Assembly (NCBI RefSeq): GCF_024281235.1
Contig: NZ_JAHWXY010000003.1
Coordinates: 186,001-250,000 of the forward strand
DNA length: 64,000 bases
From: Shinella daejeonensis
Lineage (GTDB): Bacteria > Pseudomonadota > Alphaproteobacteria > Rhizobiales > Rhizobiaceae
Direction of reading: 5' to 3'
In this document: one piece after another, positions 1 through 64,000 of the stretch
Layout: each line of letters opens with the position of its first letter
How positions within the stretch are numbered: position 1 is the first letter of the stretch
Made by a program: the position numbers and the translations under genes
The notes under the pieces: model-generated
The model's database searches: none
What the model was told of the DNA's origin: nothing
Seen by the model: the letters and a program-made list of their open reading frames with translations, nothing else

Positions 1-423
1 GACGCGCCGATCCGCAACGAGCGCCCCGTCGGACGGGCCATCAAGCGTGGCCTGCTCAACCGTTGCCCGGCCTGCGGCACCGGCCGCCTCTTCCGCGCCT
101 ATGTGAAGTCCGTCCATCATTGCGCCGCCTGCGGCGAGGATTACACCCATCAGCGCGCCGACGACCTGCCGCCCTATCTCGTCATCACGCTTGTGGGGCA
201 TGTCGTCGTCGCCGCCTATATGGCGACCGACCTGACCTGGTCGCTCAGCACCTGGCAGCATCTGGCCATATGGGTGCCGATCACGCTGATTCTTTCCCTC
301 CTGATGCTCCAACCCGTCAAGGGAGGGGTCATCGGCCTGCAATGGGCCATGAGAATGCACGGTTTCGACCAACGGCCGGAAAATGCGTCCGAGAATGCGG
401 CGCTCAACGATTCCGCCGCATGA
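1..423 (+). CDS. DUF983 family zinc-ribbon membrane protein (5' truncated by window)
   Basis: The reading frame is open from the first base of the window, so the true start lies upstream; an internal start at 103 would cut off half of the zinc ribbon. Two CxxC pairs (RCPACG and HCAACG) about 16 residues apart form a rubredoxin-like knuckle, followed by two hydrophobic segments typical of DUF983 proteins (one around YLVITLVGHVVVAAYMA, one around LAIWVPITLILSLLML). DUF983 genes in alphaproteobacteria often lie near cytochrome oxidase genes, but no precise function is established. The stop overlaps the start of the NUDIX gene (ATGA at 420-423), which suggests translational coupling. The family call is confident; the function is unknown. 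Confidence 0.85.
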   Translation, partial: DAPIRNERPVGRAIKRGLLNRCPACGTGRLFRAYVKSVHHCAACGEDYTHQRADDLPPYLVITLVGHVVVAAYMATDLTWSLSTWQHLAIWVPITLILSLLMLQPVKGGVIGLQWAMRMHGFDQRPENASENAALNDSAA

Positions 424-1079
424 CGACAGCCATCCGGCCGGTGGACGCCGCTTCCGTGCTGCTGGTCGATCGAACGGGCGGTGACATGCGCGTGCTCATC
501 GGCCGTCGCAGCAGCCGTCACGTCTTCATGCCCGACGTCTATGTCTTTCCCGGCGGCCGTCGCGACGCGACGGACCGGCTCGTTCCCGTTTCCGGGCCGC
601 TGCATCCGCTGGCGCACGAGCGGCTGGCCAGCCGCGCCGGCGCCCGCTGCTCTCCGGCGCGATTGCGCGCCCTCGGCGTCGCGGCGCTGCGCGAACTCTA
701 CGAGGAAGCCGGAATCAGCGTCGGCGCGCAAGAACTAGCGGATACCCCGCTTCCCTTCCGGCCGGATCTCTCGCGCTTGCGTTTCCTCGCCCGCGCCATC
801 ACCCCCGCCGGTTATCCGCGTCGCTACGATACCCGGTTCTTCACCCTTTTTACCGATGACGCCGACGTCGATCCCGCCAGCGCGACGGCGAGCCACGAAC
901 TGGAAGACCTCCGCTGGATGGATGTTTTCGACCATGGCGGCATAAACATGCCGGACATCACCCTGATGATCCTTGAAGAGCTGCGAAAAAGCATTCAGGA
1001 AGATCCGTCGTTACCCTTCGGAAGACCGGCGCCGCTCTATCACACGCGGCGCGGACGCTTCCTGCGGGAACTCCTTTGA
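420..1079 (+). CDS. NUDIX hydrolase
   Basis: A 219-aa protein that begins with ATG overlapping the stop of the DUF983 gene. The same frame is open back to 63, but the overlap start gives a normal N-terminus (MTTAIRPVDAASVLLV). The NUDIX box is recognisable as an upstream FPGGRRD glycine motif and REL-YEEAGI around residues 95-105. The two halves are separated by an insertion of about 35 residues, as in the NUDT7/NUDT19-like CoA or nucleoside-diphosphate hydrolases, so a CoA-type substrate is possible but not shown. It forms a probable operon with the DUF983 gene upstream and the MFS gene 13 bp downstream. Confidence 0.85.
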   Translation: MTTAIRPVDAASVLLVDRTGGDMRVLIGRRSSRHVFMPDVYVFPGGRRDATDRLVPVSGPLHPLAHERLASRAGARCSPARLRALGVAALRELYEEAGISVGAQELADTPLPFRPDLSRLRFLARAITPAGYPRRYDTRFFTLFTDDADVDPASATASHELEDLRWMDVFDHGGINMPDITLMILEELRKSIQEDPSLPFGRPAPLYHTRRGRFLRELL

Positions 1080-1092
1080 GGATCAAGGCTCC

Positions 1093-2277
1093 ATGACCAA
1101 GCCGCATTCCGGCGGATCCGGCGCAGCGGACTCCATCCACTGGCCCTCGCTCATCGCGGCGATATCCGCCATCTCGGCTGTCGGCATCGCCATCGGCCTC
1201 GGCCTTCCCCTTCTCGCCCTCATCATGGAGAAGCGGGGCATCTCCTCCACACTGATCGGCGTCAATTCCGCCATGGCCGGGATCGCGGCGATGCTCGCCG
1301 CGCCCTTCACCGCCCGGATCGCCCATGTCTGGGGCACGGCCACCACGATGATCGCCGCCATTCTCGTCTCGGCGATAAGCGGACTCGGCTTCTACTACAT
1401 CGAGAATTTCTGGTTGTGGTTTCCCCTGCGCATCCTGTTCCACGGCGCGACCTCGATGCTTTTCATCCTGTCGGAGTTCTGGATCAACGCGGCCGCCCCG
1501 CCGTCGCGGCGCGGGTTCGTGCTCGGCATATACGCCACCGTTCTGGCACTCGGCTTCGCCGCCGGCCCCCTGCTCTTCTCCCTGCTCGGCAGCGACGGCT
1601 TCCTGCCCTTCGCCGTGGGCGCCATCATCATCCTCCTCGCCTGCGCGCCGGTTTTCGGCGCGCGGCGCGAGAGCCCGAGAATCGAGGAAAAACCGCAGCT
1701 GCATTTCATGCGCTACATCCTTCTCGTTCCGACAGCGACGGCGGCGGTCTTCGTCTTCGGCGCGGTTGCGGTGGGCGGCATGGCGCTCCTGCCGATCTAC
1801 GCCACCCGCGCCGGATTCACCGAGCAACAGGCGGCCTTGCTGCTCACCGTGATGGGCCTCGGTAATGTCGTCTTCCAGATCCCGCTCGGCATGCTCTCCG
1901 ACCACATACGCGACCGGCGGCGGATGCTGACCGGCCTGTCGGTGATCGGGCTGGCCGGCGCACTGGCGTTGCCGACACTGTCGCAGGGCTGGCTGACCAT
2001 GGCGGTGGTGCTGTTCTTCTGGGGCGGATGCGTGGCGGGCCTCTATACGGTCGGCCTCAGCCATCTCGGGGCGCGGCTGTCCGGCGCCGATCTCGCTGCG
2101 GCGAACGCCGCCTTCATCTTCTGTTACGCCGTCGGCACCGTCATCGGGCCGCAAGCCATGGGCGCGGCCATGGACATGGCGGGTAACGACGGCTTCGCCT
2201 GGGTGATTGCCGGCTTCTTCGGCGCTTATGTGCTACTTTCTCTCGGCCGCATGGTTTTCCGGCCGAAACAGGCTTGA
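1093..2277 (+). CDS. MFS transporter (YcaD-like)
   Basis: A 394-aa hydrophobic protein with about 12 predicted membrane helices and a central cytoplasmic loop (around ARRESPRIEEKPQLHF) that divides two six-helix halves, the usual major facilitator layout. The second half contains GMLSDHIRDRRRM, the loop 8-9 equivalent of the family's conserved loop 2-3 motif. The overall pattern resembles YcaD-type putative exporters. The start at 1093 follows the GAGGATCAAGGCTCC sequence that ends the NUDIX gene, giving an acceptable ribosome binding site; an upstream in-frame start at 973 would lie inside the NUDIX gene. The substrate cannot be inferred. Confidence 0.85.
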   Translation: MTKPHSGGSGAADSIHWPSLIAAISAISAVGIAIGLGLPLLALIMEKRGISSTLIGVNSAMAGIAAMLAAPFTARIAHVWGTATTMIAAILVSAISGLGFYYIENFWLWFPLRILFHGATSMLFILSEFWINAAAPPSRRGFVLGIYATVLALGFAAGPLLFSLLGSDGFLPFAVGAIIILLACAPVFGARRESPRIEEKPQLHFMRYILLVPTATAAVFVFGAVAVGGMALLPIYATRAGFTEQQAALLLTVMGLGNVVFQIPLGMLSDHIRDRRRMLTGLSVIGLAGALALPTLSQGWLTMAVVLFFWGGCVAGLYTVGLSHLGARLSGADLAAANAAFIFCYAVGTVIGPQAMGAAMDMAGNDGFAWVIAGFFGAYVLLSLGRMVFRPKQA

Positions 2278-2301
2278 CTTTTCGGACGTGATTTGTAGTT
2301 T
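2274..2301 (+). promoter_or_regulatory. Probable sigma70 promoter for rpmG
   Basis: TTGACT at 2274-2279 and TAGTTT at 2296-2301 are separated by 16 bp. The -35 box overlaps the stop codon of the MFS gene. It points at rpmG with an expected start near 2308 and a leader of about 60 nt that contains the hairpin at 2314-2351. Confidence 0.55.
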
Positions 2302-2313
2302 CCGGCCAGATTT

Positions 2314-2351
2314 AAGCCGTGGCTCGCAGTGCTGCCCACGGCTTCGTTTTT
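2314..2351 (+). terminator. Terminator-like hairpin in front of rpmG (read-through terminator or attenuator)
   Basis: AAGCCGTGG (2314-2322) pairs perfectly with CCACGGCTT (2336-2344) around a 13-nt loop and is followed by CGTTTTTC. It could end the DUF983-NUDIX-MFS transcript. It also lies inside the presumed rpmG leader, so it might attenuate L33 synthesis. Confidence 0.5.
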
Positions 2352-2369
2352 CATAAAGGCAGAACGACC

Positions 2370-2537
2370 ATGGCCAAGGCTACCACCATCAAGATCAAGC
2401 TGCTGTCGACGGCCGACACCGGTTTCTTTTACGTGACCTCCAAGAACAGCCGTACGATGACCGAAAAGATGACCAAGACCAAGTATGATCCGGTCGTCAA
2501 GAAGCACGTCGAGTTCAAGGAAGCCAAGATCAAGTAA
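2370..2537 (+). CDS. rpmG: 50S ribosomal protein L33
   Basis: A 55-aa basic protein with the L33 sequence ([20 protein letters not shown] at the start, [18 protein letters not shown] at the end). It is the cysteine-free (C-minus) form that does not bind zinc, usual in alphaproteobacteria. It is a structural protein of the large ribosomal subunit near the tRNA exit site. The frame is open upstream to 2319, but the ATG at 2370 gives the standard family length. It is followed 23 bp later by a strong intrinsic terminator and probably forms its own transcription unit. Confidence 0.97.
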
Positions 2538-2560
2538 TCCTTGACCCAATGGTTTTCGAA

Positions 2561-2598
2561 AAGGCGCAGGACGGAAACGTCCGGCGCCTTTTTCTTTT
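2561..2598 (+). terminator. Rho-independent terminator of rpmG
   Basis: AAGGCGC-A-GGACG / GAAA loop / CGTCC-G-GCGCCTT forms a long stem with a single mismatch and is followed by TTTTTCTTTT. Confidence 0.85.
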
Positions 2599-2691
2599 GT
2601 GATTCGTGAAGATGCGCCGAAGGCCGAAGCTAGCAGTCCCGGTTTTCACAGAATCGGTAGAATGACGTCACGCGACGTTCGCCGCGCAAAT

Positions 2692-2929
2692 GGAAAACGC
2701 CGCTCCCCGGCGAAGGGAGCGGCGTCGAATGGGGGCCGACCAGCCACGAAGGCGGCACGAGGATTCCGCGTATTCGAAGCCAGCCGACCGACCCCACGAC
2801 CCAGGAGATGCGGCGGACCTAGCATCATGGGGTAACCGGTTGTATTAGGGTTTTCTTTCGCCCTTTTTTGGAGCATCGCGCCAAACGGAAAAAAAATCAA
2901 CGTTTTCTTAACTGTCGGGGCGAGGGTTC
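2692..2929 (-). ncRNA. Candidate small RNA between rpmG and pleD
   Basis: No convincing protein is seen in 2599-3208. On the minus strand a CTATAT -10 box, the usual alphaproteobacterial form, lies at 2936-2941; its -35 region is weak. About 210 nt later a hairpin, CGCCGCTCCC with GGGAGCGGCG (2698-2724), is followed on the minus strand by TTTTCC, the layout of an intrinsic terminator. No annotated minus-strand gene would use it, because pleD ends about 485 bp upstream. Together these suggest an independent transcript of roughly 240 nt. A 129-codon minus-strand frame covers the stretch but runs straight through the hairpin and has no ribosome binding site. I do not recognise an RNA family. Confidence 0.35.
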
Positions 2930-3208
2930 TCCAGCATATAGTTAATCGGCCAATGATTTTTGCCAGCCATTGCGACCGGCCTTCTCCGCACGCACCGGGA
3001 CGCGTCCGACCGCACCAGACCGCCGCCAGGCGCAATCATCGCCGCGCCGGCTGCAATCCGATCGCTTTTCCTGATAGACCGGGGCGTGCATCCGGTTGAA
3101 TATACTGGAATTTCTCTAAAGTGTGCGTCGTGTCGGCAACCCGCCTCGAAGCCGGTTCCGAAAACGCATCCCTGAGGTGCAGGCTGATCCCCGCCCGCTC
3201 GTGGAAGA

Positions 3209-4630
3209 TTAACGCGCGCTTGTGGATAAGGCCGGCGCGGCCAGCGCCATTTCGTGGGAAACCGGCAAGGATGCGGCGATCACCCGGTTACGGCCGCTGC
3301 GCTTGGCTTCATAAAGAGCCAGATCCGCCCGCTTCAGCAGGCTGCCGGGCGTGTCGCCATCGTGCGAGAGCGTGGCGATCCCGAGCGAGGCCGTGACGGA
3401 CAGCGCCCCGGCCGTTCCCGGCAGCAGAAAGGGCTGTTCCTCCACCAGCACGCGCAACCGTTCGGCGACGACCAGCGCCATATCGGGCGATGTGTCGGGC
3501 AGCACCAGCACGAATTCCTCACCGCCGTAACGGCAGGCGAGATCGGCCCCGCGCACGGCAGAGCGAACGCGATTGGCGAAGTCCTTGAGCACCGCGTCGC
3601 CGGCGTCATGTCCGTGGGTATCGTTCACCGCCTTGAAGCGGTCGATATCCGCCATGCAGATCGACAGCGGACGGCCACGGGCGGAGGCGCGGTCGACCAG
3701 CAGCTTAAGATGCGTATCGAGGTAACGGCGGTTGTGCAGCCCCGTCAGGCCATCGGTGACCGCCAGTTCGATCGATTCGCGGACGCTCGCGCGCAGGCGA
3801 TCATTGTAGCGCTTGCGGCGGAGCTGCGCGAGGCTGCGCGCCAATAGCTCATTGGGATCGATCGGCCGCACCAGATAGTCCGTGACGCCGAGATCCAGTG
3901 CCCGCACGATCATCTGGTCGTCGCCCTGCTCGGCGATCAGCAGGACCGGAAGGAAGCGGGTCCGCTCCAGCGAGCGCAGCTGCGAGCACAGCCTGAGCGG
4001 ATCGTAATCTTCGAAATTGGCATTGACGATCACCAGTTCGTAATTGCTTTCCGCTGCATGAAACAGCGCCGCCTGCGGATCGGACATGCAGGCGACCTCG
4101 GCGATCGGTCTCAGCGCGCGGACGATCCGCTCCTGCGAGGAACCGCGCCCGTCGACGAGCAGGACGTTGCCCGGTTCGTCACCCATCGCGCCGTCGAGCG
4201 CATGGTCGATGGAAAGCGTGTGCGCCGTCGCCGCGCGCACGCGCAATTCGTCGGACAGCGTCTTGAGACGCACGAGGCTTCTCACACGCGACAGCAGTTG
4301 CAGGTCATTGACCGGCTTGGTGAGAAAGTCGTCGGCGCCGGCCTTGAGGCCCCGCACCCGATCGGAAGGCTGGTCGAGCGCCGTCACCATGACAACCGGG
4401 ATATGCGCCGTGCGCGGATTGCCCTTCAGCCGCTCGCAGACTTCGAAACCGTCCATGCCCGGCATCATGATATCGAGCAGGATCAGATCGACCTGCGTGC
4501 TATCGCAGATCGAAAGGGCAGCCTGCCCGTTATCGGCCGTCAGGACATCGAAATACTCGGCGAGAAGCCGCGCTTCCAGCAGTTTCACATTGGCCGGTAT
4601 GTCGTCGACGACAAGAATTCGTGCTGTCAT
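3209..4630 (-). CDS. pleD: Response regulator PleD, diguanylate cyclase
   Basis: A 473-aa protein with two receiver domains and a GGDEF domain, the PleD architecture. REC1 carries the phosphoacceptor Asp53 in LILLDIMMPG; REC2 is degenerate, with NANFEDY in place of the acceptor. The catalytic motif is GGEEF around residue 369, preceded by the allosteric inhibition site RGAD five residues upstream. It makes cyclic di-GMP from GTP on phosphorylation and in Caulobacter drives the swarmer-to-stalked transition. Start chosen at the ATG giving MTARILVVDD; an upstream in-frame extension overlaps divK. It lies 16 bp downstream of divK, the conserved divK-pleD operon. Confidence 0.95.
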   Translation of the reverse strand: MTARILVVDDIPANVKLLEARLLAEYFDVLTADNGQAALSICDSTQVDLILLDIMMPGMDGFEVCERLKGNPRTAHIPVVMVTALDQPSDRVRGLKAGADDFLTKPVNDLQLLSRVRSLVRLKTLSDELRVRAATAHTLSIDHALDGAMGDEPGNVLLVDGRGSSQERIVRALRPIAEVACMSDPQAALFHAAESNYELVIVNANFEDYDPLRLCSQLRSLERTRFLPVLLIAEQGDDQMIVRALDLGVTDYLVRPIDPNELLARSLAQLRRKRYNDRLRASVRESIELAVTDGLTGLHNRRYLDTHLKLLVDRASARGRPLSICMADIDRFKAVNDTHGHDAGDAVLKDFANRVRSAVRGADLACRYGGEEFVLVLPDTSPDMALVVAERLRVLVEEQPFLLPGTAGALSVTASLGIATLSHDGDTPGSLLKRADLALYEAKRSGRNRVIAASLPVSHEMALAAPALSTSAR

Positions 4631-4646
4631 GCCCCCCGCCCCCGCA

Positions 4647-5018
4647 TCACGCGTCGCCGAGATAGGTCTTGATGGTCTCAATGAATTTCGGGACGGAGAT
4701 CGGCTTGGAGACATAGGCCTCGCAGCCGCCCTGCCGGATCCGCTCCTCATCGCCCTTCATCGCGAAGGCCGTCACCGCGATCACCGGGATGACGTGAAGC
4801 TCGTCGTCTTCCTTCAGCCATTTGGTGACCTCGAGGCCGGAGACCTCGGGAAGCTGGATGTCCATGAGGATCAGGTCCGGGCGATATTTGCGCGCCAGTT
4901 CAAGGGCTTCCATCCCGTTCCTCGTCTGGATCGTCGTATAGCCGGAGGCTTCGATAAGATCCCGGAAGAGCTTCATGTTCAGCTCGTTGTCCTCGACAAT
5001 CATTACCTGTTTCGGCAT
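4647..5018 (-). CDS. divK: Cell-cycle response regulator DivK
   Basis: A 123-aa single-domain receiver with the phosphoacceptor Asp in [10 protein letters not shown] (about residue 53), the conserved Thr/Ala in [10 protein letters not shown] and Lys in VSKPIS. It has no output domain. DivK is phosphorylated by PleC/DivJ-type kinases and controls CtrA through the DivL-CckA pathway, which sets polarity and replication licensing. The length and the tail [12 protein letters not shown] match the rhizobial orthologs. It is the first gene of the divK-pleD unit. It diverges from the DUF3572 gene, with a perfect palindrome in the shared upstream region. Confidence 0.96.
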
Positions 5019-5107
5019 TGCTCGTCCCCGTCCCTTGTTCCGGCTTGCAACGTTCTGTCAGACAGATAAGTTGCCGAAAAGCCGAAATCACCCGGCCCGA
5101 TCACCGC

Positions 5108-5142
5108 TGACGCTAGCGTCATTTGGTTGATTAAATGGTAAA
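5108..5142. promoter_or_regulatory. Palindrome and CtrA half-site-like motif in the divK upstream region
   Basis: TGACGCTAGCGTCA at 5108-5121 is a perfect 14-bp palindrome. At 5131-5142 the minus strand reads TTTACCATTTAA, one mismatch from the CtrA half-site TTAACCAT. Both lie between the divergent divK and DUF3572 genes. Regulation by either is inference. Confidence 0.35.
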
Positions 5143-5160
5143 AATTCCCTGGATGAGGAT

Positions 5161-5460
5161 ATGAACCGTCAAAAAGATACATCACGCCTCCAGGAGGCCG
5201 AGGCCACGGCAATCGCGGTTCTCGGCTGGCTTGCCGGCGAGCCGGAACTGCTCTCGCGCTTCCTGGCCCTGACCGGCGTCCTGCCTTCCGACGTCCGCAC
5301 CGCGGTGGACGATCCCGGTTTTCTGGCGGGCCTCCTCGACTTCCTCATGGGCCACGAGCCGACGCTGCTGGCCTTCTGCGCGGCAAGCGGCACCACGCCC
5401 GAAACCGTCGTGCAGGCGCATGGCCTGCTTATGGGGCCGCCGGCGATCCATGACGGCTGA
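5161..5460 (+). CDS. DUF3572 family protein
   Basis: A 99-aa mostly helical soluble protein matching the alphaproteobacterial DUF3572 pattern (ATAIAVLGWLAGEPELLSRF, ALTGVLPSDVR, LLDFLMGHEPTLLAFC). It is commonly encoded next to divK in Rhizobiales, as here, where it diverges from it. The function is unknown; the conserved position suggests a link to cell-cycle or DNA metabolism, which is only inference from context. The start codon follows CTGGATGAGGAT, a reasonable ribosome binding site. Confidence 0.85.
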   Translation: MNRQKDTSRLQEAEATAIAVLGWLAGEPELLSRFLALTGVLPSDVRTAVDDPGFLAGLLDFLMGHEPTLLAFCAASGTTPETVVQAHGLLMGPPAIHDG

Positions 5461-5556
5461 AAAACCCGCATTCGCCATTTCACCGATGAACAATTCGTCA
5501 CGGCTTCTCCTTGCGCCGCTCTTGAGACTCATCAACATAGGCGTTAGGTTCGCGAT

Positions 5557-5571
5557 GTTCAATATTTGTTC
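5557..5571 (+). promoter_or_regulatory. LexA box upstream of dinB
   Basis: GTTCAATATTTGTTC fits the alphaproteobacterial LexA operator GTTC-N7-GTTC exactly. It ends five bases before the dinB start codon, and an additional GTTC occurs at 5549-5552. A TTGAGA/TTAGGT pair upstream would place the transcription start within the box, so repression by LexA is expected. Confidence 0.8.
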
Positions 5572-5576
5572 CGGCC

Positions 5577-6890
5577 ATGCGCAACGACGAAACGCGTCCT
5601 GACGGTTTTTGCCGCGACTGCCTGTCCGGGCAGGTTTCCGGCTTGCGCCGGTGTCGGGCGTGCGGCAGCCCGCGGCTGCTTTATCATGACGAACTTCATG
5701 CGCTGACACTGGCCCATATCGATTGCGACGCCTTCTATGCCGCCATCGAGAAGCGCGACAATCCGGAACTGGCCGACAAGCCGGTGATCATCGGCGGCGG
5801 CAAGCGCGGCGTGGTTTCCACGGCCTGCTACGTGGCGCGCATTCAGGGCGTACGTTCCGCCATGCCGATGTTCAAGGCGCTGGAAGCCTGCCCCGACGCC
5901 ATCGTCATCAAGCCCAACATGGAAAAATACGCGCGCGTCGGGCGCGAGATACGAACGATGATGCAGGAACTGACACCGCTGGTCCAACCGCTGTCCATCG
6001 ACGAAGCCTTTCTGGAACTAAGGGGAACGGAACGCCTGCACCACGATCCGCCGGCCCGCGTCCTTGCCCGCTTCGCCGTGCGCGTGGAGCAGGAGATCGG
6101 CATAACGATCTCCATCGGCCTCTCCTATTGCAAGTTCCTCGCCAAGGTGGCGTCGGACCTGCGCAAACCGCGCGGTTTTTCCGTGATCGGCCGGGCCGAG
6201 GCGCTCGCCTTTCTCCAGGACAAGTCCGTGCGGATGATCTGGGGGGTCGGAAAGGCCTTTGCCGAGACGCTGGAGCGCGATGGCATCCGCACCATCGGGC
6301 AATTGCAGACCATGGAGGAAACGGACCTGATGCGCCGCTACGGCTCCATGGGCAAGCGGCTCTATCATCTGTCGCGCGGCGATGACGACCGTGCGGTCCA
6401 TCCCGATGAACCGGCAAAGAGCGTTTCGGCCGAAATAACCTTCCTCGAGGATATCTCCAGCCAGGACGAACTGGTGATCCATCTGCGGCGGCTGAGCGAG
6501 AAGGTGGCGCTACGGCTGCGCAAGTCCGGCATCGCCGGCCAGACCGTGGTGCTGAAGCTGAAAACAGCCGACTTCCGGACCCGGACCCGCAACCGCAAGC
6601 TCGAAGATCCGACCATGCTCGCCGACCGCATCTTCCGGACCGGCGTGGAACTCCTCAGCCGGGAAACGGACGGCACCCGCTTCCGCCTGCTGGGCATCGG
6701 CGTCTCGGATCTGGCCGATCCGGCCCGCGCCGATCCTCCGGATCTCGTCGACCCGCAGGCGGCGCGCCGGGCGGCGGCCGAAGCCGCAGTAAATACGCTG
6801 CGCGACAAATTCGGCAAGGCGAGCGTGGAAACCGGCTATACATTCGGCAAACGCCCTCCTCCGCAGATATCCACCCTCACGAAAAAGTGA
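5577..6890 (+). CDS. dinB: DNA polymerase IV with N-terminal zinc ribbon
   Basis: A 437-aa Y-family polymerase for error-prone translesion synthesis. After a 40-residue N-terminal extension holding two CxxC pairs (C12/C15 and C26/C29), the polymerase core begins at [19 protein letters not shown] with catalytic Asp49. The second acidic motif is [10 protein letters not shown], about residue 146. The helix-hairpin-helix region ([17 protein letters not shown]) and the little-finger domain follow. The zinc-ribbon extension is absent from E. coli DinB. The ATG at 5577 sits just downstream of a perfect LexA box, so the gene is probably SOS-induced with a very short or absent leader. A downstream start would remove the ribbon but is not supported by any better ribosome binding site. 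Confidence 0.93.
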
Positions 6891-6989
6891 CGTCCGGCAG
6901 GGCCGCATCGGGCGTGCATTTCCATCGGCCTGTAAAATCTTCCTTAAATCCGTTGCGCCACAGTTGCGGTCGTTTTGTATTGCGTACGG

Positions 6990-8303
6990 ATGGACGACAT
7001 GACGTTTCGCCTCGTCACGGGGATGGGCCTTCTTGCCCTGATGCTCGGCTCCAGCACGGCGCTGGCCGCGACACTCGAAGGCCCGCTACAGATCATGGTC
7101 TCCCGCGACCGGCAGGAACTGAAGGTCTATGACGGCGCAACCGTCGTGGCCCATTCCCGCGTATCGACGGGAAAGGCCGGCCATGCGACGCCGACCGGTA
7201 TCTTTTCCATCCTCGAAAAGAAGCGGAAGCATTTCTCCAATATCTACAACAATGCACCGATGCCGTTCATGCAGCGGCTGACCTGGTCGGGAATAGCCCT
7301 GCATGCATCCAGCAGCGTTCCCGCCCATCCGGCCTCGCACGGCTGCGTGCGTATGCCGCACGATTTCGCAAAGACGCTTTTCAACCTGACGCAACGGGGT
7401 GGCCATGTGCTTGTCACCGACCGGGAAACCGCACCGCAGCGCGTCACCCACGCAAAGCTGTTCGAACCCGCCGCCCTCGCCCCCGAGCAGGAACTCTTGT
7501 CCGACGCCAGTCTTCGCCCCGCCTTCCCGGATGAAGGTCAGGAAAGCGTCGAGGTCGCGATGTCGAACCATGTGCCCGACAAACCGGAGCCGACCGCCCA
7601 CCCGGAACGGCAGGCACCGGTCCGCATCCTGATCACCCGGGCCGGCGAACGCGAGAGCCTGCGCGAACTGCAAACACTGCTGAGCACGCTCGGTTACGAG
7701 ACCGGCGTGGCGGACGGTCTGCACGGACGGCGGACAAGTGCCGCGATCCGTGCTTTCCAGGAGGCGGAAAACCGCAAGGCGGACGGCATGATCACGCCGG
7801 ACCTGATCGCCGCCGTCTACGCACGGGCCGGAAAAGGCATGCCGCCGCACGGCCGCCTGCTCGTCCGCCGGAAATTCGAGCCGGTTCTCGACGTTCCCCT
7901 CACCATCGATGCGCCGCAAATCGCGCTCGGCACGCATTTCCTGCTGGCTCGCAACGTCGATACCGTCAAGGGCAGCGCCGACTGGTACGGCGTCACGCTG
8001 CGAAACGATCTTTCACCCGCAACGATGAAGCGCCTCGGCATCGAGACGCCCGCCGATGCCGAAGCCGGGGACGCGCTGGCGGCGGTTCTGGACAGGCTGG
8101 ATATTCCGGCCGACATCCGCATTCGCGTTTCCGCCCTGTTGAGCGAGGGCGCATCGCTGTCGATCTCCGATACCGGCCTCGGCCAGGAAACCGGCGCGGG
8201 CACCGACTTTATCACCGTCACCCGCGAGATTGCCGGAAAAGCCGCCACGCCGCCGGCCGGCAAGAAGCGCCGGAAGGCATCGTCGATCGTCGCCGTGAAC
8301 TGA
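6990..8303 (+). CDS. Secreted L,D-transpeptidase with peptidoglycan-binding domain
   Basis: A 437-aa protein. A signal peptide (MTFRLVTGMGLLALMLG up to about ALAA) is followed by a YkuD catalytic domain with IALHAS and SHGCVRMPH, the His and nucleophilic Cys of the family. Around residues 210-275 lies a PG_binding_1-like repeat (LQTLLSTLGYETGVADG, AIRAFQ). The long C-terminal part has no recognised domain. It should act in the periplasm, making 3-3 crosslinks or attaching proteins to peptidoglycan. The start may instead be the ATG at 6999, which has GGATGG five bases upstream; both give the same signal peptide. It converges with dnaE. Confidence 0.88.
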   Translation: MDDMTFRLVTGMGLLALMLGSSTALAATLEGPLQIMVSRDRQELKVYDGATVVAHSRVSTGKAGHATPTGIFSILEKKRKHFSNIYNNAPMPFMQRLTWSGIALHASSSVPAHPASHGCVRMPHDFAKTLFNLTQRGGHVLVTDRETAPQRVTHAKLFEPAALAPEQELLSDASLRPAFPDEGQESVEVAMSNHVPDKPEPTAHPERQAPVRILITRAGERESLRELQTLLSTLGYETGVADGLHGRRTSAAIRAFQEAENRKADGMITPDLIAAVYARAGKGMPPHGRLLVRRKFEPVLDVPLTIDAPQIALGTHFLLARNVDTVKGSADWYGVTLRNDLSPATMKRLGIETPADAEAGDALAAVLDRLDIPADIRIRVSALLSEGASLSISDTGLGQETGAGTDFITVTREIAGKAATPPAGKKRRKASSIVAVN

Positions 8304-8332
8304 CCCCTGCGCCGGCCGGCCGGCAGCGCCCG

Positions 8333-11830
<3,498 letters not shown>

Positions 11831-11957
11831 TTTTCTTCCTTCCGACACGAAGGGGAAGCTTAAGCGGATTCGGTACGGCAAAGTCCAGCGGTCAGGCGCG
11901 GTTGACCCCGATTTCCACGCCGCAAGCCGGTAAGCGCGTTGCGGCGCACACGGCGGC

Positions 11958-12044
11958 TCACATCCCGAAGATGATCATGGAAAAGCTGGCGACGAACATG
12001 GCCATGGAGGTGAAGGCTGCAAGATCACGAAGAAAATCGGTCAT
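11958..12044 (-). CDS. 28-aa single-pass membrane microprotein under LexA control (SidA-like arrangement)
   Basis: A 28-codon ORF, too short for usual gene calling. It begins MTDFLRDLAAF and ends in a hydrophobic, methionine-rich helix (MAMFVASFSMIIFGM). A short charged cytoplasmic N-terminus followed by one membrane helix is the likely topology. AGGGAG lies six bases before the ATG. A TTGACG-17-CATACT promoter at 12073-12101 is overlapped by two LexA boxes, so it should be induced by DNA damage. The only precedent I know for this layout is SidA of Caulobacter, a 29-aa SOS-induced inner-membrane protein that blocks division through FtsW/FtsN. I claim similar size, topology and control, not sequence homology. 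It lies between lolD and dnaE. Confidence 0.75.
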   Translation of the reverse strand: MTDFLRDLAAFTSMAMFVASFSMIIFGM

Positions 12045-12066
12045 TAACGGCTCCCTTTCTATCTAT

Positions 12067-12101
12067 GTTCTCAGTATGTTCTATTTTTGTTCGTTCGTCA
12101 A
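12067..12101 (-). promoter_or_regulatory. SOS promoter with two overlapping LexA boxes
   Basis: On the minus strand TTGACG (12096-12101) and CATACT (12073-12078) are exactly 17 bp apart. Read on the plus strand, GTTC occurs at 12067, 12078, 12089 and 12093. This gives two exact GTTC-N7-GTTC operators (12067-12081 and 12078-12092) that share one half-site and cover the -10 box and most of the spacer. The expected transcription start is near 12066, about 22 nt before the 28-codon ORF. Confidence 0.85.
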
Positions 12102-12396
12102 TCGCCTTTCCGCGCCGTCAGGACAGGCGGGCGGGTTGGAGGCGGCGCGCTATGCGCCAGCGGAACGGAACCGCCAGCGGCGGCGATGTGGCTCGTCGAG
12201 GATCGGGGGAAGCAGGCAAGCTGTGGGAACGCATGACGCGCCGATTCGAGACGCGGCCAGATTCCGTTGCAGGTGAAAGGCGTGCGACAGCGCCCGGCGA
12301 CCGTCTCGCCGAGGGGGATGGCCGTCCTATCGATCGCCCTGTTTTCGAAATGAATCCGGAAACCGCGCCAATACGCTGGTTTCGCACGGAAAATCC
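12102..12396. other. Intergenic stretch between the SOS promoter and lolD
   Basis: No gene, RNA or clear regulatory signal is seen here. Plus-strand open frames across it lack ribosome binding sites and codon bias typical of this genome. Confidence 0.5.
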
Positions 12397-13083
12397 TTAC
12401 GGAAGTTCGCGGATGGAGCCGTCCTCGAGCGTGACCCGGCGGTCCATCAGCCTGGCCAGTTCGTGGTTATGGGTGGCGATGAGGGCGGCAAGGCCCGATT
12501 GCCGCGCCAGCGCCTCCAGTGCCTCGAAGACATAGCCGGCCGTTTCCGGGTCGAGGTTGCCCGTCGGCTCGTCGGCCAGCAGCACCAGCGGCGCATTGGC
12601 GACGGCGCGGGCGATGGCGACGCGTTGCTGCTCGCCGCCCGAAAGCTCCGCCGGACGGTGGCTCCCGCGATGACCGATCCGCATGTAATCGAGAAGCTGG
12701 GCCGCGCGCTCCTCGGCCTCGGCCCGGGAAAGGCCCGCGATGAGCTGCGGCATCATGATGTTCTCAAGCGCGCTGAATTCCGGCAGCAGATGATGGAACT
12801 GATACACGAAACCGATCTCGCCGCGGCGGATCGCCGTTCGCTCGTCATCGCCAAGCCCGGCGCATGGATGACCGTTGACCAGCACCTCGCCGGCATCCGG
12901 CTTCTCCAGGAGACCGGCGATGTGCAGCAGGGTCGACTTGCCGGTGCCCGATGGCGCGACGAGCGCCACGGTCTCGCCGCTGCGCAGCGTGAAGTCCGCT
13001 CCCTTGAGAATGGTGAGAAGCGTCTCGCCCTGGCCGTAATGCCGTTCGATGCCGGTAAGCTGCAATGCCACGCGCGCGTTCAT
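12397..13083 (-). CDS. lolD: Lipoprotein-releasing ABC transporter, ATPase
   Basis: A 228-aa ABC ATPase of the LolD/MacB group. Walker A is APSGTGKST (about residues 43-51), the signature is [14 protein letters not shown], and Walker B is [13 protein letters not shown], followed by the switch His in ATHN. With the LolC/E permease it extracts outer-membrane lipoproteins from the inner membrane and passes them to LolA. The start at MNARVALQL is supported by spacing of 13 bp from the lolC stop; the frame extends upstream into lolC. It is third in a proS-lolC-lolD unit. Confidence 0.93.
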
Positions 13084-13096
13084 TCGATGAGGGTTC

Positions 13097-14404
13097 CTAT
13101 TCGTAGCGAAGCGCCTGGACGGGATCGAGCTTGGACGCGCGCCAGGCGGGGAAGATCGTCGCAAGGAAGGAAAGCGCCAGCGCCATCAGGACGACGGAGA
13201 GCGTCTCTCCGGCATTCATGTCGGCGGGAAGCTGGCTCAGGAAATAGAGTTCCGGATTGAACAGCGTCGTTCCGGAAATCCAGGAGAAGAACTGGCGGAT
13301 CGACTCGACATTGAGGCAGACGACGACGCCGAGCAGCACGCCGGCGAAGGTGCCGACCGTGCCGATGGCCGCTCCCGTCATGAAGAAGATACGCATGATC
13401 GAACCGGAGGTCGCCCCCATGGTGCGCAGGATGGCGATATCGCTGCCCTTGTCCTTCACCAGCATGATGAGGCCGGAAATGATGTTCAGCGCCGCCACCA
13501 GCACGATCAGCGTCAGGATCATGAACATGACGTTCCGCTCCACCTCCAGCGCCGAGAAGAAGGTGCGGTTGCGCTGGCGCCAGTCGGTGATGAAGACCTG
13601 CCGCTCCGCCGCGGCCTCGACCGGCTGGCGCAACTGATCGACGGCGTCGGGATTATCGATGAAAAGCTCGATCGACTGCACGACGCCTTCGCTGTTGAAA
13701 TAGAGCTGCGCCTCCTCCAGCGGCATATAGATGATCGAGGCGTCATATTCCGACATGCCGATCTCGAAGATCGCCGAGACCGTATAGGTCTTCACGCGCG
13801 GATTGACCCCGAGCGGCGTCACATCGCCGTCGGGTGCGACCAGCGTGATCTGCCCGCCGGCGCCAAGCCCCAGCGCCTCGGCCATGCGCGCGCCGATGGC
13901 GACGCCGGATCCGGCGGCAAAGCCGACGAGATCGCCGTCCTTGATATGGTCCGAGACGGTCTTCAGGCGGGCCAGATCGTCAGGCCGGATGCCGCGCACC
14001 AGCGCGCCGGTCCCCGCCCCCGCCGTTCCGGAGGCAAGCGTCTGCCCCTCGACCAGCGGGATGGCCAGCCTGACGCCGGCCACCGCCGACAGCCGATCGG
14101 CAAGCGCCGTGTAATCGTTGAGCGGGCTGTCGATAGGCTGCACGATCATATGGCCGTTGATGCCGAGGATGCGCGAGATCAATTCGGTCCGGAAGCCGTT
14201 CATCACCGCCATGACGATGATGAGCGTCGCCACGCCCAGCATGATGCCGATGAAGGAAAAGCCGGCGATCACCGAAATGAACGCCTCCTTGCGCCGCGAG
14301 CGCAGGTAGCGCCAGGCCACCATGCGCTCGAAAGCGGAAAACGGGCGGCTTTTCGCGAAACCCTGCGAAGAGGCTGCGGTATCACCGCTCGCTGCGTCAG
14401 CCAT
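13097..14404 (-). CDS. lolC: Lipoprotein-releasing ABC transporter permease (LolC/LolE family)
   Basis: A 435-aa permease. One membrane helix follows the conserved N-terminal motif [20 protein letters not shown], then a large periplasmic domain of about 230 residues, then three C-terminal helices ([19 protein letters not shown] onward), the MacB/LolCE FtsX-like layout. Many alphaproteobacteria have a single permease that serves as a homodimer instead of the LolC-LolE pair; only one is present here. The start at MADAASGD was chosen over an upstream in-frame start, which lies close to or within the end of proS. It functions with the LolD encoded next to it. Confidence 0.92.
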
Positions 14405-14438
14405 GGTTTCTCCCGTTACAAGGCGCGCCTGCGCCCGC

Positions 14439-15767
14439 TCAATTGCCGGAGGCAAGGCGGTTGATCGCCGCCTCGATGGTCAGGGTTTCGCGCGCGCCGG
14501 TCTTGCGGTCCTTGATCTCGATCTCGCCGGCGGCGACGGAACGGGGCCCCGCGATCACCTGCACCGGCACGCCGATCAGATCGGCGGTAGCGAATTTCGC
14601 GCCCGCCCGCTCGTCGGTATCGTCATAGAGCGTATCGATGCCGGCCCGGGTCAAGGCGCCATAGAGCTTTTCACAGGCCGCGTCGCAGGCGGCGTCACCG
14701 GTCTTCATGTTGATCACCGTCACGTCGAAGGGGGCCACCGCCTTCGGCCAGATAATCCCGTTCTCGTCATGCGATGCTTCGATGATGGCGGGAACAAGGC
14801 GGGTCGGCCCGATACCGTAGGAACCCATGTGGACGGCATGCTCCTTGCCGTCGGGTCCCTGCACCTTCGCGCCCATGACTTCGGAATATTTCGTGCCGAA
14901 ATAGAAAATATGGCCGACCTCGATGCCCCGGGCGGAGACGCGATCGCCTTCCGGCACGGCTTCGAAGGCCGCCGCATCGTGCATTTCGGACGTCGCGGCG
15001 TAGCGGGAGGTCCATTTGTCGAAGATCGCCTGAAGGCCGGCGACATCCTCGAAGTCGGTATCCTCGCCCGGCACGCCGAACGTGAGAAAATCCTTGTGGC
15101 AGAAGACCTCGGACTCGCCGGTATCGGCGAGAATGATGAATTCATGGCTGAGATTGCCGCCGATCGGGCCGGTATCGGCGCGCATCGGAATGGCCTGAAG
15201 GCCAAGGCGCGAGAAGGTGCGCAGATAGGCCGCGAACATGCGGTTATAGGCGTGCTCGGCCCCTTCGCGGCTCAGGTCGAAGGAATAGGCGTCCTTCATC
15301 AGGAACTCGCGCGAGCGCATCGTGCCGAAGCGCGGGCGGATCTCGTCACGGAACTTGAGCTGGATATGGTAGAGATTGAGCGGGAGATCCTTGTAGGACC
15401 GCACATAGGAGCGGAAGATGTCGGTGATCATCTCCTCGTTCGTCGGACCGTAGAGCATCGCGCGATCCTGACGGTCCTTGATGCGCAGCATCTCCTTGCC
15501 ATAGGCGTCGTAGCGGCCGCTTTCCTGCCAAAGCTCCGCCGATTGCAGCGTCGGCATCAGGAGTTCGATAGCGCCGGAGCGGTTCTGCTCCTCGCGAATG
15601 ACCGCGTTCACCTTGTCCAGCACGCGCTTGCCGAGCGGCAACCAGCTGTAGATGCCCTGGGATTGCTGCTTGATCATGCCCGCACGCAGCATCAGCCGAT
15701 GCGAGACGATTTCGGCCTCCTTGGGATTTTCCTTGAGGATGGGCAAAAAGAAGCGGGAAAGGCGCAT
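14439..15767 (-). CDS. proS: Prolyl-tRNA synthetase (short alphaproteobacterial form)
   Basis: A 442-aa class II synthetase. Motif 2 is [21 protein letters not shown] and motif 3 is [14 protein letters not shown]. The TNEE loop ([10 protein letters not shown]) and a C-terminal anticodon-binding domain are present. It lacks the roughly 180-residue editing insertion of E. coli ProS, as usual for alphaproteobacteria. It charges tRNA-Pro with proline. The start at [18 protein letters not shown] matches the family's N-terminus; 16 further upstream codons are open. It is the first gene of the proS-lolC-lolD unit. Confidence 0.96.
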
Positions 15768-16059
15768 GACGGGTTCCGAACTGACCTGTTTGCCGCTTCC
15801 GGGGAATCGGCGCACTGACGTTGATTTTCAAGCGTTCATAAACGCTTCGTCACGGGAAGGAAACCCGCAACACAGCGCCGGAAAACCGGGGCGACCGCCC
15901 CCGGGGCGGCGCGGAACCTTCACTCTTGCGTGAAGACGGCAGGAGCGGGCGGCGGAGAGACCAATGGCCGCAGGCATGTCAACGAAAAAATTTTATTCCA
16001 CTGTCGCAAAATTGCAAAAAAGCGGGTGACAACGCCCACAGTTTGGGCTAGTTTCAGCC

Positions 16060-16210
16060 CACAAAATAGGCGGGATGGACAAATTTCCGCCAATTTCGCG
16101 GTCAAGTCTTGGGAGGATTGGATCTTTGGCGCGCTTCAGTCGCCGCCGCCGGTAACGGATATGGATCACGCGATACCTTAAAACAAGGCCTTTACGCCTT
16201 GTTTTTTTTT
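16060..16210 (+). ncRNA. Candidate short transcript between proS and DUF1467, possibly with a 26-aa ORF
   Basis: The 696-bp gap 15768-16463 holds no annotated gene. A GTGACA-16-CTAGTT promoter-like pair lies at 16026-16053, and a strong plus-strand intrinsic terminator at 16180-16210. Between them is a 26-codon ORF (16075-16155; MDKFPPISRSSLGRIGSL, then an arginine-rich end). Its ribosome binding site is weak (AGGCGGG directly before ATG). An internal TTG at 16129 has a good GGAGGA eight bases upstream and would give a nine-residue arginine-rich peptide. The stretch could therefore be a small RNA, a microprotein mRNA, or a leader whose gene has been lost. No family is recognised. Confidence 0.35.
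16180..16210 (+). terminator. Rho-independent terminator with no assigned gene
   Basis: AAAACAAGGC / CTTTAC loop / GCCTTGTTTT is a perfect 10-bp stem running into a nine-T tract. The stem also gives a weaker terminator on the minus strand (TTTTAAGG). No plus-strand gene lies upstream for more than 7 kb, since proS is on the other strand. Confidence 0.7.
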
Positions 16211-16463
16211 GCCTTTTGCCTGGGCGCTCCCCTATATCTCGTGCAGACGATAAATCCATGCGTCAAAGACGCGCAGGACCGGCATTCCGCCACAATTCGC
16301 GTGATCCCCGTTCCCGCCTTGCTTTCCAACAAGCCGGACATCGTTGTGCGCCCGGGCCGGCGCCATCATGGCTTCCCCACGCGCACGCAATATCCGTTCC
16401 CGATTTTCCGGGACGGCAGGAACGATATGCTCATCGCAGGCAGGAAGGTCGTGTGTCCCCGCG

Positions 16464-16733
16464 TCAGTCGAACCGCGGGATGAACTCCGGGATGGAGTCG
16501 ATATTGTAACCGAGACGTGCCGAGAGAACATACCACAGCAGGTAGACCGCCGCCGAAACGACGGTCGTCCAGACGAACACGCGCTTGCCGCGAAAACGCG
16601 CCGGCGCACTTTCGGTCGTGCCGGGCACGACATCGTCAGCTTCCGCCTGGGTGCGCAAGCCGAAGGGCAGGACCGCGAAGAGAGTAAGCCACCAGAAGAT
16701 GAAATAGACGGCCACATGGGAGAAAATCTGCAT
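16464..16733 (-). CDS. DUF1467 family membrane protein
   Basis: An 89-aa protein with two membrane helices (near residues 5-25 and 60-80), joined by a polar loop. The start MQIFSHVAVYFIFWWLTLF and the LPFGLRTQAE segment are hallmark DUF1467 features. The family is found next to mce and proS in many Rhizobiales; its function is unknown. The frame is open for 61 more codons upstream, but that part is not family-like and ATG 16733 gives the usual length. It is the last gene of the nuo-birA-rnj-mce-DUF1467 co-oriented series, 207 bp after mce. Confidence 0.88.
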   Translation of the reverse strand: MQIFSHVAVYFIFWWLTLFAVLPFGLRTQAEADDVVPGTTESAPARFRGKRVFVWTTVVSAAVYLLWYVLSARLGYNIDSIPEFIPRFD

Positions 16734-16940
16734 GGATTGATGGTCCTCTCGGGGATCCGGACGCCAGCCGGTCGGCTCCGCTTCTTTCAGAATATTTTCC
16801 GCGGACTCCGGTTCACGGAAAATGCTCCGGATTGCTGCTTTCAACGCATCGTCCGGCGCCGAAGCGATCACGCGTCGGCTGGAAGTTGCTTTAGCCCAGC
16901 CGGTGCGCCAGTTCAAACCGGCCGGGCGCGCGGCCTGCTG

Positions 16941-17345
16941 TCACACCTGCTCCAGTTCGATGAGCGTGCCACAAAAATCCTTGGGATGCAGGAACAGGAC
17001 CGGCCTGCCGTGCGCGCCGATCTTCGGATTGCCGTCGCCCAGAACGCGTGCGCCGGCCGCCGCCAGGCGATCGCGAGCGGCGAGAATATCATCCACTTCA
17101 TAGCAGATATGATGTATCCCCCCGGCCGGCGCCTTTTCCAGAAAGGCCGCGATGGGCGATGACCCGCCAAGCGGCTCCAGAAGCTCCACCTTTGTATTCG
17201 GCAATTCCACGAAAACAACGGTTACACCATGATCGGGCAGCGGCTGCGGCTGGGAGACCGGGGCCCCGAGCATATCGCGATAGATTGCGACCGCCGCCGG
17301 AAGGTCCGGAACGGCGATAGCGATGTGATTGACCTTGCCGATCAT
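16941..17345 (-). CDS. mce: Methylmalonyl-CoA epimerase
   Basis: A 134-aa glyoxalase/VOC-fold protein. Metal ligands of the family are visible: His in NHIAIAVPD, the His of GGIHHICYEVDD, and Glu near the end in TLIELEQV, together with VELLEPLG. It interconverts the 2R and 2S forms of methylmalonyl-CoA in propionyl-CoA and branched-chain degradation. The length is normal. It sits 52 bp after rnj, in the standard rhizobial order birA-rnj-mce-DUF1467. Confidence 0.93.
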   Translation of the reverse strand: MIGKVNHIAIAVPDLPAAVAIYRDMLGAPVSQPQPLPDHGVTVVFVELPNTKVELLEPLGGSSPIAAFLEKAPAGGIHHICYEVDDILAARDRLAAAGARVLGDGNPKIGAHGRPVLFLHPKDFCGTLIELEQV

Positions 17346-17397
17346 CGTTCCCGGTCCCCTTCCATTTTCAGCCCCGGCCGGAAGCCGGTGGCCGCCA

Positions 17398-19065
17398 TCA
17401 GGTTTTCGTCAGGAAAACCGTGACGATCGGCTTTTTACCCCAGATCTCGTTGGCGGTGGAGCGGACCGCGCGGCGGATCGCCTCCCTTACCGTCGCCAGA
17501 TCCTTGCGGCGCGCGCGCGGAATGCTTTCCACGGCTCCGAGAACGGCGTCGTAGAGCGTATCGGCCATATCCTCGCCCTCGTCGTCGAACCGCGGCAGGC
17601 CAAAGGGCTCCACCTCCGGATCGTCGCGAAAATCGTAACGGCCGTCGAGCACGACGTGGACGGCGACATGACCGACGAAAGCAAGCTTACGCCGCTCGCC
17701 GATGCCCATCTCGTCATAATCACCGATCAGACGGCCGTCCTTGAATATCCGCCCGTGCGGCGCCTCGTCGATCACTTCCGGCGCGCCCGGCGCCAGCTTC
17801 AGCATATCGCCGTTTCTGACCCGAGGAACGTCCGCGATTCCGGATTGGCTGGCCAGTTCCGCATGCGCGGTCAGATGCACCGCCTCCCCGTGCACCGGGA
17901 CAACCATGTTCGGCCGCACCCAATCGTACATCTGCTGCAACTCATTCCGGCGCGGGTGGCCGGACACATGCACCAGCGCCTCCGCGTCGGTGATCACATG
18001 GATACCCTGTTCGACAAGCCCGTTCCGGATGTCGTTGATCGCCTTCTCGTTGCCGGGAATGGCGCGCGAGGAAAAGATGATCGTGTCGCCATCGGAAAAG
18101 GCGACATTGCGCATCTCGTCGCGGGCGATCTTGGCAAGCGCGGCGCGCGGCTCGCCCTGGCTGCCCGTCAGGATGACGACGATCTTGTCTCGCGGCGTAT
18201 AGCTGAACTCGTCCTCGGCGATGAAAGGCTTGATCCCCTCCATCAGGCCGATATCGCGCGCAACCGCAGTGACGCGCTTCATCGAACTGCCGAGCAGCAG
18301 CACTTCGCGGCCGGCGGCCTCCGCCGCCTGGGCGATAGAGCGTATGCGTCCCACATTGGAGGAGAAGGTGGTGATCCCCACCCGCCCCTCGGCGGCTTCG
18401 ATAACCTTACGCAGGCTTTCCGAAACCTCGTGTTCGGAAGGCGAAATCCCGTCGCGCACCGCGTTGGTGCTGTCGCAAACGAGGGCCAGAACGCCCTCCT
18501 CGCCGAGCTGGCGGAAACGCTGCTCGTCCGTCAACGGCCCGAGCGAGGGATCGAGGTCGATCTTCCAGTCGCCGGTATGGACGACCGTGCCGAGCGGCGT
18601 CCGGATCGCCAGCGACATCGGTTCGGGGATCGAGTGATTGACCCCGATGGCCTCGATCTCGAACGGGCCGAGGTTGATGCGGTCGCCCTGTTTGAAGATG
18701 GTGACGGGGATTTCCGTGCGGCTGCGCTCGTAATCGCGCTTGGCTTCCAGCATGCCGGCCGTGAACGGCGAAGCATAGACGGGCACGTTCAGGCCGGGCC
18801 AAAGGTCGTTCAGCGCGCCGTAATGATCTTCATGGGCATGGGTGATCACGATGCCCTTCAGATTTTTCCGCTCCTCCGCGAGAAAGCGGATATCGGGAAG
18901 AACGAGGTCGACGCCCGGCAGTTCCGGCCCGGGAAAGGTCACGCCGCAATCGACCATGATCCATTGGCGCTTCGCCTTCGGGCCATAACCGTAAAGCGCC
19001 AGATTCATGCCGATTTCGCCGACGCCACCAAGCGGCAGGAACACGAGTTCGTCTTGCTTCGTCAT
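17398..19065 (-). CDS. rnj: Ribonuclease J
   Basis: A 555-aa metallo-beta-lactamase-fold ribonuclease of the beta-CASP group. The metal-binding signature is THAHEDHYGAL (about residues 73-83), the start is FLPLGGVGEIGMN, and the beta-CASP part contains LLLGSSMKRV and the motif SGHPRRNELQQ. It acts as an endonuclease and 5'-3' exonuclease in rRNA maturation and mRNA turnover; in Sinorhizobium RNase J processes rRNA 5' ends. The ATG at 19065 gives the rhizobial N-terminus; a TTG at 19074 has a nearer AGGA and is possible. It lies 15 bp downstream of birA. Confidence 0.95.
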   Translation of the reverse strand: MTKQDELVFLPLGGVGEIGMNLALYGYGPKAKRQWIMVDCGVTFPGPELPGVDLVLPDIRFLAEERKNLKGIVITHAHEDHYGALNDLWPGLNVPVYASPFTAGMLEAKRDYERSRTEIPVTIFKQGDRINLGPFEIEAIGVNHSIPEPMSLAIRTPLGTVVHTGDWKIDLDPSLGPLTDEQRFRQLGEEGVLALVCDSTNAVRDGISPSEHEVSESLRKVIEAAEGRVGITTFSSNVGRIRSIAQAAEAAGREVLLLGSSMKRVTAVARDIGLMEGIKPFIAEDEFSYTPRDKIVVILTGSQGEPRAALAKIARDEMRNVAFSDGDTIIFSSRAIPGNEKAINDIRNGLVEQGIHVITDAEALVHVSGHPRRNELQQMYDWVRPNMVVPVHGEAVHLTAHAELASQSGIADVPRVRNGDMLKLAPGAPEVIDEAPHGRIFKDGRLIGDYDEMGIGERRKLAFVGHVAVHVVLDGRYDFRDDPEVEPFGLPRFDDEGEDMADTLYDAVLGAVESIPRARRKDLATVREAIRRAVRSTANEIWGKKPIVTVFLTKT

Positions 19066-19080
19066 TACGTTCAATCTGTC

Positions 19081-19848
19081 CTATGTAAAGAAAACGTCGC
19101 CGGCGGCTATGAGTTGTGTTCCTCCGCCATCCCGCTCGAGCGTCAGGAGTCCTGTATCATCAATTCCCGCGAAACGCCCGGAAATAGAGCGGTCGGACAG
19201 ATTGACAACGATCTTCTCGCCGATCCCGCCCGCAGCCGCCCGCCAGCGCTCGACGATCGCCGCGACGCCGCGGCCGCCGTCCCATAGCGCAAGCACATCC
19301 GCCATATCGCGGAAGAGATGGGCGAAAAGCTCCTCAGGCGCCGCGTTCGCGCCGAAGTCGCGCAGCCGCGCCAGCGGGTAAAGCCCGTTTTCCGGCGCGA
19401 ACGCCATATTGATGCCGCAGCCGATCACCACCGCCTGACGGCCGTCCGGCAGGATTTCGCCCTCGATCAGAATGCCGCTGATCTTGCTCCGCTCGATCAG
19501 CAGGTCGTTCGGCCACTTGATGACGACCGGCGGGGCACCGAGCGGCAGGACGCGCGACACCGCGGCCTGCAACGCCACGGCCACGGCAAGCGGCAGGGAG
19601 CCGAGCCGCTCGGGCGGCGCAGGATCGATCAGGAGCAGGGAGGCATAGAGATTGCCGGGCTCGGAAGACCACGCCCGCCCGCGGCGGCCACGGCCGCCGG
19701 TCTGGCGTTCCGCCGTGATCCAGAGACCGGAAAGCGCGCCCTTGCGGGCGCGCTCCAGGCATTCCGTATTGGTCGAGCCCACGTCGGTGAGCGCCTCATG
19801 CCGGAAATCGTCGAGCGACATCCGTCTCGCGCGTTCCGGCGCGGTCAA
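19081..19848 (-). CDS. birA: Biotin--[acetyl-CoA-carboxylase] ligase
   Basis: A 255-aa ligase without the N-terminal DNA-binding domain of E. coli BirA, so it is catalytic only. [11 protein letters not shown] is the biotinoyl-AMP loop and KWPNDLL the lysine motif, followed by ISGILIEGE. It attaches biotin to the carboxyl carrier protein and other biotin enzymes. The TTG start at 19848 overlaps the nuoN stop and has AGGACG in front, suggesting coupling; an ATG at 19821 ([11 protein letters not shown]) is a good alternative. It is encoded directly behind nuoN, the conserved rhizobial order. Confidence 0.92.
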
Positions 19849-21287
19849 AAGAACGTCCTGGCTGCGGCTTCCGCCGCTGCCCCGACCGGCCCGCCGACGA
19901 CGACATAACCGGCGAGGAACAGCGCGCTCAGCCCGAGAACCAGCTTGATTTCGCCGGACGTGCGGTCGAACTCGCCGGCCGCCTCGTCAAACCACATCAC
20001 CTTCACCACCCGCAGGTAGTAGTAGGCGCCGACCACCGAGGCCAGCACGCCGATGATGGCCAGTGCATAGAGATGCGCCTCGATCGCCGCCATGAACACG
20101 AAGTATTTGGCGAAGAAGCCGCCGAGCGGCGGAATGCCGGCCAGCGAGAACATGACCACCGTCATCGCCGTCGCCATGAAGGGATTGGTGGAGGCGAGGC
20201 CTGCGAGGTCGTCGATATTCTCGACGCTCTCGCCCTCCTTGCGGCGCATGGCGATGATGCACGCGAAGGCGCCGAGCGTCATGACCATATAGACCAGCAT
20301 ATAGAGCGCAACGCCGCGCACGCCGGCCATCGAGCCGCTGGACAGCCCCACCAGCGCATAGCCCATGTGGCCGATCGAGGAATAGGCCATCATGCGCTTG
20401 ATGTTGCGCTGACCGATCGCACCGAAGGCGCCCAGCACCATCGAGGCGATCGAGATGAAAACGATGACCTGCTGCCAGTCGGCGACGATCGGTTCGAACG
20501 CCTCGATGACGATGCGCACCATCATGGCCATGGCCGCCACCTTGGGCGCGGCGGAGAAGAACGCCGTGACCGGGGTCGGCGCGCCTTCGTAGACGTCCGG
20601 TGTCCACATGTGGAACGGCACTGCGGAAATCTTGAAAGCCAAGCCGGCGAGCACGAAGACGAGACCGAAGACCAGGCCGAGCGAGCGCCCTTCGGCGGTC
20701 AGCGCCGCGGCGATTTCCTGGAAGCCGGTATGCCCCGTGAAACCGTAGACGAGCGACATGCCGTAAAGCAGGAGACCGGAGGAAAGAGCGCCGAGCACGA
20801 AATACTTCAGGCCGGCCTCCGTGGAGCGGACGCTGTCGCGATTGATGGCGGCCACGACGTAGAGGGCGAGCGACTGGAGCTCCAGCGAAAGGTAAAGGGC
20901 GATCAGGTCATTCGCCGAGATCAGCAGCAGCATGCCGAGCGTGGCCAGCACGATCAGCACCGGGAACTCGAACTGGTCGAGCTGGTCGGAGCGCGCATTG
21001 CCGACGGTCATCACCATGGCGGTGATCGAGCCGATCAGCGCCAGCACCTTCATGAACTTGGCGAAGGGGTCGGAGACGAAGGCGCCCGCATAGGCTTCTC
21101 CCTCCCCCGTCACGGTTACCAGCCAGAGGCCGGAGATGACAAGCAGCGCCACCGCAAGGCCTGCAACCGTCGTCCCGGACCTCTCGCCCGAGAAAACACC
21201 GATCATCAGCAGGACCAGGGCGCCGACGGCGAGGATGATCTCCGGCGTCGAGAGCTGAAGGCTGGCGAGGATTGTATCAGCAGTCAT
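19845..21287 (-). CDS. nuoN: NADH-quinone oxidoreductase subunit N
   Basis: A 480-aa protein with about 14 membrane helices, one of the three antiporter-like proton-pumping subunits of complex I. Conserved features include the Lys-containing helix at [14 protein letters not shown] and [14 protein letters not shown]. The length matches rhizobial NuoN. The ATG at 21287 is preferred over an upstream TTG. It is the last nuo gene; its stop overlaps the birA start. Confidence 0.96.
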
Positions 21288-21305
21288 GTTCTTCAAGTCC
21301 CGTCG

Positions 21306-22817
21306 TCAGTTCGCCGAAAGCGCAATGGACTGCGCTGCCTGCAGAGCCGCGGAATAGTGGTTGAGCAACGCATCGACGGAAGCCGCCGTGGCATCGAACA
21401 CCGGCGCCGGATAGACACCGAAGAAGATCGTCAGGATCACCATCGGATAGAGGATCAGCTTCTCGCGCGGAGAAAGATCGAGAAGCGCCTTGAGGCTTTC
21501 CTTCTCCAGGCCGCCGAAGATCACCCGGCGATAGAGCCAGAGCGCATAGGCCGCCGACAGGATGACGCCGGTGGCGGCGAAGAGCGCGACCCAGGTGTTG
21601 GCGCGGAAGACGCCGAGCAGCGTCATGAATTCGCCGACGAAGCCCGAGGTTCCCGGCAGGCCGACGTTCGCCATGGTGAAGACCATCAGAGCCACCGCAT
21701 ATTTCGGCATATTGCTGACGAGGCCGCCATAGGCCGCGATCTCGCGGGTATGCAGGCGATCGTAGATCACGCCGACGCAGAGGAACAGCGCGCCGGACAC
21801 GATGCCATGCGACAGCATCTGGAACAGCGCGCCCTGGACGCCCTGAACGTTCGCCGCGAAAATCCCCATGGTGACATAGCCCATGTGCGCGACCGACGAA
21901 TAGGCGATCAGCTTCTTCATGTCGTCCTGCATCATCGCGACCAGCGAGGTGTAGATGATGGCGACGATCGACAGCGCGAAGACGAAGGGAGCGAAATAGT
22001 CCGACGCCAGCGGGAACATGGCGAGCGAGAAACGGATGAAGCCGTAACCGCCGAGCTTCAGCATCACGCCGGCCAGGATGACCGACCCCGCCGTCGGCGC
22101 CTGAACGTGCGCATCCGGAAGCCAGGTATGCACCGGCCACATCGGCATCTTCACCGCGAAGGACGCGAAGAAAGCGAGCCATAGCCAGGTCTGCATGTTC
22201 GCCGGGAAGTCATAGGCGAGCAATTCGCGGATATCGGTCGTTCCGGACTGCCAGTACATCGCCATGATGGCGAGCAGCATCAGCACCGATCCGAGCAGCG
22301 TATAAAGGAAGAACTTGTAGCTCGCATAGACGCGGTCCTTGCCGCCCCAGACGCCGATGATGATGAACATCGGGATGAGACCGGCTTCGAAGAACACGTA
22401 GAAAAGCACGATATCCAGCGAGACGAACACGCCGACCATGAACACTTCCAGCAGCAGGAAGGCGATCATGTATTCCCTGAGGCGCGTCCGGACGGTCTCC
22501 CAGCTCGCCAAGACGCAGAACGGCATGAGGAAGGTCGACAGGATGACGAACAGCATGGAGATGCCGTCGACGCCCAGATGGTAGGAAATACCCGTGCCGA
22601 GCCAGGCGTGCTTCTCGACCATCTGGAAGCCCGGATCCGCATTGTCGAACCCGATCCAGATGAAGAGCGACAGCACGAAGGTGAAAACCGTCGTCAGCAG
22701 GGAGACGTTCAGGATATTGCGGCGCCCATAGGGGCTATCCTCGCGGGTCAGCAGCAGAAGCGCCACACCGACGAGCGGGAGAAAGGTGACCGCGGAAAGA
22801 ATAGGCCAATCGGTCAT
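21306..22817 (-). CDS. nuoM: NADH-quinone oxidoreductase subunit M
   Basis: A 503-aa polytopic antiporter-like subunit of complex I. The signature region is [19 protein letters not shown] (about residues 230-248), followed by [13 protein letters not shown] conserved Glu in helix 5 lies near [15 protein letters not shown]. The ATG at 22817 overlaps the nuoL stop by one base (TGATG); a GTG one codon upstream is possible. It lies 18 bp before nuoN. Confidence 0.97.
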
Positions 22818-24814
22818 CACATCGAACTCCCGAGCATCATCCAGGTAACGAGTGCTGCAATACCGAGCAGCATCGCGAAGGCGTAGTGGTAGAGATAACC
22901 GGTCTGAAGGCGAACGACGCGGCCGGTAACGTCCATGACCCGGGCGGCGACCCCGTTCGGGCCGAAGCCGTCGATGATCGAGCCGTCACCCTTCTTCCAG
23001 AGGAACCTGCCGAGCCGCTTGGCCTGACGAACGAAGAGAAAATCGTAGAGTTCGTCGAAATACCACTTGTTGAGCAGGAAGAGGTAGAGGCCGCGGTGCT
23101 GGCCGGCGAGATATTTCGGCGTCTCCGGGGAACGGATGTACATGTACCAGGCGGTGACGAAACCGATCGCCATGGCGACGAAGGGGCTCCATTTCACCCA
23201 CAGCGGCACATTGTGGAACTCGTGAACCAGATGGTTGTCGGGCAGCGTGAAGAGAGCGCCCTGCCAGAATGCGTCGTAGTCGTGGCCGTAGAAATATTCC
23301 ACGAAGAGGACGCCTGCAAGCACCGCGCCCACGCCGAGAATGTAGAGCGGCACCAGCATGACGGCCGGCGATTCATGCACATGATGCATGACATCCGCAG
23401 AGGCGCGCGGCTTTCCGAAGAAAGTCAGGAAGACCAGACGCCAGGAATAGAAGCTGGTGAAAAGCGCGGCGATCACCAGCAGCGTGAAGGCGAAACCGGC
23501 CACGGCGCTGTGCGAGGCGAAGGCGCTCTCGATGATCGCGTCCTTCGAGAAGAAGCCGGCGAAGCCGATGGCCGTGCCCGGGATGCCGACGCCGGTCAGC
23601 GCCAGCGTGCCGATCGTCATCATCCAGAAGGTGGCCGGGATATGCTTCCTGAGGCCGCCCATGTGGCGCATGTCCTGCTCGCCGTCGACGGCGTGGATCA
23701 CCGAACCTGCGCCCAGGAACAGCAGCGCCTTGAAGAAGGCGTGCGTGAACAGGTGGAAGACGGCCGCGCCGTAGGCGCCGATGCCGAGCGCCACGAACAT
23801 GTAACCGAGCTGCGAGCAGGTCGAATAGGCGATGACGCGCTTGATGTCGTTCTGCACGAGGCCGACCGTCGCCGCGAAGAAGGCGGTGATCGCGCCGATC
23901 AGCGTGACGACCACCAGGGCGTCCTGCGACAGTTCGAAGATCGGCGACATGCGGGCGACGAGGAAGACGCCGGCGGTGACCATGGTCGCGGCATGGATCA
24001 GGGCCGAAACCGGGGTCGGCCCCTCCATGGCGTCGGGCAGCCAGGTGTGCAGCAGGAACTGCGCCGACTTGCCCATCGCGCCCATGAAGAGCAGCAGGCA
24101 TGCGCCGGTGATCGCCCCCGATTTGGACAGCGACAGGCCGAACAGCGTGATCACCGGATCGGCGGCGTCCGCAGCCCCTTCGGCCGGCAGATAGGTGGCG
24201 GCCGTCGCGAAGATCGTTTCGAGGTTGATCGAGCCGAACAGCACGAAGATGGCGGAAATTCCGAGAAGAAAGCCGAAGTCGCCGACGCGGTTGACGATGA
24301 AGGCCTTCATCGCCGCGGCGCAGGCGGACGGCTTCTTGTACCAGAAGCCGATCAGCAGATAGGACGCCAGCCCGACGCCTTCCCAGCCGAAGAACATCTG
24401 AAGAAGGTTGTCCGACGTCACCAGCATGAGCATGGCGAAGGTGAAGAGCGACAGATAGGCGAAGAAGCGCGGCCGATGCGGATCGTGGTGCATGTAGCCG
24501 ATCGAATAGACGTGGACGAGCGTCGAGACCGTGTTGACGACGACCAGCATGACGGCCGTCAGCGTATCGACCCGGAAGGCCCATTCGACGTCGAGGCCGC
24601 CGGACTGGATCCAGCGCAGCACGCTCACCTTGATCATCTCCGTTTCGCCGAGCGCGACGTGGAAGAACACGATCCAGGACAGCACGCTGGCGACGATCAT
24701 GAAGCCGGAGGTGACATATTCGGACGCCTTCGCGCCGATGGCGTTTCCGCCGAGACCGGCGATGAGAAAGCCGATCAGCGGAAGGAAGACGATTGCCTTG
24801 ATGATGGTATCCAT
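22817..24814 (-). CDS. nuoL: NADH-quinone oxidoreductase subunit L
   Basis: A 665-aa antiporter-like subunit with about 16 membrane helices, including the long C-terminal lateral helix extension that runs along the membrane arm of complex I. Motifs are [17 protein letters not shown] (about residues 145-161), [20 protein letters not shown] and [15 protein letters not shown]. It takes part in proton translocation. It starts seven bp after the nuoK stop and overlaps nuoM by one base. Confidence 0.97.
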
Positions 24815-24821
24815 GACCCGA

Positions 24822-25130
24822 TCAGCCCTTCATCATATTGACGTCTTCGACGGCGATCGAACCACGGTTACGATAGAAGACGACGAGTATTGCAAGACCG
24901 ATGGCCGCTTCCGCAGCCGCAACGGTCAGAATGAACAGCGCGAAGACCTGCCCGACCATATCGTTCAGGAAGGCGGAAAACGCGACCATGTTGATATTGA
25001 CCGACAGCAGGATCAATTCGACCGACATCAGGATGACGATGACGTTCTTGCGGTTCAGGAAAATTCCGAACACGCCGAGCATGAAGAGGATGGCGCTGAC
25101 GGTGAGGTAGTGGGAAATGGTGATTTCCAT
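24822..25130 (-). CDS. nuoK: NADH-quinone oxidoreductase subunit K
   Basis: A 102-aa protein with three membrane helices. The conserved glutamates of the proton path are visible in [15 protein letters not shown] and [11 protein letters not shown]. It belongs to the membrane arm of complex I next to NuoJ and NuoA. Length and sequence are typical. Confidence 0.97.
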
Positions 25131-25156
25131 GATGTTTATCCTTGCTCCGCCCTGCC

Positions 25157-25771
25157 TTAGATGCCCTGGCCCGGCTTGACCTTGACCACCTCGACGGCGT
25201 CGGCCGGCCTGCGGGCGACCTGCCTGGGAATGTCCTGGCGCTTGATGTTCGGGCGGTGGCGCAACGTCAGCACGATGGCGCCGATCATCGCGACCAGCAG
25301 CACGAGGCCCGCCAACTGGAAGAAATAGATGTAATGCGTATAGAGAATGTCGCCGAGGGCGGCCGTATTGGTGCGTTCGGAGATCGGCGGGATCGGCATC
25401 GCCGAGTTGCGGGCGATCTCCGGCGAAAGCGTCGAGCCGCCGATCACCACCAGCAGTTCGACGGCCAGGATGATGCCGACCAGCGCGCCGACCGGCGCAT
25501 ATTCGAGAGCTCCGGCCCGCAGCGCGGCGAAGTCGATGTCGAGCATCATCACCACGAAGAGGAAGAGCACCGCCACCGCGCCGACATAGACGACCAGCAG
25601 GATCATCGCCAGGAATTCGGCGCCGGTCAGCAGGAAGAGCCCGGCTGCGTTGAAGAAGGTGAGGATCAGGAACAGCACGGAGTAGACCGGGTTCCGGGCC
25701 GCAATCACCATGAAGGCGGACGCCACCGCCACGAAGGCGAAGAGATAGAAAAATAGAGCCTGCAGACCCAT
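25157..25771 (-). CDS. nuoJ: NADH-quinone oxidoreductase subunit J
   Basis: A 204-aa subunit with five membrane helices, including the pi-bulge helix region [27 protein letters not shown]. It forms part of the membrane arm near the quinone chamber. Start [16 protein letters not shown] was chosen; the frame is open much further upstream, but that part crosses the nuoI stop region. A 115-bp gap, the second largest in the operon after that between nuoF and nuoG, separates it from nuoI. Confidence 0.96.
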
Positions 25772-25886
25772 ATCGGTGCCTTTTCGTCTTCCCCGGGCGA
25801 ACCCGCGCCTTCGCGCGCCCTTCCCGTCGAAGCCTGGCAGCCCTACGCCACCAGGCACATGCCTAACCGTTGCGCCGCCCCGCCGA

Positions 25887-26378
25887 TCAGCGGTAGGGCG
25901 AATCCATAGCGATGTTGCGGGCGATCTCCCGCTCCCACCGGTCGCCGTTGTCGAGCAGCCGCTGCTTGTCGTAGTAAAGCTCCTCGCGCGTCTCGGTCGC
26001 GAACTCAAAGTTCGGTCCCTCGACAATGGCGTCGACCGGGCATGCCTCCTGGCAGAAGCCGCAATAGATGCACTTCACCATATCGATGTCGTAGCGCACC
26101 GTGCGCCGCGTGCCGTCGTTACGGCGCGGACCGGCCTCGATGGTGATCGCCTGAGCCGGACAGATCGCCTCGCAGAGCTTGCAGGCGATGCAGCGCTCCT
26201 CGCCGTTCGGATACCGGCGCAGGGCGTGCTCGCCCCGGAACCGCGGCGAGACCGGGCCCTTTTCGAAGGGATAGTTCAGCGTTGCCTTCGGGCGGAAGAA
26301 ATAACGCATCGACAAGGCGAACGCCGCGACAAATTCCTTGAGGAACAACGAATTTACGGCCTGCGAAAGACTAGCCAT
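25887..26378 (-). CDS. nuoI: NADH-quinone oxidoreductase subunit I
   Basis: A 163-aa ferredoxin-like subunit with two 4Fe-4S cluster motifs, [12 protein letters not shown] and [12 protein letters not shown] (clusters N6a and N6b). These pass electrons from the peripheral arm toward NuoB. The N-terminal amphipathic segment anchors it at the membrane. Length and sequence are standard for alphaproteobacteria. Confidence 0.98.
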
Positions 26379-26415
26379 GCTTAAACTCCAATGCCGCTGA
26401 ATGACAGGCCGGCGC

Positions 26416-27462
26416 TCATGCGGACCACCCCGTCAGTTTCAGCACGAATGCGACGATCACGACCATGGCGATGGACAGCGGCAGGAAGACCTTCCAGCCG
26501 AGGCGCATGAGCTGGTCGTAGCGGTAGCGCGGCACGAAAGCCTTCACCATAGCGAACATGAAGAACACCATCGACGACTTGAGGACGAACCAGACGATGC
26601 CCGGCACCCAGTTGAAGAGCCAGAAATCGACCGGCGGCAGCCATCCGCCGAGAAACAGGATGGTGGTCATCGCGCACATCAGGCAGATGGCGGCATATTC
26701 GCCCAGCATGAACATCATGTAGGGGGTCGAGCCGTATTCCACCATGAAGCCGGCAACCAGTTCGGATTCCGCTTCCGGCAGATCGAAGGGCGGCCGGTTC
26801 GTCTCGGCAAGCGCCGAGATGAAGAACACGATGAACATCGGGAACAGCGCCAGCCAGTGCCAGTCGAGGAACGACGGCGGCAGGCCGAGACGGGTGCCGA
26901 GACCATCGTTTTGCGAAAGGACGATATCCGTCAGGTTCAGCGAGCCGACGCAGAGAAGAACGGTGACGATGACGAAGCCGATCGAGACTTCGTAGGACAC
27001 CATCTGCGCCGCCGAACGCAACGCCCCGAGGAACGGATATTTCGAGTTCGACGCCCAGCCGCCCATGATGATGCCATAGACCTCGAGCGAGGAGATGGCG
27101 AAGATATAGAGAATGCCGACGTTGATATTGGCGATCACCCAGCCTTCGTTGAGCGGAACCACCGCCCAGGTGGCGAGCGCCAGCGTCACCGAGACCAGCG
27201 GCGCAAGCAGGAAGATCGTCTTGTTGGCGCCGGCCGGTATCACCGGTTCCTTGAAGACGAACTTCAAGAGGTCCGCGAAGGACTGGAACAGCCCCCAGGG
27301 GCCGACGACGTTCGGACCGCGGCGAAGCTGGACGGCCGCCCAGATCTTGCGGTCGGCGAGAAGAACGTAGGCGATGAAGACCAGCAACGCGACCAGCAGC
27401 AACAGCGACTGCGCGACGATGATCAGGCCCGGCCAAACGTAGGTCGAAATGAAAGCGTCCAT
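26416..27462 (-). CDS. nuoH: NADH-quinone oxidoreductase subunit H
   Basis: A 348-aa subunit with about eight membrane helices that forms the quinone-access chamber. Conserved charged loops are [19 protein letters not shown] (about residues 47-65) and [20 protein letters not shown]. Length is normal. It lies between nuoG and nuoI, with gaps of 20 and 37 bp. Confidence 0.97.
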
Positions 27463-27482
27463 AATGCCTTATTCCCTCGCGC

Positions 27483-29561
27483 TCATTCCGCCGCGGCCTT
27501 GAAACTGCTGCGGGCCAGCGCCGAGCATTCGGCCATGACCGCGGAGGCGCGCGCTATCGGGTTCGTCAAATAGAAGTCTTTGATGGGAGACGCAAACCCG
27601 GAATCGTCCATCTTCCCGCCTTTTTTCGCAAGCGCGGAAAGATCGGCCGGATCGCCGGGCGCAATCTCGTCGGTGGCCGCAAAATGCGGATGCGCGGCAT
27701 AGAGCGCCGCACGAAGTTCGGCAAGCGAATCGAAGGGAAGCTTTCTGCCGAGCACATCGGAAAGCGCCCGGACGATCGCCCAGTCCTCGCGCGCGTCGCC
27801 CGGCGCGAAGCCGGCGCGGTTGCCCATCTGGACGCGGCCTTCGGTATTGACCCAGAGGCCGGACTTTTCCGTATAGGTCGCACCGGGCAGGATGACGTCC
27901 GCCACATGGGCGGCATTGTCGCCATGCGAACCGATGTAGACCGTGAAGGCGGATTTGGCGGAGAAATCCATCTCGTCCGCGCCCAGAAGGAAGAGGACAT
28001 CCGTTCCCGTCAGCATGTCGGCCGCGGCAAGCCCCCCCTCTCCCGGCACGAAGCCGAGATCGAGGCCGCCGACGCGCGCGGCGGCCGTATGCAGGACAGC
28101 CAGGCCGTTCCAGTCCGCCGTGACGGCGCCGACATTTTCGGCAAGCCGCGCGACTGCCGACAGGACGGCAGCGCCGTCGCGACGGACAAGCGCGCCCTGG
28201 CCGACGAGGATCATCGGCCGTTCGGCCTTCTTCAGCGTCTCGGCGAAGGAGAGAGAACCGTCGACAAGGCCGGAAAGCGTTTCGGGACCGGCGCCGAGAT
28301 AATCGTAACTGTAGCGCAGTTCGCCCGGCTCGCCGATCAGGCCGATCGGGAAACCGCCCATGCGCCAGCGCTTGCGGATACGGGCGTTGAGCACCGCAGC
28401 CTCGATACGCGGATTGGCGCCGACGATGAGCAGCGCATCCGCGTCCTCGATGCCGGCGATGGTCGGATTGAAAATGTAGCTGGCGCGGCCGAGCGCCGGC
28501 GTCAGGGCGGTTCCGTCCTGGCGGCAATCGATGTTCTTCGAACCGAGAGCGCCCATCAGTTCACGCAGCGCGAACATTTCCTCGACCGAGGCGAGGTCGC
28601 CGGCGATAGCGCCGATCCTGTCGCCGGACGTCGCCGCGACGGCGGCCTTGATCGCCCCGAAGGCTTCGGCCCAGGACGACGGCTGCAAGCGGCCGTCCCT
28701 GCGGACGTATGGCCGGTCCAGACGCTGCGTCTTCAGGCCGTCCCAGATGTAGCGCGTCTTGTCGGAGATCCACTCTTCGTTGATCTCCTCATTGATGCGC
28801 GGCAGGACGCGCATGACCTCGCGGCCACGGGTATCGACGCGGATCGCGGAGCCGACCGCGTCCATGACGTCGATCGATTCGGTCTTGACCAGTTCCCACG
28901 GCCGGGCCGTGAAGGCGAACGGCTTGGAGGTCAGCGCGCCGACCGGGCAGAGATCGACCACGTTGCCCTGCAATTCGGAGGTCATCGCCTGTTCGAGATA
29001 GGTGGTGATTTCGGCATCCTCGCCCCGGCCGATCAGGCCAAGCTCGGTGATGCCCCCCACTTCGGTCGTGAAGCGGACGCAGCGCGTGCAGTGAATGCAG
29101 CGCGTCATGATCGTCTTGACCAGCGGACCGATATATTTGTCCTCGACCGCCCGCTTGTTCTCGTGGAAGCGCGACGAGTCGATACCGTAGGCCATCGCCT
29201 GGTCCTGAAGGTCGCATTCGCCGCCCTGATCGCAGATCGGGCAATCGAGCGGATGGTTGATCAGCAGGAACTCCATCACGCCTTCGCGCGCCTTCTTGAC
29301 CATCGGCGTGGTCGTGAAGACTTCCGGCAGTTCGCCGTTCGGGCCGGGACGGAGATCGCGCACGCCCATGGCGCAGGACGCCGCCGGCTTCGGCGGGCCG
29401 CCCTTCACCTCCACAAGGCACATGCGGCAATTGCCGGCAACCGACAGCCGCTCGTGGAAACAGAAGCGCGGAACCTCGGCGCCGGCCTCCTCGCACGCCT
29501 GAAGCAGCGTGAAGTGATCCGGGACTTCGATTTCTTTTCCGTCGACTTTCAGCTTTGCCAT
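27483..29561 (-). CDS. nuoG: NADH-quinone oxidoreductase subunit G
   Basis: A 692-aa peripheral-arm subunit. The N-terminal region binds a 2Fe-2S cluster ([16 protein letters not shown], about residues 32-47). It also binds 4Fe-4S clusters through [17 protein letters not shown] and through [10 protein letters not shown] with a later Cys in DLCPVGAL. The rest is a molybdopterin-oxidoreductase-like domain without cofactor. Start [17 protein letters not shown] was chosen over a longer frame because it matches the family. It carries electrons from NuoF to NuoI. Confidence 0.97.
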
Positions 29562-29677
29562 ATCCGCTTTCCCGCTATCCGCGCAGACCACTGCGTTTCG
29601 CCAGCGCCATTCTGTCCGGCGGCGCATCGGGGCTATCCCCTTTCGCCGCCGCCAAACCTTTTTTCCTGCCGGGCCCC

Positions 29678-29729
29678 GGGGCTTTACCCCTGCCCATGAC
29701 CTTGGGGCTTCGCCCCTGTGCCCATGACC
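29678..29729. repeat. Two imperfect tandem copies of a small palindromic unit in the nuoF-nuoG gap
   Basis: GGGGCTTTACCCCTGCCCAT followed by GACC (29678-29701) is repeated as GGGGCTTCGCCCCTGTGCCC followed by ATGACC (29704-29729). Each copy contains a GGGGC/GCCCC-type hairpin. The 174-bp gap is unusually wide for this operon. Confidence 0.6.
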
Positions 29730-29735
29730 GGCGTC

Positions 29736-31040
29736 TTACTCCGCCGCCTCCAGCACCGCGCCATGCGCCGTGGCATTGGCGGTATACTGGTCGATGCGCT
29801 TTTCCATCTCCGGACGGAAATGCCGGATCAGGCCCTGGATCGGCCAGGCGGCGGCATCGCCGAGCGCGCAGATCGTATGCCCCTCGATCTGCTTGGAGAC
29901 CGCAAAGAGCATGTCGATCTCGCGCTTCTGCGCATTGCCCTTCACCATCCGCTCCATCACCCGCATCATCCAGCCGGTGCCTTCGCGGCACGGCGTGCAC
30001 TGACCGCAGCTCTCGTGCTTGTAGAAGGCCGAGATACGCCAGATCGCCTTCACGATATCGGTCGACTTGTCCATGACGATGACGGCGGCGGTGCCGAGGC
30101 CGGAGCCAAGCTCGCGCAGCCCGTCATAGTCCATGATCGCGTCCTTCATCTCGGCGCCCGGAACGCAGGGAACCGACGAGCCGCCCGGAATGACGGCAAG
30201 CAGGTTGTCCCAGCCGCCGCGAATGCCGCCGCAATGCTTGTCGATCAATTCGTGGAACGGGATGGACATCGCCTCCTCGACCGTGCAGGGCCGATTGACG
30301 TGCCCGGAGATCGAATAGAGCTTGGTGCCGTGGTTGTTCTGCCGGCCGAAGCTGGTGTACCAGGCCGCCCCGCGCCGCAGGATGGTCGGCGTCACGGCAA
30401 TCGATTCGACGTTGTTGACCGTCGTCGGGCAGCCGTAGAGCCCCATGTTGGCTGGGAACGGCGGCTTCAGGCGCGGCTGGCCCTTCTTGCCTTCGAGGCT
30501 TTCGAGCAGCGCAGTCTCCTCGCCGCAGATATAGGCGCCCGCACCGTGATGAACGACGATATCGATATCATAGCCGAGCTTGTTGTTCTTCCCGAGAAGA
30601 CCGGCGTCATAACATTCGTCGATCGCCGCCTGGAGCGCCTCGCGCTCGCGGATGAACTCGCCGCGCACATAGATGTAGGCGGCATGCGCGCCCATGGCGA
30701 AGGAGGCGACGACGCAGCCCTCGATCAGCGTATGCGGATCGTGGCGCATGATGTCGCGGTCCTTGCAGGTGCCGGGTTCGGACTCGTCGGCATTGACCAC
30801 GAGATAGTGCGGCCGGCCGTCGCTTTCCTTCGGCATGAAGGACCATTTCAGCCCGGTCGGGAAGCCGGCGCCGCCGCGGCCGCGCAGGCCCGACGCCTTG
30901 ACCTCGTTGATGATCCAGTCGCGGCCCTTCTCCAGGAGCTGCTTGGTGCCGTCCCAATGACCGCGCGCCATCGCGCCCTTCAGGGATTTGTCCTTCAGGC
31001 CATAGATATTGGTGAAGATGCGATCCTGATCCTTAAGCAT
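29736..31040 (-). CDS. nuoF: NADH-quinone oxidoreductase subunit F
   Basis: A 434-aa NADH-binding subunit. [17 protein letters not shown] (about residues 53-69) is the NADH/FMN-binding glycine-rich region, [20 protein letters not shown] a family block, and [16 protein letters not shown] with a later Cys in TICALGD binds 4Fe-4S cluster N3. It accepts hydride from NADH and passes electrons to NuoE and NuoG. Length is typical. It lies 11 bp after nuoE. Confidence 0.98.
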
Positions 31041-31051
31041 GGTTCACCTCG

Positions 31052-32155
31052 TTACCGCGGCTTCTTGCCGAAAACGCGGATGTATTCCGCTTCGCCGCCC
31101 TTGGCCAGCGCCTTGGCCTGCCTTACCCAGTCGTCCCGCTCGATGCGGCCCCGGAAGTTCAGATAGCCGTCCACCCAGTCACGCTCCGCCTTCTTCCACG
31201 CGGCGATCTGCGCGAAGGTGAAGATGCCGAGTTCGTGCAGGATACCCTCGATCTTCGGGCCGATGCCGGAAACCAGCTTCAGATCGTCGATCGCGGCAGG
31301 CCGGGCGATGCCGGCGGGGCGGTTCTTGTCGTCGAGCGACGGCTTTTCGCGGGCCTCCTGCGCGCCGCCCTCGGCGCGGGTGTCCCCCTTCGCCTCGGCA
31401 TTGGCCGCGGCCTCGGCTTTGGCCGTCGCCGGTGTTTTCAGCGTCGGGTCGGTCTCATCGGCATCCGTCTTCGGCCTGGCCGCATTGGACGGCGGGACGA
31501 TGGCGGGATCGCCGCCGTTCGCCTTCGCGGGAGCCTTCTTCGTGCCAGCGTCCGTCAGGGTCGTCGGGCCGCCGACCGGCGCGGAGTATATCCGGTCGAT
31601 CTGCGGGCCGGGCGTGATTTCATCGCCTTTTCCGGCCTCGAAACGGTCGATGATATGTTCGAGCTGTTCCGGCGTCAGGTCCTCGTAAGCGTCCTTGAAA
31701 ATCATCACCATCGGCGCGTTGACGCAGGCGCCCTGACATTCCACCTCTTCCCAAGAGAGCGTTCCCCCCTCGTTGAGATGAAGTGGATCGGGGTGGATGC
31801 GCTTCTTGCAGAGATTGATGAGATCTTCCGCGCCGCGCAGCATGCAGGGCGTCGTGCCGCAAACCTGCACATGGGCGCGGGTGCCGACGGGAGCAAGCTG
31901 GAACTGCGTATAGAAGGTCGCGACCTCCAGAACGCGGATATAGGCCATGCCGAGGAGATCGGCGATCGCCTCGATGGCCGCCCGCGTGACCCAGCCGTCC
32001 TGTTCCTGCGCGCGCATCAAGAGCGGAATGACCGCGGATTGCTCGCGGCCCTCCGGATATTTCTTGATCGTTGCCTCGGCCCAGGCGGCGTTCTCCGCGT
32101 TGAAGGCGAAGCCTGCGGGCTGGATACTGTCTTCGGCTAGTCGACGAACGGACAT
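31052..32155 (-). CDS. nuoE: NADH-quinone oxidoreductase subunit E with helix-hairpin-helix tail
   Basis: A 367-aa protein, about twice the length of E. coli NuoE. Residues 1-190 are the thioredoxin-like subunit with the 2Fe-2S cysteines ([11 protein letters not shown] and [10 protein letters not shown]). Residues of about 200-285 form an Ala/Lys/Glu-rich linker. The last 80 residues carry a helix-hairpin-helix-like domain ([18 protein letters not shown], then a Trp-rich part). The same tail is common in rhizobial NuoE, where it also resembles a stand-alone protein family; its role is not known. The core passes electrons to cluster N1a in complex I. Confidence 0.95.
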
Positions 32156-32171
32156 TCTGTAGCGCCTTGTC

Positions 32172-32414
32172 TCAGTTGATCTGCCTGCACCGCGTCGTCG
32201 TCACGGTGACGAACTCGCAGGCGTAGGCCGACTTGTCATTCTGCATGAATACCACATAGCGGTTGCCGTTCGGCGCAGCCGCCTTGATCTCGAACCCCTG
32301 GCTGACCAGTTCGCCGACCGTAAACGCGTTCACGGGATCGCTGCCCGACTGCTGCGCATGGGCGGCAGAGGCGACGAGAAGCGCTCCTGTGAAGACGGCG
32401 ATCAGCTTCGGCAT
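32172..32414 (-). CDS. Small secreted protein encoded inside the nuo operon
   Basis: An 80-aa protein with a clear signal peptide ([20 protein letters not shown], cleavage likely after AHA). The mature part of about 60 residues has two cysteines, in YACEF and TTRCRQIN, that may form a disulfide. Its start overlaps the nuoD stop (TGATG), so it is translationally coupled. It lies between nuoD and nuoE and is not a complex I subunit. I recall similar genes at this place in Rhizobiales but no function. A periplasmic role linked to complex I is speculation. Confidence 0.8.
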
Positions 32415-33604
32415 CAGCGGTCCACCTCACCGAACACGATGTCGAGGGAGCCCAGGATCGCCGATACGTCGGCGAGCTGGTGCCCGCGACAGATGAAGTC
32501 CATGGCCTGCAAGTGGGCATAGCCCGGCGCGCGGATCTTGCAGCGATAGGGTTTGTTGGTGCCATCGGCCACGAGATAGACGCCGAATTCGCCCTTGGGC
32601 GCCTCCACGGCCGCGTAAACCTCGCCGGCCGGCACGTGGTAACCCTCGGTATAGAGCTTGAAGTGATGGATCAGCGCCTCCATCGAGCGCTTCATGTCGC
32701 CGCGCTTCGGGGGCACCATCTTGCCGTCGAGAGAGGAGACCGGCCCCACCCTGGCGTCGCCAAGAAGGCGGTCGACGCACTGGCGCATGATCTTCGCGGA
32801 TTCGCGCATCTCGATGATGCGGATCAGGTAGCGATCATAACAGTCGCCGTTCTTGCCGATCGGAATATCGAAATCCAGTTCCGAATAGCACTCGTAGGGC
32901 TGCGCGCGACGCAGGTCCCAGGCCGCGCCCGAGCCGCGCACCATGACGCCGGAGAAACCCCAGGCCCAGGCCTCGTCGAGCGTCACGACGCCGATATCGA
33001 CGTTGCGCTGCTTGAAGATGCGGTTGTCGGTCAGCAGGACCTCGATATCGTCGACGGTCTTGAGGAAAGGATCGATCCAGTTGCCGATATCCTCGACGAG
33101 CTGGTGCGGCAGGTCCTGATGCACGCCACCGGGACGGAAATAGGCCGCATGCATGCGTGCGCCACAGGCGCGCTCGTAGAACACCATCAGCTTCTCGCGC
33201 TCCTCGAAGCCCCAGAGCGGCGGCGTCAGCGCGCCGACGTCCATGGCCTGGGTCGTGACGTTGAGCAGATGCGAGAGGATCCGGCCGATCTCCGAATAGA
33301 GAACGCGGATAAGCTGGCCGCGGATGGGAACCTCCGTGCCCGTCAGCTTTTCGACAGCCAGCGCGAAGGCATGTTCCTGATTCATCGGCGCGACATAGTC
33401 GAGGCGGTCGAAATAGGGCACGGCCTGGAGATAGGTCTTCGTCTCGATCAGCTTTTCCGTGCCGCGATGCAAGAGCCCGATATGCGGGTCGACGCGCTCG
33501 ACGATTTCGCCGTCGAGTTCGAGCACGAGGCGCAGCACGCCGTGCGCCGCCGGGTGCTGCGGCCCGAAGTTGATGTTGAAATTGCGAACGTTGTGCTCGT
33601 TCAT
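32414..33604 (-). CDS. nuoD: NADH-quinone oxidoreductase subunit D
   Basis: A 396-aa 49-kDa-type subunit, hydrogenase-large-subunit fold without the nickel cysteines. [20 protein letters not shown] (about residues 13-32) and [12 protein letters not shown] border the quinone-binding site together with NuoB. Start [15 protein letters not shown] matches the family; the frame extends upstream into the nuoC-nuoD gap without support. Its stop overlaps the start of the small secreted protein. Confidence 0.97.
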
Positions 33605-33654
33605 ACCGCTTGCTCCAGAGGTCGGCGCCCGGATGAGGCCCGCCCGACCCAAAA

Positions 33655-34260
33655 TCAGTTCGTCTTCGCCTTCTCGTCGCCCGGAAGCACGTAGTCCGTG
33701 CCCTCCCACGGCGAGAGGAAGTCGAAGTTGCGGAATTCCTGCTTCAGTTCGACGGGTTCGTAGACCACGCGCTTGACCTCGTCGTCATAGCGCACCTCGA
33801 CGAAACCGGTGGTCGGAAAATCCTTGCGCAGGGGATAGCCCTCGAAACCGTAGTCCGTCAGGATACGGCGCAGGTCCGGATGCCCGGTGAACAGGATGCC
33901 GTACATGTCGTAGGCCTCGCGCTCGAACCAGTCGGCGCCGGGATAGACCCCGAAAATCGACGGCACGGGAACATCCTCGCTCGTCGAAAGCTTCACCCGG
34001 ACCCGGAGATTCAGGCGCGGCGAAAGCAGATGGTAGACGACATCGAAACGCTCCGGGCGGGTCGGCCAGTCGACGCCGCAGACATCGATCAGATTGACGA
34101 AACCGCACTGGACGTCGTCGCGCAGGAAGGTCAGAAGATCGACCACCCGGGCGGCGTCCGTGTGAAGCGTCAGTTCATCGAACGCGAAGGAGGCGGAGAC
34201 AATGAGGCCGCAGGCCGCTTCGCTGATATGGGAGGAAAGCTCCTGAAGGGCTTCGTTCAT
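33655..34260 (-). CDS. nuoC: NADH-quinone oxidoreductase subunit C
   Basis: A 201-aa 30-kDa-type subunit. The signature is [20 protein letters not shown] (about residues 114-133), followed by YPLRKDFP. It bridges NuoD and NuoI in the peripheral arm. NuoC and NuoD are separate here, unlike the fused E. coli protein. It starts 17 bp after the nuoB stop. Confidence 0.97.
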
Positions 34261-34277
34261 ATCCTTGGTCCCCTGCC

Positions 34278-34859
34278 CTAGCGTTCGATCGTGCCGGTCC
34301 GGCGGATCTTCTTCTGCAGCAGAAGCACGCCGTAAAGCAGCGCTTCCGCCGTGGGAGGACAGCCCGGCACATAGATGTCGACCGGCACCACGCGGTCACA
34401 GCCGCGCACCACCGAATAGGAATAGTGATAGTAGCCGCCGCCGTTGGCGCAGGACCCCATCGAGATGACGTAGCGCGGCTCCGGCATCTGGTCATAGACC
34501 TTGCGCAAGGCCGGGGCCATCTTGTTCGTCAGCGTTCCCGCCACGATCATCACGTCCGACTGGCGCGGGCTGGCGCGCGGGGCGAAGCCGAAGCGCTCCA
34601 CGTCGTAACGCGGCATGGACACCTGCATCATCTCGACCGCACAGCAGGCAAGACCGAACGTCATCCACATCAGCGAACCGGTGCGCGCCCAGGTGATGAG
34701 CTCGTCCGTGGAGGTGACCAGAAACCCCTTGTCGGCGAGTTCGTCGTTGATCCCGCCGAAGAAGGCGTCATCGCTGCCGGCCGGCTTGCCGGTGCGCGGA
34801 TCGATGATCCCCTTCGGCTGCGGCGCGACGAGCGTCGTGTTGGATCGAGCTACTCCCAT
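34278..34859 (-). CDS. nuoB: NADH-quinone oxidoreductase subunit B
   Basis: A 193-aa subunit that binds the terminal 4Fe-4S cluster N2, with tandem cysteines in [11 protein letters not shown] and further ligands in MGSCANGGG and [15 protein letters not shown]2 reduces quinone. Start [20 protein letters not shown] matches rhizobial NuoB and overlaps the nuoA stop by 10 bases. A seven-codon upstream extension is possible but less likely. Confidence 0.97.
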
Positions 34860-35215
34860 TCGAGCGCTCCCTTCTTCCATTCATAGATAAAGCCGATGGT
34901 CAGCACGAAAAGGAAGACCATCATGGACCAGAAGCCGAACCAGCCCATATCCCCGAACGAAACCGCCCAGGGGAACAGGAACGCCACTTCGAGGTCGAAG
35001 ATGATGAAGAGGATCGACACCAGATAGAAACGGATGTCGAACTTCATGCGCGCGTCGTCGAACGCGTTGAAGCCGCATTCGTAGGCCGACAGCTTTTCCG
35101 AGTCGGGCGCCTTGTGGGCGACGGCGAACGGCGCGATCAGCAGCGCAAGGCCGATGACCAGCGCGATACCGATGAAGATTGCGATCGGGACATAGGATCC
35201 GAGAAGTTCAAGCAT
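34850..35215 (-). CDS. nuoA: NADH-quinone oxidoreductase subunit A
   Basis: A 121-aa subunit with three membrane helices. The conserved loop [22 protein letters not shown] (Cys and acidic residues near residues 45-66) lies at the quinone chamber, and a conserved acidic residue is in [11 protein letters not shown]. It is the first gene of the nuo operon; the regulatory region should lie in 35216-35681. Confidence 0.97.
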
Positions 35216-35681
35216 TGGCGTCCATCCTGCTCGCGGTGGGTACGGTCGAAACACCGATGGTCGATAAGCCCGCAAGCCGAAAAAAGTATGTTGCAACGCC
35301 CGAGTGGTTAGCGCAGTGAGCGCCGCTGTGCAAGACTTAGTCCGGCTTTCGCCGCAATCACCAGACTGTTTGCACAATTCGGCCAAATTCCGGAAGAACA
35401 GGCCATTTGAGCCGTAAAATCGCGATACTGCGGCAGAAAACGTATCTCCGTCCGCCTCCCTGCCATGCGCAAACGCCGGCCCCATCCGGCGGGCATAGCA
35501 GACATACCGTTTCAGCATAGGTCGCCGGCCAGAATGCGGCCCTTCACAGCCCGAACACCGGACGCCGCCCCTTCCCTTGCCTCCTTCACCGGGAATCGGC
35601 AGAGCCTGCGGGAGGGGCGCATTTCTTTCGGAATTACAGGCAGATGCCTTCAAGCATACGGATATGGGGCAAACATTGAAA
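35216..35681. other. Upstream region of the nuo operon
   Basis: No gene is seen in these 466 bp. The nuo promoter should be here on the minus strand, but only weak candidates are visible (for example TTGCAC with CTAACC, 16 bp apart, around 35310-35335). Read-through from the tRNA-Asp promoter is also possible, since no clear terminator follows the tRNA genes. Confidence 0.4.
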
Positions 35682-35758
35682 TGGCGCGAGTGACGGGGCT
35701 CGAACCCGCGACCTCCGGCGTGACAGGCCGGCACTCTAACCGACTGAGCTACACCCGC
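35682..35758 (-). tRNA. tRNA-Asp (GTC), copy 1
   Basis: A 77-nt tRNA. The acceptor GCGGGTG pairs with CACTCGC, the discriminator is G and the CCA end is encoded. The D arm is GCTCAGTCGGTTAGAG, the anticodon loop CTGTCAC gives GTC (aspartate), and the T arm is CGGGTTCGAGCCCCG. It is identical to the copy 122 bp upstream in transcription order. Confidence 0.97.
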
Positions 35759-35803
35759 GCATTGCGCCCCGTGGGGCTGGACGTCGTCGCCGGCGTTTCG
35801 AGA

Positions 35804-35880
35804 TGGCGCGAGTGACGGGGCTCGAACCCGCGACCTCCGGCGTGACAGGCCGGCACTCTAACCGACTGAGCTACACCCGC
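35804..35880 (-). tRNA. tRNA-Asp (GTC), copy 2
   Basis: Identical to copy 1 over all 77 nt, with encoded CCA and anticodon GTC. Only 45 bp separate the two genes and no promoter is visible between them, so they are probably cotranscribed. Confidence 0.97.
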
Positions 35881-35944
35881 ACTCTCGAAAACGTCCGGAC
35901 GCCGAAGCATCCGTCTCGGGTGGCCGAACCGCCCGATGAGCGGC

Positions 35945-35973
35945 TAACTACGGGGTTCGCGATTGGGTGTCAA
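35945..35973 (-). promoter_or_regulatory. Promoter of the tRNA-Asp pair
   Basis: On the minus strand TTGACA (35968-35973) and TAGTTA (35945-35950) are separated by exactly 17 bp. The expected start is near 35938, giving a leader of about 58 nt before the first tRNA-Asp. Confidence 0.75.
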
Positions 35974-36075
35974 GCAGGTTTCAAGACAAATCCGTGAAGG
36001 CGTTCGAAATGTTTCCCGGTCCCGCCTATCTCCACGCCAACACTCGAAAATGCCAAAATATTTTACATTTGCCTC

Positions 36076-36104
36076 TTGCGGTTTCAATCGGTTCCGCATA
36101 GATC
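36076..36104 (+). promoter_or_regulatory. Probable promoter of tRNA-Val
   Basis: TTGCGG (36076-36081) and TAGATC (36099-36104) are 17 bp apart, with the expected start about 10 nt before the tRNA. Confidence 0.5.
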
Positions 36105-36122
36105 ACGGCCACCAAGTCGAGC

Positions 36123-36198
36123 GGGCGATTAGCTCAGTTGGTAGAGCGCCTCGTTTACACCGAGGATGTCGGCGGTTCGAGTCCGTCATCGCCCACCA
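36123..36198 (+). tRNA. tRNA-Val (TAC)
   Basis: A 76-nt tRNA. The acceptor GGGCGAT pairs with ATCGCCC, the discriminator is A and CCA is encoded. The anticodon stem-loop CTCGTTTACACCGAG has anticodon TAC (valine), and the T arm is GGCGGTTCGAGTCCGTC. Confidence 0.97.
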
Positions 36199-36289
36199 TT
36201 CCCCCCGAAATCGATATACGGTTCCTCCGCCCCGCGTCGTTATGCCGACAGGTGTCCATCCGGCGTCGCAAGGCGATCCGTTCGGATCG

Positions 36290-36610
36290 TCATCGTCGCC
36301 TGGCGACGAAGAACAGGATGACCATCAGCAACAGGGCGGTGGGCCAGAAATCGGTCATCTGGTCGAAATTCCAGTCCCACATGCGGTAGCCGTCGAGATG
36401 CGGCGGCGCCATGTGGACGGACACCTCGTAATCACGCTTCTCCCGGCCGTGAAAATGCCCCATGGCGAAGGCGAGGCCGATGATCGCCGCCACGCGCCAG
36501 CGATAGAGCGGCCGGGCGATCAGCATGACAACACCGGCCATCACCAGCCCCTCCACCATATGGCCAAGCCAGTCGAAGTGGTCCTGAATATACATCCAGT
36601 CGATCGTCAT
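36290..36610 (-). CDS. Small membrane protein of unknown function
   Basis: A 106-aa protein with probable helices at about residues 17-32, 39-52 and 90-103. A histidine-rich polar loop (MGHFHGREKRDYEV, then HMAPPHLDGYRMWDWNFDQM) separates the second and third. The ribosome binding site is very good (GGGGAGGAT before ATG). The His and Trp-rich loop might bind a metal, but this is only a guess. I do not recognise a family. It diverges from the 35-aa ORF at 36727. Confidence 0.7.
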   Translation of the reverse strand: MTIDWMYIQDHFDWLGHMVEGLVMAGVVMLIARPLYRWRVAAIIGLAFAMGHFHGREKRDYEVSVHMAPPHLDGYRMWDWNFDQMTDFWPTALLLMVILFFVARRR

Positions 36611-36726
36611 TGCCGGATCCTCCCCGATTCGCGTCGAGCCGATGCAACCCTTCGGGGCGCTTTCACGTTAATCTTTGGAAAATACAACCCTGTCATCCTC
36701 GGTTCTGTCGATAGGAGGGTTCGGAT

Positions 36727-36834
36727 ATGCATGATCGGCTCGCAATCTATGTGTTCACCCGCTTTCTCGCACTGCTGACCGGAATGACGCTGGCGACCAG
36801 CATCCCGCTCATCCTGCTGGCCATGCAGGACTGA
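36727..36834 (+). CDS. 35-aa single-pass membrane microprotein
   Basis: A 35-codon ORF with an excellent ribosome binding site, AGGAGG seven bases before ATG. The protein begins MHDRLAIYVFTRFLALL and continues with a hydrophobic stretch of about 22 residues (LTGMTLATSIPLILLAM), ending in QD. One membrane helix is predicted. It lies between a divergent small membrane protein and the convergent rkpH gene, whose stop is only 19 bp away. The strong ribosome binding site and hydrophobic composition support a real gene. No family or function is recognised. Confidence 0.65.
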   Translation: MHDRLAIYVFTRFLALLTGMTLATSIPLILLAMQD

Positions 36835-36853
36835 CCGCGGACGGCTGCGGGTT

Positions 36854-37645
36854 TCAGCGTGAACGGCGCGAAAGACCGCGCCGTACGTCGAAATAGGCGG
36901 AAACCATCGGCCCGAAATAACCGACGACGCGCAGGGCGACACCGAAGTGGACCTCGCGCCGGCCCCGATCCATGCCGCCAACGATCGCCCGCCCCACCTT
37001 CCCGGCCGGCCATGGCCGCAGCCGGCCCATGAGTTCCGCCGCTTCCGGCGGACGCTGCCGGATTTCGCGTTCATATTGCGGCGTCACCGTATCGGGGGGA
37101 AAACTGATCGAGACCGTCACGCCTCTCGGCGCGGCTTCGGCGCGCAGCGCCGCCGCAAAGCCCCGCAAGGCGAATTTCGAGGCGCAATAGGCGCTGTAGC
37201 CCGGGATTCCGATCAGTCCCGCGCCTGAGGAGACGATGGCGACGCGACCGCTCCCCTTCCCGTACATGGCGGGCAGCACCGCCCGCACGCTGTTTGCGAC
37301 GCCGAGCAGATTGACGGCGATCTGACGCTCGAAATCCACGGCCGGCTGGGCGTCGAACAGCGCGGGCTCGACAATGCCGGCCGAAGCGACCAGCGCCTCC
37401 ACCGGCCCGGCTCGGGCAACGGCGGCGTCGAGGGCGGCGGCAACGCTTGCCGCATCCGTGACGTCCGCCTGGACGGTATGGATCCGTTCGGAGCCGCCGG
37501 CCTCAGCGGCAAGCGATGTCGCAGCGGCGGCAAGGCGCGCACCGTCGCGCGCCAGAAGCGTCACCCGCTCGCCGCGCGAAAGCAGAATGGATGCGATCGC
37601 CAGCCCTATGCCGCTCGACCCGCCGGTGACGAGAACGTGCCGCAT
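36854..37645 (-). CDS. rkpH: Short-chain dehydrogenase RkpH (3-ketosphinganine reductase-like)
   Basis: A 263-aa NAD(P)H-dependent reductase. The nucleotide-binding motif TGGSSGIG is at residues 7-14, and the catalytic Ser and YxxxK are in IVSSGAG and YSAYCASKFAL. The hydrophobic C-terminus (RVVGYFGPMVSAYF) is reminiscent of membrane-associated 3-ketodihydrosphingosine reductases. It is encoded eight bp after rkpG. RkpH belongs to the rkp-1 region known from Sinorhizobium meliloti, required for K-antigen capsular polysaccharide. The probable reaction is reduction of the amino-ketone made by RkpG to an amino-alcohol; this is inference from family and neighbours. Confidence 0.85.
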   Translation of the reverse strand: MRHVLVTGGSSGIGLAIASILLSRGERVTLLARDGARLAAAATSLAAEAGGSERIHTVQADVTDAASVAAALDAAVARAGPVEALVASAGIVEPALFDAQPAVDFERQIAVNLLGVANSVRAVLPAMYGKGSGRVAIVSSGAGLIGIPGYSAYCASKFALRGFAAALRAEAAPRGVTVSISFPPDTVTPQYEREIRQRPPEAAELMGRLRPWPAGKVGRAIVGGMDRGRREVHFGVALRVVGYFGPMVSAYFDVRRGLSRRSR

Positions 37646-37653
37646 GGCTGCGA

Positions 37654-39048
37654 CTACTGGCCGGACAGAAGGCGGGCGATCACTCCCGGATCGACCGAGG
37701 CGATGCCGAAATTCTCCCGCTCGAGCGTCTTGAGGATATCCGCCGTCAGCCGCACCGCCTTGCCGATCTGCTCCTGCGTATGCTCGCTGGTGATGAAAAA
37801 GCGCAGGCGCGCCTGCCCCTCGGGCACGGCCGGGTGAATGATCGGCAGAACATTGACGCCCGCGGCCAGCAGGTCATTCGACAGGCGCACCGCGCGCAGC
37901 GAGTCGCCGACGATGACGGGCACCACCGAATGGCCTTCGCTCAGGCCCGTATCCAGCCCCGCTTCGCGCGCCAGTTCCAGGAACCGGCGGCCGTTGTCGC
38001 GAAGGCGCGTCACCCGTTCCGGTTCGGCGGCGAGAAGGTCGAGGCTGGCCGAAGCCCCCGCGGCCAGCGCCGGCGGCAGGCCGACGCTATAGACGAAACC
38101 GCCGGCCGCCGCCTTGAGCACCGTCGCCAAGGCCTCGCCGCCGGCCACATAACCGCCGCAGCTCGACGTGGTCTTGGACAGCGTTCCCATCCAGATATCG
38201 ACCTCGGTCGGGTCTATGCCGAAATGTTCATGGGTGCCCCGCCCCGTCGCGCCGAGAACGCCGAGCGCATGCGCCTCGTCCACCATCAGCCAGAAGCCGA
38301 AGCGCTTGCGCAACTCGGCCAGCCGCGGCAGATCGGCCACGTCACCGTCCATCGAGTAGATCCCCTCGACGATGACCATCGTACGCCGGAACTTGCCGGA
38401 GAAGCCGGCAAGCAGCTCCTCCAGCTGGGCCATGTCGTTGTGACGGAAGAAACGTCGCGCAGCACCCGACAGCTTGATGCCGGCAAGCGCGCTGTTGTGG
38501 ATCAGCTCGTCGTGAATGACGAGGTCTTCCGGGCCGAGAAGCGTGCTGATGGCGGTCACATTCGTCAGATAGCCGCTGACGAAGACAACGGCCGCCTCCA
38601 CGCCGTAAAAGGCTGCGATTCGCTGCTCCAGTTCCGCATGCACCGGCCGTTCGCCCGCAACGAGGCGGCTTGCCGAGGCGGAAACCCCGTAACGTTCCAG
38701 CGCATCGACCACCTGCGTGTGGACGGCGGGATGCCGGTTGGTGCCGAGATAGTCGTAGGAGGCGAAATTTATCAGCTCGCGGTCGTCGATCCGGGTCACC
38801 GCGCCGGCGGCGATATCGTGGGTGCGATAGAACGGGTTGCCGATGCCGACGGTCTCGCTGGCGATCTGCTGCATGCGGACCTGCTTGTATTCCGGCAGAT
38901 CCTCGAAACGCGGCACGGAACGCTCGGCGGGACCGAGCGACACGCCGTTGCGCAGACCGCCGGGCGCGATGCCCCGCATCTTTTCCAGCAACGCCTCCTT
39001 GCGGCCGCGCGCCATGCGGGCGGCCGAGATTTCATCCCTGTCTGTCAT
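37654..39048 (-). CDS. rkpG: Alpha-oxoamine synthase RkpG (serine palmitoyltransferase/AONS family)
   Basis: A 464-aa PLP enzyme of the alpha-oxoamine synthase family. The PLP lysine is Lys292 in GTLSKTTSSCGGYVAGG, and the Asp/His cofactor motif is VDEAHALGVLGATGRG (residues 256-271). There is an N-terminal extension of about 60 residues before the conserved fold. Family members condense an amino acid with an acyl thioester, losing CO2. Its start overlaps the rkpA stop (ATGA), so its acyl donor is probably the chain on the RkpA carrier domain. In S. meliloti rkpG is part of rkp-1 and needed for capsule. The amino acid substrate is unknown. Confidence 0.88.
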   Translation of the reverse strand: MTDRDEISAARMARGRKEALLEKMRGIAPGGLRNGVSLGPAERSVPRFEDLPEYKQVRMQQIASETVGIGNPFYRTHDIAAGAVTRIDDRELINFASYDYLGTNRHPAVHTQVVDALERYGVSASASRLVAGERPVHAELEQRIAAFYGVEAAVVFVSGYLTNVTAISTLLGPEDLVIHDELIHNSALAGIKLSGAARRFFRHNDMAQLEELLAGFSGKFRRTMVIVEGIYSMDGDVADLPRLAELRKRFGFWLMVDEAHALGVLGATGRGTHEHFGIDPTEVDIWMGTLSKTTSSCGGYVAGGEALATVLKAAAGGFVYSVGLPPALAAGASASLDLLAAEPERVTRLRDNGRRFLELAREAGLDTGLSEGHSVVPVIVGDSLRAVRLSNDLLAAGVNVLPIIHPAVPEGQARLRFFITSEHTQEQIGKAVRLTADILKTLERENFGIASVDPGVIARLLSGQ

Positions 39049-42000
39049 CGTGCCCCGGAGCTTCTGGACGTGGAACCCATATGCTGTTCGGCGAGCGCCT
39101 CGACATCGCCGACATCGTCCTCATCCTGATCCTCGCCGCTCGAACGGGCAACCTTTTCGTAGAGCTTTCGCACGACATGTTCGATGGTCGTCGTCTCCCC
39201 CACGCTCGTCAGGGGAATATCGAATCCGGTCTTTTCCTTGAAACCGAGCCCGAGTTCGACGGCCATCAGACTGTCGAGACCGACATCCTTGAGAATCTTG
39301 TCGCGCGACAGCGTATCGACCGGCACCCGCAGGATCGCCGCCATTTCCGAGGCGACGAGCTGGTAGAGGGCGCTCAGCGCCCCGGCCTCCCCCTTGTCGG
39401 CGACCAGCGCCAGAAGATCGATCGTCTCGCCGCTTCCGCCGCTGCCGGCACTTCCGGCCTGCCGCAGCAGCACCTCGAAGAGCGGCGTGCCGACCACGGC
39501 GAGATTTCGCGCCGCGGCCCAGTCGATCGGCGAGCAGACGAAAACACCGGCCTCCACCGTGCCGGGATCGGCGCGCATATGCGCCTCGACCATGGCAAGC
39601 GCGGTGGCAGCCTTCATCGCGGTATTGCCGATACGGCGGGCGAGCAGTTCGTTGACCTCGTCGTTGCGCGAGAGATAGCCCTTGTCCGAGATCGCGCCGA
39701 ACGCGACGGCGAGCGCCGGCAGTCCCTCCGCGCGGCGGCGGCGGGCAAGTCCCTCCAGATAGCCGTTCGCGGCGACATAATTGCCCTGTCCCGGATTGCC
39801 GACCATCGTCGTCGCCGAGGAAAACAGGATGAAATAGTCGAGCTTGTCGCCGCGCGTCGCCTTGTCGAGGGCGTCCGCACCGCGAGCCTTGACGTCGATG
39901 ACCGCGCGGAACCGTTCTTCCGTCAGGTTCGGCAGCAGGGCATCGTCGAGCACCATCGCCGCATGAAGGACGCCGGCGATCGGGCCTTCGCGGCGCAACG
40001 CCGAAAGCAGGCCATCGAGAGCCCGCGCATCGGTGATATCGCAGGCATGCAGGCTGGACGCGACGCCCGCCTCATTCCAGCGCTTGACGGCGGCAAGCGT
40101 TTCCTCGTCGGCAACGCCGCGGCGGGTCACCAGCGCGATGCGCCTTGCGCCGCGCGCCACGATCCATTCGGCGGCGGCAAGACCGAATCCGCCGATGCCG
40201 CCCACCACGACATGCACCCCCGTCGCCGGGAAGGAGAGCGCTCTTCCCGGCGCACGCTCCACCGCGTCGCGGCCAGGCTTCGGCGGCAGGAGCACGATCT
40301 TGCCGATATGGCCGGCATTCTGCATCAGCCGGAACGCATCGGCGATCTCGCCGTGGTCGAAGGCGCGATAGGGCAGCGCCCGCAATTCGCCCGCCGCGAA
40401 ACGCTCGCCCAGCGCCTCGAAGATCGAGCGGGTGAGTTCCGGCGCATGCAGCGGCAACTGGTCGGCGTCGATGCCGAAATAGCTGACGTTACGGCGAAAC
40501 GGCCTGAGGCCGATCTTGCGGTCGGCATAATAATCCCGCTTGCCGAGTTCCAGGAAACGGCCGAACGGCTTCACCAGTTCGATGCTGCGTTCCATCGCAT
40601 CGGAAAACAGCGAGTTCAGCACCAGGTCCACGCCTGCGCCATCCGTCGCCTCCCGAACATCGGCGACGAAGGAAAGCGAGCGGGAATCGAAGACATGCTC
40701 GACGCCGAGGGCGCGCAGATAGCGCCGCTTCTCGGCGCTGCCGGCCGTCGCGAAGACCTTGAGGCCGAGCGCTGCTGCAATCTGGATCGCCGCAAGCCCG
40801 ACGCCGCCGGCGGCGCCGTGAACGAGGATCGTCTCGCCCCTGCGCGCGCGGCCGAGCTCGACGATGGCGTACCAGGCCGTCAGGAAAGTCACGGGAACGG
40901 TGGCCGCGGCCACCACATCGAGGTCGCCTGGAATCTTGGCGATCCCGGCGCGCCTGACGACCGCATGGGTCGAAAAGGCGGCAGGGCCGATCCCCATCAC
41001 CGCGTCGCCGACCGCAAGGTCCGCCACACCCTTGCCAACGGCCGTGACGCGACCGGAGAATTCCATGCCGATGGTGGCGCCGGCGAAGCCGTCTTCCAGA
41101 GCCTCTTCGGGCAGCAGGCCCATCGCCCACATCACGTCGCGGAAGTTGAGACCGGCGGCGGCCACCTCGACCACGACGTCCTCCGCGCCCGGCAGGGGCA
41201 CGTCCGTCGCCTCCCAGTAGAGGCTGTCGACGCGCGACTGGGTGCGCTGTCGCACCGTCGCAGCGCTGAAATCATCGGTCGAGCCGGTCACCGGATCGAT
41301 CGGGCCACCGGCGACGCGCAGCGCTTCGGCGGCATGGCCGCCGGGCATCACGCGCCACTCGCGCTCCGCCTGCGAGGCGGCAAGAAGGCGCAGCGCCGCG
41401 GGCCAGTCTTCCGGGGCGGCATCGACAAGACGCACATCGACGCCGCTGAATTCGTTGGCAAGCACCCGGGCGAATGTCCATAGCCCCGAGGCGAGCGGAT
41501 CGGCCGCCGGATCTCCGGGCGGCGCGACGGCTGGCGCACCGCCGGGCAGAAGCAGCATGAGGACCGGTTTGCTCTTGCCGTTGCCGCGTCCTTGCAGGAC
41601 ACCGGCAAAACACGCCAGCGCATTGGCCTCGCGGGCAAGCGTCGCAGCCGTATCGGCGGCAGGCGCGGGCAGAGCGTAGACATAGGCCGCCGTCGCGGGA
41701 CCGTCCTGCGCCGCGTCGAGCGCCGCCGCACATTCCGCTTCCGTCCCGTGGAGGGATATTCGCGCGCCGCCACCGGCCAGCGCCGGATTGTCGCCGATCT
41801 GCACGAACGGCGGCGCTTCGACGGCCTTCGCCGCGCCGCCTGCATCGCTCCCGGTCGCCTCGATCAGCAGCAGGGGGCCATGAATGGCGGATATCGTCCG
41901 GATGCTATGGCGCTTGCCGGCGACCGACGACAGGCGCGCGCTCCAGTCCGTCTCGCTCGCCAGCCGTCCGACGTAGAATTCGCCGCCGATCCCGCTGGAG

Positions 42001-45000
42001 AACCAGTCGGCGCTGAGGCCGAAAAAGAAATCGTAGATTCGCGAGGGCGCGGTCTCGACGGCGATCAGATGCGCGCCATTGGCCAGCCCCTCGGCGAAGG
42101 CGGCCGCCAGAGCCTCGTCCGACGAGAGCACGGCGTTGAGGCGATCGCCCACACTGATGATGAGGTCCGCATGGACGAGCGGGCGCGGGCATTTCCCGAC
42201 ATCGACCCGGGCGCTCTGCTCGAAGGGAACCTCCGCGGCGCGGCGCAGGTCGTCCGCCGGCTCGACGATATCGAGGCGACCGCCGGCCCGGGCCACCATG
42301 TCGGCAAGCCGCTGGCTGAAACCGGCGGAAGACACGCCGATCTGTGTGACGGACAGCGCCCGCCCTCTTGCGGCGATCACCTTCGCCGCAGCCTCCAGCA
42401 CGATCTCGCCGCGTTCGCGGGCCTGAGGCGCATGCAGGAGGAAAGCCTGGCCGGTCGCCTTGCCCGGCAGTTCCGGCGCATCGCCGGCTTCGTTTCGCGC
42501 CAGTTCCTCGATATGCCGCAGCGCGCCGGCACGGATATCGGCCAGCATCACCGCCTCGGCGCCACGGTTCGGTCGGTCGGCGAGGAATTCGGACAGGACC
42601 TCGCCGACAGCCGGCAGGTCGGGATTGGGCTCGATCGTCCAGACGCCCGCTTCCTGACGGGCAAGTCCGGCGTCCTCCAGAATATGGAAGACATTGGCCA
42701 GGAAGGCGCGAAACGCCCGATCGCCCGGCAGCGCGCCGACACCGATGCGGCCGTTGCCGTCCACGACGGCGGCCGCAATGTCGTAGGTCGCGCGGAAGAC
42801 GGCCGCATTGATCAGCAGGGTCGCATCTTCCAGCGGGCAGTCTTCGCGCGTCTCGAGAAAGAAACCTTCGGTGGCGTCGCAAGCGCCGAGCACTCCCGGC
42901 GCCGGCCGGGCTTCGTAATGATAGGCAAGCGAGGACAGCGACTGGTGCTGGCGCAGCCAGGTGCGGCGGAAGCGGCAATCCTCCAGAAGCAGCACCGGCG
43001 TGCCGTCCGCCGTTTCCAGAAGGAACCTGGCCTTGATCGAATGGGGGCTGACCCGTTCCACGTCGATGCGCGCCCGCGCCACAGCCCCTGCGCCGCCAAG
43101 CACGCAGACCGAACCGAAGTGGACCGGAATATAGGGCGCGCCCTCCTCGTCGCCGGAGAACTTGTCGAACAGGCCGACGAGCCCGTGAAAGGCTGCGTCC
43201 AGAACCATCGGGTTCAGGCCCCAGGCAAGCATCGGGTGAGCAGGCGAAAGCGGCCGCTCCAGTTCCACGTCGATACGCCTGCCGCCATCCGTCAGGGCGC
43301 GCCGCGCCAGCCGGAAAGCTGGTCCGTAGTCGAGCCCGAAGGACGAGGCGATGCGATAGATCTGCTCCTTCGGCACTTCCTGCACGCCGGTCTCCGGCAA
43401 GGCGGCAAAACCGCCCGCGCGCACCCCGGGCATGACCTTCTGGCAGCGGCAGACCGCGTGCACCGTCCAGTCGTCGGCGCTCAGGCGCTCCCGTGAGCGG
43501 ATTTCGATCATGCCCGTCTCGCGCGACAGAATGCTCGACAATTCGACCATATTGGCATCGAGTTCCAGCGGTCGCAGCAGTTCGATATTCGTCAGTTGAA
43601 CGTGGTCCGTTCCAAGCGACTGGCGGGCGGCCTGCAACGCGATCTCGATAAAACCCGCTCCCGGCATGATGGACCGGCCGTCCACGACATGTTCGGCCAG
43701 ATCGCAGAAAAGCCGCGCATCGACATGGTTCTTCCAGGCAAAGCCATTGGGATCGGCCCGCCAGCCCGCCAGCGTGTAGGCGGCGGCGTCGCGGCCGAAG
43801 ATATCGTAGCTGTCGCTCGTCGGAGCGCCGGCCATCGATTCCCGTTCGTAGGGCACGGCCGGCAGGTCGATCGCCGCGTTGCGTGCGGCCCGGGGAAGGG
43901 CCGCGCCATGCGCGAGAGCCCGCATGATACAGCGGGCGACCGGATCCTGCCCCTCCTTCTCCTCGTCCCTGTCGAGCGTGGAGATCGTCTGCGCCGAGGC
44001 GCCGGCCACCTTGACGGCGTCCTTGAGATAATTCGTCAGGATGGCGCGCGGAGAAAGCTCGATCAGCAGATTGCAGCCAGCCTCCAGAGCCTTGGCCATT
44101 CCTTGCATGAAATGGACCGGCTCGCGCACATTGCGCCACCAATAGGATGCATCCAGCGCCGTACCCACAAGCGCATCGCCGGTCACCGTCGAGATGAAAT
44201 CGTATTCCGCCTCGCGCGGGGAAAGGGTCGGCAGGGTCGACAGGAACTCGTCCTTCGCCTCGTCGACCAGCGGATGGTGGAACGGATAGTCGATATCGAG
44301 CAACTGGACCGCGATCTTCTGGCGGCGGGCGAGCGAACGGACCGCCTCGATGGACGCACGCGGGCCGGAAATCGTCACGGAATTGCTGGCATTGACCGCG
44401 CCGACGGTCAGATCATCGAAACCGTTCTTTTCCAGGAAGGCATGCGCGGCTTCCGCGCTGCAAAGGGCGGCGGCCATCGTCCCCTTGCCCTGTGTGGCGT
44501 GCTGGCAGCGCGAGCGCACCGCGACCACCGCCACGGCGTCAACGAGCGACAGGGCGCCGGCGATATGGGCGGCGGCAACCTCACCGATCGAATGGCCGAG
44601 GACCGCGGCGGGCCGAATTCCCGCACCGATCAGGCATTGCGCAAGCGCCACCTGAATGGAGAAGAGCAACGGCTGGGCGACGCGGGTATCCGTCAAGCGC
44701 CCCGCAAGCGCCGGATCGACCAGCAGGTCCGACAGCCGCTCGCCGATATGCGCCTCGAACAGCGCACTGACGGCGGTGAAGTGCCGACGGAAGGATGCAT
44801 TGCCCCGGAAGGCCTCGACACCCATTCCGGCCCATTGCGCTCCGTTGCCGGCGAAGACGAAGGCGACCTTGGGATCGCCGGCCGGCGCTTCGCCGCTGGC
44901 GCCCTGCGACCGGTTGCCGATAGCGAGGAACCGGTCGATGGCGGTCGTCACGCCGCGACTGCTGCGGCCATCACAGACGAAGCGATGGCGAAGCGGAGTC

Positions 45001-46433
45001 CGGCCGGCGGTGGCAGCCGCGGTCAGCGCATCGGCCTCGGCGGCCTCACTTGCGGAAAGGACATCGCGATAGTCCTCCAGCAGCCGTGTCAGCGCCGTAT
45101 GCGTATGGGCGCTCACCATGAAATAATCACCGGCCACGGCGGCCGGGGCCGGCGGCCGCGATACGGGATCGGAGATGACGACGTGAACGTTGGTGCCGCC
45201 GAAGCCGAAGGAATTGACACCGGCCAGCCGCGGCCGCTGGCCGCGCAGCAATTCGAGCGCGGTCGACGTCACCCGCACGTTGAGGCCGGCGAAATCGATC
45301 GTCTCGTTCGGCTTTTCAAAGAACAGCGAGGCCGGGAGATAATCGTTTTCCAGCGCCATCACCGCCTTGATCAGGCCGAAGAGGCCGGAGGCCGGTTCGG
45401 TATGGCCGATATTGGTCTTGATGGAGCCGAGCGGCACCGGCGCGTGGCGTTTGGCGCCGATCACATGGCCGATCGCCCAGACCTCCGCCGGATCGCCGAC
45501 CTTCGTGCCGGTTCCATGCCCCTCGATAAACGCGATGTGATTCGGATCGAGGGCGGACTCGGAGTAGATCTGTTCGAGCAGACGGGCCTGCGCCTCCTGG
45601 GAGGGCAGCGAAATGCCGTTGGTGCGGCCTGCCGAATTGACGCCGGACGCAACGATGCGCGCGCGGCTGCGGTCTCCCTTGGCGCTGGCGCGGTCGGAGC
45701 GCCGCAGCACGACCGTGACTGCGCCTTCCGCCCGGACGTAACCCGAGGCGTCGTCGTCATAAGCCCGACAGCGGCCTTCCGGCGACAGCATGCGGGCCTG
45801 CGCGAAGCCGACGAAGGGCAGCGGATGGCTGAGCAGGTTCACGCCTCCGACGATGGCGGTGTCGATCTCGCCGCGATTGAGCGCCCGCACCGCCTGGTCG
45901 AGAGCCACCAGAGAGGATGAACAGGCTGTGTCGATGGTAAGGCTTGGCCCGCTCAGGCCGAAAATATGGGAAATGCGGTTGGCGACGATGGAAAGGGTGT
46001 TGCCCGTCATGAAATAGGGGCCGCCGGATGCCGGGTCCTCCGCCGACAGGTTTGCGCTGTCGAGGCTCGATGCGCCGACATAGACGCCAACGGTTTCGTC
46101 GCGCAGATCGGCAAGCGGCAGATTGGCGTCCTCAAGCGCGCGCCAGGTCACCGAGAGCAGCAGGCGCTGCTGCGGATCCATCGCCATCGCCTCGCGGCGC
46201 GAAAGGCCGAAAAGACGCGCGTCGAAAGATTCGATATCCCCGACCACGCCGGCGGCGAACGTATAGGTCTTTCCCGCGACGCCCGGATTGGGATGCCAGA
46301 ACCGCGCCCGGTCCCAGCGGGCGGCCGGCACTTCGGTGACGGTGCATATCCCCTTGCACAGCACATCAAAAAGCTGCGATGCCGAATCCGCACCCGGGGC
46401 GATTGCAGCATATCCAATAATTTCGACTGTCAT
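39045..46433 (-). CDS. rkpA: Iterative reducing type I polyketide/fatty acid synthase RkpA
   Basis: A 2462-aa synthase. Domains in order: ketosynthase (Cys171 in DTACSSSL, His306, His344); acyltransferase (Ser615 in GHSIGEVAAAH, malonyl-type YPFHHP); dehydratase (His915 in HVVDGRSIMPG, Asp in LDAAFHG). A long 1200-1730 region without clear motifs follows, then enoylreductase (VHGAAGGVGLAAIQ, about 1870), ketoreductase (GGIGGFGLAAAEW near 2080, SS and GNYVAANGY near 2220) and a carrier domain (Ser2388 in DVGLDSLMAVELG). There is no thioesterase. An acidic tail of about 30 residues ends the protein. The start could also be 46463 (MVSANACLVAM), which has a better ribosome binding site. It corresponds to the rkpA gene of rkp-1. 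Confidence 0.9.
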   Translation of the reverse strand: MTVEIIGYAAIAPGADSASQLFDVLCKGICTVTEVPAARWDRARFWHPNPGVAGKTYTFAAGVVGDIESFDARLFGLSRREAMAMDPQQRLLLSVTWRALEDANLPLADLRDETVGVYVGASSLDSANLSAEDPASGGPYFMTGNTLSIVANRISHIFGLSGPSLTIDTACSSSLVALDQAVRALNRGEIDTAIVGGVNLLSHPLPFVGFAQARMLSPEGRCRAYDDDASGYVRAEGAVTVVLRRSDRASAKGDRSRARIVASGVNSAGRTNGISLPSQEAQARLLEQIYSESALDPNHIAFIEGHGTGTKVGDPAEVWAIGHVIGAKRHAPVPLGSIKTNIGHTEPASGLFGLIKAVMALENDYLPASLFFEKPNETIDFAGLNVRVTSTALELLRGQRPRLAGVNSFGFGGTNVHVVISDPVSRPPAPAAVAGDYFMVSAHTHTALTRLLEDYRDVLSASEAAEADALTAAATAGRTPLRHRFVCDGRSSRGVTTAIDRFLAIGNRSQGASGEAPAGDPKVAFVFAGNGAQWAGMGVEAFRGNASFRRHFTAVSALFEAHIGERLSDLLVDPALAGRLTDTRVAQPLLFSIQVALAQCLIGAGIRPAAVLGHSIGEVAAAHIAGALSLVDAVAVVAVRSRCQHATQGKGTMAAALCSAEAAHAFLEKNGFDDLTVGAVNASNSVTISGPRASIEAVRSLARRQKIAVQLLDIDYPFHHPLVDEAKDEFLSTLPTLSPREAEYDFISTVTGDALVGTALDASYWWRNVREPVHFMQGMAKALEAGCNLLIELSPRAILTNYLKDAVKVAGASAQTISTLDRDEEKEGQDPVARCIMRALAHGAALPRAARNAAIDLPAVPYERESMAGAPTSDSYDIFGRDAAAYTLAGWRADPNGFAWKNHVDARLFCDLAEHVVDGRSIMPGAGFIEIALQAARQSLGTDHVQLTNIELLRPLELDANMVELSSILSRETGMIEIRSRERLSADDWTVHAVCRCQKVMPGVRAGGFAALPETGVQEVPKEQIYRIASSFGLDYGPAFRLARRALTDGGRRIDVELERPLSPAHPMLAWGLNPMVLDAAFHGLVGLFDKFSGDEEGAPYIPVHFGSVCVLGGAGAVARARIDVERVSPHSIKARFLLETADGTPVLLLEDCRFRRTWLRQHQSLSSLAYHYEARPAPGVLGACDATEGFFLETREDCPLEDATLLINAAVFRATYDIAAAVVDGNGRIGVGALPGDRAFRAFLANVFHILEDAGLARQEAGVWTIEPNPDLPAVGEVLSEFLADRPNRGAEAVMLADIRAGALRHIEELARNEAGDAPELPGKATGQAFLLHAPQARERGEIVLEAAAKVIAARGRALSVTQIGVSSAGFSQRLADMVARAGGRLDIVEPADDLRRAAEVPFEQSARVDVGKCPRPLVHADLIISVGDRLNAVLSSDEALAAAFAEGLANGAHLIAVETAPSRIYDFFFGLSADWFSSGIGGEFYVGRLASETDWSARLSSVAGKRHSIRTISAIHGPLLLIEATGSDAGGAAKAVEAPPFVQIGDNPALAGGGARISLHGTEAECAAALDAAQDGPATAAYVYALPAPAADTAATLAREANALACFAGVLQGRGNGKSKPVLMLLLPGGAPAVAPPGDPAADPLASGLWTFARVLANEFSGVDVRLVDAAPEDWPAALRLLAASQAEREWRVMPGGHAAEALRVAGGPIDPVTGSTDDFSAATVRQRTQSRVDSLYWEATDVPLPGAEDVVVEVAAAGLNFRDVMWAMGLLPEEALEDGFAGATIGMEFSGRVTAVGKGVADLAVGDAVMGIGPAAFSTHAVVRRAGIAKIPGDLDVVAAATVPVTFLTAWYAIVELGRARRGETILVHGAAGGVGLAAIQIAAALGLKVFATAGSAEKRRYLRALGVEHVFDSRSLSFVADVREATDGAGVDLVLNSLFSDAMERSIELVKPFGRFLELGKRDYYADRKIGLRPFRRNVSYFGIDADQLPLHAPELTRSIFEALGERFAAGELRALPYRAFDHGEIADAFRLMQNAGHIGKIVLLPPKPGRDAVERAPGRALSFPATGVHVVVGGIGGFGLAAAEWIVARGARRIALVTRRGVADEETLAAVKRWNEAGVASSLHACDITDARALDGLLSALRREGPIAGVLHAAMVLDDALLPNLTEERFRAVIDVKARGADALDKATRGDKLDYFILFSSATTMVGNPGQGNYVAANGYLEGLARRRRAEGLPALAVAFGAISDKGYLSRNDEVNELLARRIGNTAMKAATALAMVEAHMRADPGTVEAGVFVCSPIDWAAARNLAVVGTPLFEVLLRQAGSAGSGGSGETIDLLALVADKGEAGALSALYQLVASEMAAILRVPVDTLSRDKILKDVGLDSLMAVELGLGFKEKTGFDIPLTSVGETTTIEHVVRKLYEKVARSSGEDQDEDDVGDVEALAEQHMGSTSRSSGAR

Positions 46434-46528
46434 TGCCACCAAACACGCATTCGCCGATACCATCCCCTCGTCCGCGCCCCCGAGAGAAGCGGCCTGAAGG
46501 GATTGCCGGGCACTCGAACTTCTTCGTA

Positions 46529-46594
46529 TCAATTCATTGGAATACAGGATGGCAATCCGCCGTGGCAAGTAAAAAGCCTTAACAGACCTTTCAT
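46529..46594 (-). CDS. 21-aa upstream ORF in front of rkpA
   Basis: A 21-codon ORF starting MKGLLRLFTCHGGLPS with GGAGGA seven bases before ATG, a better ribosome binding site than either rkpA start. It ends about 95 bp before the rkpA start, on the same strand. It has two cysteines and a short hydrophobic N-terminal part. It could be a leader peptide that tunes rkpA expression or a free microprotein. A small CCACA/TGTGG hairpin lies just upstream (46621-46634). The remainder of the 455-bp rkpA-rkpI gap holds the divergent promoters, with a TTATAA -10-like box near 46646-46652 (minus). Confidence 0.5.
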   Translation of the reverse strand: MKGLLRLFTCHGGLPSCIPMN

Positions 46595-46888
46595 AACGTG
46601 TTCCTCCGCGACCTTTTCTCGCCACAAACGTGTGGATTCGAACCGGTTATAACGATGCGCCTCGATTGATTTCGGGGACGACTTTCCGATAAAAGCGGGG
46701 ATTGCCGGCCGGTGGAAGGGAAAGACGAGACGTCCTCCCGGCGTCTTGCGGGCAAGGCACGGCAGGAGACGGCGCCATCGCGCGCCGTAAGGCCAGGAGA
46801 TCACATCGGACGCCGCGCGGCGTCCGGTCCTTGAAAAGGAAATACGCGCATCCCCGAATTCCTGCACGTTCTCGCACGCCACACGCCG

Positions 46889-48472
46889 GTGCTTCTGGCC
46901 CTCTGCTACCTGTGGGCCTGCGTCATCGTCTATCTGACGGACGGCTTCGCCCTGCCGCGGCATGTCGTCCACAAGCAATATGCGAAGATACAGCGCTCCC
47001 GCTCCCGGGCCGTGCTCGAATATCTGGCTCGCCTGCCCGTCATCGCCCTCGTCTTCGCCGGCTTTTTCGCGATTTCCTGGCGGCCGATCTACGCGGCGCA
47101 GGGCACGATGAGCTTCTTCATCATCTTCACCGCGATTTCGCGCGCCAAATTCATCTTCATCCGGGAGCCGCTGGTTTTTTCCGACATCGCGCTCGTCATC
47201 GACGTCTTCAAATACAAGACGATCTTCTACGCCACGAAACTGAACGTGGTGTTCTGGATCGCCGCCTGCACCTACGTCTTCGGCGCTTCAGGGCTCTATT
47301 TCTACTTCGAGCCGACCGTCCTGCCCGAGCGCAACCGCGCACTGTGGATCCTCGCCGGGTTCGTCGTCGCCTATGGCCCCTGGCTCCTGCTGTTCGTGAA
47401 GCCCGTGAACGCCAGGCTTGTCCGCTTCAGCGAGCGATTGCTGAAATCGCTCGACCTGCGGGCCAATACCGTGCGTTTCGGCACCTTCGCCTCGATCGTC
47501 TACCATTTCATCATCTGGCTCGGAAAACGGCGTGCCCTCATCCTCGCCGAATTGAGAGCGACGCTGCAACACGCCTTTCACGAACTGGGCGAGGCGACGG
47601 GGTTCGGCCATCCCCAGGGCGCACCGCTGGTCGTCGTATGGCAGTCGGAATCCTTCATCGACCTCAGGCACTTCGGCGTCGGGGACCTTCATCTTCCCAA
47701 TCTCGACCGGGCGCGGGCCGGCGCCCGCCAATCCGGACGGATGACGAGCGTGTTCGAGGGCGGCTATACGCTGCGGACCGAATTTGCGGTGCTGAGCGGC
47801 CTGCAACCGGAGGACGCCTATGTGGACGCCAGCCATCCCTACCTGCGCGCCGCCCATTATGCGGATGTCGTCTGGCCGATGCGGCTGAAACGGGCCGGCT
47901 GGCTCACCCATTTCATCCACCCCTACGACAAGTCGTTCTTCCTGCGCGACCGGGCGCTTCCGGCCCTCGGCTTCGACGCGATGTCGATGCTCGACGCCTT
48001 CGCCCATGATCCCCGCACGGACGGCCCCTATGTTTCGGACCAGGCGCTGACGGCAAAGGTGATCGACATCGTCGACGATCTCGACGCGGAACAGCCGGCC
48101 TTCCTCTTCGTCGCCTCCATGGCCAATCACGGTCCCTGGGAGGCGGGGCGCTGCGGCCCGCTGACGAATCCCGTCGAAATCTATACGGAACTCCTGAGAC
48201 GGGCCGATCATTCGCTCGGTCTGCTGATGGACCGGCTCGATACGCTGGACCGTCCGGTCTGGCTGATATTCTACGGCGATCACGCCCCCTTGCTGAAAGC
48301 CTTCGCCGATCCCTTCCCGGACCCGCGAACGGATTATGTCATCACGCCGCTGGCGAGCGCCCGCGACGCGGATACGGCCGCCGAACCGCCCGCCCCGCGC
48401 GAGGAAGCCCCGTGGAACCTGCTCGCCTCCGCCTTCGCCTATGCGGACGCCCAGCGCCGGAGCCGGCAATGA
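46889..48472 (+). CDS. rkpI: LTA synthase/sulfatase-like membrane protein RkpI
   Basis: A 527-aa protein with about five N-terminal membrane helices and an extracytoplasmic alkaline-phosphatase-superfamily domain. Motifs align with LtaS-type phosphotransferases: WQSESFID (metal-binding Glu), GGYTLRTEFAVLSGL (probable nucleophilic Thr), ANHGPW, and FYGDHAPL (metal-binding Asp-His). It probably moves a phospho-head group in the periplasm. In S. meliloti rkpI is needed for K-antigen. The GTG at 46889 has no ribosome binding site; AAAAGGA at 46834-46840 precedes in-frame codons with no ATG/GTG/TTG at good spacing, so the true start is uncertain. Confidence 0.8.
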   Translation: MLLALCYLWACVIVYLTDGFALPRHVVHKQYAKIQRSRSRAVLEYLARLPVIALVFAGFFAISWRPIYAAQGTMSFFIIFTAISRAKFIFIREPLVFSDIALVIDVFKYKTIFYATKLNVVFWIAACTYVFGASGLYFYFEPTVLPERNRALWILAGFVVAYGPWLLLFVKPVNARLVRFSERLLKSLDLRANTVRFGTFASIVYHFIIWLGKRRALILAELRATLQHAFHELGEATGFGHPQGAPLVVVWQSESFIDLRHFGVGDLHLPNLDRARAGARQSGRMTSVFEGGYTLRTEFAVLSGLQPEDAYVDASHPYLRAAHYADVVWPMRLKRAGWLTHFIHPYDKSFFLRDRALPALGFDAMSMLDAFAHDPRTDGPYVSDQALTAKVIDIVDDLDAEQPAFLFVASMANHGPWEAGRCGPLTNPVEIYTELLRRADHSLGLLMDRLDTLDRPVWLIFYGDHAPLLKAFADPFPDPRTDYVITPLASARDADTAAEPPAPREEAPWNLLASAFAYADAQRRSRQ

Positions 48473-49731
48473 GCGCGGCCGGGACCGAGGCTGGCGCGGC
48501 CGCAAAGCGGCGGGTCTTCCTCTTCCTCCAGGGTCCGTCTTCACCCATCTTCATGAAATGCGCGGAACGCCTCGAAGCGGCGGGCCATATCTGCCTGCGC
48601 ATCAATCTGAACGCCGGCGACCGGATCTTCTGGCGGCGGCCCGGAGCGACCGGCTATCGCGGCCGGTCGGAGAACTGGCCGGCGTTCGTGCGCGCCTTCA
48701 TGGAGAAGAATGGCGTCAGCGATCTGATCCTGCTCGGGGAAGAGCGCCCCTGCCACAAGGCGGCGACCGCCGCCGCCAGAGCGCTCGCAATCCCCGTCTA
48801 TGTGGTCGAAATGGGCTATCTGCGTCCCGATTGGGTGACCTTCGAGCGCGACGGCATGTCTTCCAACTCGCATTTCCCGCGCAATCCGGAGGAAATTCTC
48901 GCGCTGGCGGACGGTCTGCCGGAGCCGGACGGAACGGCGCGCTACCGCCAGACCTTTCTCGCCGAAGCCGCCTACGACCTCCTCTACAACCTGCCGAACG
49001 TCTTCCTGTGGTTCCTTTATCCCCATTACAAGCGCCACGCGCTGTTCCATCCGCTTGCCGAATATGCCGGCTGGCTGCGGCGGCTGGCCCGCCGGCGGAA
49101 GACGAACGCCCGGGTCGAGGTCGTCACCCGCCGCCTGCTCGGCGCGCAGGCCCGCTTCTTCGTCTATCCCCTGCAATTGCAGACCGACTACCAGATCCGC
49201 GCCCACTCGCCCTTTTCCGGGCAGGAAGAGGCGATCCGGCTGGTGCTGGACTCGTTTTCGCGCCATGCGCGGAGCGACCATCAGCTTCTGGTCAAGCTGC
49301 ATCCGCTCGACAACGGCCTGATCGACTGGAACGGCCTCGTCCGGGAGACGGCCGAGCGACTTGGCCTGGCCGAACGGATCCATGTCATCGACGGCGGCGA
49401 TCTCCACTCGCTCACGGCAGCCGCCATCGGCATGGTGACCGTGAATTCCACCTCCGCCCTTTCCGCCTTCCGTCTTGCAAAGCCGGTCAAGACGCTCGGA
49501 TCGGCCGTCTTCGACACGCCCGGCCTCAGCTATCCGGGCACGCTCAACGCCTTCTGGAACGATCCTCTCCCGCCCGATCCGGCGCTCGTGTCCGCCTTCT
49601 TCCGCGTGATGGCCGCGCATTATCAGGTCCGGGGCAACTTCTATTCGAGGGCCGGAACCGACGCCGCGGCACAGGCCATAACGGATCGCCTCCTTGCCGG
49701 AGGACCATGGAGTGGCCGAAAGGCCGTGTGA
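48469..49731 (+). CDS. rkpJ: Capsular polysaccharide synthesis/export protein RkpJ (KpsS-like)
   Basis: A 420-aa cytoplasmic protein of the capsule synthesis family that includes KpsS, LipB and LpsZ. Features are the N-terminal FLFLQGPSSPIFMKCAERL, the central HFPRNPEEIL and VYPLQLQTDYQIRAHSPF, and HVIDGGDLHSLTAAAIGMVT with NSTSALSAFRLAKPVKTLG. KpsS proteins of group 2 capsules add the first Kdo residue of the poly-Kdo linker to a lipid acceptor. RkpJ of S. meliloti is its homolog and needed for K-antigen. The start overlaps the rkpI stop (ATGA). Confidence 0.85.
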   Translation: MSAAGTEAGAAAKRRVFLFLQGPSSPIFMKCAERLEAAGHICLRINLNAGDRIFWRRPGATGYRGRSENWPAFVRAFMEKNGVSDLILLGEERPCHKAATAAARALAIPVYVVEMGYLRPDWVTFERDGMSSNSHFPRNPEEILALADGLPEPDGTARYRQTFLAEAAYDLLYNLPNVFLWFLYPHYKRHALFHPLAEYAGWLRRLARRRKTNARVEVVTRRLLGAQARFFVYPLQLQTDYQIRAHSPFSGQEEAIRLVLDSFSRHARSDHQLLVKLHPLDNGLIDWNGLVRETAERLGLAERIHVIDGGDLHSLTAAAIGMVTVNSTSALSAFRLAKPVKTLGSAVFDTPGLSYPGTLNAFWNDPLPPDPALVSAFFRVMAAHYQVRGNFYSRAGTDAAAQAITDRLLAGGPWSGRKAV

Positions 49732-49765
49732 ACCGCAAGTCCGGCGGCGTTTTCCGAATCGATTC

Positions 49766-49785
49766 AGCCGGCTGGCGGCTTTTTC
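49766..49785 (+). terminator. Possible terminator after rkpJ
   Basis: AGCCG / GCTGG loop / CGGCT followed by TTTTC, 34 bp after the rkpJ stop. The stem is short. Confidence 0.45.
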
Positions 49786-49941
49786 TGAGACGTCGAGTCA
49801 TTTGCGAACGCCCGCATTGGCCCAGCGCGGCCGCGCCCTGTCATCAACCCACGGAATAGCAAACATAAAGCCTATCTATTTCGCTTATGCGCGGGCGCGC
49901 GCTACCGTTCCGCATCGTCATAACGACATCGGGGAACAACC

Positions 49942-50718
49942 ATGAAGAAGACCATACTGGCTCTCACCCTTTCCGGCGCGACGCTCCTTGCCGCCGCCGC
50001 ATCGGCCGAAACGCTGACAATCGGCACGGAGGGCGCCTATCCGCCCTTCAACTTCCAGGATTCGGCCGGCAATCTCGGCGGCTTCGACGTCGAGATCGGC
50101 CTGGCGCTCTGCAAGCAGATGCAGGCGGAATGCAAGGTGATCGCGCAGGACTGGGACGGCATCATCCCGGGGCTGATCGCCCGGAAATACGACATGATCA
50201 TCGCATCGATGTTCATCACCGAAGAGCGCAAGCAGCAGGTATCCTTCACCGATCCCTATTACCTCGCCGCCATGACGCTTGCCGCCCCCAAGGGATCCGG
50301 CCTGACGGATTTTTCCAACGAGGCGCTGAAGGGCAAGACGATCGGCGCGCAATCGGGCACGACACAGTCCGAATATGCCGCCGCAGTCTACCCTGACGCC
50401 GACATCAAGCTCTATCCGACGCAGGACGACGTCAATCTCGACATGGTGAACGGCCGCCTCGACCTTCAGGCCGGCGACATGATCCCGCTGCTCGACTGGG
50501 TGACCAAGAACGAGGACGGAATGGCCTGCTGCGAACTGGTCGGAGAACCGGTCACCGATCCGAAGTTCGTTGGCGACGGGGTCGGCATCGCCGTACGGCA
50601 GGAAGACAACGACCTGCGCGAACGGCTCAATGCCGCCCTCAAGGCCATTCGCGCGGACGGCACCTATCAGAAGATCAACGAGAAATATTTCTCCATCGAC
50701 GTCTATACGATGAAGTGA
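49942..50718 (+). CDS. Periplasmic basic amino acid-binding protein (SBP_bac_3)
   Basis: A 258-aa solute-binding protein. It has a signal peptide (MKKTILALTLSGATLLAAAA, cut near ASA) and a family 3 fold: TIGTEGAYPPFNFQD, GFDVEIGLALCKQMQ, WDGIIPGLIARKYDMIIASM and FTDPYY. The pattern is closest to lysine/arginine/ornithine- or octopine/nopaline-type binding proteins. No permease or ATPase gene is next to it, so it is an orphan that must work with a transporter encoded elsewhere. The DauA-like gene two genes downstream suggests D-arginine or a related basic amino acid as ligand; this is inference. Confidence 0.9.
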   Translation: MKKTILALTLSGATLLAAAASAETLTIGTEGAYPPFNFQDSAGNLGGFDVEIGLALCKQMQAECKVIAQDWDGIIPGLIARKYDMIIASMFITEERKQQVSFTDPYYLAAMTLAAPKGSGLTDFSNEALKGKTIGAQSGTTQSEYAAAVYPDADIKLYPTQDDVNLDMVNGRLDLQAGDMIPLLDWVTKNEDGMACCELVGEPVTDPKFVGDGVGIAVRQEDNDLRERLNAALKAIRADGTYQKINEKYFSIDVYTMK

Positions 50719-50736
50719 ACCGGCCCTGCCCGCCGC

Positions 50737-50775
50737 CCCCGTCTCCTTCACGCCCATCGGTCGAAGGGGACGGGG
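50737..50775 (+). terminator. Stable hairpin after the binding-protein gene
   Basis: CCCCGTCTCCTTC pairs with GAAGGGGACGGGG (one G-T pair) around a 13-nt loop, starting 18 bp after the stop. There is no T tract, so it may act as an mRNA stabiliser or factor-dependent terminator. Confidence 0.45.
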
Positions 50776-50888
50776 CAGCCGGCATCCTCCCGCCACGGAC
50801 GACAGGGGAATCCCGTTCCCGCCGCGCCCCTCCGGCTCCCTTCCAAAATCACGTCGCGCTTTCACGCGATTTGCTCTAGCGTCGGCCC

Positions 50889-51836
50889 ATGCCGATCAAC
50901 CGTCTCGAACGTTTCGCCCACAATCTCGACTGGAACCTGCTGCGCACCTTCGCGGTGGTGGTGGAGGAAGGCAGCATCACCCGGGCGGCCAACCGGCTGC
51001 TCCTGCAACAGCCTGCCGTCAGCATGGCGCTGAAGCGGCTGGAGCAATCGGTGGGGCACCGGCTGATCGACCGCAGCCCGGGCCGCTTCGAGCTGACGGA
51101 AGCCGGCGCGCGGCTGAATGCGCTGTGCCGCGACATGTTCACCGCCGTCGTGCGCCTGCCCGAGGCGATGGAGGCGGCGAGCGAGGCGGTGTCCGGCCAT
51201 ATCGCCATCCATACCGTCAGCCATGCGATGAACCCCGAATGGGACCGGGCCATCGCCGAATTCTTCCGGCTCCATCCGCGCGTGACGGTGGGCATCGTCG
51301 TCGAGACGACGACGAACGTCATCCGGTCGGTGGAGCGCGGCGTCGCAACGCTCGGCCTTTCCGACGGCATCATTCCGCAAACACTGGACAAGGCGCCGTT
51401 CTGCCGCGAGCGCTATGCCCTTTATTGCGGACGCGGCCACCGGCTGTTCGGGGTCGCCGGCGTGACAATCGAGGATCTGCGCGGCGAACCCTATGTCAGT
51501 TTCCTAGCCGACGTGCTCGGCGGGCCGCATATGGGACCCGTGACCGCCGTGCGCGCCATCGGCTCCTTCGGCCAGCATGTGCGGGCACTGGCCTTCAACG
51601 TGGAGGAGGTGCTGCGCCTCGTCGTCGCCAACGCCGGCATCGGCATGCTGCCCGTCCATCTGGCGGCGCGGGCCGTCGAAGCGGGCGAAGTGTGGCAACT
51701 GCCGCCCTATGATGACCTGCCGGAGACGGACACATTCCGGATCACCAATCCCGGCGCGGCGCTGAACCCCGCCGAACGGGTTTTCCTCGGCCATGTCGCC
51801 CCGGTGGCCCCCTGGTCCTGGGGACAGGACGCATAA
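50889..51836 (+). CDS. LysR family transcriptional regulator
   Basis: A 315-aa regulator. The winged helix-turn-helix is at about residues 16-75 (LLRTFAVVVEEGSITRAANR, QQPAVSMALKRLEQSVGHRLI), and the effector-binding domain follows (HIAIHTVSHAMN onward). It lies between the binding-protein gene and the DauA-like gene on the same strand and is the obvious local regulator, sensing probably a basic amino acid. Such genes often regulate adjacent targets, but here the targets are arranged in the same direction instead of divergently. Confidence 0.9.
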   Translation: MPINRLERFAHNLDWNLLRTFAVVVEEGSITRAANRLLLQQPAVSMALKRLEQSVGHRLIDRSPGRFELTEAGARLNALCRDMFTAVVRLPEAMEAASEAVSGHIAIHTVSHAMNPEWDRAIAEFFRLHPRVTVGIVVETTTNVIRSVERGVATLGLSDGIIPQTLDKAPFCRERYALYCGRGHRLFGVAGVTIEDLRGEPYVSFLADVLGGPHMGPVTAVRAIGSFGQHVRALAFNVEEVLRLVVANAGIGMLPVHLAARAVEAGEVWQLPPYDDLPETDTFRITNPGAALNPAERVFLGHVAPVAPWSWGQDA

Positions 51837-51897
51837 AGCCGATCAATAACGATCTTCACGCCTATAAATTTGAAGAATGGTCCATGCTTTCGTAGAC

Positions 51898-52060
51898 CTA
51901 GAGCATTTCCAGCAAAAGTGTGAAACGGTTTTGCGTTCGGAAATACGGCTAGAACAAAGAGCACTTCCAGTCGGAGCGGGATCGCTTCGGCGTCGGATAA
52001 GGCGGGAAAACAAAAACCGGAGCGATTGCAGGTGATCGTGTGTCACCGAAAATGCTCCGG
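51898..52060. repeat. Rhizobial intergenic repeat element (RIME-like) with adjoining hairpin
   Basis: The segment beginning GAGCATTTCCAGCAAAAGTG and continuing to about 51960 resembles the short intergenic mosaic elements scattered in rhizobial chromosomes. It is followed by a hairpin, CCGGAGC (52017-52023) with GCTCCGG (52054-52060) and an inner GGTGA/TCACC stem. It fills most of the 247-bp gap before the DauA-like gene. The family identity is from memory and not checked. Confidence 0.5.
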
Positions 52061-52083
52061 AGACGGAACAAGCGGGGAATGGC

Positions 52084-53211
52084 ATGCGGACTTTCGACGT
52101 AGCGATCATCGGCGGCGGAATGGCGGGACTATCGCTCGCCTGTTTTCTGGCGCCGCACCGGTCCGTCGCAGTGCTGGAACAGGAAAACGCGCTCGGTTAT
52201 CACAGCACCGGCCGCTCGGCCGCCGAGTTCACGCTGCGCGACAATCTTCCGGCCGTGAACGCGCTGGCGCAGGCCGCATTCGGCTTTCTGGCGACACCGC
52301 CGGAGGGCTTTGCGCCGGTGCCGCTGCTGACGGCCCGGGGCTGCGTCGTTTTCGCCGGAGACGGCAAGGAGGAAAGGCTGCGCGCCCGGTTCACCGAAAC
52401 GCAGGCGCTCGGCGTCGCCGTCGAATGGCTCGATGCGGCGGCGCTTCACGCCCGCGCGCCGATCCTCGACCCCGTCTATGTGAAGGCCGCCTATTTCGAT
52501 CCCGACTATTGGGACATCGATGTCGACGCACTGCTTCAGGCCTATGCGCGCGAAGCGCGCCGTCAAGGAGCGGAAATCCTCGAAGGCCATCGCTGCCACG
52601 CGCTGAAACGGCAAGGCGATGGCTGGTCCATCGAGACAGCCGCGGGAACCGTCCACGCGCGCCTTCTGGTCAATGCCGCCGGCGGCTGGGCGGACGGCAT
52701 CGCCGAGATGGCCGGTCTGGCGGCCCTCGGGATCGTGCCGCATCGCCGCACGGCGATCACCGTCGACCTGCCGGAATCCGTCGACGCGCAACGCTTGCCG
52801 GAGATGAACGAGATCGACGACAGTTTCTACTTCAAGCCGGACGCCGGGCGACTGCTCGTCTCGCCGGCCGACGAGACGCCCTGCCCGCCCGGCGACGTGC
52901 AGCCGGAGGAACTCGACATCGCCTATGCCGCCCACTACCTCGAAGAGGCCACCACGCTGTCGGTGCGCCGCATCGCCAGCAGTTGGGCCGGCATGCGCAG
53001 TTTCTCGCCCGATCGCCTGCCGGTCGTCGGCGCGGCACCGGACGATCCGTCGTTCTTCTGGCTGGCCGGCCAGGGCGGTTCCGGGATCCTTACCTCGCCC
53101 GCTCTCGGCAGCCTCGCCGCATCCTTGATCACCGGCAGCCCGCTGCCCGGCCCGCTCCGGCAGGCAGGCGTCGACCCCGCAACCTTCAGTCTCGGCCGCT
53201 TTGCGCCGTAA
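52084..53211 (+). CDS. dauA: FAD-dependent D-arginine dehydrogenase-like protein (DauA family)
   Basis: A 375-aa flavoprotein. The dinucleotide-binding motif IIGGGMAGLSLA is at residues 8-19 and GYHSTGRSAAEFT around residues 38-50. IDVDALLQAYAREA, NAAGGWADGIAEMAGL, EATTLSVRRIASSWAGMRSF and WLAGQGGSGILTSPALG follow. This set matches the D-arginine dehydrogenase DauA of Pseudomonas, which oxidises D-arginine and other D-amino acids to imino acids. The clustered binding protein and LysR gene fit uptake and catabolism of a basic D-amino acid. The exact substrate is inferred. Confidence 0.8.
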   Translation: MRTFDVAIIGGGMAGLSLACFLAPHRSVAVLEQENALGYHSTGRSAAEFTLRDNLPAVNALAQAAFGFLATPPEGFAPVPLLTARGCVVFAGDGKEERLRARFTETQALGVAVEWLDAAALHARAPILDPVYVKAAYFDPDYWDIDVDALLQAYAREARRQGAEILEGHRCHALKRQGDGWSIETAAGTVHARLLVNAAGGWADGIAEMAGLAALGIVPHRRTAITVDLPESVDAQRLPEMNEIDDSFYFKPDAGRLLVSPADETPCPPGDVQPEELDIAYAAHYLEEATTLSVRRIASSWAGMRSFSPDRLPVVGAAPDDPSFFWLAGQGGSGILTSPALGSLAASLITGSPLPGPLRQAGVDPATFSLGRFAP

Positions 53212-53226
53212 CGGTCCTCAAACGCA

Positions 53227-53250
53227 AACGGGCGCCCAAGGGCGCCCGTT
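53227..53250. terminator. Bidirectional terminator between dauA and secDF
   Basis: AACGGGCGCCC / AA / GGGCGCCCGTT is a perfect 11-bp stem between two convergent genes. It is followed by CTCATTTTC on the plus strand and TGCGTTTGAGG on the minus strand, so both T tracts are weak. Confidence 0.65.
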
Positions 53251-53272
53251 CTCATTTTCAGGCTGAAGACGC

Positions 53273-55804
53273 TCAGCCTTCGGCGATCTGGCCACCCTTC
53301 GGTGCGCGCACGCCTTCGCGATCCTTGAACCAGCGGCTGAGGAACAGCAGGATCGGGCCGCCGATATAGATCGACGAGGTCGTCGCGACGATGACGCCGA
53401 AGATCATCGGCCAGGCGAAAGGCTTGACCGTGTCGCCGCCCCAGATCGCCATCGGCAGCAGCGAGGCGACGATCGCGATCGAGGTGAAGATGCATCGCAT
53501 GATCACCTGATTGATCGACAGGTCGATCAATTCAGAGAACGGCATCGTCTTGTACTTGCGCAGGTTCTCGCGCATGCGGTCGTAGACGACGACCTTGTCG
53601 TTCACCGAATAGCCGATCAGCGTCAGCACGGAGGCGATGGCGGTCAGGTTGAAGTCGATCTGCATCAGCGAGAAGAAGCCGATCATCTTGGTGATGTCGA
53701 GGATCAGCGTCACGATGGCGCCCACCGCGAAATGCCATTCGAACCGCCACCAGATATAGATCAGGATCGCCAGCATGCCGAGCCCGACGGCCAGGAAGCC
53801 GGAACGGGCCAGTTCGGTGCTGACGGTTGGCCCCACCACCTCCGTGCGCTCGAAATTGGCGTCCGGAATGACTTCGGCGACACCGTCGCGGACCTTCTGG
53901 AGGGCGGCGGTCTGCGCCTCTTCCCCGCCCGGCTGACGCTGGACACGGACGAGGACGGAGGTGCCCTGTCCGAATTCCTGAAGCGCCACTTCGCCAAGTT
54001 CCAGCCCTTCCATCCTGGCGCGCAACGTCGACAGGTCGATCGGATCCTTCGAGGTGGCCTCGACCTGGATACCCCCGACGAAGTCGATGCCGTAGTTGAG
54101 GCCAGGCGTGAAGAACAGGATGATCGAGGCCGTGGAGATGACCGCCGAGGTGCCGATGGCGATATAGCGGCCGCGCATGAAGGAGAAGCTCGGCAGGCTC
54201 CAGACCTTGCCGAAGATCGAATGGATCTCGATCTTCTTCATCTTGCGGCGCGTCACGACATCCCGCATCAGCAGGCGCACGACGGTGATCGAGGTGAACA
54301 TCGAGATCGCGATGCCGATGATCATGGTGATGGCGAAGCCGCGCACCGGGCCGCTGCCGAACATGAAGAGCAGGATCATGCCCACCATGGTGGTCATATT
54401 GCCGTCGACGATGGTGGCATAGGCGCGGTTGAAGCCGAGATCGAGCGCCTTCATGGCCCCTGCCCCGCCCGCCGTCTCTTCCCGGATGCGGGCGTTGATG
54501 AGGATATTGGCGTCCACCGCCATGCCGATGCCGAGAATGATACCGGCGATGCCGGGCAGCGTCAGGGTCGAGCCGAGCAGGCCGAGCACGCCGATCGTCA
54601 TGATCGTATGCAGGATGAGGCCGACATTGGCGATGAGGCCCCAGGAACTGTAGAGGACCTGCATCAGCAGGACCACCGCGACGAAGCCGGCAAGACCGGT
54701 ATAGAGGCCCATGCGGATCGAGTCGCTGCCGAGGTTGGGGCCGACCGTGCGCTCCTCGATGATGGTGAGCGGCGCGGGCAGCGCGCCGGAGCGCAACAGC
54801 GCCGAAAGCACGGTCGCCTCCTGCGGATTGAAGTTGCCGGAGATCTGGCCCTGTCCGCCGATGATCGGTTCGCGGATCACCGGCGCGGTCAGAACCTTGC
54901 CGTCGAGCACGATGGCGAAGGGCTTTCCGACATTGGCCTTGGTGATATCGGCGAACAGGCGCGCTCCGGTGGAATCGAAGCTGAAGGAGACGATCGGCTC
55001 GTTGGTGCGCTGGTCGAAGCCGGCCTTGGCGTCGGCGAGCCGGTCGCCGGAGATGGCGACGCGCTCCTCGACCGCGTATCTGTTGTCATCGTTGGCGCCG
55101 GGCAGGATCATCACGCCGCGCGGCGGAACGCTGTTCGGGTCCACCGTCTGGTCGACCATGTGGAAGCTCATCTGCGCGGTGGAGCCGAGCAGCTGGCGCA
55201 GGCGGGTCGGATCCTGGAGGCCCGGAAGCTGGACGAGAATGCGGTCGCCGCCCACGCGCTGGATCAGCGGCTCGGCAACACCCACCTGGTCGACACGGCG
55301 GCGGATGATCTCAAGGCTTTGCTCGACGGCCGCCGACATGCGCTCGTTGATGCCGGCTTCCGTCAGCACGACGGTGATCGTATCGCCCGAGGACGAAACA
55401 TCGATATCGGACGCGCCGGTGGAAAAGCCGAGCGTCCCTGTCGGCGCGGCAAGCTTGCGCACCTCCGGCAGCACCTTGTCCCGCGCCGCCTGATCGGCAA
55501 GCGTGATCGTCAGCGTCGTACCGGCAAGGCGCGCGGCGGAGGCGCGTTCGCCGGCCGTGCGCAGGATGGCCCGCGCATCGTTCAGCAGCGTGTCCATGCG
55601 CGCCTTGCGCAGGGCGGCCGAATCCACCTCCAGAACGAGATGCGAGCCGCCCTTGAGGTCAAGGCCGAGGGTGACGGGCTTGGCGGGCAGGAAACGTCCG
55701 AACACTTCCTGCTGCTGGGGTGTGAGAACGTTCGGCACGGCCGCCAGCACCCCGAACAGGATGATGGCGGCATAGGTCAGAAGGTGCCATTTGGAAATGC
55801 GCAT
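53273..55804 (-). CDS. secDF: Fused protein translocase subunit SecDF
   Basis: An 843-aa fusion of SecD and SecF. The SecD half has LGLDLKGGSHLVLEVD (about residues 46-61) and the helix LGIGMAVDANILINARIREE. The SecF half begins near residue 535, with TPGLNYGIDFVGG and SVNDKVVVYDRMREN. It uses the proton gradient to help pull secreted proteins through SecYEG. Twelve membrane helices are expected. The fused form is common in alphaproteobacteria. No yajC gene precedes it here. Confidence 0.96.
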   Translation of the reverse strand: MRISKWHLLTYAAIILFGVLAAVPNVLTPQQQEVFGRFLPAKPVTLGLDLKGGSHLVLEVDSAALRKARMDTLLNDARAILRTAGERASAARLAGTTLTITLADQAARDKVLPEVRKLAAPTGTLGFSTGASDIDVSSSGDTITVVLTEAGINERMSAAVEQSLEIIRRRVDQVGVAEPLIQRVGGDRILVQLPGLQDPTRLRQLLGSTAQMSFHMVDQTVDPNSVPPRGVMILPGANDDNRYAVEERVAISGDRLADAKAGFDQRTNEPIVSFSFDSTGARLFADITKANVGKPFAIVLDGKVLTAPVIREPIIGGQGQISGNFNPQEATVLSALLRSGALPAPLTIIEERTVGPNLGSDSIRMGLYTGLAGFVAVVLLMQVLYSSWGLIANVGLILHTIMTIGVLGLLGSTLTLPGIAGIILGIGMAVDANILINARIREETAGGAGAMKALDLGFNRAYATIVDGNMTTMVGMILLFMFGSGPVRGFAITMIIGIAISMFTSITVVRLLMRDVVTRRKMKKIEIHSIFGKVWSLPSFSFMRGRYIAIGTSAVISTASIILFFTPGLNYGIDFVGGIQVEATSKDPIDLSTLRARMEGLELGEVALQEFGQGTSVLVRVQRQPGGEEAQTAALQKVRDGVAEVIPDANFERTEVVGPTVSTELARSGFLAVGLGMLAILIYIWWRFEWHFAVGAIVTLILDITKMIGFFSLMQIDFNLTAIASVLTLIGYSVNDKVVVYDRMRENLRKYKTMPFSELIDLSINQVIMRCIFTSIAIVASLLPMAIWGGDTVKPFAWPMIFGVIVATTSSIYIGGPILLFLSRWFKDREGVRAPKGGQIAEG

Positions 55805-55915
55805 GGAGTCGATCCACTTCGATTTGGAAAGAGCCCGGCATACGCTATCCGCGTCTACGCCCGGCTTCCGGGATTCTGGTCGGTCGGCGCAGCCATCGGC
55901 GGCGCCACGAGGCCT

Positions 55916-56335
55916 TTAAAGAAAGAGGGACGGAGGCGCGCGGCTGCGGAAGCCGGCGGAAGCCGGGGAAACGGCGGCGTCCTCGTCGGGCGCGTATGGC
56001 GTCAGCCGGGAATGCGGCTCGAACGGATAGGCGGCGGGGCCAGCGCGGGCCGCCAGCGCCTTGCCGGCCGCGTCGCCGCCGGTAAAGCCCTTCTTGGCGT
56101 ACCAGCCGCGCCGTTCTGCGTGACCGGTCGCCGGGAACAGGAATTCGTCATCCGTGACGAGCGGTGCCGGGGCCAGTCCGCCCTCGGCCGTCGCGGGGGC
56201 GACGGAAACCGGCGAAAGCGTCGCATCGACGGGCAGGAAATGCGCAAGGAAAAGGCCGAAGAACAGCAGCAGCAGGCTTGCGGGGGCGAAATGGCGCTCC
56301 CGGACGACCTTCTCTCTTGCGGTCCTTTTCGTCAT
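55916..56335 (-). CDS. Hypothetical membrane-anchored protein upstream of secDF
   Basis: A 139-aa protein starting MTKRTAREKVVRERHFAPAS. It has a basic N-terminus, one hydrophobic segment (LLLLFFGLFLAHFLPV, about residues 21-37), and an extracytoplasmic tail rich in Ala, Pro and Gly. The frame is open for 60 more codons upstream, but that part is Arg-rich and includes a low-complexity DNA repeat, so the start at 56335 is preferred. It is co-oriented with secDF, 111 bp apart. No family is recognised; moderate confidence that it is a gene. Confidence 0.5.
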   Translation of the reverse strand: MTKRTAREKVVRERHFAPASLLLLFFGLFLAHFLPVDATLSPVSVAPATAEGGLAPAPLVTDDEFLFPATGHAERRGWYAKKGFTGGDAAGKALAARAGPAAYPFEPHSRLTPYAPDEDAAVSPASAGFRSRAPPSLFL

Positions 56336-56344
56336 GCCTGCCCG

Positions 56345-56395
56345 TTTCTGGCCAATTCGTCTCCGGCCAGTTTGTCTCTGGCCCGCTCGTCTTCG
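56345..56395. repeat. 15-bp imperfect tandem repeat
   Basis: About 3.3 copies of a unit like TCTGGCCAATTCGTC, TCCGGCCAGTTTGTC, TCTGGCCCGCTCGTC, TTCGGCACG. One minus-strand frame of it reads as PETNW repeats, but no gene is supported in that frame. Confidence 0.6.
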
Positions 56396-56520
56396 GCACG
56401 CCGCTTGCGACGTCAGCGCCGGCGTTGCCCTGGCGAAGCGGAGTCCGCACAGGTTCGGATGCTGCGCCAAGAACCATTTACCGTCCGCCAAGTCAAGTTC
56501 GGGGATGCGGGACAAGACCG

Positions 56521-59500
56521 CTAAAGCTCATGGATCGAGACATCCGGGCAGGCCTCCCGTGCGAGATCGCGCAAATGCTGATGGTGCGTCAGATAGATGA
56601 CCTGCCCGCTCATCGCCATATTCGCCATGACCCTCAACGTATTCAGCGCGCGCTCGTCATCGAAGGTCTCCATGATGTCGTCGGCGACGAAGGGGACGGT
56701 CTCGCGGCTTGCGGCGATTTCATGATAGCCGGCGACTCGCAGCGCCAGATAGAGCTGGAAACGCGTGCCCTTGGAAAGGTCGCGCGCCAGTTTGGAACCG
56801 CCGCCGGCGGCGTTGACCACCAGAAACTCGCTGTCCTTTTCCATCACCGTCGACAGGCCGGTATATTGGCCGCCGGTAATGATGTGGAAGGTCTCCGAGG
56901 CGCGGTCCATCATGACGCTGCGATGCCGTTCGCGATAAAGACGCAGGGCCTGCTCGGCGGCGAGCGCGCCGGCGCGCATCGCCAGATAGCGCCGCGAACC
57001 TTCCGCCACTTCGAGCAAGGCGGTGCGGCGGCGCTCCTCCAGCGCGGCGGCGGCATCGCTGCCGGCCACGCCCGCCAGAGCCTCCTCCGCCCGCACCCGT
57101 GCCGCATGGTGACGCTCGACCTCGCCTTCGGCCGCCTCGGCCTGCGTGGCAAGATCGAGACGTTCCGCGGCCAGTTGCGCCTCGTCGACGCTGGAGAGCG
57201 CCGCTTCGGCCTCCTCCACCGTCTCCGTCCGCATCTTCCGCATGAGATCGCGCGCCGTCTCGTCCACCCGCTCGATGATATCCTGCCGGCGGCGATGGGC
57301 GTCCAGCAGGCGGTCGGCTTCGACCAGCGAGCCGCAGCCGAGCCATTCGAACATCTCGGCAAGCCGCGCCTCCAGGATCGAACGGCGTTCTTCCAGATCC
57401 GCCTCGTCCCCGGCAAGGCGCTCGAACGCCGCTTCCAGTTCCTGCCGCCGCTGCCGCCCGGCCCTTGCCGCCTCCAGTCGCCGGCCGATGGCGGCCATGG
57501 TTTCCGCCGGAGCCCCGGCGTCCATGCCGAGACGCGCGGCAAGGTCGCCGGCTCCGCGGATATAGTCGTCCCGGTCGTTGCGCATGGCGCGGATACGGTG
57601 TTCCAGTTCCTCGCGCTGCTCCAGCCGCTGCGCGAGCGTTTGCAGGACGGGCAGCAGCCCGCCGACGCGCTCCGGATCGGCCGGCGCCAGCGGGCCGGAA
57701 AGCCAGGTGCCGGCGATGACGCCTGTCCAGTTGTCCTGCCACAGGGCGGCCGCCTTCCCGGCTTCGTCGGCTACGCGCCGACGCTCCGTCAACCGCTCTT
57801 CGGCCCGTTCGGCCGCGTCCCGTGCGGCATGGCGTAGCGCCCGCGCCTCCCGCAGCGCCGCCAGCCGATCCTCGGCGGCCAGCAGTATTTCCTCGAAGGA
57901 TGCGCCCTCCGGCCCCGGCCATTCAAGGAGGCCGGCAAGGCGTGCGAAGGCCGCGCGTTCTTCCTTCGTCGCCAGTTCCTCGTCGATGCGCAGCCGCGCC
58001 AGCGTCTCCTGCGCCGTTAAGGCCTCCTGCCGGTGCGTCAGCCATGTCTCAATGGAATCGACCGTCGTCTCCAGCGGCAAACCGAGGTCTTCCGCCAATC
58101 GTCCGATTTCCGCCGCGACGGCGCTCCGCGCCGCCTCCACGCGCTCGCCGTCTTCCCGAAGCGCGTCGCGCCGCGCCTCGGCCTCGGCGGCCGCCCGTTC
58201 CACAAGCCGGATTTCCGAGAGCCGGTCCGCATGGGCGAGCCGCGCGTCGACCGCCCGGTCGTCCGCCTGCAATGCCCGTTCGAAGGTTGCCGCGCTTTCC
58301 GCGTCGAGCCGGGCGCGGTGACTGCGCCAGGCCTCGTCGCGCGCCCGACGCAGGCTCTCCCCTTCGCCGGAGCCGACAACGCCGGCGGTCTTCAGCAGCG
58401 CTTCCAGCGCCGCACCGCGCATCGCCGCTTCCCGCTCCCGCTCAAGCCGTTCCCGGTCGGCCTGCCGGCACGCGTCGACCGCCGTCTCGAAACGGGTCCG
58501 CAGATCCTTGAGAAGCGCCGCGGAGGGGACGGCGAGGGTCGGCAATGCCGCCGGATCGCCCGCCCAGGGATGCAGACGCCGGCCGGCCGCCGCAAGCGCC
58601 TCTTCGGCCAGCGCCACCTGCCGACGCGCCTCCCGTCGCCGGGTGACAACATCGCCGGCCCGCGCCGCCCGCACCGCGAGCGACAGGGCGTCGAAGGCCC
58701 GGTCTTCGGAAGAATCGCCCTGCCCGTCGTCGACACCCGCCGCCCGACGTGCTTCGGCAAGCGCCCGCTCCGCCTCGTCCCGCTCGGCGCAGGCCGCATC
58801 CAGGCGCTCCAGCAGGCCGGAACGCCTTGAAAACAGGGTGCTCAGGCGTTCGACAGCGCCGGGTGGCAGAAGCGCCGTTCGCGGATCGGTTTGCGGGGGA
58901 AGCCCGAGGCTTGCGAGCAATGCCGCAACGGCCGCGTCCAGCCGGTCCCGCTCCGCCTCGCGCGATCCGAGGTCGAGGTCGGCCGTGCGGAAACGGGCTT
59001 CCAGATCCGAGCCGGACAGGCTGGCGATCTCCGGCTCCGCCTCCAGTACGGCCGGATCGTCGGGAAGGGCGGCGAGCGTTTCGCAAAGCCGCAGGCGCTC
59101 GGCGTCCATGCGGGCGGCCCGCGCGCCGATTTCCGCTTCCTCGCGCGCCAGTTCCCCGCTCAGGGCCCGCCAGCCGGGCGGCGGCGGCTCGCCGAGATCG
59201 AAGGTTCCAAGCTGTTCGCGCAGCAGGCGCAGCCGGGCAAGCAGCGGCAGCGCGTCAAGGCTGCGTTCGAGCGCGGCAAGCCGTTCCCGCAGTTCGTTGC
59301 GCCCCTGCAAGGCCGTCGCATGGCCGGCGGTCGCGTTATCCCGTTCACGCAAAAGCACGCCGTAGTCGCGCGCCGCCACGTCCAGCGCCTTGCGTTCCTC
59401 GCGCAGCGCCTCGATCTCCCCCTTCAGCGCGCCGAGCCGGTGCTTGCGGGCCTGCGGCCGGTAGAAATCATCCGCCTCGCCTTTCAGCGCCGCAAGGCCC

Positions 59501-59985
59501 GCGGCAAGATCCGAAAGACCGGAACTGGCGGAAAAGAGCATCGCGCCCAGTTCCCCCTCGCTGCGCAGGATATCCTCGCCGCCCTTCTCGATGCTCTCGT
59601 CGTCGAGCGAGAACATCGCCCGATAGGCCGGACGATCCATGCCGCCGAGCACGGACGAAAACAACGTATCGGGCAGCGCCCGTTCGTCGCCAGTCACCAG
59701 CGATCCCTGATTGCGCTTGATGCGATAGGCCTCCTGGACCACGCCCGCAACGGTCAGCCGGCCGCCGACGCGCATCACCGGATAGGGATGCAGGAAGCCA
59801 TAGGCGCTCGACTTCTCGATGCCGAAGAGCAGGTCGAGATAGGCAGAAAAAAGCGTCGACTTTCCGGCTTCGTTGGGTCCATGCACGAGATGGAAATCCG
59901 GCCGCCCGGGTTGCCGCGCGCCGAAGTCCAGGCTGCGGTCGGTGAACTTGCCGTAGCGGACGAGATCCAGCCGGTCGAGCCGCAT
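56521..59985 (-). CDS. YhaN-type AAA ATPase (SbcC/RecF-like)
   Basis: An 1154-aa SMC-like ATPase. Walker A is GPNEAGKST at residues 36-44. A very long charged coiled coil fills the middle. The C-terminal head has the signature region ARDLSKGTRFQLYLALR and Walker B VPFVADDIMETFDDER. The start overlaps the stop of the YhaO-like gene (TGATG), so the two are coupled. This pair is the YhaN/YhaO relative of SbcC/SbcD (Rad50/Mre11) and should process DNA ends; precise substrates are not known. Confidence 0.88.
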   Translation of the reverse strand: MRLDRLDLVRYGKFTDRSLDFGARQPGRPDFHLVHGPNEAGKSTLFSAYLDLLFGIEKSSAYGFLHPYPVMRVGGRLTVAGVVQEAYRIKRNQGSLVTGDERALPDTLFSSVLGGMDRPAYRAMFSLDDESIEKGGEDILRSEGELGAMLFSASSGLSDLAAGLAALKGEADDFYRPQARKHRLGALKGEIEALREERKALDVAARDYGVLLRERDNATAGHATALQGRNELRERLAALERSLDALPLLARLRLLREQLGTFDLGEPPPPGWRALSGELAREEAEIGARAARMDAERLRLCETLAALPDDPAVLEAEPEIASLSGSDLEARFRTADLDLGSREAERDRLDAAVAALLASLGLPPQTDPRTALLPPGAVERLSTLFSRRSGLLERLDAACAERDEAERALAEARRAAGVDDGQGDSSEDRAFDALSLAVRAARAGDVVTRRREARRQVALAEEALAAAGRRLHPWAGDPAALPTLAVPSAALLKDLRTRFETAVDACRQADRERLEREREAAMRGAALEALLKTAGVVGSGEGESLRRARDEAWRSHRARLDAESAATFERALQADDRAVDARLAHADRLSEIRLVERAAAEAEARRDALREDGERVEAARSAVAAEIGRLAEDLGLPLETTVDSIETWLTHRQEALTAQETLARLRIDEELATKEERAAFARLAGLLEWPGPEGASFEEILLAAEDRLAALREARALRHAARDAAERAEERLTERRRVADEAGKAAALWQDNWTGVIAGTWLSGPLAPADPERVGGLLPVLQTLAQRLEQREELEHRIRAMRNDRDDYIRGAGDLAARLGMDAGAPAETMAAIGRRLEAARAGRQRRQELEAAFERLAGDEADLEERRSILEARLAEMFEWLGCGSLVEADRLLDAHRRRQDIIERVDETARDLMRKMRTETVEEAEAALSSVDEAQLAAERLDLATQAEAAEGEVERHHAARVRAEEALAGVAGSDAAAALEERRRTALLEVAEGSRRYLAMRAGALAAEQALRLYRERHRSVMMDRASETFHIITGGQYTGLSTVMEKDSEFLVVNAAGGGSKLARDLSKGTRFQLYLALRVAGYHEIAASRETVPFVADDIMETFDDERALNTLRVMANMAMSGQVIYLTHHQHLRDLAREACPDVSIHEL

Positions 59986-61250
59986 CAGCCTTCCGCTCCT
60001 TCCGCGCCGAGCCGGGCGAGCACGGCCGCACAGCCGTCCGTGACGATGTCGTCCAGCAACGCATCCTCCGCCGCCTCGTCGGCGGCAAGCAGCGCGCGCG
60101 CCTCGCGCGGCAGTTGCCGCAGGAGATCGGCGAGCATCCCCCGCAGGTCTTCACGATAGGCATGGGCCTGCACGACATCGTCGCGCATCAGCCGGCCGAG
60201 CTCGGCGACCGGGCCGGCCATGTCCGTCCGCTCGTCGACCGGCGCTGTGACCGCCAGTTCAGCCGCCTCGACCCAGCATTCTCCCAGCGATGCGGCAAGG
60301 TTCTGCAATTCGCCGACGACCAGATCCTCGTCTCGTCGCAGCCGCCACGCCAGCGGCGTGGCGCCCGTCAGCGTCAGCCGCCCGATGAGCGGCGCGCCGG
60401 CCGCCTGCCGGCCGGCCGCCAGCGCCGCTTCCGCCCGCTCCAGCATCTCACGCCAATCCTCGACGCCGGCAAGGTCGACCGTCAGCCGTTCGAAGACGGC
60501 GATCGCCACGGGGCGCTCCTCGCAGGCGATGCCGCCGTCGTCGGCCACCGTCGCCAGCGTCACGCTCTTGGGACCGTTTTCGTTGATGTCGCGCCCCTGC
60601 GGATTGCCGGCCATGACGATCCACGGCTTTTCACGATGCACGCGGCGCTGGTGGATATGGCCGAGCGCCCAGTAATCGAACCCGTGGGCTTCCAGTTCCG
60701 CCACGCTGCAAGGCGCATAGGGGTCGTGCCGCGAGGCTCCGGCGAGGCTGGTGTGCAGGAGGCCGATATTGACCGCATCGGCGACCGGCGCCCGGAACGA
60801 CGGCAGCAGCGAGGACGGCGCATGCGGCTGGGCAAAGCTGATGCCGTGAACATGAACCTCCCGGCCGCCGGCAAGCCGGCCGGCCAGCACGGGTTTGCCG
60901 CGCCCGTCGAAAACGTGGACATTCGGCGGAAAGGTCAGCTCGCGGGTGATCTGTGACTGGGCGTCGTGGTTGCCGCGAATGAGGTAGACCCGGATGCCGG
61001 CCTGATCCAGCCGGCGCATCTGCTCCATCAGGAACAGCGCCGTCGCCATCGAGGTCTGCGATCCGTCATAGAGATCGCCGGCGATCAGCACGGCGTCGAC
61101 CGTCTCGGCGATGGCGAGATCGACGATCCGCTCCAGCGCCATGCGGGTGGCGCTGCGTACCCGTTCGCCGAGGTCGGCATTGCGCAGCGCCAGCGACGCA
61201 AGCGGCGAATCGAGGTGCAGGTCGGCCGTATGGATGAAGCGGAAAGGCAT
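59985..61250 (-). CDS. YhaO-type DNA repair exonuclease (SbcD/Mre11-like)
   Basis: A 421-aa metallophosphoesterase. All family motifs are present: FIHTADLHLDSP (Asp-x-His, residues 4-15), AGDLYDGSQTS, RGNHDAQSQ, LLHTSLAG and GHIHQRRV. The C-terminal half should contact the coiled-coil ATPase. Start MPFRFIHTADLH was chosen over 20 extra upstream codons. It is the first gene of the two-gene operon with the YhaN-like ATPase. Confidence 0.9.
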   Translation of the reverse strand: MPFRFIHTADLHLDSPLASLALRNADLGERVRSATRMALERIVDLAIAETVDAVLIAGDLYDGSQTSMATALFLMEQMRRLDQAGIRVYLIRGNHDAQSQITRELTFPPNVHVFDGRGKPVLAGRLAGGREVHVHGISFAQPHAPSSLLPSFRAPVADAVNIGLLHTSLAGASRHDPYAPCSVAELEAHGFDYWALGHIHQRRVHREKPWIVMAGNPQGRDINENGPKSVTLATVADDGGIACEERPVAIAVFERLTVDLAGVEDWREMLERAEAALAAGRQAAGAPLIGRLTLTGATPLAWRLRRDEDLVVGELQNLAASLGECWVEAAELAVTAPVDERTDMAGPVAELGRLMRDDVVQAHAYREDLRGMLADLLRQLPREARALLAADEAAEDALLDDIVTDGCAAVLARLGAEGAEG

Positions 61251-61452
61251 GGCGCGACAATCGCCCCGCCAGGAGCCGGGGTCAATGCCTCCCGCCCGCC
61301 GAGACCGCAAACCAGCCGGTTATGCCCGGGAATTCAGCGGCTTGACCCGTCTTCCGACGATCCGCCCGCCCGCATGCGCCCGGCCGCCGCAATCGCGACC
61401 GGCCAGACGCCGGCGCCCGGACGGCAAACATCCGGGAATGTCATGGGATAAT

Positions 61453-61481
61453 TTGACATGGTCCCTCACAAAACCTATATT
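61453..61481 (+). promoter_or_regulatory. Consensus promoter of the MarR gene
   Basis: TTGACA (61453-61458) and TATATT (61476-61481) with exactly 17 bp between. The -10 box ends seven bases before the ATG at 61489, so transcription should begin at or next to the start codon. Confidence 0.85.
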
Positions 61482-61488
61482 AACCCTC

Positions 61489-61974
61489 ATGAATAAGACG
61501 ATCGAAATCTCCCAGAGCATGTTCAAACTCTACCATCAGGTCAGCCGCCTGATAAACGAGTGCATGATGGACGAAGGCGTGTCGCTTGCCCGCAGCAAGT
61601 TTCTGCTGCTCCTGGAATGCCAGGGACCGCAACGGTCCACCGACATCGCCTCCGCGCTGGGCTTCGCCCCGCGCACGGTCACCGAGGCCATCGACGGGCT
61701 GGAGCGGGACAAGCTGGTGAAACGCGCCCCCGATCCGCGCGACCGGCGTGCGAAGATCGTCTCCATCACCGAGACCGGCCGCAACGTGATCTCCGCCGCC
61801 CAGCAACCGCAGCACAAGACCATCGAAGCCATCTTCGAGGTTCTCGACGAAACGCAGAAGCAGAATCTCAGCGAGATCATTCATTGCCTCAGCGAGCGCA
61901 CGGCGGAAGTGCAGCGCGAGCGCGACCGTCGCGCGAACGATTCCACCGTTTCAGCGCTGCGCGCCACCGGCTGA
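61489..61974 (+). CDS. MarR family transcriptional regulator
   Basis: A 161-aa regulator with the MarR winged helix (RSKFLLLLECQGPQRSTDIA, LGFAPRTVTEAIDGLERDKLVKRAPDPRDRRAKIVSITETG; about residues 36-100) flanked by dimerisation helices. The start MNKTIEISQSMFKLY at 61489 fits the family, and no ribosome binding site precedes it. With the promoter position this suggests a leaderless mRNA. It lies alone between divergent yhaO and a convergent gene. The ligand and targets are unknown. Confidence 0.9.
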   Translation: MNKTIEISQSMFKLYHQVSRLINECMMDEGVSLARSKFLLLLECQGPQRSTDIASALGFAPRTVTEAIDGLERDKLVKRAPDPRDRRAKIVSITETGRNVISAAQQPQHKTIEAIFEVLDETQKQNLSEIIHCLSERTAEVQRERDRRANDSTVSALRATG

Positions 61975-61992
61975 CATTCCCCTACCACAAGA

Positions 61993-62022
61993 AAAGGCCG
62001 GGATCGCAGGATCCCGGCCTTT
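61993..62022. terminator. Bidirectional terminator between the MarR gene and the phytase-like gene
   Basis: AAAGGCCGGGATC / GCAG / GATCCCGGCCTTT is a perfect 13-bp stem between convergent genes, with short T runs at both ends. Confidence 0.75.
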
Positions 62023-62043
62023 CGTCTGTCGATTTGCCAGCGC

Positions 62044-64000
62044 TTACATGGCGTTCATCGGGCCGATGCCGAAGAACAGCGTTTCGCCGGAAGAGCCGTC
62101 CACGCCGTCATTGTCGGTGACGACATAGCCGTTGCCGGCGGCATCGACGGCGAAGCCTTCCACCTTGTCGACGACATAGCCGTTGGTGGCCGACTTGAGG
62201 TCGGGAAGGAGATCGCGCACTTCCTCCTTCGTGACCACCGGCAGTTCGCCACCGAGCCCGGCCGGCTTCAGATCGGCGAGCGCGACGCGGTAGATCTTCT
62301 TCAGCTTCGCTGCCTGGCCGATAAGGTTGTCCCGCTCGATGATATAGGCGTGATCGCCGTGCACGGTGATTTCGGAAAGACCGACCCAGCCGCTTTCGGT
62401 CGTTTCGAGCGGGTAGCGCACCGCGCCCCATTCCCCGGAGGACGGCTTGTAGGAGACGAGCTTCACGAAGCCCTTCTCGTCGTCGCCCCATTCGCGCTGG
62501 ACGGCCATCCACAGCACCGTGTCGTCACCTTCGCCGACGCTGGTGATACCTTCGAAACCGAAGCGCTTCTCACCGGCGCGAAGCTCGGCGGGAATGGCGA
62601 TCTCCTTGTCGATCTCGCCCTTGGCGTTCACATGGATGATGGCGTGGCTGTAGAGCTTGTCGGCATCGCCCTCGTTGGCGAGCCAGAAGCCGCCCTCGCC
62701 ATCCGTCGTCACGCCTTCGCTGTCGAGCTTCTGCGCGGCGGCGCCGTTGCGGGTGATGCGCAGCGCGTCGACGATCCGCGCCGGCTTCGCGGTGGCGTCG
62801 ATCGTGAAGATCGTCGGCTGCGAGGCGTAGAAGGAGTCGTTCACCGCATGGAGCATGCCGGGCTTGTCCTTCATCGGAGCAAGACCCGAAAGCGCGCCGA
62901 AGCCGATCAGCTCGCCGTCCTTTTCGGTGGAAACGAGTTGCGGATAGGCCATCTCCCCTTCCGCGCGCTCATAGATCATGACGTGCGAGCGGGCGCCGCC
63001 GTCCTCGACGAGATCGGTCTCATTGGCCGTCACGAAGAGATTGCGGCCCGGGATGGCGACAGCGCCTTCCGGACCCACGCCCGACGGCAGAAGCTGGAGA
63101 AGTTCAGGCTCCGCGCCGGTGTCCTTGTAGACGCCGACGATCGAGGCGCGTTCCGCCAGCACGAAGAACAGATTGTCGTCACCGAACGTCGCGGCTTCCA
63201 GGCCTTCCGGCTCGACGCCCTTCTTGTTGCGCTTGTCGGGGTAGTGACCGATCTTCGCGATCTCGCGTTCGAAGCCGGCGCCGTTCTCGTAAAGAACCTG
63301 GCCTTGCCGGTCGAAGATGGTGAAGCCGCGCGCGCCGCCCTTCCAGTCGCCTTCATTGGCGACGACCAGACGGTCGTCATCCAGCCACTTCACGGCGTCC
63401 GGCTCGCGGGCGAGACCTTTCATCTCGCCGGTGAACGTCAGCGCGCCATCCTTCTTCGTGTCGATGCCTTCGAGGTCGACCGTGCCGGCGGAGAAATGGC
63501 TCTTCACCGTGCCGGTCCTGCCGTCGATGATGACGATATGGTTGTTTTCCTGAAGCGTGAGCGCGATCTCGTCGCGACCGTTGAAGTCGACGAATTCGGG
63601 CTCGGGATCTTCCGGCGCGACATCCGCCAGACCGGTCAGCGGCACATGCTTCAGGCTGGCGCAGTCGACGACGCCATCCTTCAGCGAAACGATCACCAGA
63701 TCGCCGGCCGGCATCTGCGGCAGTCCGCCGTCGCCAAGGTCTTCGTCGCGCTCGTTCTCGATGGCGACCGCGGCGAGCGTGCCGTCCCTGGAGACCGCGA
63801 TGGAATCCGGCTGGCCGCCGAGATCGCAACTGTTCTCGACCGTCCTGCCGGCGATGTCCACGGTTGCCAGCATGCCGGAAGGCTTGACAAAGCTTTCGCG
63901 CGTATTGACGGCGACGAGCGCCTTGCCGCCGACCACCGCCACCGACGTCGGCTCGCCGGAAAAGGAAACGATTCCGGCGGGCTTCGGCGCTCTCGGATCG
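62044..64000 (-). CDS. Secreted beta-propeller/esterase-like phytase-domain protein (5' truncated by window)
   Basis: The frame is open to the last base of the window, so the N-terminus lies outside; 651 codons are present. The N-terminal part has propeller-blade repeats (GMLATVDIAG, PDSIAVSRDGTLAAVA, HIVIIDGRTGTVKSHF, GVEPEGLEAATFGDDNLFFVLAERASIVGVY). The C-terminal part resembles the esterase-like phytase domain: GALSGLAPMKDKPGMLHAVND, SEGVTTDGEGGFWLANE, GFEGITSVGEGDDT and DKVEGFAVDAAGNGYVVTDNDG. It is probably exported and may be a phosphatase, but neither substrate nor catalytic residues are established for this group. Confidence 0.8.
   Translation of the reverse strand, partial: DPRAPKPAGIVSFSGEPTSVAVVGGKALVAVNTRESFVKPSGMLATVDIAGRTVENSCDLGGQPDSIAVSRDGTLAAVAIENERDEDLGDGGLPQMPAGDLVIVSLKDGVVDCASLKHVPLTGLADVAPEDPEPEFVDFNGRDEIALTLQENNHIVIIDGRTGTVKSHFSAGTVDLEGIDTKKDGALTFTGEMKGLAREPDAVKWLDDDRLVVANEGDWKGGARGFTIFDRQGQVLYENGAGFEREIAKIGHYPDKRNKKGVEPEGLEAATFGDDNLFFVLAERASIVGVYKDTGAEPELLQLLPSGVGPEGAVAIPGRNLFVTANETDLVEDGGARSHVMIYERAEGEMAYPQLVSTEKDGELIGFGALSGLAPMKDKPGMLHAVNDSFYASQPTIFTIDATAKPARIVDALRITRNGAAAQKLDSEGVTTDGEGGFWLANEGDADKLYSHAIIHVNAKGEIDKEIAIPAELRAGEKRFGFEGITSVGEGDDTVLWMAVQREWGDDEKGFVKLVSYKPSSGEWGAVRYPLETTESGWVGLSEITVHGDHAYIIERDNLIGQAAKLKKIYRVALADLKPAGLGGELPVVTKEEVRDLLPDLKSATNGYVVDKVEGFAVDAAGNGYVVTDNDGVDGSSGETLFFGIGPMNAM

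Follow-up and report, generated by a model that had tools for sequence, protein, structure and literature searches.

The 64-kb stretch of Shinella daejeonensis DNA analyzed here (hereafter, the window) carries a conserved 28-codon gene with an SOS-type promoter upstream of dnaE. Its sequence and setting make it very probably an orthologue of sidA, and the range of SidA-type genes is unexpectedly wide. SidA is described as a 29-residue inner-membrane SOS division inhibitor acting on FtsW in Caulobacter (PMC4211646). As a whole, we consider it highly likely that the window encodes a sidA orthologue that is repressed by LexA, induced by DNA damage and able to arrest the divisome.

The ORF and its promoter in the window

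The 28-codon ORF, the AGGGAG, the TTGACG-17-CATACT promoter and the two LexA operators sharing a half-site that a preliminary description had placed here are all present, at the following positions:

8333–11881, minus strand: dnaE (DNA polymerase III alpha), the downstream neighbor; named by reading, and in relatives by tblastn
11958–12044, minus strand: 28-codon ORF, probable sidA orthologue; peptide MTDFLRDLAAFTSMAMFVASFSMIIFGM
12051–12056, minus strand: AGGGAG, Shine-Dalgarno-like, six bases 5′ of the ATG at 12044
12067–12081, minus strand: LexA operator 2, GAACATACTGAGAAC, covering the −10 element
12073–12078, minus strand: −10 element CATACT, separated from the −35 element by a 17-bp spacer
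12078–12092, minus strand: LexA operator 1, GAACAAAAATAGAAC, kept in relatives
12096–12101, minus strand: −35 element TTGACG; many relatives have a TTGACA-like element instead
12397–13164, minus strand: lolD (lipoprotein-release ABC ATPase), the upstream neighbor; named by reading, and in relatives by tblastn

The two operators overlap by one common half-site (12081–12078), and operator 2 is exact in few relatives only, for example at locus L027. An element resembling AGGGAG is also found in the loci of relatives. The probable ATG of dnaE lies at 11830, 127 bp past the ORF stop. The peptide consists of a short polar N-terminus followed by one hydrophobic stretch, with a mean hydropathy of 2.07 over positions 8–26 (45 training rows, window included), and the protein is predicted to reside in the membrane as a single helix. 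Searches of Pfam and NCBIfam returned no model matching the 28-residue peptide.

Conservation and selection on the reading frame

Used as a query, the peptide matched 40 of 101 genomes at E ≤ 1. All 21 genomes of the window's own genus matched with E ≤ 4.8e-7, and all 21 loci are 28 codons long. Among the 30 loci fetched, dnaE lies inside the 3-kb stretch in every case and lolD in 25. Across 25 loci of equal length, divergence at the three codon positions was 0.158/0.018/0.268, compared with 0.697 in the 60 bp past the stop. The median dN/dS (NG86) for these loci was 0.22, and values below 0.5 were obtained for 273 of the 296 usable pairs (of 300), the pairs not being independent of one another. 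These values mark the 28-codon frame as a genuine gene under purifying selection. Conservation of the ORF together with its LexA boxes between lolD and dnaE had been proposed as a check on the preliminary description; run on the 30 loci, with the box in 27 of 28 and the dN/dS given above, it bore the claim out.

A LexA operator at a conserved position

The window contains three exact GTTC-N7-GTTC matches against 1.90 expected, and 31 of 100 shuffles reached three or more, so at the scale of 64 kb the motif by itself carries no significance; what is significant is the conserved position of the operator. The whole genome holds 150 matches in 4,657,968 bp, a count from which about 0.3% of 110-bp stretches would carry an exact box by chance. 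We counted boxes at recognized loci, that is, the 28 of 30 (own genus and relatives) that exceed a fixed score cut-off, all of them 28 codons long. An exact box lies within 110 bp of the ORF start in 27 of these 28, and in 25 of the 27 it begins 46–51 bp 5′ of the ATG. The two loci below the cut-off, L028 and L029, also carry an exact box.

Other genes of the same genome provide a reference. An exact GAAC-N7-GAAC lies upstream of lexA, recA is preceded by a one-mismatch form (GTTC-N7-GTTT), and a further example is found within the window:

5557–5571: GTTCAATATTTGTTC, an exact box of the LexA type that ends five bases 5′ of the DinB-like ATG
5577–6890, plus strand: DinB-like Y-family polymerase ORF, named by reading

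As far as its sequence goes, the operator at the 28-codon ORF fits these putative SOS genes. LexA regulons have been predicted for several Rhizobiaceae and Brucellaceae (PMC3323433), so the operator described here may already be published for some species; the available excerpt of that work does not mention the microprotein.

The ORF persists away from dnaE

In Sinorhizobium meliloti, sORF25 is a Ribo-seq-translated small ORF in the 5′-UTR of dnaE1 that is missing from two annotations (PMC10117765). The window ORF likewise precedes dnaE, and the two are probably the same gene, judged by position only. The claim that the gene had been hidden from annotation thus gains indirect support, from the absence of a Pfam or NCBIfam match and from the omission of sORF25. 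Possible upstream-ORF or leader roles are suggested in general for 5′-UTR sORFs such as sORF25, in a main text that leaves SOS unmentioned (PMC10117765). On such a reading, translation of the ORF would itself tune dnaE, which agrees with its placement on the same strand 127 bp ahead of the probable dnaE start and with the location of sORF25. The distribution of the ORF argues otherwise. Thirty dnaE loci of the family were analyzed, and the ORF is absent from 21. We inspected 18 of those 21 genomes at lolD (leaving out G026, G046 and G223), and 12 of the 18, including G307, have both the ORF and an exact LexA box no more than 2 kb downstream of lolD, in a stretch without dnaE; near lolD in the other six, no ORF was found. 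The linkage in cis that a leader peptide requires is broken in those 12 genomes, and the ORF is therefore not merely a dnaE leader. Constraint acts at the amino-acid level through the whole frame, and the ORF resembles SidA, whose function is at the protein level. A leader peptide is accordingly very unlikely.

The same observations bear on the idea of a chance ORF overlying a LexA site whose only target is dnaE. In favor of this idea, SOS regulation of dnaE has been cited for C. crescentus (PMC3323433). Purifying selection, the fixed length and the persistence of the frame away from dnaE leave it with a negligible probability.

Relationship to Caulobacter SidA

Caulobacteraceae genomes were located with a CtrA query, and their DnaE loci were then fetched. 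One DnaE query yielded 80 named records, mostly of Caulobacter and Phenylobacterium, with some titled only Alphaproteobacteria or Proteobacteria. A 29-codon-type ORF precedes dnaE in 78 of the 80, according to a motif that, like the one used for the recount, was written after the family had been seen; an exact box lies within 450 bp in 53. The recount with the second motif found the ORF in 79 of the named records (72 with 29 codons, six with 30 and one with 40) and in 27 of the 30 records of a second set; an exact box is no more than 110 bp away in 53/80 and 20/30, respectively. By the recount motif, no such ORF precedes dnaE at L165, L173 and L178 of the second set (n = 30). The fixed score cut-off drops many Caulobacteraceae rows, passing 53/80 of the named records and 14/30 of the second set.

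The genome of C. vibrioides DSM 9893 has lolD followed by a nucleoside hydrolase gene on the other strand, then the 29-codon ORF and dnaE:

L193 1727–2827, minus strand: nucleoside hydrolase ORF between lolD and the 29-codon ORF, read from its DTDxxxDD start

We take sidA to be CC1927 in the CC numbering. The CC and CCNA numberings run roughly parallel there, as shown by recN, which is given as both CC1983 and CCNA_02062. Published tags are CCNA_02004 for sidA (PMC10769358), CCNA_02005 for an inosine-uridine nucleoside hydrolase (PMC3667746) and CC1926 for dnaE (PMC1839093). A corrected sidA start has also been reported (PMC4117421), and it agrees with an alternative 40-codon reading of the C. 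vibrioides ORF. Neighbors, length and locus tags, rather than annotated sequence, thus strongly indicate that the Caulobacteraceae 29-codon ORF is sidA.

Compared with C. crescentus SidA (CCNA_02004), the window ORF occupies the same type of locus, before dnaE and downstream of lolD, sidA being identified by its neighbors. At the sequence level, it encodes 28 rather than about 29 residues, has one hydrophobic stretch, carries a LexA operator at its promoter and shares a gapless N-terminal pattern; rows of the family, the order and Caulobacteraceae align without internal gaps. An hhalign comparison of the family with Caulobacteraceae gave E 6.7e-7 and a probability of 92 over 19 columns, an E-value that is optimistic for 28-residue membrane peptides. 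As a control, a position matrix was built from 45 rows, all of them from the window's order; anchored at the Met, it misses shifted 30-codon forms. All 19 Caulobacteraceae test sequences, which were the rows already chosen for the hhalign comparison, scored at least −3.4, whereas the best of 668 decoys (hydrophobic Met-started sequences from frames of more than 45 codons) scored −4.5. The short-frame sequences scoring between −4 and 25 were all 29- or 34-codon ORFs from loci fetched at dnaE.

The two groups differ in the C-terminal half (FVWMMC in Caulobacteraceae, FVASFS in the window), so contacts with partners may differ, and in the nucleoside hydrolase gene that C. vibrioides has between lolD and the ORF. 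The preliminary description had called the ORF a functional counterpart of SidA. This is supported and can be raised to probable orthology, because locus, length, operator and sequence pattern agree.

Distribution in the family, order and class

Outside the genus, the ORF is present in 27 of 40 sampled genera of the family. No copy was found in the other 13; for six of these the only search was the genome-wide one with the peptide, and seven were inspected at dnaE, five of them at lolD as well. A 14-row profile matched 122 of 397 genomes of the order at E ≤ 0.5, many of them weakly. All 29 loci inspected from this search contain dnaE (L032 being a repeat of L022); 26 of the 29 exceed the score cut-off, and for 19 of these an exact box is no more than 110 bp away. 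ORF length among the 26 is 28 codons in all eight loci of the window's family and 32 codons in 16 of the 18 from other families. Inspection of ten further weak matches revealed a family-like ORF in eight, seven of them with an exact box, and none at L297 and L298.

Genome G036 has, besides its 28-codon copy at dnaE (L268), a 32-codon family-like ORF at L296 1501–1599 (MRDLLHDIASFVAVSTFIATFAVWAGYLAEKV), in a stretch where neither lolD nor dnaE nor an exact box was found; it is a possible paralogue of the dnaE-linked copy.

At the level of the class, the same profile matched 70 of 385 genomes at E ≤ 0.5. Of these matches, 29 loci outside the window's genome were inspected; not one was at dnaE, so we took them as chance. 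The class was surveyed by eye in 60 dnaE-upstream regions hand-picked from the best-scoring listed places, four of which end at contig ends. In 11 of the 60, nine of them outside the window's order, an exact box is followed by a short hydrophobic ORF, and the remaining 49 have no clear candidate. These 11 regions are candidates that suggest a class-wide gene. In the broadest reading, SidA would be an ancestral alphaproteobacterial SOS checkpoint, encoded beside lolD in a LexA-controlled sidA-dnaE unit that couples division arrest with the supply of replicative polymerase, and would remain under LexA control where dnaE has moved away. We lean towards this reading with reserve, having graded it down because of the 49 regions without a candidate.

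Proposed mechanism and comparison with known inhibitors

In an undamaged cell, LexA bound to GTTC-N7-GTTC over the promoter would keep the ORF off, as the operator implies. Once DNA damage has removed LexA, the 28-residue protein would be made and would enter the inner membrane as a single helix. There it would act on the late divisome (FtsW/FtsN), as reported for Caulobacter SidA, and by favoring an inactive state of FtsW/FtsI/FtsN would make septation pause. The next gene on that strand, dnaE, may be co-induced. For the window's organism, induction in the SOS response and an FtsW/FtsN-mediated block of division are thus predictions from operator and orthology. The function of SidA has been tested only in Caulobacter, and the window's ORF is known from sequence. 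The division block, the interaction with FtsW and FtsN and suppression by ftsW and ftsI alleles are reported only for Caulobacter (PMC4211646). A recent model, though not a high-confidence one, places SidA on FtsW TM7 (PMC13396833).

The changed C-terminal half, set against the retained N-terminal pattern, raises the prospect of a SidA orthologue that has changed its partner, for instance to a different factor of the divisome or of polar growth. FtsW, FtsI and FtsN are common to both groups, which makes an unchanged target the simpler assumption. Unipolar growth of rhizobiales (PMC9022086) favors a shifted partner, and on balance we consider it quite unlikely.

Another alternative is an SOS peptide that disturbs the membrane and is not a specific divisome inhibitor. 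TisB, an SOS-controlled single-helix peptide of E. coli, would be one model, and DinQ of the same species, an SOS-regulated toxic single-transmembrane peptide (PMC3567139), another. The window ORF shares with them its size class, its one hydrophobic stretch and its LexA operator; by description, they differ as toxic membrane peptides. Its probable SidA orthology, the absence of an Rfam family at the locus and a chromosomal position kept over many genera make such a peptide unlikely, bearing in mind that our search for an antisense RNA antitoxin, which found no Rfam family at the ORF locus, would miss an undescribed antisense RNA.

Other division inhibitors were compared by description with the SidA orthologue proposed here. 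YneA, SosA and ChiZ come from other phyla and are longer proteins than the product of the window ORF. As proposed here for that product, they are described as membrane proteins that are induced by damage and inhibit late division (PMC13396833). Caulobacter DidA is likewise a membrane division inhibitor and acts on FtsN, but it is SOS-independent and driven by DriD (PMC4211646), which sets it apart.

Implications and nearby RNAs

To our knowledge, no SOS division inhibitor is known from Rhizobiales. Among the matches listed in open-licence literature, we found no rhizobial SidA and no Rhizobiales SOS division inhibitor. With a specific 28-residue candidate, a damage-linked pause in division becomes directly testable in rhizobia and their kin. 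The family also makes natural SidA variants available for mapping contacts with FtsW, and a likely function can be put forward for sORF25 of S. meliloti.

Two Rfam matches to small RNAs lie elsewhere in the window. One, at 2729–2835 on the minus strand, is to EcpR1, an sRNA reported to modulate cell cycle progression in S. meliloti (PMC4414408); the other, at 16061–16210 on the plus strand, is to the alphaproteobacterial sRNA ar9.
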